The notes under the pieces were generated by a model. That model was not told the origin of the DNA, made no database searches, and worked only from the letters and a program-made list of their open reading frames with translations. The position numbers and the translations under genes are program-made. A stretch of DNA of 44,982 nucleotides from a virus, in the IMG/VR virus record IMGVR_UViG_3300033388_004059, positions 1 through 44,982 of that record. The stretch is one strand, 5' to 3'. Below, one piece after another: positions 1 to 44,982 of this stretch; position 1 is the first letter of the stretch, and each line of letters begins with the position of its first letter.

Positions 1-45
1 GTCTCACATACATAAGCGCAAATTAAAAACAGGGGGAGTATTGCA

Positions 46-594
46 TTGAAAATCCAAAAGGTTAAAATAGCTAATTTAAAATCACATCCTAAAAACCCCA
101 ATCAACATCCACAAAAGCAGCTTGGTGAATTGCAATCAAGTCTCAAGGAATTTGATCAAGTCAAGAATATAGTTGTGTGGAAAGGTTTTGTTATAGCCGG
201 GAATGGTTTGTTAATAGCTGCGGAGAAACAAGGTCGGGATGAAATAGAAATCCAAGACGTGTCTGATTGGTCGGAAGAAAAAGCTATTAAATTTATGATA
301 GCTGACAACCGGCTTCCCGAGCTTGGGATAATGAATGATGAAACTTTGGCTGAAATGTTAAAAGGGTTTGATGATCCGCTTGATATTCCTGGAATTGATG
401 AAAAGTTTTTAGATGAATTAATGGGAAATATTCCAATAGAAACGCTCTCATCTGGGGAGAGCGACAATGATAATATAGTAATCAGGCTGGAAATCATATC
501 TAAAACCTGGGCAGAACACAGCGATGGTATTTTAGAAAGTATCCAAACAATGCAAAGCAATCACAAGGGATTTAGTTTTCAGGTGAATGAATGA
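46..594 (+). CDS. ParB/Srx-like nuclease-fold domain protein
   Basis: A 182-residue protein whose first ~100 residues resemble the ParB/sulfiredoxin-like N-terminal domain used by phage proteins linked to DNA modification. Visible marks are the LKSHPKNPNQHP segment (11-22), the AGNGLLIAAE segment (51-60, the place of the family's GxGR/GNGT motif, here without the Arg) and IADNRLPE (85-92). The C-terminal half is unassigned. The start is TTG at 46, chosen because AGGGGGAG lies seven bases upstream; an in-frame stop occurs at 13-15. Its stop overlaps the start of the radical SAM gene (ATGA), so the two are probably translationally coupled. In other phages such domains sit beside or are fused to DNA methyltransferases; a DNA-modification role here is inference. 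Confidence 0.75.
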   Translation: MKIQKVKIANLKSHPKNPNQHPQKQLGELQSSLKEFDQVKNIVVWKGFVIAGNGLLIAAEKQGRDEIEIQDVSDWSEEKAIKFMIADNRLPELGIMNDETLAEMLKGFDDPLDIPGIDEKFLDELMGNIPIETLSSGESDNDNIVIRLEIISKTWAEHSDGILESIQTMQSNHKGFSFQVNE

Positions 595-1910
595 AAATAG
601 GATATGTGACATTCGGAAGAGATGATTTCGGATATGCCATGTCATACGTTTTACACAAAAGCGGGATTAAGGCAAAGCGAGCATCAATGAAATCAGCTAA
701 ACATTTTGATATTCTTTTATTTTCATGTTTTTGGTGGGCACATGTATATGAGTTTGTTGGTTTTTGCATTAAGGCCGGAATCGGATATAAAAAGAAAACT
801 CCTCGAATTATAGTCGGCGGTTTCAATTCATTCAATCCGTGGGTTTTTCTGCCATGGGCACATCAGGTTGTTGTCGGTGATGGAGAAGATGTTCTTTTAG
901 CGGCAATCAACGAAGAGTTCCACCCCAGTATTTTTACTGGTATTGAAAAACAAGTAGTTTATAATCATGCCTCTATAAAAAATAATGATTTCGTTTATAA
1001 AAGTGGAACTATAAGCAGGATTGAAATAGCAAGAGGCTGTAAATATAAATGCCCATATTGCCAGCTTACTTACTTGAAAAAATACAGAGAGGCGTCTCTT
1101 GAGAGCGTACAATCTGCAATTGACAAAGTAAAAACCAAAAGAGTTGCCTTGTTTGCACCCTGTGGAATGAGTCATAAAAATTATAAAGAAATTTCTGAGT
1201 ATGTAAAAGAAAAAGGACTTGTTAATATTGCATCAGATGTTCGGTACAATGAAATAGAAAAATATAACAACAACAATACAGCTCGGATGGGGATAGAGGG
1301 TTTAAGTTATAAACTAAGAAAATCAGTAACCAAGCCGATCACGAATAAGAAATTTGTTGAAATTATAGAAAACAGATCAAATAAATGTAGAGAAATAGGC
1401 TATAAACCATCAATTCATACATATTTTATACTTGATCTGCCAGGAGAGAAAGAAGAAGACTGGGTAGAGTTTGAAGAACTTCTGGCGATGGTTAATGGAA
1501 TAAAAGGTGTTGAAGATTTAACCTGGATTATTACGGCTAATGTTTTTATGCCGTGTCCGCATACGCCATTTGAAAACAAAGAAATTCATCTTGATCGGGA
1601 TTATAATGTGATATGGCGGCATGTAATGTCTGATAGATGGAGAAAGAACAAGTTTAAGTTTACAGTGGCCGGAAGACACTCAATATTTTCTCCATATTCA
1701 AGGTTGTTATCAATGATAGCAACCAGAGGTGGACCTGAATCCGCAGAAATAATTTACAATATTGTCAATAATAAAAGATTAAAAAGATTATTCGTTGGGA
1801 AATGGGAAGCTTCTTTAAAGGCTCTTTCGAGATTTCTAAAAAATTATGGCGGGATAGAAATGTATACGAAAGAGCCTAAAAAGAAACCCTGGGAAATCGT
1901 TAAATTATGA
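591..1910 (+). CDS. Radical SAM protein with B12-binding-like N-terminal domain
   Basis: A 439-residue class-B-like radical SAM enzyme. Residues 1-100 look like the Rossmann/cobalamin-binding-type domain that precedes many MiaB/YgiQ-like radical SAM cores, including PRIIVGGFNS (71-80) and VVVGDGEDVL (93-102). The cluster-binding motif is C150-x3-C154-x2-C157 in ARGCKYKCPYC. A later stretch (HTYFILDLPGEKEEDW) matches the usual GxPGE-type element. It would bind [4Fe-4S] and SAM and perform radical chemistry; the substrate is unknown. It overlaps the ParB-like gene by four bases and reads toward TerS, but is followed by a short leftward islet. Its AT-rich codon use resembles the 5181-7400 gene more than the capsid genes, suggesting acquisition as a cassette. 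Confidence 0.85.
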   Translation: MKIGYVTFGRDDFGYAMSYVLHKSGIKAKRASMKSAKHFDILLFSCFWWAHVYEFVGFCIKAGIGYKKKTPRIIVGGFNSFNPWVFLPWAHQVVVGDGEDVLLAAINEEFHPSIFTGIEKQVVYNHASIKNNDFVYKSGTISRIEIARGCKYKCPYCQLTYLKKYREASLESVQSAIDKVKTKRVALFAPCGMSHKNYKEISEYVKEKGLVNIASDVRYNEIEKYNNNNTARMGIEGLSYKLRKSVTKPITNKKFVEIIENRSNKCREIGYKPSIHTYFILDLPGEKEEDWVEFEELLAMVNGIKGVEDLTWIITANVFMPCPHTPFENKEIHLDRDYNVIWRHVMSDRWRKNKFKFTVAGRHSIFSPYSRLLSMIATRGGPESAEIIYNIVNNKRLKRLFVGKWEASLKALSRFLKNYGGIEMYTKEPKKKPWEIVKL

Positions 1911-2087
1911 TTTTAATTCTGAAAATTGTTCATGTAGTTCTGGGTCGAGGTTTTTAAAAAAATTCGCAATCCATTGGTTCCGGTGTAACGGGAGTTTGTA
2001 AGCCGGAACGACTTCTTTTAATCGTTTGATTGATGTTGCTGGATTTTTATTAATAAATTCAGCAGCTTCTTTAGCTTTTTTTGACAT
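1905..2087 (-). CDS. Hypothetical 60-residue protein
   Basis: A small basic/acidic helical-looking protein (starts MSKKAKEAAEF) with no family I recognise. The ATG at 2087 is preceded on the minus strand by AAAGGAT with good spacing, which supports translation. It is the third gene of a leftward islet (65-residue protein, RHH protein, this one) lying between rightward genes, and its 3' end overlaps the radical SAM gene end by six bases. A hairpin (2100-2127) lies just upstream. Function unknown; the helical N-terminus could be DNA-binding but no helix-turn-helix is convincing. Confidence 0.55.
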   Translation of the reverse strand: MSKKAKEAAEFINKNPATSIKRLKEVVPAYKLPLHRNQWIANFFKNLDPELHEQFSELKS

Positions 2088-2099
2088 AAATATCCTTTC

Positions 2100-2127
2100 G
2101 GGGCGGTGTCAGCTTAACGACCGCCCC
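2100..2127. other. Short GC-rich hairpin
   Basis: An 8-bp perfect inverted repeat (GGGGCGGT at 2100-2107, ACCGCCCC at 2120-2127) with a 12-base loop stands out from AT-rich surroundings. No T-run follows on either strand, so it is not a classical terminator. It sits between the RHH gene and the ribosome binding site of the 60-residue gene, where it could attenuate the last gene of the leftward islet or protect mRNA. Confidence 0.45.
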
Positions 2128-2136
2128 CATAGCTCT

Positions 2137-2153
2137 TTGACAATCTATATTAT
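2137..2153 (+). repeat. Inverted copy of the islet promoter sequence (17 bp)
   Basis: TTGACAATCTATATTAT occurs here on the plus strand and again, exactly, on the minus strand at 2590-2574, where it forms the -35 and spacer of the islet promoter. This copy overlaps the stop codon of the RHH gene and has no good -10 at 17 bases, so it is more likely a duplicated operator or recombination scar than a working promoter. Confidence 0.6.
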
Positions 2154-2278
2154 TTGTTAGGGTAACGCTCCATAAAATCAAGGATTGCCTGTCGCATATC
2201 TATTTCATTTTCAGCGCAGGCAACCTTGAATTTGCGGAAGATCTCCGGGTCGATGTTTTTTATTGTGATTGCTTTCAT
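2150..2278 (-). CDS. Ribbon-helix-helix (CopG/Arc-like) small protein
   Basis: A 42-residue protein (MKAITIKNIDPEIFRKFK...). The N-terminal alternating strand (AITIKNI), then a helix beginning DPEIFRKFKVAC and a second helix from DMRQAILDFM, is the ribbon-helix-helix pattern of CopG/Arc/MetJ-type regulators and antitoxins. The ATG at 2278 has GGAG seven bases upstream. It lies between two other leftward small genes. A 7+1+7 palindrome overlaps the -10 of the promoter driving the islet and is a plausible operator for autoregulation. No toxin-like partner is recognisable, so an orphan regulator is as likely as an antitoxin. Confidence 0.7.
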   Translation of the reverse strand: MKAITIKNIDPEIFRKFKVACAENEIDMRQAILDFMERYPNK

Positions 2279-2306
2279 AATAAGCTCCATTACACTAGTT
2301 CTGCCA

Positions 2307-2504
2307 TTACCAAATATCAACCAACAAATTCCCTTCCCTAATCTCCTCAGTTGTGTATGTGGATTCGATGTGCTTAATTTTGTTTATTACATCCAAGTAT
2401 GTAGCAAGATCTGGATTGTTGTCGTCTTCGAGCGCGTCAAAAACGATGAAATCGTGCATTAAGTCCATTGCCTCCAATTTTTTTATGATTTGTTTTTTTG
2501 GCAT
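2307..2504 (-). CDS. Hypothetical 65-residue protein, first gene of leftward islet
   Basis: Small acidic protein beginning MPKKQIIKKLEAMD with no recognised domain. Three in-frame ATGs exist at 2519, 2510 and 2504; the last is preferred because GGAGGG (2517-2512 on the minus strand) then lies at the correct distance, whereas it overlaps or abuts the other two. It is promoter-proximal, followed by the RHH gene after about 30 bases. Confidence 0.6.
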   Translation of the reverse strand: MPKKQIIKKLEAMDLMHDFIVFDALEDDNNPDLATYLDVINKIKHIESTYTTEEIREGNLLVDIW

Positions 2505-2550
2505 TGTCATTCCCTCCATTGTTAGTGTTTAATCGGCGTTATTACCGCTT

Positions 2551-2565
2551 TCTTAATTATTAAGA
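2551..2565. promoter_or_regulatory. Palindromic operator candidate
   Basis: TCTTAATTATTAAGA is a perfect 7+1+7 palindrome that overlaps the -10 hexamer of the leftward islet promoter. RHH proteins bind inverted repeats as dimers of dimers, so autoregulation by the islet RHH protein is a reasonable inference. Confidence 0.45.
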
Positions 2566-2590
2566 TAATACATATAATATAGATTGTCAA
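2562..2590 (-). promoter_or_regulatory. Sigma70-type promoter of the leftward islet
   Basis: Reading on the minus strand, TTGACA (2590-2585) is followed after exactly 17 bases by TATCTT (2567-2562, 4/6 to TATAAT). It lies 58 bases upstream of the preferred start of the 65-residue gene, facing it, in a 140-bp AT-rich intergenic region that also serves the rightward terS gene. Confidence 0.55.
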
Positions 2591-2667
2591 GTGTTTTTTA
2601 AGAAAATGTAAAATAATTTTATATTATTGATTTTATTACAAATACCAACCAAAACAGGGGGAAACTA

Positions 2668-3168
2668 ATGGCGAAACCTGGAAAGAAACCACTACCGACT
2701 AAGATTAAGGAATTAAGGGGGGGTCGCAAAACCTATCACCGAAAAATGCCAAAAAATGAACCAAAGCCGAACAAATATGCGCGGGTTCCAAGTCCGCCGG
2801 GGCATCTGGATCGCATTGGAAAAAACGAATGGCGCAGGGTTTCCAAACAGCTCCACCAAGCAGGCTTATTGACTAAAATTGACCGCGCAGCATTGCTCGC
2901 ATATTGTACTTGCTATTCAACGTGGGTAAATGCTCAGGAACAAGTCAAGAAGCACGGAGTATTAATAAAAGCGCAATCCGGCTTTCCGATGCAGTCGCCA
3001 TATTTACAAATCGCAAATAAAGCTATGATCGAAATGCGGAAGTGGCTGGTTGAGTTTGGCATGACTCCGAGCAGTCGTAGTCGGGTAGATGCGAAAAAGT
3101 CTGAAGAAAAAAAAGATCCACTCAAAGAATTCTTAGATAAAGGTAAAAAATTGGAGGCGGTGAAATGA
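2668..3168 (+). CDS. terS: Terminase small subunit, P27 family
   Basis: A 166-residue protein beginning MAKPGKKPLPTKIKELRG, the basic N-terminus typical of P27-family small terminases (PTxLKxLxG pattern), followed by the conserved PPGHLDRIGKNEWRR segment around residues 45-60 and a helical body. It recognises concatemeric phage DNA and recruits TerL for packaging. Start ATG 2668 has AGGGGGA upstream. It overlaps the next gene by four bases. The split large subunit follows about 600 bases downstream, with two small genes in between. Confidence 0.9.
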   Translation: MAKPGKKPLPTKIKELRGGRKTYHRKMPKNEPKPNKYARVPSPPGHLDRIGKNEWRRVSKQLHQAGLLTKIDRAALLAYCTCYSTWVNAQEQVKKHGVLIKAQSGFPMQSPYLQIANKAMIEMRKWLVEFGMTPSSRSRVDAKKSEEKKDPLKEFLDKGKKLEAVK

Positions 3169-3551
3169 AGCGATATAAACAAAGGGTGATCTTCCCAATT
3201 GCTGCTACAATGATTGACGAATGTGAAATTGAAAGCTATCGGCACGATAATGGCGAATGGGTCAAGTGGGAAGATGTTAGAAAGGCTGATTGTGTTTGCA
3301 AAGATCATAGATCATGGCCAGCAGGTTGTTTTTGGAATTGTTCTTTACATGGCAAATGCGTCAATGTTGATACGCTTGATCTTCCTTCTGGTAAAATATC
3401 TGTGCAAAAAATTACAGAAACCGAAAGCATTGAGTGTAATTGTGCTGAAAAATCACAAAACTTACAAATCAAGATCAGCGATGGTACTATACCAAACCAC
3501 CCAAGGTTTAAATCTTGGATTTGTCCGGCGCATGGATATAAAAAATTATAG
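3165..3551 (+). CDS. Cysteine-rich hypothetical protein
   Basis: A 128-residue protein with ATGA overlap to terS. It contains many cysteines and histidines (CVCKDH near 43-48, CFWNCSLHGKC near 55-65, CNC near 92-94, CPAH near 120), suggesting one or two zinc sites. No catalytic domain recognised. Positioned between the terminase subunits, where phages often carry small accessory genes. Confidence 0.65.
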   Translation: MKRYKQRVIFPIAATMIDECEIESYRHDNGEWVKWEDVRKADCVCKDHRSWPAGCFWNCSLHGKCVNVDTLDLPSGKISVQKITETESIECNCAEKSQNLQIKISDGTIPNHPRFKSWICPAHGYKKL

Positions 3552-3563
3552 AAAGGAGCAAAA

Positions 3564-3794
3564 ATGAGCAAAATTATTTTAACAGAAAAAGAAAAAGAAG
3601 AAATTAAACCCATTGTGGATGAATTAGACACAGCAAGGGTTGCTTTTTCAGTCGCCTCAGCAATGATCAAACGAGCTGAGAGACGTTTATGGAAGAGACT
3701 GAAAGAAAAATGGCCTTACGTTGTATCTATTGATCATGGGGACGATGAAGATTGGGCTATAATTATAGATGACCTTCCAGATATTAGCGCATAA
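3564..3794 (+). CDS. Hypothetical 76-residue protein
   Basis: A small highly charged protein (MSKIILTEKEKEEIK) with a helical N-terminal half rich in Lys/Glu and an acidic tail (DHGDDEDWAIIIDD). GAAAGGAGC precedes the ATG with good spacing. Its stop overlaps the first base of the terL ATPase gene, so it is co-translated with packaging genes. Unknown function. Confidence 0.65.
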   Translation: MSKIILTEKEKEEIKPIVDELDTARVAFSVASAMIKRAERRLWKRLKEKWPYVVSIDHGDDEDWAIIIDDLPDISA

Positions 3795-4948
3795 TGCACC
3801 CATCCACCCAATATGCAAAAGACGTCCTTTCCGACAAGATTTTGGCTTGTCGCTGGGTCAAACTTGCCTGCCAGCGCCAGCTTGACGATCTAAAGCATGG
3901 CCACAAGAAAGGCTTATGGTTCGACGAATCCGCCGCCGATCACGCCCTTGAGTTTTTTTCTCATTTAAAACTCTGGAAGGGCAAAGAATATAAAGGCAAG
4001 GAATTTGTCTTAGGTCCGCATTATCAATTCATTATTTCTTGTCTCATGGGTTGGAAAAAAGATAATGGTTTCCGGCGATTTGAGGAAGCCCATATAGAAA
4101 TGGGCAGGAAAGGAGCGAAATCAACAATCGCTGGTGGTTTAGGCGCTTACTTTTTCATTGCAGATGGTGAAGAAGGAGCGGAAATATATACAGCAGCTGT
4201 AAAAGAAAAACAGGCAAAAATTGTATGGAATAATATTAAGAATCTGACAAAAAAATCTATATTTAAGAAATTAATTGAATATTATACAACGAATTTAAGC
4301 ATTGAAACAACATGGAGCAAATGCGAATTTGTTGTCGGTGATCCCAAAGGTCTTGATGGCCTTGATACTCATTTTGCATCATTAGATGAGCTTCATGCCC
4401 ATACAGACTCACAAATTTACGATCTTATAGTTGACTCAGTAGGTTCAAGATCCCAACCATTAGTTTTAACTATTACAACTGCTGGATTCGATCAATCCGG
4501 CGTATGTTTTCAAAATAGAATATATCTAACATCAGTTCTTAAAGGCGTAATCGAGGATGATTCGCTTTTTGGTATCATTTTCACGCTGGACATGAAAAAT
4601 GATTGGCCGGAACTGATCACGCAGCAGGAAAAAGATACCGGGAAAAAGGGAACGGTTGAGGACGACTGGACAAACGAGGATTTATGGGTAAAACCGCTGC
4701 CAGGGCTTTGCGGTATCACGAAAAATGGCATAAGATACGGAGTTGATAAAGCCGGCAACGATATTCCGGGATATATGACCAAGATTGAGCGGGTGCGAAA
4801 GAGATTTAAGGCTGCAAAAGAGATTGTTGCGAAGCAAAACAACTTTTTGACCAAAAGGATGAATGTCTGGACGCAACAGCATACGAGATGGATTGATCTT
4901 GTGCTATGGGATGGGAATTTTACGAAGGAGATATATATTGAAAGATGA
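3794..4948 (+). CDS. terL: Terminase large subunit, ATPase half (split gene)
   Basis: A 384-residue protein covering only the packaging ATPase of an HK97-type (Terminase_1) large subunit. Visible are the adenine-contact region GPHYQF (about 74-79), a Walker A-like GRKGAKS (104-110), Walker B FASLDE (194-199) and a coupling TITTAGF (226-232). The conserved end of the ATPase/linker (RMNVWTQQHTRWIDL) is present, then the sequence diverges after WDGN and stops. The nuclease half is encoded 2.5 kb downstream at 7413-8093. The divergent last residues coincide with the ribosome binding site and TTG start of the next gene, so insertion of a cassette probably split the gene. Confidence 0.9.
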   Translation: MHPSTQYAKDVLSDKILACRWVKLACQRQLDDLKHGHKKGLWFDESAADHALEFFSHLKLWKGKEYKGKEFVLGPHYQFIISCLMGWKKDNGFRRFEEAHIEMGRKGAKSTIAGGLGAYFFIADGEEGAEIYTAAVKEKQAKIVWNNIKNLTKKSIFKKLIEYYTTNLSIETTWSKCEFVVGDPKGLDGLDTHFASLDELHAHTDSQIYDLIVDSVGSRSQPLVLTITTAGFDQSGVCFQNRIYLTSVLKGVIEDDSLFGIIFTLDMKNDWPELITQQEKDTGKKGTVEDDWTNEDLWVKPLPGLCGITKNGIRYGVDKAGNDIPGYMTKIERVRKRFKAAKEIVAKQNNFLTKRMNVWTQQHTRWIDLVLWDGNFTKEIYIER

Positions 4949-5165
4949 AATAGCAATAACAGAAATTATTCAAGAATATAAACGAGCAACAAATAAATTT
5001 GGAAGTTTTGCTTCTACGCATGAAGGATATGCCGTTATTCTTGAGGAGCTTGATGAATTATGGACTGAAATAAAAAGCAATACTGATCCAAAGGGAAATA
5101 TGAGAAAGGAAGCCGTACAAGTTGCGGCTATGGGTTTTCGCTTTATCATAGACTGTTGTTCATAA
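4938..5165 (+). CDS. MazG-like nucleotide pyrophosphohydrolase-family protein
   Basis: A 75-residue protein similar in layout to short phage MazG-like proteins: FGSFASTHEGYAVI (22-34) leads into EELDE (36-40), matching the acidic EExxE metal-binding helix, then a second helix EAVQVAAMGFRF (58-69). These enzymes hydrolyse (d)NTPs to monophosphates; activity here is unproven because the protein is short. The start is TTG at 4938, with AAGGAG eight bases upstream inside the 3' end of the terminase ATPase gene, overlapping it by 11 bases. First gene of the cassette that splits terL; it could shape the nucleotide pool for the modification enzymes nearby. Confidence 0.7.
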   Translation: MKDEIAITEIIQEYKRATNKFGSFASTHEGYAVILEELDELWTEIKSNTDPKGNMRKEAVQVAAMGFRFIIDCCS

Positions 5166-5180
5166 TAATTTAGGAAAAAC

Positions 5181-7400
5181 ATGAAGCAATATTTACCAAT
5201 TATGACAGCTACATCAAACCGTAAGGGCGTATTGGATATTGATACTGTGAAAGGTTGCACTCTTGGAGTAAGAGCATATCCAGCAGGTGGTTGTTATGGG
5301 CATTGTTACGCATTAAAAACTGCCAAACGATATGGTATTGATTTTAGCAAATCTATTGCGCGTAAAGATTGTGATAGAAAAAAAATTGAGCGTATTGTTA
5401 AAAAACATCATGCATCATGGTTTCGCATAGGTTGCATGGGTGATCCTTGCCATGATTGGGATTGGACGATTGAAGTTTGTAAATGGCTTGGAAAAATTAA
5501 AACACCTGTAATTGTTACAAAGCATTGGTTGCCTATGTCTAATAATCATGCAGTAGTATTAAAAAAATGTGGTGCTGTAATTAACACATCAATAAGTCCA
5601 ATGGACGCCAAAGATGAAATAGATTATCGCTTAAAAATGTTTAAATGGTTTAAAAAAAAGGGAATAAAATCTGTACTTAGGATAGTTTCCGCACAATTTG
5701 GCAAAACCGCAGAAGGCAATAGATTAAAGCACATTCAAAACATTCTTTTTAAAAACACACCGGTAATTGATAATCCTTTAAGGATCACAGCGACAGATAA
5801 GCGCGTTATATCGGGTGATATTATAATACAACGGCATAAGGATATAGGAGGCGGGTCTATTGTTAGTGTTTTCAACCAAAGCGCATATATTGGACCGTGT
5901 AAAACGTGTCCTGATCAATGCGGTGTTGATTTTAAAAAATTATGGATAGGAGGTTATGAAATGGCAAATGGGAAAATAGATATGGTTCAAAGCGAGTATA
6001 ATCCTGATAGCATAAAGCAACTAGATTTATTTACAGATGCGATTGAATTTGAATATGTTAAAAGTGTGATTGGTTCAGGTTATGAAGAATCCGTAGCAAA
6101 ATTAGCGATAGAAGATAAAGTTGCCTACAGGGCCGCAAGAAAAAATATGCAAATTCATTCAGCCATTATACTTAAAATTAATGACAAATTTAGCGGATTT
6201 TTTACTTTCCAGGTTAATCATGAAGCAAAAGAGTTTTGTTTATTACAATCTGCGATGGATATAGACAGAAAAGATAAGAATATTTATAGCCAAATGGTAA
6301 ATAAAATAATTGAACAAAATACATACGGCTATCCTATGATAATGACTGTAAGCACAAAACATGATCTTGAATGTCCAAAAGTATTTAAAGCCATAGGATT
6401 TGAAACATATCTTACATTGAGTGGATTTGAATATATGGTTTATGGTAATCTTGAAGATGTAAGAATGAAACGCCTTGCGCACGCAACAATGACAAACGCA
6501 TGGACTACAACTCGTGCAGATTGGCTCAAGATGAAAAAGGAATGGAACGGTAAAATTGAAGCGGCTGGGGAAAAATATGATATACCTAACCCAAAGTTTG
6601 CATCACGCGATGGGTGTTGGCAAGGCAGTAACGGTTATTCAAACGTAGTACTTACCGAAAGGGTTATAGAAGACGGAAAGGTAAAAACGAAGAAAGGTAA
6701 ATCTTTTAACGGCAATGCATCGGTGCTCGATCCGGTCGCGTGTGAAGTTATATTACGCTTTTTTATGCCGAACAATGGTCGCCGGATATATAATCCCTTT
6801 GGCGGTGGTGTTCAATTCGGATTTGTATCTGGCTGTTATGGATATGATTATATCGCAAGTGAAATTCGCCAAAATCAATGTGATGCGAATAATATATTAT
6901 GCCAAGACTTGGATAGTGCAAAATGGATAAAAAGTGATAGTTCAATGTATGAACCAGAGGGAATGTTTGATTTATGCTTTAGCTGTCCCCCATACTACAG
7001 GGTCGAAAAATATATTGATTATGAGGGCGTTATCCCAGACGGTGAATTAAATAATATTGCAACCTATGAACAGTTTAGAGACACACTATTTGAAGGTTAT
7101 AAGAAAGCCATATCAAGGTTAAATGAAAACTGCTTTTTTGTTGTGATGACTGGTGATAGCAGAGATAAAACAGGCGCATATTACGGGTGTGAAGCGGAGC
7201 ATGAGCTTTTTTTCAAGAAGCAGGGATTACATCTTTATAATAAAATTATATATCTTGAATGTGAGTTCACACGGCTTGCACACGCGAAAAGGACATTGGA
7301 TTATAGAAAATTTCCAAAGCGAGAACAGAAAATTATAGTTGCCTATAAGGGTGATATGTCTGTAATAAAAGATATGTATCCAACAATTGGCAGATTGTAA
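5181..7400 (+). CDS. Triple-domain fusion: radical-SAM-like, GNAT-like, DNA methyltransferase
   Basis: A 739-residue protein. Residues ~1-255 carry C26, C38 and C42 in the arrangement GC-x11-GCYGHCYA, like the phage Gp37/Gp68 (DUF5131) and spore-lyase-like radical SAM proteins, plus C85/C90 and a CKTCPDQC cluster (C240-C247). Residues ~285-425 look GNAT-like, ending VFKAIGFETYLTLSGF. Residues ~430-739 are an amino-methyltransferase: motif I NPFGGG (538-543), acidic Glu after GYDYIASE, and catalytic motif IV SCPPYY (601-606), in the order I then IV. Such a chain could perform several steps of base modification; substrate and DNA target are unknown. It lies between the two halves of terL. The GNAT assignment is the weakest of the three. 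Confidence 0.75.
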   Translation: MKQYLPIMTATSNRKGVLDIDTVKGCTLGVRAYPAGGCYGHCYALKTAKRYGIDFSKSIARKDCDRKKIERIVKKHHASWFRIGCMGDPCHDWDWTIEVCKWLGKIKTPVIVTKHWLPMSNNHAVVLKKCGAVINTSISPMDAKDEIDYRLKMFKWFKKKGIKSVLRIVSAQFGKTAEGNRLKHIQNILFKNTPVIDNPLRITATDKRVISGDIIIQRHKDIGGGSIVSVFNQSAYIGPCKTCPDQCGVDFKKLWIGGYEMANGKIDMVQSEYNPDSIKQLDLFTDAIEFEYVKSVIGSGYEESVAKLAIEDKVAYRAARKNMQIHSAIILKINDKFSGFFTFQVNHEAKEFCLLQSAMDIDRKDKNIYSQMVNKIIEQNTYGYPMIMTVSTKHDLECPKVFKAIGFETYLTLSGFEYMVYGNLEDVRMKRLAHATMTNAWTTTRADWLKMKKEWNGKIEAAGEKYDIPNPKFASRDGCWQGSNGYSNVVLTERVIEDGKVKTKKGKSFNGNASVLDPVACEVILRFFMPNNGRRIYNPFGGGVQFGFVSGCYGYDYIASEIRQNQCDANNILCQDLDSAKWIKSDSSMYEPEGMFDLCFSCPPYYRVEKYIDYEGVIPDGELNNIATYEQFRDTLFEGYKKAISRLNENCFFVVMTGDSRDKTGAYYGCEAEHELFFKKQGLHLYNKIIYLECEFTRLAHAKRTLDYRKFPKREQKIIVAYKGDMSVIKDMYPTIGRL

Positions 7401-7412
7401 TATTGAAAAACA

Positions 7413-8093
7413 ATGAAAATTAACTGGCAAAAAACAGCCGAACAATTCAAAGGCCGATGGTGCGCTGCCGGAGTTGACCTTTCCAGCGTGGCCGATCTCA
7501 CTTGCTGCGTGTACGCATTTCCCTATGATGATGATAGAGAGCATGTTGACGTATTAATGCAAACCTGGTGCCCGGAAGCCAAGCTATACGATAGAAAAAA
7601 CAAGTACCGTGACCATTACCAAGCCTGGGCGAAGCTCGGATACATGGAAGTCACTGAAGGCAATGCCATTGATTATGACTTCGTTAGGGAAGCCATTGTC
7701 TCAAACAGCAAGATATTTAAAATTGGCCTGATCGGAGTTGACATTAAATTTCAGGGTTATGACTTTGCAATGCGGCTCGAAAAAGATTTAGGACATACCG
7801 AAAAGAACCCGGTGGTCATAGCCTGTACCAATTCGGCTGCAAAGATCGGGCCGGTTTGCCAGGAATTTGAAAGACGGCTGCTGAAAAAGAAATTGAACCA
7901 TGGCGGGAATCCGGTCTTGCGATTTATGGCGGATTCTGTAGCTGTGAGGGCGGCTGATGTTGATGGATACATAAAGCCCGATAAAGACAAGAGCCAGGGG
8001 AAAATCGACGGTATTGTGGCTATGCTTTATGCCTTGGATCGGCTGATGCGGAGCAAACCGCCGGTAAAGATTAAGATGCCGACATCAATCTAA
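7413..8093 (+). CDS. terL: Terminase large subunit, nuclease half (split gene)
   Basis: A 226-residue protein that matches the C-terminal RNase-H-fold nuclease of HK97-type large terminases. Metal-binding aspartates are visible at D22 (AGVDLSSVADLT), D110 (GLIGVDIKF) and D199 (GKIDGIVAMLYAL). It would make the DNA cut that starts and ends packaging. The beginning NWQKTAEQFKGRW continues directly from WDGN of the ATPase half in related proteins. ATG 7413 has no obvious Shine-Dalgarno (upstream is ATTGAAAAACA), so it may depend on coupling to the preceding gene. With all catalytic residues kept, the halves probably assemble in trans. Confidence 0.9.
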   Translation: MKINWQKTAEQFKGRWCAAGVDLSSVADLTCCVYAFPYDDDREHVDVLMQTWCPEAKLYDRKNKYRDHYQAWAKLGYMEVTEGNAIDYDFVREAIVSNSKIFKIGLIGVDIKFQGYDFAMRLEKDLGHTEKNPVVIACTNSAAKIGPVCQEFERRLLKKKLNHGGNPVLRFMADSVAVRAADVDGYIKPDKDKSQGKIDGIVAMLYALDRLMRSKPPVKIKMPTSI

Positions 8094-8105
8094 AGGAGAT
8101 TAATT

Positions 8106-8309
8106 ATGAAATGGTTAAAAAAAGAAAAAATAAGGCCAATATACACACAACCAGGGGATTCTGTTATATTGTCTGATGATGATGGAGTTTTATTAACTGA
8201 AGAAATAACAGAACGCATGACTATAGACGAAGTTGGAATTTTTGAATTTAAGGATGAATTTGAGATGGAATCCGGTATTGGTGGTATTTTTGGTAAAAGT
8301 AAAGATTAA
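8106..8309 (+). CDS. Hypothetical 67-residue acidic protein
   Basis: Starts MKWLKKEKIRPIY after AAAGGAGATTAATT, a strong ribosome binding site. Basic N-terminus, then acidic body with SDDDG and a C-terminal GIGGIFGKS. No family recognised. Lies between the terminase nuclease gene and a zinc-finger gene. Confidence 0.6.
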   Translation: MKWLKKEKIRPIYTQPGDSVILSDDDGVLLTEEITERMTIDEVGIFEFKDEFEMESGIGGIFGKSKD

Positions 8310-8339
8310 TGCCGACGAGTATTTGAAAGGAGATTATTA

Positions 8340-9068
8340 ATGAAAGTGACATATCCTAAAAACCGTAAAAGTAGAGGGTTTAAAAATATTATTGGCAAAA
8401 GATTTGGTATGTTGATTGTTGTTCGTCTTATTGGCAAAAGAGATGGTAAAAACTTTTTTTGGGAATGTAAGTGCGATTGTGGTAATTTTACAACAACCAA
8501 GTCAGCAAATCTTAATATTGGGAAAACAAAATCTTGTGGATGTTTGAAAAAAAAATATTTTGGAGGTGAATTTTCTCTTGGCGGATTAAATAAAAAAGAT
8601 TTAACAGGCAAACAGTTTCATAGATTAAAAGTATTAAAAGATTCAGGCAATCGGTCGCAAAGAAATATTATCTGGTTATGTGAATGTATTTGTGGGAAAA
8701 AAACAGAAGTTGCAGGTTCACACTTGTTATCGGGGCATACAAAATCTTGTGGATGTTATAATGCCGAGATGCAGAAAAAAAATGGTCAAAAAACAAAAAA
8801 TTTTATTAAACATATCGAATCGATAAAAAAATATCCTAAAGAAGCATACAAAATGACAGAATCTAAACGAATTGTAAAATATTTGGCCGATCAATATATA
8901 AAACAAATTTTATATAATGAAAAAAAACTTAAAACTAAAGACATAACCCCTGAAATGATTGAAATGAGACGAGAACTTATAACCTATTACAGATTAGAAA
9001 AGGAGCTTACAAATGGGATTAATAGCAGAAGAAATCAAAGAATTAAGGCAAATGGTAAAGCATCTTGA
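8340..9068 (+). CDS. Double CxCxCG...SCGC zinc-finger protein (AP2/HNH-associated type)
   Basis: A 242-residue protein with two copies of a treble-Cys module: C43-x-C45-x-CG48 with SCGC at 65-68, and C114-x-C116-x-CG119 with SCGC at 136-139. Each is preceded by a G-(K/Q)-F/R-x-L-V/K strand pattern. This module is typical of AP2- and HNH-linked DNA-binding proteins of phages and homing elements, but no HNH catalytic motif follows; the C-terminal third is a basic helical region. Likely DNA-binding. Good ribosome binding site AAAGGAGA. The 3' end overlaps the next gene by 56 bases in another frame. Confidence 0.7.
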   Translation: MKVTYPKNRKSRGFKNIIGKRFGMLIVVRLIGKRDGKNFFWECKCDCGNFTTTKSANLNIGKTKSCGCLKKKYFGGEFSLGGLNKKDLTGKQFHRLKVLKDSGNRSQRNIIWLCECICGKKTEVAGSHLLSGHTKSCGCYNAEMQKKNGQKTKNFIKHIESIKKYPKEAYKMTESKRIVKYLADQYIKQILYNEKKLKTKDITPEMIEMRRELITYYRLEKELTNGINSRRNQRIKANGKAS

Positions 9069-9417
9069 TGCTGGGAAAATCACTCCTGAGCAAGTCAGGA
9101 CAAAATTGAGCATTTTTAAGGCAACTCACGACCGAGCAAAACTATATTTGGATTTATTTATTGCAACCGGACAACCACATCTGGTCGAAAACAGATTGCA
9201 CAGTCTTAATTTAATTTCTAAAGGCGAACTTATACAAGCGCCGAGCGAGATCGAACTTGAAATGATTATATGCCCCGACAAAAACGACATGGGCATTACA
9301 AGGCAGGAGTGTCTTTCGTTTTCAGGTGCCGAAGTAAACCATGAAAACTGCAAAAGTTGTAACCACTATGGAATAACAAGAAAATTATTGTTGCCATTGA
9401 AAAAGAATAAAATATGA
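9013..9417 (+). CDS. Hypothetical protein with C-terminal Cys cluster
   Basis: A 134-residue protein starting at ATG 9013 behind AAAAGGAGC inside the previous gene. The N-terminal ~75 residues are helical (IKELRQMVKHLDAGKITPEQVRT), typical of small phage proteins controlling packaging or transcription. The C-terminus has spaced cysteines (ICPDKND, ECLSF, NCKSCNHYG) that may bind zinc. Its stop overlaps the start of the next small zinc-ribbon gene (ATGA). Confidence 0.65.
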   Translation: MGLIAEEIKELRQMVKHLDAGKITPEQVRTKLSIFKATHDRAKLYLDLFIATGQPHLVENRLHSLNLISKGELIQAPSEIELEMIICPDKNDMGITRQECLSFSGAEVNHENCKSCNHYGITRKLLLPLKKNKI

Positions 9418-9587
9418 ACTGCCCAGCCTGTAAAACAAAGCTAAAAGTAACCGATAGCCGCCAATATGGTGATAGATTACGCATTAGAAAATATCTATGC
9501 CTTAATCCTAAGTGCGGTTATCGGTTTGCCACAAGTGAAAACCTGCCAAAAAAACCCTACTACATACCCGACACTTCCCAAAACTAA
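9414..9587 (+). CDS. NrdR/Ogr-like zinc-ribbon protein
   Basis: A 57-residue protein: MNCPACK, then VTDSR (12-16), basic RLRIRKYLC (21-29), and NPKCGYRFATSE (31-42). The CPxC...VxDSR...RxRxxC...CxxRFxTxE pattern is that of NrdR-type zinc ribbons and is also close to phage Ogr/Delta-type late activators. No ATP-cone domain is present, so it is a stand-alone zinc ribbon. ATGA overlap with the upstream gene. Its place just before the head genes would suit a late transcription activator, but that is inference. Confidence 0.7.
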   Translation: MNCPACKTKLKVTDSRQYGDRLRIRKYLCLNPKCGYRFATSENLPKKPYYIPDTSQN

Positions 9588-9701
9588 ATTACTATATATG
9601 GTATTTTGCCTCTTGACCAAGCACGATTAATATGCCTGAAATAGAGAAATTTGTTCGGACTTTTATATTCAGAAGGTAAAAACGTGATGTAAATTAACTC
9701 T

Positions 9702-9884
9702 ATGGGGGCATTTCTATCTAAAATAGAGGCTTCAGATGTGTTGATTTTTTTAGGGCTTGTCCTGATTGGGACAGGTCTTTTTTTTTGGTTAGGCAAGGGT
9801 GTGGCTCTAACAGTAGTCGGAACGCTGTTACTCTGCATGGGGTTTTTGGGCGGAGCTTTACCTGAAAAGAAGGTTAAAAGATAA
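9702..9884 (+). CDS. Small two-TM membrane protein upstream of portal
   Basis: A 60-residue protein with two hydrophobic stretches (about VLIFLGLVLIGTGLFFW and VALTVVGTLLLCMGF) and a basic end. Small membrane proteins of this kind often precede portal genes in siphoviruses. The ribosome binding site is poor. Its last base is the first base of the portal start (TAATG), implying coupling. A strong terminator-like hairpin with a T-run lies inside the reading frame, so either the signal is read through or the frame is only partly expressed. Confidence 0.6.
   Translation: MGAFLSKIEASDVLIFLGLVLIGTGLFFWLGKGVALTVVGTLLLCMGFLGGALPEKKVKR
9756..9786 (+). terminator. Intrinsic-terminator-like hairpin with T-run
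   Basis: CTTGTCC (9756-9762) pairs with GGACAGG (9769-9775), with one wobble and a six-base loop, followed directly by TCTTTTTTTTT. This is a textbook Rho-independent shape. It lies inside the small membrane gene ahead of the portal, the boundary between packaging/accessory genes and the head operon, and could separate early from late transcription or act with antitermination. Confidence 0.65.
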
Positions 9885-11902
9885 TGTCTATATTTCCGAC
9901 CTTGATTGAAACAAGAGATAGAACATGCACAACCGGCGGCTTAGATGCCCTTGATGATTTCTGGTATAACATAGCTGGTACCGGCACAAAGTCAGGCGTC
10001 ACAATATCCGAGAAAACCGCTCTGAAATATCTTACAGTAGCCCGCTGCGTGATGTTGATATCGGCAGATTTGGCAAGACTTCCACTTATTCTGTATAAAA
10101 AATATCCTAATGGCTCGAAAGAACGAGTGCTCGATCATCCGCTTTATGACATTATGCACAATAAACCAAATCCAGAAACAAATAGTTTTTTATGGCGCGA
10201 GTCTGGAAGCGGACACGTCGAACTTTGGGGCAATCATTATTCAAGTATTCAAAGACATCCGATTACAGGTGATATCCAGGCTCTTTGGCAGATTGAAAAT
10301 CCAGGCACCGTTACCGTTAAGCGTGATCAAAAAGGCAATATTTATTATGAGTGGTATAGCCGATTTGGTCGGTCTGTGAGCAACAATGTTGATCTTGAAT
10401 CTTTAGGCGGCGGCATTCAAAAGATACAGAAATATAAAAAAGATGTTTTTCATGTTCCGGGTTTTGGTTTTAACGGTTTAATCGGTTTATCAACGATAGG
10501 AATAATACGAGAATCGGTCGGGCTCGGCCTTGCAAATGATGAATTTGCATCAAGATATTTCAGCAACGGGATGCACATTGGCGGAGTCATGAATGTTCCA
10601 CATGATCTTGGCGATAAAAAGGATGAATATCTTGCTGCGCTCAAAAAAGAATATGGCGGGCTCGCTGAAAGCCATGGGGTCTTGGTAACTCAAAACGATG
10701 AAACCTTTACACAATTAAAAATGCCTCTTAAGGATGCACAATTTTTGGAGGGCAGACGCTTCCAAAAAACAGAGCTTTGTGGTTTTTATGGGGTCCCGCC
10801 TCACAAAGTAGGAATTCATGAGAAAAATGCGAACCGTTCAAACCTTGAACAAGAGAATCAGAACTATGTTGATGGATGTCTTATTCATCGAATTGTAAGA
10901 AATGAAACCTGTATGTCTAATCAACTTTTAACTCAAGCTGAACGAAAAGAAGGGCTTTTTTTTGAATATTTAGTTGATGGTTTACTTAGAGGTGATTCTC
11001 AGGCCCGCGCGGAATATTATAACAAGATATTCCAGATCGGCGGCATAAGTCCGAACGAGATCCGAGCAAAAGAAAATATGAACCCCGATCCAAGCGATGC
11101 AGCCGATCAAAAATATGTCATGCTGAATATGGTTCCTCTGGAACAGGCCGGCGATCTTGCAGCTCCGGTAAAGCCTGAAGAAAAATCCGTCAGATCTTTG
11201 ATAGAATATCGATCATTAGTTGCCCGCGACAGAATAACAAGACAATATATGCCGTTATTTTTAAAAGCCGCAGAAAGAATTATAAACCTTGAAGGCAATG
11301 CGGTTAAAAATAAAGTCGCAAAGTTTAGAAAGCTCAGAGCAAAGTCAGATATGGAGAAATGGCTTGATGGTTTTTATAGAGATATGCCGGCAAAGATAAA
11401 GCGCGAACTTGGTCCGGTCTTCAGATCGTTTTCAGAGGCAATTATAGCTGAATCCGTAACCGAACTCGGAATTGAAAGCGTAAATCTTGATAAATTTGTG
11501 TCAGATTATATCGATACTTATGCTCTAAGGCACACTTCATCTTCGCATGGGCAGCTTGTATCATTGCTTGAAGGTGAACTTGACGATCTTGAGGTAAGGG
11601 TGGATGAGTGGAGTGAAAAAAGGCCGGATAAGATTGCCCGGAACGAAACAATCAGGGCGAGTAATGCAGTTTATCAGGCGGTAGCTTTTAGTGCTGGGTT
11701 TAGCACAGTATGGCGGATCAGAGGCGCAAAAACTTGTAAGTTTTGCAGGGAATTCAATGGCAAAAGAGTTGCCAGCGGACAAAGTTTTGTAAATGATGGC
11801 GACGAAGTAAGTCCGAAGGGCGAAACGCCAATGAAAATCCGGGGGATGAAAACCCATCCGCCATTACATCAAGGATGCGATTGTTACTTAGGAATAGCAT
11901 GA
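9884..11902 (+). CDS. Portal protein fused to MuF-like head morphogenesis domain
   Basis: A 672-residue protein. Residues ~1-415 are an HK97-family portal (VARCVMLISADLARLPL near 51-67, conserved GLSTIG and NDEFASRYFSNG segments, HEKNANRSNLEQ). The C-terminal ~240 residues carry the SPP1 gp7/Mu gpF minor-head signature: TARNETIRASN-like ARNETIRASNAV, then AKTCKFCREFNGKRV and HPPLHQGCDCYL. The portal dodecamer forms the DNA entry vertex; MuF-type domains are inside or at the vertex and may be ejected or guide assembly. Usual portals are about 400-450 residues, so this is a true fusion. Followed by protease and capsid genes. Confidence 0.9.
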   Translation: MSIFPTLIETRDRTCTTGGLDALDDFWYNIAGTGTKSGVTISEKTALKYLTVARCVMLISADLARLPLILYKKYPNGSKERVLDHPLYDIMHNKPNPETNSFLWRESGSGHVELWGNHYSSIQRHPITGDIQALWQIENPGTVTVKRDQKGNIYYEWYSRFGRSVSNNVDLESLGGGIQKIQKYKKDVFHVPGFGFNGLIGLSTIGIIRESVGLGLANDEFASRYFSNGMHIGGVMNVPHDLGDKKDEYLAALKKEYGGLAESHGVLVTQNDETFTQLKMPLKDAQFLEGRRFQKTELCGFYGVPPHKVGIHEKNANRSNLEQENQNYVDGCLIHRIVRNETCMSNQLLTQAERKEGLFFEYLVDGLLRGDSQARAEYYNKIFQIGGISPNEIRAKENMNPDPSDAADQKYVMLNMVPLEQAGDLAAPVKPEEKSVRSLIEYRSLVARDRITRQYMPLFLKAAERIINLEGNAVKNKVAKFRKLRAKSDMEKWLDGFYRDMPAKIKRELGPVFRSFSEAIIAESVTELGIESVNLDKFVSDYIDTYALRHTSSSHGQLVSLLEGELDDLEVRVDEWSEKRPDKIARNETIRASNAVYQAVAFSAGFSTVWRIRGAKTCKFCREFNGKRVASGQSFVNDGDEVSPKGETPMKIRGMKTHPPLHQGCDCYLGIA

Positions 11903-11914
11903 GAGGATAAGACA

Positions 11915-12556
11915 ATGAAAAAAGAATGCGAAAGAAAAGACGAGCGACAATTTAAACTCGAATTAAGAGAGGCCGAGGGCGATAATCCGCCTATGCTGGT
12001 CGGATATGCCGCAAGGTTTAATTCATGGTCAGATGATTTGGGTGGATTTGTTGAGCGTATTAAGCCGGGTGCATTTAGAAAAGCACTTATGATAAGTGAT
12101 GTTAGAGCATTATATAATCATGATTCAAATCAGCTTCCCCTTGGCCGGACACCTAAAACCCTAAGACTTGTTGAAGATACCAAAGGTTTGAAAGTGGAAA
12201 TTGATTTACCCGATACTCAGAATGCTCGGGATCTTCAAACCAGTATAAACAGAGGCGATATTTCTCAAATGAGCTTTGGTTTTACGGTTGCGGAATCTGG
12301 TGATGAATGGAAAGAAAAAGATGGTATGGCAAAACGAACAATAACAGAAATACATGAACTTTTCGATGTTTCGCCAGTAGTTTTCCCGGCATATTCACAG
12401 ACAAAAATCGCAGTCAGAACATTAGAACAATGCGAACAATGCTTAAAATCCGTTGCGACCGACGGTGATAACAATACAGGCGTGACCGCCTCAGACGAAC
12501 AGCGTAATCTTGAAATTGACATTTTAACAATCGAACATGCGGAGGATTTAATATGA
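11915..12556 (+). CDS. Prohead protease (HK97 gp4-like, U35)
   Basis: A 213-residue serine protease of the HK97 prohead maturation family. The fold markers are LVGYAARFNSWS (around 28-39), the His-containing ALYNHDSNQLPLGR and the Ser-containing DISQMSFGF, which hold the catalytic His and Ser. It cleaves the capsid N-terminal delta domain and scaffold during maturation. The C-terminal ~50 residues are a variable, autocleaved-type tail. Good spacing after the portal gene, and a four-base overlap with the capsid gene. Confidence 0.9.
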   Translation: MKKECERKDERQFKLELREAEGDNPPMLVGYAARFNSWSDDLGGFVERIKPGAFRKALMISDVRALYNHDSNQLPLGRTPKTLRLVEDTKGLKVEIDLPDTQNARDLQTSINRGDISQMSFGFTVAESGDEWKEKDGMAKRTITEIHELFDVSPVVFPAYSQTKIAVRTLEQCEQCLKSVATDGDNNTGVTASDEQRNLEIDILTIEHAEDLI

Positions 12557-13926
12557 ACAAATTAGAGAAACTCCAAGCGGAATTTAAGGAGAAAGTAAAA
12601 CGCCTGAATGAGATTAGAGTACTTGAGGGCGATGCCTTGACCGCAGAAATTAAGACGGAGCGCGATGGTTTACTAACAGAAGTTGATCAGGTGACTACCG
12701 ATATCAAAGCTGAAAGAAAGTTGATCGAGCTTGATTCGCTGATTAATGACGATGATACCGGGAATCAGCATCGAACTGATATCACAGTCGAAGATCAGCC
12801 GGTTTATCGGGGCGATTCTGAGCGAGCAATGGGGATGCAGATTCACGATGCCTTTCTTATGATGACCGGACGAGGCGACAAAACCGATGTGACAAAAGCT
12901 GAGCAGAGATATACATCAAACCGGAAAAGGGAAATTACCATTCTTGAAAAAGAGACTGATTTTCGTGCGGCTGGGACTGGACAGGTTGCAGGCATTGCCT
13001 CTGATGGCGGCATGTTCCTGACCGGCAAGACGATGGTTGAATTTATGGACCGGGGTTTCAACAACTCTGAAGTCCTGAAACGGTGCCGAAGGGTTACGCT
13101 TGGCGCGGGTGATGCGTGGGCCGAGTTGATTGATATAGATGAAACCAGCCGGGCGGATGGCAGTCGTCAGGGCGGTATCCGGGTATATACCGAGGCTGAG
13201 TTGGGCGAGTATGATTCAAGTAAAACCGGTTTCCAAAAAACGCGGATTGAGCCGAAGAAATTGACCGGCTTAATTTACCTTTCCGACGAAATCAACATGC
13301 ACGCGCCTTTGATTGGGCAGGAAGTCGGACGGCTGTTTGAAAAAGATTTTGCCTTCGTTAAACAAGATCAGGTGCTTGAGGGAACCGGCGCTGGCACGGC
13401 TCTTGGCATTAAAAACGCTGACTGCAAGGTAAGCGTTGACAAAGAAGACGGACAGCTTCCTGATACAATCGTAACCGAGAACATTCTTGATATGATCCAG
13501 CGATTCCAGCCCAACAGCGGCGGAAAGCCTGCGTGGCTCTATAATCGCAATTGTTTTAGGCAGTTACAGACCATGACTTATGACGTGGGCACCGGCGGCG
13601 TACTTTCAAAACTGTTTACGCCTCCCAGGGATCAAACCGGGATCGGCAGCATTTGGGGTTGGCCAGCAATTCCCATTGAACAGGCTGAGACCTTGGGTGA
13701 TGCGGGCGATATCTGGTTGACGGATTTCAGCGATTATATCGTTGCTGATAAGGGTGATGTGTTGCAGGCGATATCCATGCACGTCAAATTTATATACGGC
13801 CAGATTGCGTTACGATTTACGGCATATTTTGACGGAACTCCGAGGCTGGTTTCAGCAATTACACCGTTTAAGGGCACGTCAAGCCATACAGTCAGCCCGT
13901 TTGTGAGAATCGAAGCAAGAACTTAA
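12553..13926 (+). CDS. Major capsid protein, HK97 fold
   Basis: A 457-residue capsid protein. The first ~70 residues are a charged coiled coil (scaffolding delta domain) of the kind removed by the prohead protease. The body has the HK97 pattern: GGMFLTGKTMVEFMD, a variable E-loop, LIYLSDEI, AFVKQDQVLEGTGAGTALGI, and the P/A-domain end WLTDFSDYIVADKG. It forms the icosahedral shell. The four-base overlap with the protease gene is usual. GC content looks higher here than in the accessory genes. Confidence 0.92.
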   Translation: MNKLEKLQAEFKEKVKRLNEIRVLEGDALTAEIKTERDGLLTEVDQVTTDIKAERKLIELDSLINDDDTGNQHRTDITVEDQPVYRGDSERAMGMQIHDAFLMMTGRGDKTDVTKAEQRYTSNRKREITILEKETDFRAAGTGQVAGIASDGGMFLTGKTMVEFMDRGFNNSEVLKRCRRVTLGAGDAWAELIDIDETSRADGSRQGGIRVYTEAELGEYDSSKTGFQKTRIEPKKLTGLIYLSDEINMHAPLIGQEVGRLFEKDFAFVKQDQVLEGTGAGTALGIKNADCKVSVDKEDGQLPDTIVTENILDMIQRFQPNSGGKPAWLYNRNCFRQLQTMTYDVGTGGVLSKLFTPPRDQTGIGSIWGWPAIPIEQAETLGDAGDIWLTDFSDYIVADKGDVLQAISMHVKFIYGQIALRFTAYFDGTPRLVSAITPFKGTSSHTVSPFVRIEART

Positions 13927-13971
13927 TAGCGCAAGGCATAAAATTTAAAGTTCGATTACGGAGGATAGAAA

Positions 13972-14451
13972 ATGAATAACTTTACTTTACCAGAAGGCTT
14001 GAAAATCGTTCAGGCGCACGAACCATCGATTGGAAGCACTTTATTGAATACGTCTGATGTTATTTCCTGCAAAAACCTGCTTAAAGTGTGGGCGCTTCTC
14101 AGCATGACCTACGTTGACGATGTGGATCTGGTCGTAACATGGAATGAAAGCACGGATGTTTCAGCAGGAACTACGTCAGCAATAACAAAAACCTGCCCTA
14201 TTTGGTATAATATTGACACGGGTTCTGCCGATCTGTTTGCCAGAGCAACAGATGCGTACACCTTCACTATTGATACTGGAGCCCACCTTAATCAGATTTG
14301 GGTCATGGAATGGGACCCTGCAAAGTTTAGCGCTGGTTATGATTGTTTTCAGATAAGGATGTCAGGCGCAGGCGCAAGCATTGTCGATGTTCTTTACTTT
14401 GGACTTCCGAGGTATTCGAGCGCTGTAGTTCCGACGGCAATAACTGACTAA
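13972..14451 (+). CDS. Putative head decoration/structural protein
   Basis: A 159-residue beta-rich protein placed directly after the capsid gene, behind a strong GGAGGA ribosome binding site. Many Thr/Ser/Val stretches (SAGTTSAITKTC, DAYTFTIDTGAHL) suggest a beta-sandwich. Position and composition favour a capsid decoration or head fibre protein; I recognise no family motif. No signal peptide, unlike three genes downstream. Confidence 0.55.
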   Translation: MNNFTLPEGLKIVQAHEPSIGSTLLNTSDVISCKNLLKVWALLSMTYVDDVDLVVTWNESTDVSAGTTSAITKTCPIWYNIDTGSADLFARATDAYTFTIDTGAHLNQIWVMEWDPAKFSAGYDCFQIRMSGAGASIVDVLYFGLPRYSSAVVPTAITD

Positions 14452-14493
14452 TCTAATCCTGGAGGGCTTCGGTTTTCCGGGTAAGGAGTTATT

Positions 14494-14760
14494 ATGCAAG
14501 TAAAATTAACCGAAAGCGGCCTTAAGGTTTTTGGGATTGGTGGCGACATGGCTATTGTGAATGTCTCAAATGATCGAGCATATCACCTTATGACGTGCGG
14601 CCATGCCAACAAAGACAAGCCTTTTATGGGCATGTATGAGGCAAACCATCCCAATGAGGCTGTGGTAGAGGAAAAACCAAAACCCGAACTAAAGCCTAAG
14701 CCTAAAGAAACAGCAACATCAAATAAGGCTGCCGGCCGAAGTAAGGCTATAAAAAAATAA
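14494..14760 (+). CDS. Hypothetical protein with Lys/Pro-rich tail
   Basis: An 88-residue protein. The N-terminal ~50 residues look globular (VFGIGGDMAIVNVSNDRAYH). The rest is a low-complexity KPKPELKPKPKE-type linker ending in a basic patch (AAGRSKAIKK). Strong AAGGAG upstream. Such tails occur in small head-completion or DNA-binding phage proteins; no function assigned. Confidence 0.55.
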   Translation: MQVKLTESGLKVFGIGGDMAIVNVSNDRAYHLMTCGHANKDKPFMGMYEANHPNEAVVEEKPKPELKPKPKETATSNKAAGRSKAIKK

Positions 14761-14770
14761 GAGGTACATT

Positions 14771-15292
14771 ATGAAACGATTAATTTTTATACTATTGCTT
14801 GTGGCGAGTTTATTTATACCGACTCAAGTTATGGCCGATTCTCTTGCGGCTCAGAAGGTGGTTGATGAAAGGGTGTGTACGAATGTGGCAAAGGCATTAC
14901 CACAGACTACCCAGGGTGCTCTTTTCACGATTAGCGGCGGGCCGATTGAAGTCTTGAGTCTTACAGGTGAGGTTACGACGGTCATTGGCACAACTGCAAC
15001 AGTTGTTACATTGAGGGCAGACCCGACCACCCCTTCAACCGATACCGATCTTACAACAGGAGCAAATATCGGTGACGATGCAGAAGGAACTATGTATAGC
15101 CTTGTAACTTCGGTTGCAACAGCGATGGCTGTATATACGAACGGAGTTGGCCCGACAATGGGCGGTGTGTTCTCTGTTATAGTTCCGGTGGGTGCAATCG
15201 ATCTTGAAACTGCGGCTTCTGTAACAGGCAACATTACATGGAGATTGAGATACAGACCGCTTCACAACGGCGTCAAGGTAGTAGCAAACTAA
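14771..15292 (+). CDS. Signal-peptide-bearing structural-block protein
   Basis: A 173-residue protein with a clear Sec signal: MKRLIFILLLVASLFIP followed by a cleavage-like VMADS. The mature part is Thr/Val-rich and probably all beta. It is compositionally similar to the 16756 gene product (also secreted), though I cannot show homology. Export is odd for a gene sitting in the head operon. The last 55 bases overlap the start of the O-antigen-ligase-like gene in another frame. Confidence 0.7.
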   Translation: MKRLIFILLLVASLFIPTQVMADSLAAQKVVDERVCTNVAKALPQTTQGALFTISGGPIEVLSLTGEVTTVIGTTATVVTLRADPTTPSTDTDLTTGANIGDDAEGTMYSLVTSVATAMAVYTNGVGPTMGGVFSVIVPVGAIDLETAASVTGNITWRLRYRPLHNGVKVVAN

Positions 15293-16428
15293 GCTGGTTT
15301 TTTTGTGCATTAGCTTTTGCTGCACCCTTTATCTATTTGGGAAATGTGAGGCAATATGCCGATGCACCGAAAGAGGCTTTTATACAGATCGGAATTATGA
15401 TGATTTGTATAGTTTGGGCGCTATCGACAATTATAAAACGTCGCCGGGTGAAAGTTCCGGCGGCGTTTGTTGCAACAATAATTTTCACGATTTACGCAGC
15501 GTTGACTTTGGCCTGGGCGATTAATCCATATGAAGGTTTTTCAACTGTTTTGCACTGGTCAATATGTTCTTTGGCAATATTAATAATTACAAACATTGTT
15601 AATAAAGATCACTTGCTTTATGCGATTTTTTTGAGCGGCTTCGTTATAGCTTGTATAGGGTTGCTTCAGCAATATGCAGGGCTTGAATTTATACCGCAAA
15701 GTATAATTCCAGCAGCGACAATGGCGAACGCAAAACATACAGCGCATTATGTAACCGCCTGTTTGTTTTTAGGTCTTTATTTTAAGCGATGGCCATTCAC
15801 AGTGGCCATGGCATTAATGCTCTTTTATATTGTGATTACAGGTTCTAAATTATCAATGCTGATCATTGCAGCAGTTTTTTTAAGTGGTGTGTGCGTTCGG
15901 CTTAGATGGCTTGCCACGATAGCAGCAGTAATTATCATAGCGACTCTTATCGGGGCTTATAAGACACCATCGGCAAGTGTAAGGGTTAATATTTATAAAG
16001 CAGCGGTTAGAATGGTGATTGACAATCCTTGTGGCCTGGGAGTTGGGAACTTTAAAATTCATTATCCGCTTTATGCTGATAAAATTGAACACCCATATTA
16101 TCTTACTACCGAATTGGGGGTTGAACGAGCGCATAGTGATCCGTCGCAAATATTAACAGAGGTGGGGTTTGCAGGGTTTATGCTCTTAATTATTACATTA
16201 ATTATAGTAGTTAAGAATTTTGCATGGCATCATAAACGATCAATCTTTGTTTTTATTTCAATGCTTTCTTTTGGCCTTATATCATGTTTCAGTTTTCCTA
16301 TGTACCGGCCAGCAACAGTGTTTTTAATAATGTGTCTTATAGGAATAAGTCAAAATGAGAATATCCGCATTAATACTAAGCATTTTGCTAACCATTGGCT
16401 TGGTTTGCATCCACGCAATCAGGCTTGA
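15238..16428 (+). CDS. O-antigen ligase/polymerase-like membrane protein (Wzy_C/WaaL type)
   Basis: A 396-residue polytopic membrane protein with about ten hydrophobic segments and a large periplasmic loop ending in ERAHSDPSQILTEVGFAGF; H299 and the ExG-G pattern correspond to the conserved H(N/S)DxxQxLxExGxxG motif of O-antigen ligases and Wzy polymerases. These transfer or polymerise lipid-linked glycans at the periplasmic face. ATG 15238 is taken although it overlaps the preceding gene by 55 bases and lacks a strong ribosome binding site. The downstream TPR gene overlaps its 3' end. In a phage this may alter host O-antigen (superinfection exclusion or seroconversion). A self-complementary hairpin (15436-15467) is embedded. 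Confidence 0.8.
   Translation: MEIEIQTASQRRQGSSKLSWFFCALAFAAPFIYLGNVRQYADAPKEAFIQIGIMMICIVWALSTIIKRRRVKVPAAFVATIIFTIYAALTLAWAINPYEGFSTVLHWSICSLAILIITNIVNKDHLLYAIFLSGFVIACIGLLQQYAGLEFIPQSIIPAATMANAKHTAHYVTACLFLGLYFKRWPFTVAMALMLFYIVITGSKLSMLIIAAVFLSGVCVRLRWLATIAAVIIIATLIGAYKTPSASVRVNIYKAAVRMVIDNPCGLGVGNFKIHYPLYADKIEHPYYLTTELGVERAHSDPSQILTEVGFAGFMLLIITLIIVVKNFAWHHKRSIFVFISMLSFGLISCFSFPMYRPATVFLIMCLIGISQNENIRINTKHFANHWLGLHPRNQA
15436..15467. other. Strong hairpin inside the O-antigen-ligase-like gene
   Basis: AAACGTCGCCGG (15436-15447) pairs with CCGGCGGCGTTT (15457-15468), 12 bp with one wobble and a nine-base loop. No T-run follows. It is unusually GC-rich within an AT-rich membrane-protein gene and could pause transcription or protect mRNA, or it may only reflect codons for basic residues. 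Confidence 0.35.
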
Positions 16429-16759
16429 AGGGTTAAGATATGAGAAATTGGCTCAAGATGCAGCCGGGATTTGTGATGCTCACATGGCTTATACCCATGC
16501 AATGACTGGCATATCGGTCAATCCATGCAATTTGAGGCTATATAACAACGCAGGGGCAGGGTTTACCGCTCTCCGCCAATGGGATAATGCGATATCTTGC
16601 TTCAAGGTCACGCTTAAATATTATCCATATCATATAAACGCTTTAATTAATGCATATCATGCTTATAAAAACAGCGGGAATATATCAAAAGCTCAAGAAA
16701 TGCTTAGAAGGCTTAAAAAAATAAAACCGAGTTACGTTAAAAAAGAGGTAGTAACATGA
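16355..16759 (+). CDS. Membrane-anchored TPR protein, partner of ligase-like gene
   Basis: A 134-residue protein with an N-terminal signal anchor (ALILSILLTIGLVCIHAI) and then TPR-like helices: AGAGFTALRQWDNAISCFKVTLKYYP followed by a second repeat ending SKAQEMLRRLKK. Wzy/PglL-type ligases often carry C-terminal TPRs in the same chain; here the TPR part is a separate gene overlapping the ligase-like gene by 74 bases in another frame, which points to a split or two-subunit version. AGGAAT precedes the ATG. Confidence 0.7.
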   Translation: MRISALILSILLTIGLVCIHAIRLEGLRYEKLAQDAAGICDAHMAYTHAMTGISVNPCNLRLYNNAGAGFTALRQWDNAISCFKVTLKYYPYHINALINAYHAYKNSGNISKAQEMLRRLKKIKPSYVKKEVVT

Positions 16760-17268
16760 AAAAACTATTTTGTTTAATATTGATAGCAATTTGTTTACTT
16801 TTGCCGGGCGTAGCTCTGGCGGCTGGCGATGTAGTACAAACGGCTGCGGATGTTAGCTCCCATGTGCGGACTCTAATTTTTACTTGTACTGGTGACTCCG
16901 GCGATGGATCAATCCCTGATACAGTTACGAACACAGCTAACACAGCATACATTCAGGGGTGGTATTTATATATGGTTGATGCATTCCCTACAAGTGGCGG
17001 GGTTGCGCCAGATGCGGCAAGTGTTACGATTTTTGATGCTAACGGGCTTGACCTATTAGGCTCGGAAAATAGCGGAATAACCGAGTATGCGGGATTGAAT
17101 TTGATCCATGCAGCCTCACCACGCAGATGTTTGCCTAATGTGCATTTAAACAGAGGCAATACACATGCGGCTTTTTCGCCAGCGATTAACGGTGCTTTAA
17201 CACTGCAGGTTGCAGATCAAGCAACACATAGCGCAGAATATACATTAGTATTAACTTTTGTGAGGTGA
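16756..17268 (+). CDS. Signal-peptide-bearing beta-rich protein
   Basis: A 170-residue protein with a Sec signal (KKLFCLILIAICLLLPGVALAAG, cleavage after ALA). The mature part is beta-rich with small residues and several Asn/Thr runs. It overlaps the TPR gene by four bases. Unknown function; like the 14771 and 17270 products it should be exported from the cell, unless the signal acts as an anchor. Confidence 0.7.
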   Translation: MKKLFCLILIAICLLLPGVALAAGDVVQTAADVSSHVRTLIFTCTGDSGDGSIPDTVTNTANTAYIQGWYLYMVDAFPTSGGVAPDAASVTIFDANGLDLLGSENSGITEYAGLNLIHAASPRRCLPNVHLNRGNTHAAFSPAINGALTLQVADQATHSAEYTLVLTFVR

Positions 17269-17269
17269 T

Positions 17270-18520
17270 ATGAAAAAGCATTTAATCGCATTGTTTATTG
17301 CCTTATTTGTTTTGGCTAATTCTGTATTTGCTGGGCCTCCATATCCCTCGACACCTTATCCCTGGAATCCACCAAGCATAGGCGCTGCCGTTATAGGCAG
17401 GGCTGTTACCGCCACACTCCACGTATCGCCAAATGGCAATGGCACCAATGGCGAAACATGGGCAACAGCCTATACGACTATCCAGGCTGCCCTTGACTCA
17501 GCCAGCACAGACGGAGACGATTGCACTCTTATTCTTATTTCACCGCATACAACCAACTATGATATTTATACAACAGGTGACCCGACATGGACAGGCAACT
17601 ATATTATCAAAGGCTCACATCGTAATTGGGCAAAGATTAAAAATACTCATGCAACTGCTGATAGTATCCTAAAATTCACTGGTAAAACATCCCTTATAGA
17701 TTTGAATTTCAACCTACATACAGCAAATGACAATGGAGTAATTTTTACTCATGGCGGCTGGCGGATTCGTAATTGTGCATTTGTTGGCGAAGACCTAACA
17801 GGGGCAGCAACAGCTATATGGATTGATGGTGCAAGCCCGATAAAGCATGGAATTATAGAAAATGTTCATATAGATGGCCACGTAACACACATGACAGGGC
17901 TACTCTTAGATAATGCGTCTCATAATCATATCGAGCATACTCACATGCACGAGTGCCTTGTAGGGCTGAAAATAGTGAATGCCGCTTCAGACGAAAACGT
18001 ATTTGAGCATGTTGATATCGGGGATTGTGCATTAGGCTTTGATTTAGACGCCGGCAACGAAATGCATTTTAATTGTGTTTGTTTTCATGGAAATATAAGA
18101 AATGTTGATGATGAAGTCGGCGATCATATATGGTCAGACATAAGAGGTCATTTTCCATTAACCCTTCTGCCAGACAATTTTACAGGGGTTGATTTAGATA
18201 CTGGGTCTGGAACGGCCTGGGGGTCGGATACAGAAATAATTGCAGCGAATGCAATAGATGATCCGTTCCGGGTTGTTGGTGTTTCTGTTGAAGCTGATGC
18301 AAACGAAAAGTTCAGGGTCAGGCTTTCAAATGATGGCGGGGCGACTCATTTTGTAGATGTACAATTGCAAGGACAAAATGCTGTTCCGGCGAGAGTACCA
18401 ATATCATTACCATCAGGCACAGAAGAAATATTTAATACGGATGATAAAATATCAGGTTCGGCAAAGTCGGAATCCGGCAGTAACACGGCAACGATTTGGC
18501 TGCAAATACAAGAAATATAA
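17270..18520 (+). CDS. Secreted right-handed beta-helix-like protein
   Basis: A 416-residue protein with a Sec signal (KHLIALFIALFVLANSVFAG). The mature part begins with a Pro-rich linker, then ATLHVSPNGNGTNGETWATAYTTIQAALD, the entry pattern of pectate-lyase-like beta-helix proteins, followed by rungs with N-x-H-I and GL-x-L repeats (HGIIENVHIDGH, HNHIEHTHMHEC). The last ~130 residues form a separate beta domain. Phage tailspikes use this fold to bind or cut polysaccharide; catalytic residues are not evident. The signal peptide argues for a secreted or periplasmic role rather than a virion-only one. Confidence 0.7.
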   Translation: MKKHLIALFIALFVLANSVFAGPPYPSTPYPWNPPSIGAAVIGRAVTATLHVSPNGNGTNGETWATAYTTIQAALDSASTDGDDCTLILISPHTTNYDIYTTGDPTWTGNYIIKGSHRNWAKIKNTHATADSILKFTGKTSLIDLNFNLHTANDNGVIFTHGGWRIRNCAFVGEDLTGAATAIWIDGASPIKHGIIENVHIDGHVTHMTGLLLDNASHNHIEHTHMHECLVGLKIVNAASDENVFEHVDIGDCALGFDLDAGNEMHFNCVCFHGNIRNVDDEVGDHIWSDIRGHFPLTLLPDNFTGVDLDTGSGTAWGSDTEIIAANAIDDPFRVVGVSVEADANEKFRVRLSNDGGATHFVDVQLQGQNAVPARVPISLPSGTEEIFNTDDKISGSAKSESGSNTATIWLQIQEI

Positions 18521-18526
18521 TTAACA

Positions 18527-20251
18527 ATGCCAATAATTTCAGACATAAATAACACCTATAATATTCCAGAACTTGGGAACGCCGATATAAAAATTGGTGG
18601 TGATACTGTTGAGTTTTCTCCCGAAGCTCGGATGTCTTGGCAATGTGAATCCGGGCAAGAACAATTCTGGATGAAGTTGAAACGTGTTATCCCGATCACG
18701 AACGAAAAAGAAACCTTGATTGACGGCGATCTTACTTTAAAAGTTGGCAACAATACTGATTTGTGGCGAATAAAAGACGGACATTTCAAATGGCATATCG
18801 AATTTGCAGCCAAACCTTTAACCAATGTTTTTGAATGGGAATTAACCTGTACTGAAGGCATTAAGTTTTCATTCCAGCCTACTCTTGAAATCCAATATCA
18901 GTCATATCCAGACGGCTATAGGACTCTTGAAGAATTTCTTTCAGACCATGAAAGACCAGACAAAGTAGTCAATTCATATGCGGTTTATGGTAATAAAGCA
19001 AATCATATACTCAACCATGACGGTACTACAAAAGCTAATTATAAAAGTGGAAAGTTAGGACATATTTACCGACCAGTTGTAAAAGATGCAGATGGTAAGG
19101 AAGTATGGGCAGAGATATTTATCGACAAAGATAATAACCTTTTACGCCTTACGATTCCACAGGACTTTCTTGACAACGCTGCATATCCTGTACTTGACGA
19201 TGTTGATATTGGGTTCGATCAGGAAGCTGGCACGACATATCTAAGCACAACTGCTATGCGTGGAGCATGGAAGGATAAGGACGGAGCATATTATTCCACA
19301 GGAGCGGACTCAGATAAGTTCGTGTCTATGTCTGTCTGGACTGTTACTGGCAGTTTACCTTTTGATGGGGGAGTGTATGACCATGACGTTGCGAATGAGC
19401 CTGATATTTTGGTTGACCATAACGCCGGTGGCACTTCGGTTGCTGGCGGATGGGCTACAGCATCACTAGGTTCAGATGTATCGGCTGACCCAAGCACTGA
19501 TTATACGATAGCGTTTGCATTTAATGCAGCAATAAAACCCAAATACGATCTTGATGTTGAGGCAGGCTATCCAAGCCATAATACGAATACCACGCTTTCA
19601 AACCCTTTTGCGGAAAACGCTAATACCGGCGCTATATTTTCATGCTATTTTACTTATTCTGTATCGGCGGGTGAAGAACATATAAAGAACTTAAGCGATA
19701 CCATCAACATGACCGATGCAATAGTCGCAAACTTCGGTCTTAACAAAGCCGATACTATTTCATTATCAGATTCGATTGCATGGGCTTTTGGTCTTAACAA
19801 AGCCGATACTATTAACCTAACTGACAGCCTAACAACAAAGGCGATAGGATTAAACAAGTCAGACACCATTAATCTGTCTGATAGTATAACAAAAACATTC
19901 GGCCTCAACAAAAGCGATACGATTACTTTATCTGATGCATTGGCTAAAGCCTTCGGATTGAACAAAGCCGATACGATTACCCTATCTGATGCCATATCTT
20001 CAAAAGCCTTCGGCCTAAACAAGGCCGATACCATTAATCTAACTGACAGCATCGCAAGGGCGATCGCTTTTAAAAGGTCATATACCGACACAATTAATAT
20101 GACCGACAGTATATCCAAATCAATTAGTCGAGCATTAGCAGACACTATAAATATGTCGGATTCAATATCATCGGCATTGGTGGTCATTTCTGCTTTATAT
20201 AACTTTTTGGCAGATAATAGAGTTTTTAATTTCAATGCAAAAGCGACGTAA
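18527..20251 (+). CDS. Fibre-like protein with DTINLTDS repeats
   Basis: A 574-residue protein. Residues ~1-385 form a large beta-rich region (ADIKIGGDTVEFSPEARMSW; later KGYPSH-type Asn/Thr-rich loops). Residues ~386-553 are about nine imperfect 18-20-residue repeats of the pattern (A/S)DTI(N/S/T)(L/M)(S/T)D(S/A)I-x3-FGLNK. The chain ends RVFNFNAKAT, shared with the next gene's RTFNFNAKAGP. No signal peptide. Likely a surface fibre or adhesin of the virion; the repeat number may vary. No ribosome binding site is obvious (ATTAACAATG). Confidence 0.65.
   Translation: MPIISDINNTYNIPELGNADIKIGGDTVEFSPEARMSWQCESGQEQFWMKLKRVIPITNEKETLIDGDLTLKVGNNTDLWRIKDGHFKWHIEFAAKPLTNVFEWELTCTEGIKFSFQPTLEIQYQSYPDGYRTLEEFLSDHERPDKVVNSYAVYGNKANHILNHDGTTKANYKSGKLGHIYRPVVKDADGKEVWAEIFIDKDNNLLRLTIPQDFLDNAAYPVLDDVDIGFDQEAGTTYLSTTAMRGAWKDKDGAYYSTGADSDKFVSMSVWTVTGSLPFDGGVYDHDVANEPDILVDHNAGGTSVAGGWATASLGSDVSADPSTDYTIAFAFNAAIKPKYDLDVEAGYPSHNTNTTLSNPFAENANTGAIFSCYFTYSVSAGEEHIKNLSDTINMTDAIVANFGLNKADTISLSDSIAWAFGLNKADTINLTDSLTTKAIGLNKSDTINLSDSITKTFGLNKSDTITLSDALAKAFGLNKADTITLSDAISSKAFGLNKADTINLTDSIARAIAFKRSYTDTINMTDSISKSISRALADTINMSDSISSALVVISALYNFLADNRVFNFNAKAT
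19684..20180 (+). repeat. About nine tandem coding repeats (54-60 bp)
   Basis: The DNA encodes consecutive units such as AAC AAA GCC GAT ACT ATT followed by a Ser/Thr-Asp core and a TTC GGT CTT run. Units differ by synonymous and conservative changes, so the array is old or kept by selection at the protein level rather than freshly expanded. Confidence 0.75.
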
Positions 20252-20259
20252 AGGATATA

Positions 20260-21081
20260 ATGTTACTTTCTGACGAGCCATGTAAACTCAGTCTTGTAGA
20301 TGGCACAGCGTTTTTCTGGCCGGATACGGATATTTCAGCTTATGTTGGTACAGAGGGTAGCTATACTCCATATATAGTGGAGATAACAGATGATGCCGGC
20401 AAGGTAGCCATCGGTTATCTTGGCGCTGTTGGTGGCGGGAAGACATTGGGAAGTGAATTAACAACCAACGGCAATATGGAAACTGATGACAATTGGCAAG
20501 CAGTTAATACTCCTACTACGTTTGAACAGTCAACCGATCAGAAACATGGTGGTTTAAACTCATGGAAATTTACAGTTGATGCTCAATTTGAAGGAATAGA
20601 ACCAAAAGATGCAGATAAGTTTTCATTAACAATAGGGGTTTTATATGAGTTTGATTGTTGGGTTTATCCTGATGATACAACAACTTGTAGAATTGGAGTT
20701 AATGATAGTAGTGGATGGATTGTTGCTGAAGACAAGATAGGATTAGATCAAGACGGTTGGAATAATATAACAAGATATTGCACTTGCGCTGGCAGCACAG
20801 TCAGCGGATATGTTGTTGTAGCATCACCGACAGCGCAAGTTTCTGGAACATGGTATAACGATGATTTTTCATTTAAACCAGTAACCGACTGTCCTGCTAC
20901 AGCATTAAAAGTTGTCAGCGCATTAGATGGTTCAACCCACAACTGGACATCAATCGAAACTGGATTTGATTATAACCAAGCTGATTATGATGTTTCAATA
21001 GCAGTAGCGCTGATAAGAAGCGCTCATAATTTTAATGCAACAGGCCGGACGTTTAATTTTAACGCAAAAGCCGGGCCATAA
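20260..21081 (+). CDS. Carbohydrate-binding-module-like virion protein
   Basis: A 273-residue protein. Residues ~65-210 resemble a galactose-binding/CBM4-9-22 jelly roll (GSELTTNGNMETDDNW at the start, then WKFTVDAQ, YEFDCWVYP, GWNNITRYC). The C-terminal VALIRSAHNFNATGRTFNFNAKAGP shares FNFNAKA with the preceding fibre-like protein, suggesting a common attachment or folding tag. Probably glycan-binding part of a surface structure; no catalytic motif. Confidence 0.6.
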   Translation: MLLSDEPCKLSLVDGTAFFWPDTDISAYVGTEGSYTPYIVEITDDAGKVAIGYLGAVGGGKTLGSELTTNGNMETDDNWQAVNTPTTFEQSTDQKHGGLNSWKFTVDAQFEGIEPKDADKFSLTIGVLYEFDCWVYPDDTTTCRIGVNDSSGWIVAEDKIGLDQDGWNNITRYCTCAGSTVSGYVVVASPTAQVSGTWYNDDFSFKPVTDCPATALKVVSALDGSTHNWTSIETGFDYNQADYDVSIAVALIRSAHNFNATGRTFNFNAKAGP

Positions 21082-21096
21082 AAGGAGAATGAAAAA

Positions 21097-21603
21097 ATGT
21101 TAAAAGACGGGATGAGCATTAAAGATGAGATGAGTTTTCAAGCCGGGAAGGGTTTCGGTGATATGATAGGCATGAGTGGAATAATGGTTGCCGAGCTTTT
21201 CGGTCCTGACGGAAAATTAAAGGAACGAAAAGAGGTTCACAATACAGTCACTACTTTAGCTCATGCAATGGTAGCCGATCAGTTCGATGATACCCCAGCC
21301 ATTGCTGTACCTGATTGGATGGAAGTTGGCACAGGAAGCGGGCAGGGTGCCGGTGATTCAATCCTTGATAGTTACATTGCTGGATCACGGACAGCGAACG
21401 ACTCTGCCACAACCACAGCCGGAGCAGTAGCGTATATATGTACGTTTGGCGCAGGAACCGGGACAGGTGCGATCACAGAAGCGGGATTATTCAATGTGGT
21501 TACTCAGAACACAACGGATCTTATTGTATACGCCAGTTTCTCAGTTGTTAATAAGGGAGCTGATGATAGCCTGGTCATAACGTGGACAATCACTTTTGCA
21601 TAG
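21097..21603 (+). CDS. Structural protein, Gly/Thr-rich
   Basis: A 168-residue protein with N-terminal KEVHNTVTTLAHAMVADQF, DWMEVGTGSGQG and C-terminal EAGLFNVV; this pattern recurs in phage virion proteins thought to be tail or head decoration components. AAAGGAGAA precedes ATG. It lies between the accessory block and the connector genes. Exact role unknown. Confidence 0.6.
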   Translation: MLKDGMSIKDEMSFQAGKGFGDMIGMSGIMVAELFGPDGKLKERKEVHNTVTTLAHAMVADQFDDTPAIAVPDWMEVGTGSGQGAGDSILDSYIAGSRTANDSATTTAGAVAYICTFGAGTGTGAITEAGLFNVVTQNTTDLIVYASFSVVNKGADDSLVITWTITFA

Positions 21604-21619
21604 ATAGTAAGAGGTTATA

Positions 21620-21976
21620 ATGAAAGATTCATTTCAGGGCATTGCTATAATAATATTGCAACCCGGATCAGCGACAGTCCCATATACGTTTACTTTTGCG
21701 GCATCATCAAGCGCAGCAGCAAATGACGGGTCAATACCGTATGGCACGACAATTTCAAGCGCAGCCACAAAAGCATTCGATGAAGGCGGGATAGACAGGA
21801 CTTCTGAGATAATTGTTTCAGAGTCTAAAACAACAACGGTGGTTACTGTGAATCTGAAATATCCGGCAACTACTGGAGATGGCAGATATTCCCTTGAAAT
21901 GCTAATTACATTAAATACAGACGCGGTTATGGAATTTGATTTCACACGCGTATATGCAAAGGATATTGCAGCATGA
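21620..21976 (+). CDS. Hypothetical beta-rich structural protein
   Basis: A 118-residue protein (KDSFQGIAIIIL, then Ala/Ser/Thr-rich beta strands). ATGA overlap with the gp6-like connector gene suggests it is part of the head-completion set. No family recognised. Confidence 0.55.
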   Translation: MKDSFQGIAIIILQPGSATVPYTFTFAASSSAAANDGSIPYGTTISSAATKAFDEGGIDRTSEIIVSESKTTTVVTVNLKYPATTGDGRYSLEMLITLNTDAVMEFDFTRVYAKDIAA

Positions 21977-22572
21977 ATACTGTATTAAAAACAGCACCAT
22001 TAAAGCAGCCGATAGGATTAGAAGAAGCCAAGCAGCATTGCAATATTCCTCTGGGCTGGACTGAAGATGATACATATATTAAGACGCTGATAAAAGCGGC
22101 CACGAAAAAAGCAGAGCAATTTTTACGGCGCCGGCTGATAACTCAGACATGGTATGCGTATTATAACGCCTGGCCGTCTTGTGATAGCTTTATTTTGCCG
22201 TTCGGAAAGTTGCAAACCGGAACTGCGCCAAGTGTAAAATATACCGATACAGATGGTGATCAGAAGATTTGGGACACAGATGAATGGAACGCTGACACCG
22301 CGACCGACCCAGGGCGGATAGTCCTTGAATATGGTTATTCATGGCCGACAGTGGCATTACATCCTCAAAATCCGATAGTCATAGAGTTTGTTTGCGGTTA
22401 TGGACTTTTGGGCAGTACCGTTGAAGATATGATTTTGCACGCCATTAAATTGATAATTGATGATTTATATAATAACCGGGGCGATGTTATTATCGGTGTA
22501 AGCAGTAGTAAAATGATGGCAACCGAAGGACTGCTTTGGCCATTCCGATTACATGAGAAACCAACACAATAA
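21973..22572 (+). CDS. Head-tail connector, HK97 gp6/phiE125 gp8-like
   Basis: A 199-residue protein with the typical helical start (PIGLEEAKQHCNIPLGWTEDDTYIKTLIKAATKKAEQFLRR, residues ~13-53, here described by its key LEEAK...D..I..LI.AA...E...RR pattern), a beta middle and a final helix containing ILHAIKLIIDDLYNNRG. This family forms the adaptor ring below the portal. Normally it follows the capsid gene directly; here 8 kb of accessory genes intervene. Confidence 0.85.
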   Translation: MNTVLKTAPLKQPIGLEEAKQHCNIPLGWTEDDTYIKTLIKAATKKAEQFLRRRLITQTWYAYYNAWPSCDSFILPFGKLQTGTAPSVKYTDTDGDQKIWDTDEWNADTATDPGRIVLEYGYSWPTVALHPQNPIVIEFVCGYGLLGSTVEDMILHAIKLIIDDLYNNRGDVIIGVSSSKMMATEGLLWPFRLHEKPTQ

Positions 22573-22588
22573 GGAGCAAAAAAATAAT

Positions 22589-22837
22589 ATGAAAAGAGCT
22601 TATGTTTTAATCACGCCTAATGTTGTTGCTGATATATGCAAACCGTCTAAAAAAATAACATTCTCAACAGACAGCGAAGTGCCTGAAGATGCTGTTTTTA
22701 TAACAGCCGAATATTCTGATTGTTCACAGGCCTTTAGGGTTATCTTTGAGCATGATTCATTTGAAGATGTACCAGAAGGACACAGGATACCACAAATCAA
22801 TTCTCCTATTTTTACAAGATATTTTGAATCGAGTTAA
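22589..22837 (+). CDS. Hypothetical 82-residue protein in connector cluster
   Basis: Begins MKRAYVLITPNVVAD. The ATG at 22589 follows AAGGAG (22571-22576) at a long spacing of 12 bases; an in-frame upstream ATG at 22553 lies inside the previous gene and is less likely. Mixed alpha/beta, no motif recognised. Directly before the head-closure gene. Confidence 0.55.
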   Translation: MKRAYVLITPNVVADICKPSKKITFSTDSEVPEDAVFITAEYSDCSQAFRVIFEHDSFEDVPEGHRIPQINSPIFTRYFESS

Positions 22838-22839
22838 TA

Positions 22840-23181
22840 ATGAGATCAGGCGATTTAAGACATTTAATAGTTATTCAAGAAAGGACTTCGACACGGAGTG
22901 CTATTGGTGGGCTTACTACAACCTGGGCTGATTTGTACCCGACCAGGGCTGCGATCTGGCCGCTGAAGGCAACCGAATTGCTCGATTCTATGAAGCTGGA
23001 ATTGAGCGTAACTCATAGAATCCGGATCAGGCATCTTCGAACATTAAACATTACGGCGGACATGCGTATTAAATGGCACGATCCTATGACAGATACCGAC
23101 AAATATTTTAATATTATAAGTCTGATAAATGTGGATAAGCGCAATCTGATATTAGAAATGCTTTGCTTAGAGGAAACATAA
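22840..23181 (+). CDS. Head closure protein (SPP1 gp16/HK97 gp7-like adaptor)
   Basis: A 113-residue protein with the hallmark start MRSGDLRHLIVIQERT, then GGLTTTWADL and TADMRIKW, as in the phage head-tail joining family. It closes the head portal channel after packaging. Two bases after the previous stop; its own stop shares a base with the next start (TAATG). Confidence 0.85.
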   Translation: MRSGDLRHLIVIQERTSTRSAIGGLTTTWADLYPTRAAIWPLKATELLDSMKLELSVTHRIRIRHLRTLNITADMRIKWHDPMTDTDKYFNIISLINVDKRNLILEMLCLEET

Positions 23182-23633
23182 TGCCTGAATTCGAATGGAA
23201 CGGCAAGGAAGTTATAAAAGCGGTCGATAAAGCCATGGATCGGACGAACAAAGAGGTTGCCAAAAGGATCATGCGGGATGCAAGACGAATTTTGAAACAA
23301 AAGGCAAAGACTACAACAGCCAGAGGGCTTTTAAGTCAATTTGATGTGCGTAAAAGTAAATTTCCGGATGGCGGTTATATAGTTGGATGCCAAATGAAAG
23401 GCAATTATAGACCGCCATATCATGCTCCGTTTGTTGAGCTTGGAACTCCCGGGAATGTCAAGCGGATTCAAAATCCGGAGTTTAATCCAATGGCAAAACG
23501 AAGGAGTGGAAACTGGAAACTGGCCAGAGTTAAAAGAACACCGATACCAGCTATGCCATTTTTAAGACCGGCAGTACATAAGAACAGAGCAAAGGCAAAC
23601 ATAACATATCAAAAGGAACTTGATAAACTATGA
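23181..23633 (+). CDS. HK97 gp10-like tail-head joining protein
   Basis: A 150-residue protein. The basic middle, YHAPFVELGTPG and C-terminal PAMPFLRPAV are standard for the HK97 gp10 family at the head-tail interface. ATG 23181 is chosen over the upstream in-frame ATG because AGAGGA lies at the right distance and it overlaps the previous stop by one base. Confidence 0.85.
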   Translation: MPEFEWNGKEVIKAVDKAMDRTNKEVAKRIMRDARRILKQKAKTTTARGLLSQFDVRKSKFPDGGYIVGCQMKGNYRPPYHAPFVELGTPGNVKRIQNPEFNPMAKRRSGNWKLARVKRTPIPAMPFLRPAVHKNRAKANITYQKELDKL

Positions 23634-24034
23634 ACGCACTTTTTGAAGGTATATATAGTAAGTTTACCGACGGGGGTGATTTTTATGATAATCTTTCCGG
23701 ACGTATGTATCTTAATATCGCTCCACAGGGCGTAACTTTTCCATACTGTGTTTTTTTCAGCGTGAGCGATCTTGACGATCTGGATTTTGTAGATGAACGC
23801 GAGGAATTTTTAATTCAGTTTAATATTTTCAGTGAGGATGAGGATGCAACTGAGGCCGGGGACTTATTTGAAGATCTGAAAACCATGTTTGATGATTGCG
23901 ATTTAACAGTCACGGGCTGGCGACATTTATACTGTACGCGTAGCCTTACGATGCCAAATAACGACTTTACACAAGACACCCCTATACATGGGTATAGTGT
24001 CGAGTATGAAGTGCTTTTAGAGAAGGCGAGATAA
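23630..24034 (+). CDS. Tail terminator/completion protein (DUF3168-like)
   Basis: A 134-residue acidic protein (MNALFEGIYSKF; PYCVFFSVSDL; FLIQFNIFSED). Size, position after the gp10-like gene and the ...P Y x V F ... Q F x I F S pattern match tail completion/terminator proteins that cap the tail tube. Four-base overlap with the previous gene. The next two genes are unrelated sugar/methyl enzymes. Confidence 0.75.
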   Translation: MNALFEGIYSKFTDGGDFYDNLSGRMYLNIAPQGVTFPYCVFFSVSDLDDLDFVDEREEFLIQFNIFSEDEDATEAGDLFEDLKTMFDDCDLTVTGWRHLYCTRSLTMPNNDFTQDTPIHGYSVEYEVLLEKAR

Positions 24035-24505
24035 ATGAAAATCGATTTAGGAACAGGACTTAGGCGGGTAAAGGACTATATAACGATCGACAATCGAGAA
24101 AACACCAAGCCGGATATTGTAGCTGACTTGTCAGAAGGATTTCCGTTTAAGTCAGATTCAATCGATGAAGTAAGGGCTTTTGATTTTCTTGAACACATAC
24201 CATTAGGAAAGACCATTAAAGTAATTGAGGAAATATTCAGAGTTCTCAAGCCGGATGGTTTTTTTGAACACCTTACACCTTCGACAGATGGCCGGGGAGC
24301 ATTTCAGGACCCTACTCATTTAAGTTTTTGGAATATTAACAGTTGGTTTTATTACACCAACCATATTGCGATAGCGTGGAATCGTTATGATATAAAAGCT
24401 TTTTTTGGGGTTATAAAATTAGAGGATAGAGAAACAGATCCGGCTTATAAAATTATACATACTTACGGATTAATGTATGCAATCAAAGGAGCAGGGAGCA
24501 AATGA
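24035..24505 (+). CDS. Class I SAM-dependent methyltransferase (type 11-like)
   Basis: A 156-residue protein. KIDLGTGLRRVKDYITIDNR holds a shortened motif I and the acidic end of beta 2; DIVADLSEGFPFKSDSIDEV and DFLEHIPLGKTI match the conserved D-L-...-F-P-F and LEHI segments; LKPDGFFEHLTPS is the beta 5-like strand. Enzymes of this type methylate small molecules, sugars or peptides. It is immediately followed, with four-base overlap, by a glycosyltransferase and both are inserted between the tail terminator and tail tube genes, so a glycan or virion target is plausible. Confidence 0.8.
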   Translation: MKIDLGTGLRRVKDYITIDNRENTKPDIVADLSEGFPFKSDSIDEVRAFDFLEHIPLGKTIKVIEEIFRVLKPDGFFEHLTPSTDGRGAFQDPTHLSFWNINSWFYYTNHIAIAWNRYDIKAFFGVIKLEDRETDPAYKIIHTYGLMYAIKGAGSK

Positions 24506-25746
24506 GAGTATCAATTATTATTCCAGTAGTCAGAGAGGATAAGGTTAAGATTTGTCTGAGGGCAATTAAAGAGAACGCCGGCGATCCTAAAAACTATGAA
24601 GTTATTACTGAGGTTGATAGGGATAAAATCGGCTGTCCTAAAATGCTGGATAAATTAGTCAAGAAAACTAAGTATGATCTGGTTATGTTCCTGGGGGATG
24701 ATACTGTACCACAGGATGGCTTTTTAAAAGAAGCTGTCAAGAAAATGTCTAAGTTCCCTGACGGCTGGGGAGTGGTAGGGCTTAGTACCGAAGATCCGGG
24801 TGGATGGAACGAACAGGCTCATTTTTTAGCGCACAAAAAGATATTGGAATATACCGGCGGTGAGTTTTATTCGACTGATTATAAGCATTGTTTTGGCGAA
24901 CATGAATTAAGAGATATCGCAACTGAATTGGACAGATTCGCTTATGCAGAGAAAGCAAAGGTGTTACACGACCATCCGATAAACTCAAAGGGTGATCCGA
25001 AAGATGAACATCTTATAAGAGCTTATGCTCCAGAAACATTAAAACACGATCAGAAAACATACTGGAAGCGTAAAATAAAAAGAAACAAAAAGAATGGAAT
25101 GAGATTGGGGATCGGCTGGCCAATAACAAACTCCATGATCCATGCGAATTTTGTCTTTTCATTTAATAATATAAAAAAGGGTGATTATGATTTCTTCGTT
25201 CCTCATGCTCCAGGCTCGATTGCAGCGGTTAGAAACGATATTGTAGTTCAAGCATTGCATACTGGCGTAACTCATTTATGGTTTACGGACACCGATCAAA
25301 CATATTTTGATGCAGACACACTTGAGAAGTTGATCTCGCATAAAAAACCGATAGTATCTGTGCCGGTATTCAGGCGTTACCCGCCTTTTGATCCGATAAT
25401 GTTCAGAAGAAATGAGGACGGCTCTGTGGCAGACATACCTTATGAAGAAATAAAAGACGCTATGGATAACAAAAAGACTTTAGATGTTGATATAACTGGA
25501 ATGGGATCAGTATTTTTTGACATGGAAGTATTCACGAATATAGATCGGCCCTGGTTCGAGTTGCCTGAATATGGCAAACCCGGACTTGGCGAAGATACAT
25601 TTTTTTGGAAAAAAGCTAATGAGGCAGGATATTCTATTTTAACAGACTGTTCTATAAATGTTGAGCATCTGACAACTATGGGCATTGGATATAATACTTA
25701 TGTGATGTTCAATACATTATTAAAAGGAAACCGGAGCGAAACTTAG
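24502..25746 (+). CDS. Tandem GT-A glycosyltransferase
   Basis: A 414-residue protein with two glycosyltransferase-A-like units. The first opens MRVSIIIPVVREDKV and has an acidic metal motif LGDDT (D66-D67). The second begins near residue 225 (HAPGSIAAVRNDIVVQAL) and has FTDTDQ (D263-x-D265), then a C-terminal TGMGSVFFDMEVF and GLGEDTFFWKKA, typical of GT2 acceptor regions. It would transfer sugars from nucleotide donors. Coupled to a methyltransferase gene. Phage uses include DNA, capsid/tail glycosylation or host surface modification; the target here is unknown. Confidence 0.8.
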   Translation: MRVSIIIPVVREDKVKICLRAIKENAGDPKNYEVITEVDRDKIGCPKMLDKLVKKTKYDLVMFLGDDTVPQDGFLKEAVKKMSKFPDGWGVVGLSTEDPGGWNEQAHFLAHKKILEYTGGEFYSTDYKHCFGEHELRDIATELDRFAYAEKAKVLHDHPINSKGDPKDEHLIRAYAPETLKHDQKTYWKRKIKRNKKNGMRLGIGWPITNSMIHANFVFSFNNIKKGDYDFFVPHAPGSIAAVRNDIVVQALHTGVTHLWFTDTDQTYFDADTLEKLISHKKPIVSVPVFRRYPPFDPIMFRRNEDGSVADIPYEEIKDAMDNKKTLDVDITGMGSVFFDMEVFTNIDRPWFELPEYGKPGLGEDTFFWKKANEAGYSILTDCSINVEHLTTMGIGYNTYVMFNTLLKGNRSET

Positions 25747-25755
25747 GAGGATATT

Positions 25756-26217
25756 ATGGCATTGGAAAGCAAAGCAAGTTACAAGGGGAAGGTTACTATC
25801 GGAACAGTCCTTGTTCTTGGAATGGGGACGTGGTCTTGGTCCGGTTTTAGCCGAGAAATGTTGGAGGATGTAGAGTTCGGTGATGATTACGACGATTATA
25901 TTGCCGGTTTAACTCGTTGTGGAACAGTTACCTTTGCAGGTAGTTATAAAAAAGATGATACAAGCGGTCAGAACTTTCTCCGTTCCTGTATGCTTAATGG
26001 CACAGTATTAACATCTATTCGTTTTTATGTTGATTCAGCAAGTTACTATATTCCCAACAGTACATCTTCAACCGCTGCTATTGGCGGACTTCTGGCGAAC
26101 ACGCCGGTTGGCCATGTTAAAGTAACCGCTGTTGATGTTAATTATTCAGGGGTAGGCGCATTGGGAGATATTTCATTTACTGTCCAGCTATGCAGAGCCC
26201 CATTGAGATTTACTTAA
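25756..26217 (+). CDS. Major tail (tube) protein
   Basis: A 153-residue protein preceded by AGGAGG. ASYKGKVTIG, the acidic DVEFGDDYDDYIAGL and later TFAGSYKKDDTSGQNF plus GALGDISFTVQL resemble short tail tube proteins of siphoviruses. Its place before the frameshifting chaperone gene and tape measure gene is diagnostic. Confidence 0.8.
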   Translation: MALESKASYKGKVTIGTVLVLGMGTWSWSGFSREMLEDVEFGDDYDDYIAGLTRCGTVTFAGSYKKDDTSGQNFLRSCMLNGTVLTSIRFYVDSASYYIPNSTSSTAAIGGLLANTPVGHVKVTAVDVNYSGVGALGDISFTVQLCRAPLRFT

Positions 26218-26305
26218 TCGATTTGCCTGGGGATTCAAAGGCCGTAATGGATTGCTCCGCCATTGCGGTTTCCCTGGGCAATACCGGAGCGAAAAAGGAG
26301 CAATT

Positions 26306-26728
26306 ATGCGCATTACAAAGAGTACAGAAAGATGGTTTGATGTACCGAATGATCCAGACGGGGCTCGAATAAAGATCAAGCATTTATCACCGGGCGAAAT
26401 TACCGATATTTTTGATGAGGTATTTGATCAGAATATCAGTTATAAAAAAAATAAAAAGGGTGATTTTGAACCATCTCTTTCTCAGGTTACAGATAAGAAA
26501 AAAGACAGAGAGTTAACCCTGACGCAAGCTGTTGTTGCATGGGAGAATTTCTTTGATACCAAAGGCAAGCCGCTTGATTGCAACAACAAAAATATCATGC
26601 TGGCATCCAGAGAGATCGAGGGGTTTAATGTTCTTATAGCCGAGTTAAGAGAAAAGCTCGCAGAGGATATTAAACAGGAACAGGACGATCAACTAAAAAA
26701 CTTATCGAGTTCTGCAAAAAAATCGTAA
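26306..26728 (+). CDS. Tail assembly chaperone, zero-frame product (gpG-like)
   Basis: A 140-residue helical, charged protein between the tail tube and tape measure genes. ATG 26306 has AAGGAG six bases upstream; an in-frame upstream ATG (26252) lacks this. The 3' end contains two heptameric slip sites, A-AAA-AAC (26695-26701) and A-AAA-AAA (26716-26722), and an open -1 frame runs on to 27009. As in lambda gpG/gpGT, the short form and a -1 extended form together chaperone the tape measure protein. Confidence 0.8.
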   Translation: MRITKSTERWFDVPNDPDGARIKIKHLSPGEITDIFDEVFDQNISYKKNKKGDFEPSLSQVTDKKKDRELTLTQAVVAWENFFDTKGKPLDCNNKNIMLASREIEGFNVLIAELREKLAEDIKQEQDDQLKNLSSSAKKS

Positions 26729-27009
26729 CATTAGATTGCGATGTTTGCAGAGAAACTTTTGAAGCCTATGGTGAAGATCCGATCTGTGGTAAGATTGGAG
26801 AGCAGGATTATTCTAAATGCGAATTTTTTCAACCGGGATTAATACAGGAAAATGTTGGAGTATTTCAGGTTTATCGAAAAGTGTTCGGCGTAATCGAGAT
26901 TGATCCATTTAAGGTTATGGAATTAATGGGAATACGTAAAGACGATATTTTGTATTGTTTAGAGTCGATCCAACGTGCGAGATTTGAAGTTATGAGGGAT
27001 AGGAAATGA
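26306..27009 (+). CDS. Tail assembly chaperone, -1 frameshift product (gpGT-like)
   Basis: A -1 slip near 26701 (or 26722) joins the gpG-like frame to an open frame that has no start codon of its own near its beginning and ends TGA at 27007-27009, giving about 234 residues. The extension contains spaced cysteines (CKKIVTLDCDVC, DPICGKI, YSKCEFF) that may bind metal. It overlaps the tape measure start by four bases (ATGA). The -1 frame has a stop at 26671, so slippage must occur between 26674 and 26728, exactly where both slip sites lie. Confidence 0.8.
26695..26722 (+). promoter_or_regulatory. Programmed -1 frameshift site (two slippery heptamers)
   Basis: In the zero frame the codons CTA AAA AAC give A-AAA-AAC and GCA AAA AAA gives A-AAA-AAA, both canonical X-XXY-YYZ slip sites. 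The first is the classical strong one. No clear pseudoknot was identified by eye downstream. Confidence 0.75.
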
Positions 27010-28898
27010 GATTAGGCGGCATCTATATTTCAGTCGGAGCTAAGACCGATAAGCTGAAGCGTGATCTTGCAAAAGCTAAGACCATGACGCAGAAGGCAGC
27101 CGTACATATGAAGAACGCTATAAAGTCTATTAATTTCAGGGCTATTGGCGTTGGTGTCGCTGCGTTTAGTGCAGCCTATGTTTTCGCCATGAAAAAAGCC
27201 ATTGATGCTGCATCTGATTTACAGGAAGTTCAAGGCAAATTTGATGTTGTGTTTGAAGACCATAAGAAACAGGCTGAAGATATGGCAAAAGTTCTTGTGG
27301 ACGCTTACGCCATGTCTGAGCGCGAAGCAAAACAATATATGTCAAGCGTTCAGGACTTACTTGTACCAATGGGAATGGCATCTGATGAAGCAATAATTAT
27401 GTCGGATGCAGTTGTAAAGCTGTCTGCAGATCTTGGATCATTCAATAACTTACCCACAGCGCAAGTCATGGCTGATATTCAATCCGGATTGGTTGGCAAT
27501 TTCGAGACGATGAAGAAATATGGAGTTGTCTTGAATGAAACTGTTGTAAAGCAAAAAGCCCTTTCACTTGGACTGTATAGCGGTAAGGGACTACTTGATG
27601 CAAATACTAAAGCCGGTGTAGCTTTTAAATTAATGCTTGAAGGATCTGCAGCCGCCATTGGTGATCAAGAGCGCACAATGGGTAGTTACGCCAATCAGAT
27701 GAAGCTATTAAAAGCAAATATTGAAGGGGTAGCTGCAGCCATAGGAACCGCATTGCTCCCACAGGTTACTGAGTGGGTTAAACAATTAAATGTAATGATT
27801 AAAAAGCATCCGGAAGTTATTGATCAGCTTGCCGAATTTGCAGAAAACTCACTAAAAATAGCGACCGCTCTCGGTAAGGCTGCGCAAGCTGCAGCGTATA
27901 TATTTTCTGGAAAAGCGGGCGAAGATTTATATGATTGGGCAGATGCGGCAAGAATAGCGAAGCAAGAAACAAACAATCTTGCCGATGCCATGAAGCGCGT
28001 TAAAGAATTGCGTGCCGGTGCCAGAACAGCGGACGGTTATGTATCAATAACCACACCAAAGGGCATAGCCGGGGCTGGACTGGCGGGAACAGTTAAAGCC
28101 GGATCACCGGCTGCAGCAGAAATGACGGCGACCGCAGCAAGGCTTAAAGTCATGAAAGAGTTTAATACACAATATGCTGCCATCGGTAAGAGCCGGTTTG
28201 ATCTCGAACGGGAGGAAATATTAAAACAGGCAAAGCTCTGGGAACAACATGGGATTGATAAAACCAAGAACGCGAAACTTACCAGCGCGAAAATGAAAGC
28301 CATTGATAAAGCGGAATCTCAGCAACGCATGGATACCATACAGAGCGTTACAGGCATGATGGCTGATAATTTCAAGATGATTTCAGAAATGGGGGGCAAA
28401 CACAGCAAAGAAGCCTTTAGAGCATATAAAGCCTTTAAAATTATTGAAACTATGATTTCAACACGCGCAGGCGCGGTGAAAGCGTATGAATCTATGTTGA
28501 CACTTGGACCTGCCGGGCCTGCGCTTGGTGCCGCTGCCGCCGCTGCTGTTATTGCTTTTGGCGCTATGCAAGTAAAAATGATTAGAGCCTCAGAACCGCC
28601 ATCATACGATCAGGGCGGTATATCCAGAGCTGCCGGATTGTATCAGACAGGGAATATTAATGAGGCGCATATACCGTTGAAGGGCGGAAAAGTGCCTGTT
28701 AAAATGTCAGGGGGCCAAGGCAGTCCGCAAGTGTTCAATGTAATTTTGAATAATCCTACGTTTCAGGATGTAGCGACACAGCGCAGGGTTTTTGCACAGA
28801 TTGCCGAGATAGTGGCACGCAGAGTCGCCCCCAAAGCTGTTATCGATAATTATAACAATGACCAGGGCGTTAGAAGCATGGTAAGAGGTGGTGCCTAA
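27006..28898 (+). CDS. Tape measure protein
   Basis: A 630-residue helical protein. The N-terminal MRLGGIYISVGAKTDKLKRDLAKA pattern (TMP domain entry), GVGVAAFSAAYVF hydrophobic helix, SGLVGNFETMKKYGVVL and C-terminal hydrophobic AAAAAAVIAFGAM with a Gly-rich DQGGIS segment are typical of phage tail tape measure proteins. It sets tail length: at the known ~0.15 nm per residue this predicts a tail near 95 nm. Four-base overlap with the frameshift product; one-base overlap with the next gene. Confidence 0.88.
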   Translation: MRLGGIYISVGAKTDKLKRDLAKAKTMTQKAAVHMKNAIKSINFRAIGVGVAAFSAAYVFAMKKAIDAASDLQEVQGKFDVVFEDHKKQAEDMAKVLVDAYAMSEREAKQYMSSVQDLLVPMGMASDEAIIMSDAVVKLSADLGSFNNLPTAQVMADIQSGLVGNFETMKKYGVVLNETVVKQKALSLGLYSGKGLLDANTKAGVAFKLMLEGSAAAIGDQERTMGSYANQMKLLKANIEGVAAAIGTALLPQVTEWVKQLNVMIKKHPEVIDQLAEFAENSLKIATALGKAAQAAAYIFSGKAGEDLYDWADAARIAKQETNNLADAMKRVKELRAGARTADGYVSITTPKGIAGAGLAGTVKAGSPAAAEMTATAARLKVMKEFNTQYAAIGKSRFDLEREEILKQAKLWEQHGIDKTKNAKLTSAKMKAIDKAESQQRMDTIQSVTGMMADNFKMISEMGGKHSKEAFRAYKAFKIIETMISTRAGAVKAYESMLTLGPAGPALGAAAAAAVIAFGAMQVKMIRASEPPSYDQGGISRAAGLYQTGNINEAHIPLKGGKVPVKMSGGQGSPQVFNVILNNPTFQDVATQRRVFAQIAEIVARRVAPKAVIDNYNNDQGVRSMVRGGA

Positions 28899-29257
28899 TG
28901 GCAGCAGGAAGCGCGTTTTCATTAGTTCCAAATGAAGTAATATCCATGGAGCCTGATTTCCATAATATTATAACTCCATCTGAATCCATGAAGAAAGAGT
29001 ATTACAATCTCTCTGCAACTTCAGTCGATACTTATAGGTTAAGATTTAAGACATTGACCAGCACAGATAGGCAGACATTGCTCACACACTACAATGAGCA
29101 ATACGGCGGCTTCCACAACTTTAGCTGGCAGTCAGTTCCAAGCTATATCGGAAGCGGTGCAAACATAACTGGCAGATGGGTTGACGGTTCGTTAAAAATG
29201 TCGCCGATTTCAGCAAGTAGATGGAATTGCGAGATTATGTTTGAAAAGGAAAACTAA
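28898..29257 (+). CDS. Minor tail protein (distal tail, gpM-like position)
   Basis: A 119-residue beta-rich protein. FSLVPNEVISMEPDFHNIITPSES, RLRFKTLTSTDRQTLLTHYNE and FSWQSVPSYIG fit small minor tail proteins that follow tape measure genes and precede gpL/DUF2163-like genes. Overlaps the tape measure stop by one base. Confidence 0.7.
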   Translation: MAAGSAFSLVPNEVISMEPDFHNIITPSESMKKEYYNLSATSVDTYRLRFKTLTSTDRQTLLTHYNEQYGGFHNFSWQSVPSYIGSGANITGRWVDGSLKMSPISASRWNCEIMFEKEN

Positions 29258-30121
29258 GTGCCTAAAGATTTACACGCCAATGTCATAACCCAGCTCGACG
29301 CACAGCAGAAACGTCCGTGTCTTCTGTTCGAACTTGGCCTGGCTTCTACTATCCGGTTCGCAGCTTATGTATCAAATGTGACATTTCCCACAGCAGGCAG
29401 TACTTACACCGCAAAAGCAATAGAAGTCAGTGGAATACAGCAAACCATAGAAGGAGAGGTCGGACGGCTGACGGTCAAGTTTGGCAATGTGTTAAGAGAC
29501 ATGGCCGCATACGCTAATAATGAGGATTTTCACGGCAAGTCATTGATAATCAAGAGGGTGTTTTTGGACGATGTAGCTTCTGCGGATTACTATGTTGAGG
29601 TGTTTAATGGCTTTATGGAACGCCCGAAAGAGATAAGTCCATTGTGGCTCACCGTTACAGCAACGACCGGAAACCCACTGAATAAAAAAGCATTGTCATT
29701 CCATTATCAGCGGATGTGTCCTTGGGTGCCCGGTGGCACGGAGTGCGACACAGATAGCCTTTTTGATCTGACCAGCCTGACAGCTTCGGGTACGGCTGAC
29801 AGCGGATCGACGACAACGCTTGTGGATAATGCCTTAACCCAGGCAGAAGATTACTGGAATTATGGCAGAATAGAAATCACCAAGTCTTCTGTGGTGTATT
29901 ACCGGAAAGTAAAAAACTTTGTTGCCGCAAGCGATGAAGTTACTTTTGATGTTCAATTGCCGTTCGCGGTTGATAATACCTGCACTTATGTAATCTATAA
30001 GGGTTGCGATCAGACATGGGACACCTGCGAAGCGAATAATAATTGGGGGCCGAGCGCCGATAATAGTGCCAACTTCGGCGGTTGCCTTCATGTAAGCAAA
30101 AAACAGGATGCCGACATATGA
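29258..30121 (+). CDS. Tail tip protein, lambda gpL/DUF2163-like, Cys-rich C-terminus
   Basis: A 287-residue protein starting at GTG 29258 behind AAAGGA. The N-terminal half follows the LFELGL...IRFA / YVSNVTF / IEVSGIQQTIEGE pattern of tail tip hub-associated proteins. The C-terminal half has YQRMCPWVPGGTEC, GCDQTWDTCEAN and NFGGCLHV; lambda gpL is known to bind an iron-sulfur cluster through C-terminal cysteines, so metal binding is plausible. Overlaps the GNAT gene by four bases. Confidence 0.8.
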   Translation: MPKDLHANVITQLDAQQKRPCLLFELGLASTIRFAAYVSNVTFPTAGSTYTAKAIEVSGIQQTIEGEVGRLTVKFGNVLRDMAAYANNEDFHGKSLIIKRVFLDDVASADYYVEVFNGFMERPKEISPLWLTVTATTGNPLNKKALSFHYQRMCPWVPGGTECDTDSLFDLTSLTASGTADSGSTTTLVDNALTQAEDYWNYGRIEITKSSVVYYRKVKNFVAASDEVTFDVQLPFAVDNTCTYVIYKGCDQTWDTCEANNNWGPSADNSANFGGCLHVSKKQDADI

Positions 30122-30513
30122 TAAAAAAACTTGAGGTCGAAGATATAGCAAAACTGCTAAAAATAGATGATGATGTGACGGACTATTTTCCGTGCGACCG
30201 GGGAGAGTGGGTTCAGTTTTTGATATCTCAATCAAGAAACCCTGATATGTTTATTATCGGTGCAATAGAAAAAGATAGCCCTGTAGGATATATGGTGGCT
30301 GTTAATAACGTCAAGCCGCCTCTGTCTGACTGCGTTAGCGTACTGTTTTCAAAGACGGCTGGCACAGAAGAAAATAATAAAGCATTGGGTATGCTGATCG
30401 AGTGGGCGAAAGAAAAGGGCGCAAAGTCAATTCAGTTTGTAACAGATGACGTGGTCGGACATTCTGTTTATGGTTTCAAAAAAAGGGCTACCTTGATGAG
30501 CATGGAGATATAA
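30118..30513 (+). CDS. GNAT-family acetyltransferase-like protein in tail module
   Basis: A 131-residue protein. ATG 30118 overlaps the preceding TGA; the longer upstream frame lies inside the gpL-like gene. IKKLEVEDIAKLLKI at the start, MFIIGAIEKDSPVGYMVAV, AGTEENNKALGMLIEWAKEKGAKSI and terminal VYGFKKRATLMSME follow the GNAT order (strand-helix, acetyl-CoA loop, final GFKK...). The usual Q/RxxGxG/A is poor (FSKTAGTEENNKALG), so activity is uncertain. Neighbours are tail tip genes; it may modify a tip or host protein. Confidence 0.65.
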   Translation: MIKKLEVEDIAKLLKIDDDVTDYFPCDRGEWVQFLISQSRNPDMFIIGAIEKDSPVGYMVAVNNVKPPLSDCVSVLFSKTAGTEENNKALGMLIEWAKEKGAKSIQFVTDDVVGHSVYGFKKRATLMSMEI

Positions 30514-33245
30514 TGGGCGGATTTGTATGGGATTTTATTTCAGAACAGATAATTGACCCTATATGGGCTGAAGCCGAAGAAGCTCTTATTAAAGAAGTGT
30601 TTCTTGAGGGTACTGATTATGAGATTTATGGTGATATATTTCTTGCCACGCCATGGTATGATGAATTTTTTAAAGACGAAGATACCTATCTAAAAGATCT
30701 CGGTGCATCACCTACATATTCCAGCAAATCAGGCAGGGTACAGAACACGATAGCGGACGGAGTTGCTGTTGCGAGGTGCTACGGAAAGTGTAAGATCGGT
30801 GGCAATCATCTGAGATACAATGATCCTGACGCCTCCGATCTGCGGGTTATTATCGGGCATTGTATGGGAGTGACCGAAGGGATCACACGGTGGGAGGTCA
30901 ACGATATCGAATGGTCGGAGTTGACCGGCACACATACAAAAACCGAATACAAAGGAAACCGGACACAGACAGCCGATGCACGGTTTTCAACAAAGGCAAG
31001 TGCTTATAGAGGTATAGCATATACCGCATTTACTTTTGCAAAAGACGATGGACAGATCGGATCGCTACCGAGAGTTACAGTTGTCATGGAAGGCCAACTC
31101 TGTGCGCCATTGGCAGGCGGCGCGGATGCGTTCACACGCAATCCAAGTGTAGCTGCATATGATTGGTACACTGACGTTGAGGCATATAGTGCTGGTGATC
31201 TTCACCTGAATGATTTTAAATCGCTTGAGGAACTATGCGATGAAGTCCCGACGGGTAGTTCACTCCCGCGATACAGGTTTGATTTTAATGTTGACGTTAA
31301 TATGGCTATGGCGGATGTCAAGAAACTGCTGTGGCAATCGTTCAACGGGCGTGTAATAAGATCACAAGGGAAGTTAAAACCCGTTTGGGATTCGGCGCAA
31401 ATGGCAGATGGGGCAGGCGGGCTTACTGCAAAAACTGTATCTCATGCGTTTACTGAAGACAATATCGTCAAGGATTCGTTTTCGTGGAGCCAGCCACAAA
31501 AGCCCAACGTGGTCAGAATACATTATAAGGATTCAAATAAAAACGTATCTGTTGAAGAAAAAAACGAGGAAAGTATAGCAATTAATGGCGAGATCCTATA
31601 TCAGGAAAATGCTTGGTATATCACAGACGAAGAACTTGCTAATCGTCGATGCAAACTCAAATTCAATAAATTCAAATATACTGATTATGAGTGCAAATTT
31701 AGGGCGTTTTCTGATGCAGGCGACTTGGAAGTATATGATCTTGTGACCGTTACGCACAGTTTGCCCGGCTTCTCAACAAAAGAGTTTCTCGTCAAGTCAA
31801 AAACTGAAACCCATCATGGACAGCCCAGCTTTACGCTTGAAGCATATTATTCCGGTGTGTATGACGACTCACTGGTGGGCATTCAGACCAGTTATGAATC
31901 CACCCTGCCGAATCCGTATGTTCCGGTTGCAGTAACAAGCACCGCGCTTGCCGAGGGTGGGTTTATTGCTAATGACGGATCTTATGTGCCGTATGTTACC
32001 CTGACTTTTACCAGGCCGAATAATCCGTTCTGGGTCCGGGGGCAGGTCTGGACATCAACCGATGATTCAACTTTCGAATATTATGGCTCATCAGCTTCGG
32101 GCGCAGCTTTCAGGATAGAGGCTGCAGCAGCTAAATTTGATGAAGGTGATACATTATATGTTAAAATTTTGTCCGAGAACACAAATGGCGCCGTTCAATT
32201 AATAGATGATGTTTCATCAGTATCAGAAGTTATCGATGGCAAGTCCGCAGCGCCTTCAAATGTCACTGGTTTTGTGGTTTCTCAGATCGGGGACATTGTT
32301 TTATTTACTTGTGATCGGCCAAGCCAGGCAACCGACGCAGACTTTTCACACTTTGAAATTCGTGAGGGAGCATCATGGCTTTCAGGTACGCTTATCGCTA
32401 CCTGTACCCATACACGATTCTTACTTACGAACTATACTGCCGGATCAAAAATCTATATGATAAAGGCATTTGATACTTCGGGTAACGAATCTGCGACTGA
32501 AGCATCGCAGGCAATTACGCTTATTCAATCTTCAGTCCAGAATATTTTCTATCAGCTTGAAAAAATAGACAGAATAGATGCTGCGTTGACCGCAACGCAA
32601 GTGGCGAGGGATTTAGTGTTTTATTATGCTGGCGGATTTTATGTTACAGGCACGGAAAAGATGAACGATTCCGGAACTGAAAAGATGAACGATTCCGGAA
32701 CAAAGAGAATGTGGAACCCGGGATATGATACAGGGCTTCTGGAGACAGAGGTTGTTGACATGACTGAAACAATAACCGGGTCTATTTACTTAACTATAGT
32801 TTCAACCTCATATGCCGGCTGTTCGTTCGGGATAGAGTACGCCTACTCAACCAATGGCGCGGATTATTCGACTTATACCACTTTTGCTGACGGCATTTCA
32901 GAGACATTCAGATACATCAAATTTAAGATTACGCTTACTGTGGATAGCACAACCTATCCTAATAATAACATAGCAATATCAAGCATGATTTTAAGTGTTG
33001 ACTTACCGACCATTAGAAATTCAGGGGCGGATGTAACAGTAGCCGTTGGCGGAACTACAATCACGTTTGACAGGCCATATTCAACGGCGGCCTCTATAAA
33101 AATCAATACAAATATTGTAAGCGCGGCCTCATTGCTATCAACACACGAATTAAAAACAAAAACGAATTTTAAAGCTCATGTCTTTAATCCGGCAACGGCG
33201 GCAGACGTGGGCGGGACAATAGATTGGGATTCGGAGGGATATTAA
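30513..33245 (+). CDS. Tail tip/host specificity protein (gpJ-like)
   Basis: A 910-residue protein with a short N-terminal membrane-like/linker segment, then the gpJ-type tip attachment region (TYSSKSGRVQNTIADG; LPRYRFDFNVDVNMAMADVKKLLWQSF; DVYDLVTVTH-like EVYDLVTVTHSLPG), two fibronectin-III-like stretches (~480-660) and a C-terminal variable region. A small direct repeat GTEKMNDS appears twice near residue 715-730. It forms the tail tip that touches the receptor. One-base overlap with the GNAT gene. Confidence 0.85.
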   Translation: MGGFVWDFISEQIIDPIWAEAEEALIKEVFLEGTDYEIYGDIFLATPWYDEFFKDEDTYLKDLGASPTYSSKSGRVQNTIADGVAVARCYGKCKIGGNHLRYNDPDASDLRVIIGHCMGVTEGITRWEVNDIEWSELTGTHTKTEYKGNRTQTADARFSTKASAYRGIAYTAFTFAKDDGQIGSLPRVTVVMEGQLCAPLAGGADAFTRNPSVAAYDWYTDVEAYSAGDLHLNDFKSLEELCDEVPTGSSLPRYRFDFNVDVNMAMADVKKLLWQSFNGRVIRSQGKLKPVWDSAQMADGAGGLTAKTVSHAFTEDNIVKDSFSWSQPQKPNVVRIHYKDSNKNVSVEEKNEESIAINGEILYQENAWYITDEELANRRCKLKFNKFKYTDYECKFRAFSDAGDLEVYDLVTVTHSLPGFSTKEFLVKSKTETHHGQPSFTLEAYYSGVYDDSLVGIQTSYESTLPNPYVPVAVTSTALAEGGFIANDGSYVPYVTLTFTRPNNPFWVRGQVWTSTDDSTFEYYGSSASGAAFRIEAAAAKFDEGDTLYVKILSENTNGAVQLIDDVSSVSEVIDGKSAAPSNVTGFVVSQIGDIVLFTCDRPSQATDADFSHFEIREGASWLSGTLIATCTHTRFLLTNYTAGSKIYMIKAFDTSGNESATEASQAITLIQSSVQNIFYQLEKIDRIDAALTATQVARDLVFYYAGGFYVTGTEKMNDSGTEKMNDSGTKRMWNPGYDTGLLETEVVDMTETITGSIYLTIVSTSYAGCSFGIEYAYSTNGADYSTYTTFADGISETFRYIKFKITLTVDSTTYPNNNIAISSMILSVDLPTIRNSGADVTVAVGGTTITFDRPYSTAASIKINTNIVSAASLLSTHELKTKTNFKAHVFNPATAADVGGTIDWDSEGY

Positions 33246-34289
33246 ATGGCAGCAAAAGCATGGGATTTAACTACACCCGCAGTTGACGCATTGAATAATA
33301 CGATTCCAGGTCATATCAGAGATGTAAAAGAACACGCTCAAATCGGCGTCGGTTTTTATGCTGAAGATCAAGATACACCAGATCAGACCATTGCTATATA
33401 TGAAGGGGTGGTTTATTTCGGGATAACAAAAGTTGAGTACGCTGGTCTTGCTGTAGCTGATCTTGGAACGGCTGGAGCTTTTGAAACAACGGCATTAACA
33501 GCGGATTTTTATAATAAAATACTTTTTACGATTGACTCAAGCGGGACTCTGGCCATTGTGGAAGGTACGGAAAATGTTGCAGCCGGCGGAGTTGGAGAGC
33601 CAGCCGTACCAATAGATAAGTTTCCTATTTGTATGGTTACAATTCAAGACGATGGCAATGCAGGGGCCGGAACGATTCTCACCATCGAGCAAAGTGAAAT
33701 AACGCAGTTGCAGGGATTTGCTCACATACCATCCGACAAAGCTGAGTCAGGAGCCAATGCCGATATTACATCTATGACCGGCCTTGATGATAATGGGATA
33801 CCTCTTGCAAAAGTGACGGATGCTGCAAGCGATGGAGCCAATGCCGATATTACATCTATGACCGGCCTTGATGATAATGGGATACCTCTTGCAAAAGTGA
33901 CGGATGCTGCAAGCGATGGAGCTAATGCTGACATTACATCTATGACCGGATTGACTACACCTTTAGCTGAAGCTTACGGTGGTAGCGGCACAACGGGCGA
34001 TAGCATCATAAAAGCATTTGTAAATGCTAATGCTTCTGGCGGTATTAATGATAGTTATAATGTTGATACTGTTAATGATACCGCAATAGGAAAACTAGAG
34101 GTAGTATGGGATACGAATTTTGGTGGCGGTGTTGCTGTACTAGTTGGAATTCCACAAGGAGGAACTGGCTCTATTAAAAGTATTGTGTGTACAGCTCAAG
34201 CTGCTACAGACGCTGATTTTGAGTGTGGAGCTAATACTGTATTAAGCGACCCGACAGCCTGGTTAATCATGGCGATAGGAGATCAATAA
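33246..34289 (+). CDS. Tail fibre protein with SGANADITSMTGL repeats
   Basis: A 347-residue fibre. The N-terminal ~165 residues would dock to the tip. Residues 169-236 carry 28-residue repeats GANADITSMTGLDDNGIP..., then the well-known fibre transition PLAEAYGGSGTTGDS, and a C-terminal receptor-binding region (~100 residues). The ADITSMTGL repeat is standard in caudoviral fibres. Starts right after the gpJ-like stop. Confidence 0.85.
   Translation: MAAKAWDLTTPAVDALNNTIPGHIRDVKEHAQIGVGFYAEDQDTPDQTIAIYEGVVYFGITKVEYAGLAVADLGTAGAFETTALTADFYNKILFTIDSSGTLAIVEGTENVAAGGVGEPAVPIDKFPICMVTIQDDGNAGAGTILTIEQSEITQLQGFAHIPSDKAESGANADITSMTGLDDNGIPLAKVTDAASDGANADITSMTGLDDNGIPLAKVTDAASDGANADITSMTGLTTPLAEAYGGSGTTGDSIIKAFVNANASGGINDSYNVDTVNDTAIGKLEVVWDTNFGGGVAVLVGIPQGGTGSIKSIVCTAQAATDADFECGANTVLSDPTAWLIMAIGDQ
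33751..33953 (+). repeat. Two perfect 84-bp tandem repeats plus a partial third
   Basis: Units at 33751-33834 and 33835-33918 are identical by eye at all 84 bases; a third diverged partial unit starts at 33919. Identity at synonymous positions implies recent duplication or gene conversion, which would change fibre length by 28 residues per unit. Confidence 0.85.
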
Positions 34290-34657
34290 TGAGTAAAGTG
34301 AGGGTAGTTTACAGACCAGACAAAACAGTAGCGATAATTCATCCGGCTCCTAAATCGAGAAGAATTTTATTTGAATTTGAGTATGAATGGCTTGAAAGAG
34401 TTTTTACTAAGACTATGAATCTTAAATTCCCAGGGTTGCCTTATGATGATATGGATTTTTCAGAAATCCCGCAATCAAGAGAAGACCGTGATGCGTGGGA
34501 AGGTGAAAAGGGCAAAGGGATAACAATTAATCAAGTTAAGGCTGATGCAGCGAGAGAAAAAATAACTAATGAAATAAAAATTCAAAACAAGATTAAGGAA
34601 CAGGCGATTGATGCTTTAAAAGCGGAGGGTAAACTTCCAGAGGATTACGAGGAATAA
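34289..34657 (+). CDS. Hypothetical fibre-associated protein
   Basis: A 122-residue charged protein (SKVRVVYRPDKTVAIIHPAPKSRR; helical Lys/Glu/Ile-rich end). It overlaps the fibre gene by one base. The VRVVYRPDKTVAIIHPAPKS start occurs in small proteins downstream of phage fibres, possibly assembly factors; evidence is positional. Confidence 0.6.
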   Translation: MSKVRVVYRPDKTVAIIHPAPKSRRILFEFEYEWLERVFTKTMNLKFPGLPYDDMDFSEIPQSREDRDAWEGEKGKGITINQVKADAAREKITNEIKIQNKIKEQAIDALKAEGKLPEDYEE

Positions 34658-34717
34658 TTCTATGGAATCGGATCTGACAGTTATTCGGATAATTGAACAT
34701 ATACATAGGGGGGAAAT

Positions 34718-35011
34718 ATGCCACCAGCTACAGTAGATGCAACCGCAGTATTTGAGGCAATAGCTGACATTAATAAATCTGTTCAAGCTGGATTTAAAGA
34801 AGTACATGAAAAAATAAACAATAGATTTGTGGGTTGTGATAGAAGATTTATTAAGCTAGAAACAAGAAAAGCTGTTGATGAAGCTTTGAAGGAAAGAGAG
34901 GAAAAGAATGTTGATTTTTGGATGTGGGGAGTTAGGGCAGTTTATGTTGCAGGTGTTATAGCATTGTTTGCGATCGCATATCAAACAGCATTCCCTACGG
35001 GGACAGGATAA
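34718..35011 (+). CDS. XhlA-like membrane protein (holin-associated)
   Basis: A 97-residue protein behind AGGGGGGAAAT. The N-terminal two thirds is a charged amphipathic/coiled-coil region (VFEAIADINKSVQAGFKEVHEKIN) and the C-terminus a single hydrophobic segment (AVYVAGVIALFAIAYQTAF). That topology fits hemolysin XhlA-like proteins of lysis cassettes. The endolysin candidate follows at once. Confidence 0.65.
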   Translation: MPPATVDATAVFEAIADINKSVQAGFKEVHEKINNRFVGCDRRFIKLETRKAVDEALKEREEKNVDFWMWGVRAVYVAGVIALFAIAYQTAFPTGTG

Positions 35012-35015
35012 TTAA

Positions 35016-35399
35016 ATGACTAAAATCAAAAATGCTGAAGTCGTTATACAGTTACTTGCGTGGCCTTATCAGCCTAAACTTGTAGAGATCATATTGTGGC
35101 TTATAGATCGTTACGATGGGATCGTGTTCACAAGCGGCTTCCGTGAAGATGATAAAGGTGTGCATGGATGTGGTCGAGGTATGGACATCAGGAGTAGGAA
35201 CATAGAGCGATTAAAAGGTAACGCCTTACATGCTCCCCCTGTTGCGTGTGCTGTTGATCCTGGGGAGGTGTGTACTCACCTAAATTCAAAATGGATATAT
35301 GACCCTAAACGACCGGAAAAGTTGTGTGCAGTATATCATAATTCAGGTAAGGGCTGGCATATTCACCTTCAATCACATAAGAATACCGTAATGAAATGA
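35016..35399 (+). CDS. Endolysin candidate, M15/VanY-like zinc peptidase
   Basis: A 127-residue protein. The metal-site pattern is seen as H50-x6-D57 in GVHGCGRGMDI and H115-x-H117 in GWHIHLQ, matching peptidase M15 (D-Ala-D-Ala or L-Ala-D-Glu peptidase). FTSGFRE is the conserved strand before the first ligand. It would cleave peptidoglycan stem peptides at lysis. No signal peptide, so release would need a holin; TM-protein genes flank it. Confidence 0.75.
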   Translation: MTKIKNAEVVIQLLAWPYQPKLVEIILWLIDRYDGIVFTSGFREDDKGVHGCGRGMDIRSRNIERLKGNALHAPPVACAVDPGEVCTHLNSKWIYDPKRPEKLCAVYHNSGKGWHIHLQSHKNTVMK

Positions 35400-35629
35400 T
35401 GACTCAAGTCGAACTTGATGCATGGTTTTTACAAAAAGTTAGTTTAATAGCTAGTGGTTTTGGATGTAAAATCGTTGATATAGATCTTAATAAAAGAATC
35501 GTTAATATCGAAGGGCCTAAAGATAAAGAATTTATATGTGCTCATACTATTGGGATTCAGGTTGAAGAATATCTTAAAGATAAAGAAAGAGAGGAACTTA
35601 TAACGACTCTGAAGGGATGGCCGATATGA
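35396..35629 (+). CDS. Hypothetical 77-residue lysis-region protein
   Basis: ATGATG start overlapping the endolysin stop by four bases. Mixed alpha/beta (IVDIDLNKRIVNIEGPKDKEF), no transmembrane segment and no recognised domain. Its stop overlaps the next start. Confidence 0.55.
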   Translation: MMTQVELDAWFLQKVSLIASGFGCKIVDIDLNKRIVNIEGPKDKEFICAHTIGIQVEEYLKDKEREELITTLKGWPI

Positions 35630-35820
35630 TAAAGTTAGACCCAATGATTTTAGAATTTATTTCAAATAATCTTTTAGCCATTGGGTTATTTCTTGGCTTG
35701 CTTAAAGGTGTAGCTACTATAACTCCTTGGTCATGGGATAATAAAATAGCAACTATGTTTGAGACCCTTTATAAGAATGTGAGAGGTGGGAGCCATGACA
35801 AAGATACTAACAACTCTTGA
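35626..35820 (+). CDS. Holin-like single-TM protein
   Basis: A 64-residue protein with one hydrophobic segment (NNLLAIGLFLGLLKGVATI) and a polar basic C-terminus. ATG 35626 is preferred to the in-frame ATG at 35617 because GAAGGGA lies eight bases before it and it overlaps the preceding TGA. Size, topology and context in the lysis block suggest a holin or holin-associated protein. Confidence 0.6.
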   Translation: MIKLDPMILEFISNNLLAIGLFLGLLKGVATITPWSWDNKIATMFETLYKNVRGGSHDKDTNNS

Positions 35821-36196
35821 AACTAAGGCATTGGATGACCACAAATATGTTGAATTGACAAAGCCGTTTATATTTATAAGTTCCATTTTGGAAAAATACG
35901 ATTACCACTTCAAAATCGTTGTTCCTACTTGTTTTGTATTTGATTTTGAATCAGTACCTATTATTAAGGGAACTTCTAAAAGAGCTGGTCTTTGCCATGA
36001 TTATCTTTATAGAATTAATAGCCTACCTATTGTTCCTAAGCATATAGCTGATAAGGTTTATCTCGAAATCATGGAATATAGAAAGAATCCTGCATGGCGG
36101 AGATGGATTAAATATTCGGCTGTTAAATGGTTTGGTAAATCGAGTTACCATAAATTATTAGTTGAGGATAGTTATGAAACGATTATTGGTATATAG
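35795..36196 (+). CDS. DUF1353-like phage protein
   Basis: A 133-residue protein with VPTCFVFDFESVPIIKG and AGLCHDYLYR, corresponding to the F-v-P-x-G-F-x-T-D-x-A-S-v-P and HDyLY pattern of the DUF1353 family found in phages near lysis genes; the conserved Thr-Asp is DF-E here. The ATG at 35795 is favoured over GTG 35786 because GAGGTGGGAG precedes it. Function of the family is unknown, possibly a hydrolase with an HD-like pair. Confidence 0.7.
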   Translation: MTKILTTLETKALDDHKYVELTKPFIFISSILEKYDYHFKIVVPTCFVFDFESVPIIKGTSKRAGLCHDYLYRINSLPIVPKHIADKVYLEIMEYRKNPAWRRWIKYSAVKWFGKSSYHKLLVEDSYETIIGI

Positions 36197-36431
36197 TTTA
36201 ATTCTATTCATGCTTTGTGGGTGCTCAACTTTTGGCAATAAAACCTCAACCTTTACCTATGATTCTAATAAAAAGATAGCTACTTTTGATGGCCGGACTG
36301 ATGAAAAACTAACCTGTAAGCTACCGGATGGAACTGAGATTACATTTGATCGTACTGGCGGAGAAGGTATCCTTGCTAAGATATTAGCGATACTATCTAT
36401 CATGCCGAGGATGGAAGTTTCGGCGGATTAA
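36174..36431 (+). CDS. Lipoprotein, spanin-like position
   Basis: An 85-residue protein with a signal and lipobox: KRLLVYSLILFMLCGCSTFG, lipidation expected on the Cys of LCGC. ATG 36174 follows GAGGAT. The mature part is ~65 residues, Lys/Thr/Asp-rich, without the Pro-rich character of Rz1, so a spanin role is only suggested by context at the end of the lysis genes. It overlaps the DUF1353-like gene by 23 bases. Confidence 0.65.
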   Translation: MKRLLVYSLILFMLCGCSTFGNKTSTFTYDSNKKIATFDGRTDEKLTCKLPDGTEITFDRTGGEGILAKILAILSIMPRMEVSAD

Positions 36432-36433
36432 CG

Positions 36434-36547
36434 TCAAACTGAGCCGCCACGTGATGAATTAGCAGCGGCTCGGTAGTCTCTGTTAACTCGGTAACAAATA
36501 TTGTTTCTTTCATCCGGAATAGGCAGGTCTATATTTATTTTTTTCAT
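36434..36547 (-). CDS. Small 37-residue protein, end of leftward operon
   Basis: MKKINIDLPIPDERNNIC... reads from ATG 36547, which has GAGGT at the correct distance upstream on the minus strand. It ends two bases from the convergent lipoprotein gene. Weakly basic, no motif. The good ribosome binding site supports expression but the short length keeps this tentative. Confidence 0.45.
   Translation of the reverse strand: MKKINIDLPIPDERNNICYRVNRDYRAAANSSRGGSV
36441..36471. other. Hairpin between convergent operons
   Basis: GAGCCGC (36441-36447) pairs with GCGGCTC (36465-36471) around a 17-base loop, at the point where rightward late and leftward early transcription meet. No T-run, so at most a weak bidirectional terminator; it also overlaps the 37-residue reading frame. 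Confidence 0.35.
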
Positions 36548-36577
36548 ATATTACCTCATATAACGTATTTAGCTCAC

Positions 36578-36664
36578 GGGTAGGCAGGATCACGCAATGT
36601 AGGCTTAAAGCCAGACCAAATGCGTACATGTATAATTTAGTTAGCGCCACGACCCTGCCTATCC
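36578..36664. other. Non-coding segment bounded by 14-bp inverted repeat
   Basis: GGGTAGGCAGGATC (36578-36591) and GACCCTGCCTATCC (36651-36664) pair with one mismatch and one wobble around a 59-base loop. It lies between two leftward genes (36434-36547 and 36679-37029). The region has no convincing gene; it could fold as a structured leader/ncRNA or be a protein-binding site. Confidence 0.4.
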
Positions 36665-36678
36665 ATGTGCAGCGGGTG

Positions 36679-37029
36679 TTATGTGGTATCCCGTTTCTTA
36701 ATCTCAATATCTGGAACAAAATCACCAGCGAGAACAACACTCTTTCTAAATACTGGATAAAGTAGATTTTTAAGCAAAAGCCAGCATATATAACCAACTA
36801 ACGCTACAGGCCAAAAAAGATAAACAGAAATACATACTAACACCATACATAACGCATCTGCCTTTAAAGAAGAAAACTGTTTGCTTTGTGGTCGTTTGCC
36901 AGTTTTAAAAGTTTCCCACGTTAACGGGGCAATATGTTTTATAATAACACTCCCAATAATAAAACCGACCACAAAAAACACTACCCAAAAAGTCACACTT
37001 CCTAAAACACTAAACATAAAAGAAATCAT
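36679..37029 (-). CDS. Membrane protein, two to three TM segments
   Basis: A 116-residue protein starting at ATG 37029 behind AAGGAGG. Hydrophobic stretches are FSVLGSVTFWVVFFVVGFIIG near the start and LCMVLVCISVYLFWPVALVGYICWLLL in the middle; the C-terminus is charged. Not recognised. It is near the distal end of the leftward recombination operon; possible superinfection-exclusion or inner-membrane accessory protein. Confidence 0.6.
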   Translation of the reverse strand: MISFMFSVLGSVTFWVVFFVVGFIIGSVIIKHIAPLTWETFKTGKRPQSKQFSSLKADALCMVLVCISVYLFWPVALVGYICWLLLKNLLYPVFRKSVVLAGDFVPDIEIKKRDTT

Positions 37030-37072
37030 TTTTACCTCCTTTTTCGTTATTATATGCAACCACATAACGACC

Positions 37073-37501
37073 TTAATCAGCGGCACCGCGCTTGGTGTCG
37101 GCTGCATGGGTGGATTGGGAGGAAAAATATCTGCTCAATATTTTGTTAACTTTTTCCCCTATTGAATCATGTGTGTACCATCGAATCTTTTTGCCATTAC
37201 TTTTAGCGTACTCGATTTCTCTTTTTGTGCTGTCCCCGATATAATCATCATAATTCACAACGAAGATTTCATGTGCAATATCAATTTTTCTAAGATGAAG
37301 ATTATCCATCGCATCTGCCACACCTTCATGCTCTGCTAAATGATCTGGAATCTCTTCTTTAGTGGCATACCAATAAGGAAGTAGATGTAATCCCATAGCA
37401 ATAGACTGCTCATCTCTTTCGATCAACCATGCACATGTAGCCATTATATCAACAAATCTTGACGAACCGCATAACACAATAACTTTTGGCTTATCCCCCA
37501 T
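37073..37501 (-). CDS. Nucleoside 2-deoxyribosyltransferase-like (DUF4406-like) protein
   Basis: A 142-residue protein beginning MGDKPKVIVLCGSSRF, the nucleotide-binding start of deoxyribosyltransferase-like proteins, followed by MDNLHLRKIDIAHEIFVVN and IGDSTKREIEYAKSNGKKI, which match the family's active-site region (D and the STxxEIxYA helix). These proteins act on nucleosides or nucleotide metabolites; some are linked to NAD or nucleotide signalling. ATG 37501 overlaps the end of the Red-beta gene; the longer upstream frame is inside that gene. Could support the phage nucleotide pool. Confidence 0.75.
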   Translation of the reverse strand: MGDKPKVIVLCGSSRFVDIMATCAWLIERDEQSIAMGLHLLPYWYATKEEIPDHLAEHEGVADAMDNLHLRKIDIAHEIFVVNYDDYIGDSTKREIEYAKSNGKKIRWYTHDSIGEKVNKILSRYFSSQSTHAADTKRGAAD

Positions 37502-38738
37502 TCTCAGCCTTAAAATCAATCTTCTTGCAGGCATCCAATAATTCTTGAGCCCCGTCGGGGTCTTTCGGCGTTTCACCAACCGCCCCGATAGATTGTTGTG
37601 CTTCAGCGATTATGTCCGAATGATAACCACTTATTGCCTTTAAAATATCCTTTAGCACTTGAGCCTGGGCAAGTTCCAACGCTTCATCTTTTGGCTCAGC
37701 AAGTTGCTCGAAGGCTCCAATGCCGAACAGCCTATCATATTTAACAGCAATGGCATCCTTAATTTCATCTGAAGCAGACAGAAGTGTATTGAGTGCGCCA
37801 GGATAATCTTTTCCACTAAGATCGGTAGCAAGGTTGAGCCCCAAACAAACCATTTTACCGAAGTTTTCAGATTTCAGAAATCTCCAATGCCTGTCATGGT
37901 CCCACCAATTTGTTGCCACTGGATCGGATTGTCGTAATCTCCACTTTTCAAACTCCATCCAAAACGAATCCAAATCATCCGCAGCCTGCGCCTTGAGCTT
38001 GGCGGTCGTAATGCCCAATGCCTCGGCGCTCTGTCTGACAAAATCTTCCAGTAATTTAACATCTTCAGGTTCTTGAGATCTCTCTTTCCGGAAAGCCTCA
38101 AAGCGGTCAACAGCTTCGGTAAGACTCATATCGTTGGGTTCTATATCAATTATTGTTTCCTGGATTTCGGCTTCCTCATACATTCCTTGAAATTCATCGG
38201 GCCATAAAGTACGAAGTCCTTGTCCTTCTGCAACTTTGGCGATCATGGTTGGTTGATTATCCTCTTGCCAAAACTTTGTTGTTTTGCCGTCACGGGTCTT
38301 TTTAATATAACCCTTTAAATTGACCTCAAGCCTGAAAACTTCATCCCAGCCAGCCGGTTTAGCTTCAAACCATCCGCCTATCAATGTTTCGCCTTCCAAA
38401 ATTAAGCCTAAGGAATCCTTGATGTTTCCGTTTTCATCTATGACAATAATGCCCTTTTTCCACCCTCGACAGTCTGGTTGCGCCTTTGCTCTACTCCTGA
38501 AATAATCAATAGATGTTATAATTGCGGCTGGGTCATTACCATATTTAATCAAATAACAATCCTTCTTGAAAGGATTTAAACCTCTACTTTTACAAACGCC
38601 AAGAAAATACATTATTTCTTGCGATGTAATCAATTCAGATTTACCGCTAACAAGATATTTTCTGACAGCGGATTCCGTAATCGATAATTCTTGACCATCT
38701 TTTGCCGTATATTTGGCAAGTTCTTTTTCTTCTGTCAT
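37491..38738 (-). CDS. bet: Red-beta/RecT-family single-strand annealing protein
   Basis: A 415-residue protein. The first ~210 residues follow phage Bet/Red-beta: LITSQEIMYFLGVCKSRGLNPFKKDCYLIKY, AIITSIDYFRSRA, a C-terminal strand set ending MIAKVAEGQGLRTLWPDEFQGMYEEAE (key residues R-G-L-N-P-F and A-E-x-x-x-L-R). The remaining ~200 residues are an acidic helical extension, longer than usual (lambda Bet is 261 residues). It anneals ssDNA during recombination with the exonuclease at 40481-41020. ATG 38738 follows GGAGG-type sequence (CAAAGGGAGGTAGGAGC). Confidence 0.88.
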   Translation of the reverse strand: MTEEKELAKYTAKDGQELSITESAVRKYLVSGKSELITSQEIMYFLGVCKSRGLNPFKKDCYLIKYGNDPAAIITSIDYFRSRAKAQPDCRGWKKGIIVIDENGNIKDSLGLILEGETLIGGWFEAKPAGWDEVFRLEVNLKGYIKKTRDGKTTKFWQEDNQPTMIAKVAEGQGLRTLWPDEFQGMYEEAEIQETIIDIEPNDMSLTEAVDRFEAFRKERSQEPEDVKLLEDFVRQSAEALGITTAKLKAQAADDLDSFWMEFEKWRLRQSDPVATNWWDHDRHWRFLKSENFGKMVCLGLNLATDLSGKDYPGALNTLLSASDEIKDAIAVKYDRLFGIGAFEQLAEPKDEALELAQAQVLKDILKAISGYHSDIIAEAQQSIGAVGETPKDPDGAQELLDACKKIDFKAENGG

Positions 38739-38742
38739 GCTC

Positions 38743-38970
38743 CTACCTCCCTTTGTTTAATACAGATAAGATTTCATTAAGAATTATATTTCTTTCGAGA
38801 GCTGTTTCGTTAGCTCTCTGCCAAAAGCTTTGCAAGATTCCCATGTCTGACCTTTGTTCTTCTCTGAAAATAGCATTTTCTTTCTTATCTCTATGCGGAA
38901 TAAGCCACAACAAGATTACTATTGCAAAAAGCATAGCCGTTGCGCCTGCAAAAAATGAACCCCAAATCAT
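38743..38970 (-). CDS. Single-TM small protein
   Basis: A 75-residue protein with a hydrophobic N-terminus (WGSFFAGATAMLFAIVILLWLIP) and a charged helical C-terminus. ATG 38970 is chosen because GGAGGT lies six bases upstream; two earlier ATGs overlap that site. It lies between the repeat gene and the Red-beta gene. Function unknown. Confidence 0.6.
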   Translation of the reverse strand: MIWGSFFAGATAMLFAIVILLWLIPHRDKKENAIFREEQRSDMGILQSFWQRANETALERNIILNEILSVLNKGR

Positions 38971-39001
38971 TTTTACCTCCATCATATTTTAAAAATTATT
39001 T

Positions 39002-39208
39002 TTAACCGTCACCGTAACCGTAACCGTCACCGTAACCGTAACCGTAACCGTAACCGTAACCGGAACCGTAACCGTAACCGGAACCGGAACCGTAACCGTA
39101 ACCGTCACCGTAACCGTAACCGTAACCGTCAACGTAACCGTAACCGTCACCGTCACCGTAACCGTCACCGGAACCGGAACCGGAACCGTAACCACTTATT
39201 TTTGCCAT
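39002..39208 (-). CDS. Gly-Tyr/Ser/Asp dipeptide-repeat protein
   Basis: A 68-residue protein: MAKI followed by 32 dipeptides of the form (Ser/Tyr/Asp)-Gly, broken once by Val. ATG 39208 has AAGGAGG seven bases upstream, so the frame is very likely translated. The coding sequence is made of hexamers GGTTAC, GGTTCC and GGTGAC. The product would be a disordered, aromatic, glycine-rich low-complexity chain of the kind that can phase-separate or bind nucleic acid. No homologue recognised. It overlaps the next upstream gene by 13 bases and lies in the recombination operon. Confidence 0.7.
   Translation of the reverse strand: MAKISGYGSGSGSGDGYGDGDGYGYVDGYGYGYGDGYGYGSGSGYGYGSGYGYGYGYGYGDGYGYGDG
39005..39196 (-). 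repeat. Hexanucleotide tandem repeat, 32 units
   Basis: About 192 bp of uninterrupted six-base units, plus-strand form (A)CCG(T/G)(A/C)A: CCGTAA, CCGTCA and CCGGAA, with one AACGTA exception. A six-base period keeps the reading frame when units are gained or lost, so length should vary without frameshift. Confidence 0.9.
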
Positions 39209-39558
39209 ATCGGAACCTCCTTAATACTATCTATGGCTTTTTGGGTACATGGAATTACTTCAATAGCATCAGTTAAAATTATTTTTGTTACTTCGCATGG
39301 GAATTTACAGTTTTGAGGCTTACTTGTGCCTTCCATCGCAAGTTGTGAAAGCGATGCTGCTCCATCCCAATACCAAATACGTCTTGCATTTTTTAATTCA
39401 ACCTCTTTCCCATTACGACTTATAAGCTCACCAGCATGAACTCCAGCCGAATGTGTACGAATAATAACATAATCTTTTACTATTGTTGGTGTTTGGATTG
39501 AATCTTTTTTAACATACTCAACATTATTAATCATAATTGTTTCTAATTTTGCATCCAT
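39196..39558 (-). CDS. DUF6948-like phage protein
   Basis: A 120-residue protein with DYVIIRTHSAGVHAGELISRNGKE, NARRIWYWDGAASLSQLAMEG and EVIPCTQKAIDSI. The conserved core RTxSAGVHxG...ARRIWYWxGAxSLxxLAxxG is that of a small phage/bacterial family I know as DUF6948, of unknown function. ATG 39558 follows GGAGGTAAAAA. Positioned between the coiled-coil protein and the repeat protein. Confidence 0.75.
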   Translation of the reverse strand: MDAKLETIMINNVEYVKKDSIQTPTIVKDYVIIRTHSAGVHAGELISRNGKEVELKNARRIWYWDGAASLSQLAMEGTSKPQNCKFPCEVTKIILTDAIEVIPCTQKAIDSIKEVPIWQK

Positions 39559-39561
39559 TTT

Positions 39562-40404
39562 TTACCTCCGTGTACTTGTTTTAAGTTTAGTCGTTTCAAA
39601 AAATTCAACCCCTGAGATATTTCTCATGCCGATTTTCATACGGGCATTAATCCAGGGAGCTATCGCCTTTATGATTTCATCTTTACGATCCTCAAAAAGA
39701 TCAGCCGGCAATGCTTTAAAATCTGTTATTTTCCAATCCCATTCTGTTTTCAGCTTCGCGGTGCCGGATTCCGTTTCAATCCTGGAAGGAATGGCAGAAG
39801 TTTGAGTTACAACAACTGGGGCTTTATCAACCATTGAGATCGCTTCTTCGGCACGTTGTTCAATTACCGCTTCTTCAAATTCTCCTTCATCAATAGCTTG
39901 TTGCCTTGCGTTGTCAGCTATCCGATCACGTTCTTTTTTAGCTTCAGCATCAAGTTTGTCTTGCGCAGCTTTCGACTCTGCTGCCAGCTTGGCTTCGTCC
40001 TCTTTACGCTTTCGATCAAGTTCTAACGTATAGGGCAACATTTCCTGTTTTAAGCACTCCTGAATAGACAACAAACCCTTTTTCAGTCCGCTTGCGAAGC
40101 TATCCAAAGCAGACGTTACTTTGAGATATGGTTCCTTGATCTGTTTTCGTTTTTTCTCAATCACAATTACCAGCTTGGCGGCTTGGTTCGTCATTTCATT
40201 GGCTTCCTTGCAGGTGATTTCGTCAGTCACTTCGTGCAATTGAGCCTTTGTATCCATTTCGGATATCTGATCGACAAATTTAGCGAAAAGTTCGGTCAGC
40301 GGTTTCGGGTCGAATGGGTCTTTTTTGACGGGTAGCGCACCTTCCTGTTCGAGAAAATCTTCTGGTTTTTCTTTATTCAATATCCCAAAATCAAGTATTC
40401 CCAT
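39562..40404 (-). CDS. Coiled-coil recombination-operon protein
   Basis: A 280-residue protein. The middle (~85-180) is a long Lys/Glu/Ala-rich coiled coil with RKRKEDEAKLAAES-like periodicity; the last ~70 residues are globular (WDWKITDFKALPADLF, NISGVEFFETTKL). Proteins with this layout sit between RecT-family genes and their exonucleases in phages, perhaps as scaffold or ssDNA factor. ATG 40404 follows AGGAGC. Three-base gap to the DUF6948-like gene. Confidence 0.7.
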   Translation of the reverse strand: MGILDFGILNKEKPEDFLEQEGALPVKKDPFDPKPLTELFAKFVDQISEMDTKAQLHEVTDEITCKEANEMTNQAAKLVIVIEKKRKQIKEPYLKVTSALDSFASGLKKGLLSIQECLKQEMLPYTLELDRKRKEDEAKLAAESKAAQDKLDAEAKKERDRIADNARQQAIDEGEFEEAVIEQRAEEAISMVDKAPVVVTQTSAIPSRIETESGTAKLKTEWDWKITDFKALPADLFEDRKDEIIKAIAPWINARMKIGMRNISGVEFFETTKLKTSTRR

Positions 40405-40480
40405 AAATTAGCTCCTAATGTTTTATTAAGAAATATCATCTCTTTTCCTCAAGAAATATAATAGAGCGATAGACGGAAAA

Positions 40481-41020
40481 CTACCTATTAAAAAATTTAT
40501 GAGCATTGAGCAATCCAACAAAAATATTCCAGGCCCTTACATTGCTTTTATGCTCATTCACTAAACACCCTGAACCATCTTTTTTCATTCTCACAGATAA
40601 TCCCTTGTAGGTTTCATATCCATTAGCTTCAGCCAAAGCCCTATACGCCCCGACTTGTATCTCCCACCAACTTTGATAAGCCTGAGAGCTTTTCCAATCC
40701 GGCAGGACAGCATATCTATCGCCTCTGAGAATTACAATTGTATCCGGCTGGCCACAATAGCCAAGTCGTTTATCAGATAGCCGTTTCTCAACGATAAAAA
40801 CTTTGTCAATTACGAGGTCCGCCCAGCGTTTAAAGCTGTCAAAATAGCCCTGCCAATCGGGTTTTAATTTGGGGACATACAAGCCTAAAAGATGAGCTGC
40901 AGCGCAGGCATGGACAGCGGACCCGCGTTCTCGGTGTTCGGCTGTAAACCATCGCTTATCGACATATGGGCTTATGATATCGGTTACTGATGGGAAGCCG
41001 GTTTTATTTTCGTAGGGCAT
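40481..41020 (-). CDS. PD-(D/E)XK exonuclease, partner of Red-beta
   Basis: A 179-residue nuclease of the Cas4/lambda-exo-like superfamily. Motif residues are H37 in RGSAVHACAA, D93 in GYCGQPDTIVIL, D108-x-K110 in VLPDWKSS, and Q122...Y126 in WEIQVGAYRAL, i.e. the GxxxH, D, DxK, QxxxY order. It would resect dsDNA 5' ends to load Red-beta. The start overlaps the RHH gene's end by 17 bases. The smaller size (lambda exo is 226 residues) is like the compact phage exonucleases. Confidence 0.85.
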   Translation of the reverse strand: MPYENKTGFPSVTDIISPYVDKRWFTAEHRERGSAVHACAAAHLLGLYVPKLKPDWQGYFDSFKRWADLVIDKVFIVEKRLSDKRLGYCGQPDTIVILRGDRYAVLPDWKSSQAYQSWWEIQVGAYRALAEANGYETYKGLSVRMKKDGSGCLVNEHKSNVRAWNIFVGLLNAHKFFNR

Positions 41021-41186
41021 TAATTGGTATTCCTTCAGATGGATTCAATTCAAAATAGTTATCAATAATTCCTCTGACAACTTTAGAAAATGAGACATCT
41101 TTTTCTTTAGCCATCCGATCCAATCTTTTACCTGTTTTAAATGATACAGATGATCTTATCGCATGCGGATATTTTGCTTTAAACAT
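41004..41186 (-). CDS. Ribbon-helix-helix-like regulator
   Basis: A 60-residue protein starting MFKAKYPHAIRSSVSFKTG. The strand RSSVSF then helix GKRLDRMAKEKD, and a second helix SFSKVVRGIIDNYFE fits the Arc/CopG RHH pattern. ATG 41186 has AAGGATA upstream. It could regulate the leftward operon that contains it. Confidence 0.65.
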   Translation of the reverse strand: MFKAKYPHAIRSSVSFKTGKRLDRMAKEKDVSFSKVVRGIIDNYFELNPSEGIPINALRK

Positions 41187-41550
41187 TTTTATCCTTATTA
41201 TCTTTCTCAACTTCATCAAGAGTCATTTGCAATTCTTCCGGCCTCATGTCTCTGGATTTAATCAGTTCGCAATTATCGCACCGGATAAGATGAACCTCTT
41301 TGGTGTGAAAATCTCTCAAGACATGACATTCAACATGATCGTAATAATAGCCGGTACGGAGTTTATCAGCATTGCTTTTAACTATAAGCTCCGCGCTTTC
41401 AATGTCTGTTTTGAATTGCTTTTTGATGCTGCTTAATCGATCATTCAAATTAGATAATTCACCGACTTTTATGGCCATTTCTTGAGCGATCTCTCTTTTT
41501 TGTGCGTCTGAATAAAAGAGTTTTATCATTTCTTTTGATGTTTCTTGCAT
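41179..41550 (-). CDS. Small coiled-coil protein with CxxC
   Basis: A 123-residue protein. A helical N-terminal half (EMIKLFYSDAQKREIAQEMAIK, then NDRLSSIKKQFKTDIESAE coiled coil) and a C-terminal part with YYYDHVECHVLRDF and RCDNCELI. This layout recurs in small phage proteins near recombination genes. ATG 41550 follows AGAAAGGAGTAAAC. Eight-base overlap with the RHH gene. Confidence 0.65.
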   Translation of the reverse strand: MQETSKEMIKLFYSDAQKREIAQEMAIKVGELSNLNDRLSSIKKQFKTDIESAELIVKSNADKLRTGYYYDHVECHVLRDFHTKEVHLIRCDNCELIKSRDMRPEELQMTLDEVEKDNKDKNV

Positions 41551-41552
41551 GT

Positions 41553-41609
41553 TTACTCCTTTCTTATTAATTGGGACGCCGCAACCTTTGCCAAATTAAT
41601 CCTTCCCAA
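41553..41609 (-). CDS. Possible 18-residue leader peptide
   Basis: A TTG-started frame (M/L GRINLAKVAASQLIRKE) follows GGAGGATTAAT, and its last codons contain the AAGGAG of the next gene. This is a classic arrangement for translational coupling, but the size makes the call weak; a shorter start at AAATTTGGCAAAG is also possible. Confidence 0.3.
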   Translation of the reverse strand: MGRINLAKVAASQLIRKE

Positions 41610-41611
41610 AA

Positions 41612-41761
41612 TTAATCCTCCATGATTTTTATTATGCGACGCCCCAAACTGTTATTCATCTTTTTGACGGCCGGGAACAGGAGACTATGGCGTGTCTGAA
41701 AGACTTTTTGGAGACCTGCCCCCGACCATAAGCTTTTTATAATTTGATTTTTACACGCCAT
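41612..41761 (-). CDS. Possible 49-residue basic leader protein
   Basis: An uninterrupted frame from ATG 41761 (behind TTAGAGGCTCAACAC) to TAA 41612, reading MACKNQIIKSLWSGAGLQK... and ending RRIIKIMED. It is the first reading frame after the leftward promoter and its last codons overlap the ribosome binding site of the 18-residue leader frame. Basic and amphipathic, no motif. A 9-bp inverted repeat (ATGGCGTGT / ACACGCCAT) spans its 5' half, so RNA structure rather than protein may be the selected feature. Confidence 0.4.
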   Translation of the reverse strand: MACKNQIIKSLWSGAGLQKVFQTRHSLLFPAVKKMNNSLGRRIIKIMED

Positions 41762-41798
41762 GTGTTGAGCCTCTAAGGTTTGTTTTTATTTTTCTTTA

Positions 41799-41828
41799 CC
41801 TATAACATGGTGAAAACATGCGTGTCAA
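41799..41828 (-). promoter_or_regulatory. Leftward early promoter
   Basis: On the minus strand TTGACA (41828-41823) is followed by an 18-base spacer and TATAGG (41804-41799), 4/6 matches. It faces the recombination operon. A near-palindromic CATG...CATG segment lies between the boxes and could be an operator. The nine-base TTCTTGACA here recurs inverted at 41858-41866. Confidence 0.5.
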
Positions 41829-41847
41829 GAACTTTATTTGAGAATCT

Positions 41848-41891
41848 TTGACATTTTTTCTTGACAGCCATTTTTAATTGTGAAATAGGAT
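41848..41891 (+). promoter_or_regulatory. Rightward early promoter region with duplicated -35 boxes
   Basis: Two TTGACA boxes on the plus strand (41848-41853 and 41861-41866) precede an AT-rich stretch; TAGGAT (41886-41891) is at 19 bases from the second box. The -10 choice is uncertain, but the cluster of three TTGACA boxes in both orientations within about 45 bp strongly marks the divergent control region between the recombination and replication operons. Confidence 0.45.
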
Positions 41892-41931
41892 ATAAAAAGA
41901 GATAAAAGCTTATCCGAATAGGAGACAAAAA

Positions 41932-42240
41932 GTGAATATTTGGCATTCGATTCCGAATCATAGCAGATATCAGATTACCGTTACCGGCAAGGTGCGGCAC
42001 AAGCGTCATAAGCGAGTTTTAAGGTTGGGTGTGCCGTCAAACGGTTATCCGCAAGTCAGCATACATGATGACACGGAAAGAAGAATAATTTCAAAGTGCG
42101 TTCATCATCTTATGGCTGCAACCTTTCTTGGCCCGCGCCCAGCAGGATATATCATATCGTTTAAAGATCATAATAAGCGCAACTGCCATCGTAAGAATAT
42201 ATATTATAGGAAAGATTTTAATTATAAAAGTCATGGATAA
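41932..42240 (+). CDS. NUMOD4/HNH-like protein with degraded catalytic site
   Basis: A 102-residue protein starting at GTG 41932 behind AGGAGA. WHSIPNHSRYQITVTGKVR (4-22) matches NUMOD4; GYPQVSIHDD, CVHHLMAATFLGPRPAGY and NKRNCHRKNIYY follow HNH homing endonuclease layout. The expected first catalytic His (VNHKDGN) is replaced in ISFKDHN by Phe77, with His80 displaced. It may therefore bind DNA without cutting. Being the first gene after the divergent promoters, a regulatory use is possible; a decaying homing endonuclease is the simpler view. Confidence 0.7.
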   Translation: MNIWHSIPNHSRYQITVTGKVRHKRHKRVLRLGVPSNGYPQVSIHDDTERRIISKCVHHLMAATFLGPRPAGYIISFKDHNKRNCHRKNIYYRKDFNYKSHG

Positions 42241-42285
42241 TTTTACATGTATCGCTCTGTTATATTTCTTAAGGAGATGAGAAAA

Positions 42286-42429
42286 ATGAATAAACTAACG
42301 ACTTATAATATTGAAGAAAAAACCTTTTGCGACATACATAATTGTAAAATGATGCAAGTACCATGCTCTATGTATGTATATTGTCCAGCTTGCGAAGATG
42401 CAAAAAATAACACATCAAAACAGACGTAA
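42286..42429 (+). CDS. Small zinc-binding protein
   Basis: A 47-residue protein with CDIHNC and YCPAC cysteine pairs, likely a zinc ribbon. ATG 42286 is chosen since AAGGAG lies about ten bases upstream. One-base overlap with the next start (TAATG). Confidence 0.55.
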   Translation: MNKLTTYNIEEKTFCDIHNCKMMQVPCSMYVYCPACEDAKNNTSKQT

Positions 42430-42563
42430 TGACGGAAGATGAAATAACAAGATCGATTAAAAATAGAAGATATCAAGATAGCGGTACTGCCAAAGAAAAA
42501 GCATTTAAAAGAGCGATAACTCCAGCGGGATTTGCGAAAGCGTTTTTTCAAGCGAACAGATAA
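42429..42563 (+). CDS. Small basic protein, 44 residues
   Basis: Starts MTEDEITRSIKNRRYQDSG and is basic and helical after residue 8. It is coupled at both ends by one-base overlaps (TAATG) to its neighbours, which is the main support for expression. Possibly a DNA-binding accessory to the initiator; no motif. Confidence 0.5.
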   Translation: MTEDEITRSIKNRRYQDSGTAKEKAFKRAITPAGFAKAFFQANR

Positions 42564-43417
42564 TGGATAGCCCTCAAACAGAAAATGGCTATACAAGAAT
42601 AGCCAATGAATTATTAGATGCTCTTATTAAATATCGAATTCCTGGCGAACAGCGACAATGCCTTGATGTTATTATTCGTAAAACATATGGCTTTAATAAA
42701 AAAAGGGATTCTATTGCTTTGTCTCAATTCGTAGAAATGACAGGAATAAATAAGCCAGCAGTTGTTAGAGCTATCCAAGGGCTGTTATCAAAAAAGATAA
42801 TCCACATTATCAAAAAAGATAACAAACCAGCGCATATATATGAATTTAATAAACATTATAAACAGTGGACTCCGTTATCAAAAAAGATAACGTTATCAAA
42901 AAAGATAATGAGCGTTGTCAAAAAAGATAATCCGTCGTTATCAAAAAAGAGTACTACAAAAGACAATACTACAAAAGACAATACTACAAAAGACATTACA
43001 GTTGTTTTTGAAAAATGGAATGCTTTAAAAATTATTCAACATAGAGATCTTGCTAAACTAAAACCAAACATCGGTGCTTTTCTTAAAAAATATAAACTCG
43101 ATGAAATTGTAACTGCGATGGATAATTATGCCTTGGTTTTTTTTGGAGATGAATATTATTGGACTTACAAATGGGGATTAAAAGACTTTCTACAACGAGG
43201 GATAGACAGATTTATTCCTATTAACTTTAAAATAAAGGATTTTTTAAAACGAGAGATCAAACCAGACCTACAACCGCAAACATTCAGCCAGGCAGAGCGA
43301 GCGCAAAGAATGGAAAGCAGCAGATGGCTATTAAAGGAAATGAAAAATGAAAAAACTAACAAGCAAGACAATAGCGATGGAGTTATTAAAACTGTCAGCG
43401 AATTACCCGAACCCTAA
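42563..43417 (+). CDS. Replication initiator, lambda O-like
   Basis: A 284-residue protein. Residues ~5-95 are the phage replication protein O N-terminal winged helix (GYTRIANELLDALIKYRIPGEQRQ; VIIRKTYGFNKKRDSIALSQF; TGINKPAVVRAIQGLLSKKI). A Lys/Ser/Thr-rich linker follows (encoded by iterons), then a C-terminal domain (~150-240) that would contact the helicase loader. It should bind the iterons in its own gene and recruit DnaB with the next gene's product, as lambda O and P do. Confidence 0.85.
   Translation: MDSPQTENGYTRIANELLDALIKYRIPGEQRQCLDVIIRKTYGFNKKRDSIALSQFVEMTGINKPAVVRAIQGLLSKKIIHIIKKDNKPAHIYEFNKHYKQWTPLSKKITLSKKIMSVVKKDNPSLSKKSTTKDNTTKDNTTKDITVVFEKWNALKIIQHRDLAKLKPNIGAFLKKYKLDEIVTAMDNYALVFFGDEYYWTYKWGLKDFLQRGIDRFIPINFKIKDFLKREIKPDLQPQTFSQAERAQRMESSRWLLKEMKNEKTNKQDNSDGVIKTVSELPEP
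42785..42953 (+). repeat. Six iterons in the initiator gene: candidate replication origin
   Basis: TTATCAAAAAAGATAA, a 16-bp element with 5-bp inverted ends and an A6 core, occurs perfectly at 42785, 42807, 42875 and 42893, with one change at 42915 (TTGTC...) and a diverged copy at 42938 (...GAGTA). Start-to-start spacing is 22, 68, 18, 22 and 23 bases. They lie in the linker of the O-like protein, exactly as lambda ori iterons lie in gene O. Confidence 0.85.
42953..42997 (+). repeat. Three 15-bp direct repeats next to iterons
   Basis: ACTACAAAAGACAAT occurs three times in tandem (the last unit ends ATT), coding TTKDN repeats. It follows the iterons directly and is AT-rich, so it may be part of the unwinding region or a protein linker. 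Confidence 0.7.
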
Positions 43418-43688
43418 AACTCAAGACGAACTGCAAATATTATCAAACCTATGGCTTGAGGATTTTAGCCACATTGCAGAGGAAATCTTTTTAGAAGCGA
43501 TTAAGCTACATCGTAGACGCTCAAGGTTCTTCCCAACCATTGCTGATGTTTTAGAATTATATCAAGAGGTGGTCAGAAATACTCATAAACCAATAGCTCT
43601 CCCGGAGCCGATGAACGAGCCATCACCAGCAGATGTTACTGAGCGAAAACGCCTGATCTCTGAGATTAAACAGAAGCGTAAAAAATAG
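43347..43688 (+). CDS. Helicase loader/G39P-like protein
   Basis: A 113-residue protein. SKTIAMELLKLSANYPNPKTQDELQ, NLWLEDFSHIAEEIFLEAIKLH and SRFFPTIADVLELY match the small SPP1 G39P-type fold (N-terminal helices, F-P-x-I-A motif) that binds the phage helicase and initiator. The C-terminus is basic and disordered-looking. It overlaps the O-like gene by 71 bases in another frame; AAAGGAAATGAAAA precedes ATG. Confidence 0.75.
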   Translation: MKKLTSKTIAMELLKLSANYPNPKTQDELQILSNLWLEDFSHIAEEIFLEAIKLHRRRSRFFPTIADVLELYQEVVRNTHKPIALPEPMNEPSPADVTERKRLISEIKQKRKK

Positions 43689-43695
43689 GCTCTAT

Positions 43696-43812
43696 ATGAA
43701 GTGTGAAATTTGCAAAGAGAAAGACGCTGTTATCCCGCTTCCTGTGAAAGACAGAAAAAGTGGAATAATACCTGTTTGTGCAGATTGCTACAAAACAGCT
43801 ATGAAGGAATAA
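43696..43812 (+). CDS. Small zinc-finger protein
   Basis: A 38-residue protein: MKCEICKEKDAVIPL then VCADCYKTAMKE, two CxxC pairs 26 residues apart, a compact zinc-finger pattern common in phage early genes. No strong ribosome binding site (TAGGCTCTAT). Function unknown. Confidence 0.6.
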   Translation: MKCEICKEKDAVIPLPVKDRKSGIIPVCADCYKTAMKE

Positions 43813-43825
43813 GGAGCAATAAACC

Positions 43826-43975
43826 ATGGAAACAATCATTCAGATCATCCAAACAATAAGTGACAATCGATTTTGGCTGATTCCGATTTTGTTAGTTGGC
43901 ACGCTGGGCGTTTTAATTACTGTTTTTAGAGATATTTTCAAAAACGTAATGGAAGAGATGGATTATTATGAATAA
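43826..43975 (+). CDS. Small single-TM protein
   Basis: A 49-residue protein with one hydrophobic segment (FWLIPILLVGTLGVLITVF) and an acidic end. AAGGAG precedes ATG by nine bases. It overlaps the RusA gene by eight bases. Not assigned; phage early operons often carry such membrane peptides. Confidence 0.5.
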   Translation: METIIQIIQTISDNRFWLIPILLVGTLGVLITVFRDIFKNVMEEMDYYE

Positions 43976-44357
43976 ACTTACATTAATATTGCCAGATTCG
44001 ATAAGATCTAAGAAAAACAGCAAACGGATATATGCCAGAGGAAAGTTTAAAACGGTCTTGCCGTCTAAAGCCTATATTGCATGGGAAAAAGCAGCCAGGA
44101 ATAGTGTAAAGATTCAACTTCATGCGAACTTTTACCCACTGACCTTCCCACTACATGTTACCGTTGCGGCGTTTTATAAGGGACAGCAGCCGGATCTTAG
44201 TGGTGTATTAGAGTCGGTTGGTGATGCATTAGAAGGGATAGTTTGGGAAAACGATAAGCAGATTGCATCGTGGGATGAATCTCGATTATTTCATGATCTG
44301 AAAAATCCACACACAATAGTTGTTGTTGAAACCTTTAATCCGAGAGAGCAAAGATAA
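43968..44357 (+). CDS. RusA-like Holliday junction resolvase
   Basis: A 129-residue protein. LTLILPDSIRSKKNSKR start and QPDLSGVLESVGDALEGIVWENDKQI with acidic residues D76, D86 and D96 correspond to the RusA D-x-D/N...D-x-L-x-G...D-D-x-Q-I catalytic arrangement. It would cleave branched recombination or replication intermediates before packaging. Its stop overlaps the HNH start by one base. Confidence 0.85.
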   Translation: MNKLTLILPDSIRSKKNSKRIYARGKFKTVLPSKAYIAWEKAARNSVKIQLHANFYPLTFPLHVTVAAFYKGQQPDLSGVLESVGDALEGIVWENDKQIASWDESRLFHDLKNPHTIVVVETFNPREQR

Positions 44358-44743
44358 TGCCTTTCCTTCCAGCTAAACAATGCACCCATCCGGGTTGCCC
44401 CTGGGTCGGTCGCGGTGTCTGCCCTACCCATGACAGGCTAAAGAAGAAACAGTATTATGCTAACAGGAATAAGTCATGGCAGCATCTATATAACTATCGC
44501 TGGGAGAAGTATAGCAAAGGGCGGCTTAGACGGCATCCGCTTTGCGTTACTTGCCTGAACGATGGTAAGACGACAGCGGCCAGGGTGACCGACCATATAA
44601 TCCCACACAAGGGCAGCATTAAGTTGTTTTGGGATCACACGAACCATGAATCATTATGTAAGACATGCCACGATAAGAAGACAGCAGGGGAGGGAGCGTT
44701 TGGGAATGAGCACAAAATCAACGATACTTTTAACAACCGATAG
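44357..44743 (+). CDS. HNH endonuclease (HK97 gp74-like)
   Basis: A 128-residue protein with two zinc pairs and an HNH core: C63-x2-C66, V-T-D79-H80 (catalytic region in ARVTDHIIPH), then N96/H97 and C101-x2-C104-H105. An extra N-terminal Cys pair (C9/C14, C22) may bind another zinc. HNH proteins next to terminase genes promote cos/pac cutting and packaging; if the genome is circular this gene lies just before the packaging block. Confidence 0.85.
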   Translation: MPFLPAKQCTHPGCPWVGRGVCPTHDRLKKKQYYANRNKSWQHLYNYRWEKYSKGRLRRHPLCVTCLNDGKTTAARVTDHIIPHKGSIKLFWDHTNHESLCKTCHDKKTAGEGAFGNEHKINDTFNNR

Positions 44744-44954
44744 TGAGCATTGGTATCATGATTGTAATGGTAGGTATTATCATAAAACCAAGACAATGGA
44801 TTGTATTGTTTTAGAATTCGGCAAGCAACATAGGATTGAAACCGATGAAGATGGTACAGAAATCATTATCGAATCAGACACGGCTCTTTATAAAATATTA
44901 GCAAATGCTGGATATCTTGGAGGTCCAGGGGGGAGCGTAGGGGTAGGGGGTTGA
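44706..44954 (+). CDS. Hypothetical 82-residue protein
   Basis: Begins MSTKSTILLTTDSEHWYHDC and has alternating hydrophobic strands (CIVLEFGKQH, TEIIIESDTA) with a Gly-rich end. GGGAGGGAG lies upstream of ATG 44706, about 12 bases away. It overlaps the HNH gene by 38 bases in another frame. Last gene of the window. Confidence 0.5.
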   Translation: MSTKSTILLTTDSEHWYHDCNGRYYHKTKTMDCIVLEFGKQHRIETDEDGTEIIIESDTALYKILANAGYLGGPGGSVGVGG

Positions 44955-44982
44955 TTTTAGAAAAGATCGACTCTCTCTGAAG

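Follow-up and report, generated by a model that had tools for sequence, protein, structure and literature searches.

The tailed phage DNA analysed here (the window: 44,982 nucleotides, positions 1 to 44,982 of IMG/VR virus record IMGVR_UViG_3300033388_004059) encodes a protein of 739 amino acids that joins a predicted radical SAM domain (rSAM-N), a GNAT-fold domain and a CPPY-family methyltransferase (MTase) domain. This single-chain fusion is probably an enzyme of phage DNA hypermodification, in which alkylation falls to the MTase. The MTase domain would bind DNA and attach a group derived from SAM to an exocyclic amine (N6 of adenine or N4 of cytosine). The rSAM and GNAT-fold domains would act either earlier, by changing the donor, or later, by elaborating the group already attached, and the resulting bulky base would shield the viral DNA from host nucleases. 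It is reasonable to infer from family and context that the fusion builds a complex base modification; we likewise infer a DNA substrate, a catalytic role for each domain, an order of steps and a protective effect against restriction. The features are as follows.

4938-5165, + strand: small MazG-like ORF (translation), lying with the fusion gene in the interruption of terL; its association with the enzyme is contextual
5181-7400, + strand: rSAM-GNAT-MTase fusion ORF, 739 aa, ATG to stop
5181-5936, + strand: rSAM-N domain, residues 1-252, predicted partial beta/alpha barrel (separate model and PDB matches)
5256-5306, + strand: putative radical [4Fe-4S]-SAM cluster cysteines C26, C38 and C42 (DSSP position and invariance)
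5898-5921, + strand: second cysteine group C240-x2-C243-x3-C247 (CKTCPDQC, residues 240-247), conserved in 66 of 66 sequences
5934-6029, + strand: flexible linker, residues 252-283 (pLDDT below 50)
6030-6452, + strand: GNAT-fold domain, residues 284-424 (model and fold matches)
6462-7397, + strand: CPPY-family DNA methyltransferase-like domain, residues 428-739, start approximate (PHROGs and profile matches)
6792-6809, + strand: motif I NPFGGG, residues 538-543, in 48 of 48 GNAT-MTase sequences
6981-6998, + strand: motif IV SCPPYY, residues 601-606, with C602-P-P-Y-Y in 48 of 48 GNAT-MTase sequences

The three predicted folds, the invariant cysteines, the coupling of rSAM to GNAT-MTase and the homology of the MTase to phage ParB-MTases were established by prediction and comparison. 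A first-pass annotation made from the letters alone had described a 739-residue chain at 5181-7400 with C26, C38, C42, CKTCPDQC, NPFGGG and SCPPYY; translation of the ORF confirmed the chain on the + strand and all motifs at their residues. The motifs are not due to chance because the cysteines, NPFGGG and CPPYY are conserved across relatives. As a single sequence the chain was matched by no Pfam or NCBIfam model, a PHROGs search recognised the C-terminal methyltransferase alone and a PDB sequence search gave no useful match, the one to the pentatricopeptide protein 4wsl being repeat-like. The AlphaFold2 model of the full chain (59-row alignment) had a pLDDT of 82.4 with disordered linkers and a pTM of 0.56, at which the domain folds are usable and the relative placement of the domains is unreliable. 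Structure prediction supports a layout of an rSAM half-barrel, a GNAT fold and a class-I MTase-like domain. The annotation had staked its triple architecture on a radical SAM barrel and a GNAT fold, and both were found in the predicted models. Against close fused relatives dN/dS was 0.03-0.13 in all three domains where calculable: 0.11-0.13 for rSAM and 0.03-0.06 for GNAT in comparisons with unsaturated synonymous change, and 0.08 for the MTase in a single calculable comparison. By this measure the rSAM, GNAT and MTase parts are under purifying selection.

Modelled alone, rSAM-N gave a pLDDT of 91.9 and a pTM of 0.89, and radical SAM enzymes headed its PDB matches in Foldseek, as expected from the radical-SAM-like domain of the first-pass annotation. 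AprD4 was the best match (E 4.1e-4), followed by PFL-activating enzyme, HydE, TokK, lipoyl synthase, EpeE and BioB; the E-values are modest, one alone being below 1e-3, and unrelated non-rSAM TIM barrels stand lower in the list. According to DSSP of the model, C26 follows strand 1 (residues 23-25) and C38 and C42 precede helix 1 (43-50), which is the place of the radical-cluster loop. Canonical rSAM enzymes carry Cx3Cx2C between this strand and helix, whereas the three invariant cysteines of rSAM-N have the non-canonical spacing C-x(9-11)-C-x3-C. Among about 66 distinct rSAM-N sequences C26, C38, C42, C240, C243 and C247 are invariant or nearly so, with CxxCxxxCG in 66 of 66, and the group C240/C243/C247 is possibly an auxiliary cluster or a zinc site. 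The conserved R82-x-G84...D88-P89 after strand 2 appears to be placed like the GGE-type SAM-binding motif of rSAM enzymes. Searches with rSAM-N alone gave no Pfam (including PF04055) or NCBIfam match and zero matches among 50,697 named phage records. DUF5131 (PF07505) was considered as a candidate family for rSAM-N and rejected, there being no Pfam match and a weak hhalign E-value of 0.011 against a 4-sequence profile.

The middle domain was matched in fold searches of the predicted model to GNAT/NAT_SF proteins in BFVD and to the AprA MT2-GNAT didomain in the PDB, in agreement with the GNAT-like region proposed before. The acyl-CoA pyrophosphate loop [QR]xxGx[GA] occurs in 1 of 48 alignment rows and is absent from the GNAT domain of the fusion; acyl transfer by this domain is doubtful because the standard loop is missing. 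Mom of phage Mu is a GNAT-superfamily adenine-N6 modifier. Membership of the GNAT domain in the Mom family was tried and rejected, with an hhalign probability of 0.45 against 11 Mom proteins and the HYS, PRN(S/T)E and S(F/Y)AD motifs absent, and Mom-type chemistry is only a loose functional analogy for the fusion protein.

The MTase domain is of class I with motif I preceding motif IV. It matched phrog_12517 (1.9e-35) and phrog_498, DNA methyltransferase (1.2e-34), N6_N4_Mtase was matched by 40 of 48 relatives, and its profile aligned with that of phage ParB-MTases in hhalign with a probability of 100 and E 1e-45; CPPY is invariant in the latter as well. A maximum-likelihood tree unites the GNAT-MTases with full support and places them on a long branch; their sister group is the phage ParB-MTases. 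The N-terminal ParB domain is absent from the fusion protein, where rSAM-GNAT stands in its place; a ParB-like gene stands apart at 46-594.

Relatives of the fusion reveal how regularly its parts occur together. The full-length protein as query found 52 viral loci, and an alignment of GNAT-MTases gave 251 matches in IMG/VR (80 kept) and 7 in GTDB genomes. The set scored for linkage comprised 82 non-identical GNAT-MTase loci, drawn from uncultured phages and from a small number of bacterial genomes. An rSAM partner was present in 77 of the 82, either fused (16) or encoded by the immediately adjacent, usually overlapping gene, with gaps between separate genes of -48 to +58 nt (one of -132). The next most regular neighbour cluster reached 17 of 82 loci at most. 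In three of the five loci lacking an rSAM the contig stops next to the gene, another (L060) has no GNAT and L012, whose flanks are present, is the sole real exception. Most relatives are split, with a GNAT-MTase of ~465 aa in one gene and an rSAM-N of ~280 aa in the next, and the linker of residues 252-283 is the site of the split. Fused forms are ordered rSAM-GNAT-MTase, and separate rSAM genes lie mostly downstream and in a minority upstream (some contigs counted twice).

In 11 loci the slot of rSAM-N is taken by a different rSAM protein, rSAM-B, which carries GCxHDCxYCYA and scored above the Pfam Radical_SAM cut-off in 4 of 4 cases tested (33.7-41.6 versus 29.5 bits). It is nearest to PA0069-type (3e-18) and 'mobile pair' rSAM families, matches spore photoproduct lyase (SPL) weakly (2.5e-6) and gave an hhalign probability of 94 against the 4-sequence DUF5131 profile; rSAM-N and rSAM-B share a weak, collinear profile similarity (E 0.002). 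Judged from gene order, the rSAM is strictly coupled genetically to the GNAT-MTase, and the three activities are also tied together by their gene neighbourhoods, irrespective of the fusion. Most host genomes come from taxa of anaerobes (Desulfobacterales, Desulfobacula, Smithella), which fits an enzyme sensitive to O2. The anaerobe hosts, the three folds, the coupling, the slot swap, the MTase family with its place in the tree and the partner enzymes of other CPPY MTases are counted for DNA hypermodification.

Single loci deviate from this picture. L012 has a second, diverged GNAT-MTase copy (5209-5871, ~33% identity) directly after the first. L060 (1448-7320, Riemerella columbipharyngis) encodes an MTase of the clade whose N-terminal region differs; nearby is a 900-aa ORF in which an arginine-rich stretch is reminiscent of Cas9/IscB bridge helices. 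The partner looks decayed in L057, where rSAM-B is internally shortened, and in L053, where rSAM-N lies in two frames.

The window has the terminase, portal, protease, capsid and tape-measure genes of a tailed phage. Its terL is interrupted, with the ATPase part at 3794-4948 and the nuclease part at 7413-8093, separated by ~2.5 kb with the fusion gene and the MazG-like ORF. Both were probably inserted as a cassette, since terL is uninterrupted at the same point in three related loci (L002, L136 and L137). A similar MazG-like ORF stands beside three other relatives (L008, L018 and L062). A group I or II intron as the cause of the split was rejected, as Rfam gave no match in 3500-8500 down to E 1. 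In L137 (1598-4579), and probably in L136, terL carries an insert resembling an intein at Walker A. Upstream of the fusion gene the ParB-like gene overlaps by 4 nt with a B12-binding-type radical SAM gene (591-1910), and this pair (46-1910) has a single weak match (23% identity) in named phages. The B12-type rSAM was rejected as part of the system because no relative occurs beside other GNAT-MTases and it has no close viral relatives.

The wider CPPY family offers a view of possible partner chemistries. Of the best 80 ParB-MTase loci (L138-L217), a sample biased towards the query, 43 have an AdoMet_dc gene, which overlaps the MTase gene by starting ~19 nt before its end. The ParB-MTases adjoining it mostly have Asp in motif I (GDTVFG), a motif that recalls spermidine synthase. 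The presence of this Asp and of a neighbouring decarboxylase gene are correlated (Fisher p 1e-4, phylogeny not corrected for). Homologues of SpeD in phages can instead decarboxylate ornithine or arginine (PMC10407285). Use of decarboxylated SAM (dcSAM) by these MTases is only a hypothesis, given the biased sample, the phylogeny-uncorrected correlation and the other activities of SpeD homologues. The ParB-fused CPPY MTase with its overlapping AdoMet decarboxylase is a candidate DNA aminopropyltransferase system, with cultured examples in Croceibacter phage P2559S (L115) and Pseudomonas phage ZRG1 (L118). A PALP-type PLP enzyme adjoins the CPPY MTase in Mycobacterium phage AlanGrant (L117) and is inserted within it, between motifs I and IV, in Pseudanabaena phage Pam4 (L122). 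The frequent presence of an AdoMet decarboxylase or a PLP enzyme beside members suggests that the CPPY family makes non-methyl base adducts. Neither AdoMet_dc nor PALP genes were found beside GNAT-MTase genes, which counts against the hypermodification reading. We found no paper on a link between CPPY MTases and AdoMet decarboxylase.

It is possible, rather than likely, that the rSAM acts on SAM or another small molecule and yields an unusual alkyl donor that the CPPY MTase transfers, with DNA never meeting the radical and the GNAT domain capping or shaping the adduct. The coupling of other CPPY MTases to AdoMet decarboxylase or PALP enzymes and the tracking of decarboxylase adjacency by motif-I Asp argue for such a donor, for which CmoA/CmoX is a precedent (PMC12783734); however, motif I of the GNAT-MTases has Gly and not the Asp of the decarboxylase-linked group. 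A sequence in which the MTase first uses ordinary SAM to form m6A or m4C, the rSAM functionalises the added carbon through radical chemistry and the GNAT domain then transfers an acyl group is likewise on the unlikely side. Fusion of all three domains by flexible linkers is consistent with it, rSAM action directly on DNA has a precedent in SPL, and the alternative partner rSAM-B resembles SPL weakly, its PA0069-type match being better, but the last step would fall to a GNAT domain that has no CoA loop.

An RNA substrate is conceivable since the PDB fold matches of the MTase part include the tRNA methylases Trm11 and TrmN. We nevertheless consider an enzyme of tRNA, rRNA or protein modification improbable: the sequence family is that of phage DNA methyltransferases with ParB domains, and the genes sit in phages. 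That the protein is a plain DNA methyltransferase whose additional domains are decorative or degenerate, as the family-level annotation of the MTase part alone might suggest, is very improbable given that the rSAM and GNAT parts are under purifying selection, and in view of the six invariant cysteines, the strict rSAM coupling and the slot swap. A DNA hypermodification enzyme is the reading that we prefer.

Tentatively, and with chances somewhat below even, we propose that the enzyme is self-contained and that rSAM chemistry, a GNAT-fold step and a base alkyltransferase act jointly on DNA to give an undescribed base adduct. If so, it would to our knowledge be the first radical SAM enzyme to build a modified DNA base, as opposed to repair or precursor supply. 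The routes to phage DNA hypermodification that are generally known comprise kinases, glycosyltransferases, ligases, deazapurine pathways and Mom. This list is in part documented (PMC7824862, PMC12783734). Phage DNA hypermodification is of a known kind and the rSAM-GNAT-MTase variant appears to be new; we found no paper with this architecture, an earlier prediction in Iyer et al. 2013 being possible. An rSAM step coupled to a DNA methylase would mean new chemistry and a new route past restriction systems, and possibly a tool for labelling DNA at specific sites. The family's IMG/VR matches attest that it is common among uncultured phages, and its chemistry would have escaped culture-based work because rSAM-N is absent from named phages.

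Among known systems, the phage ParB-MTases (phrog_498; Croceibacter phage P2559S gp66, Listeria phage B054 gp77, Enterococcus phage phiFL3A gp36) share the homologous MTase, CPPY, the WxxxKxxW region and the phage context with the fusion, but they have an N-terminal ParB domain and neither GNAT nor rSAM, and the GNAT-MTases form a separate clade. DUF5131, PA0069-type rSAM proteins and SPL have a CYA-type rSAM cysteine loop and are resembled by rSAM-B, whereas they have no family-level match to rSAM-N and are not coupled to a GNAT-MTase. Mom of phage Mu is, like the middle domain, a GNAT-superfamily fold in phage DNA modification and on sequence inspection both are devoid of the canonical CoA loop; unlike the fusion, Mom has no rSAM or MTase partner, and its HYS, PRNSES and SFAD motifs do not recur in the GNAT domain. 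The 5-carboxymethylcytosine pathway of CmoA, CmoX and CmoY couples a phage DNA MTase to a SAM-altering enzyme and to a decorating one, and is a proven phage precedent for the logic of donor change (PMC12783734). It differs in using a C5-cytosine MTase, separate genes, no radical SAM and no GNAT, and according to its authors no N6/N4 carboxymethyltransferase candidates are associated with CmoA (PMC12783734).
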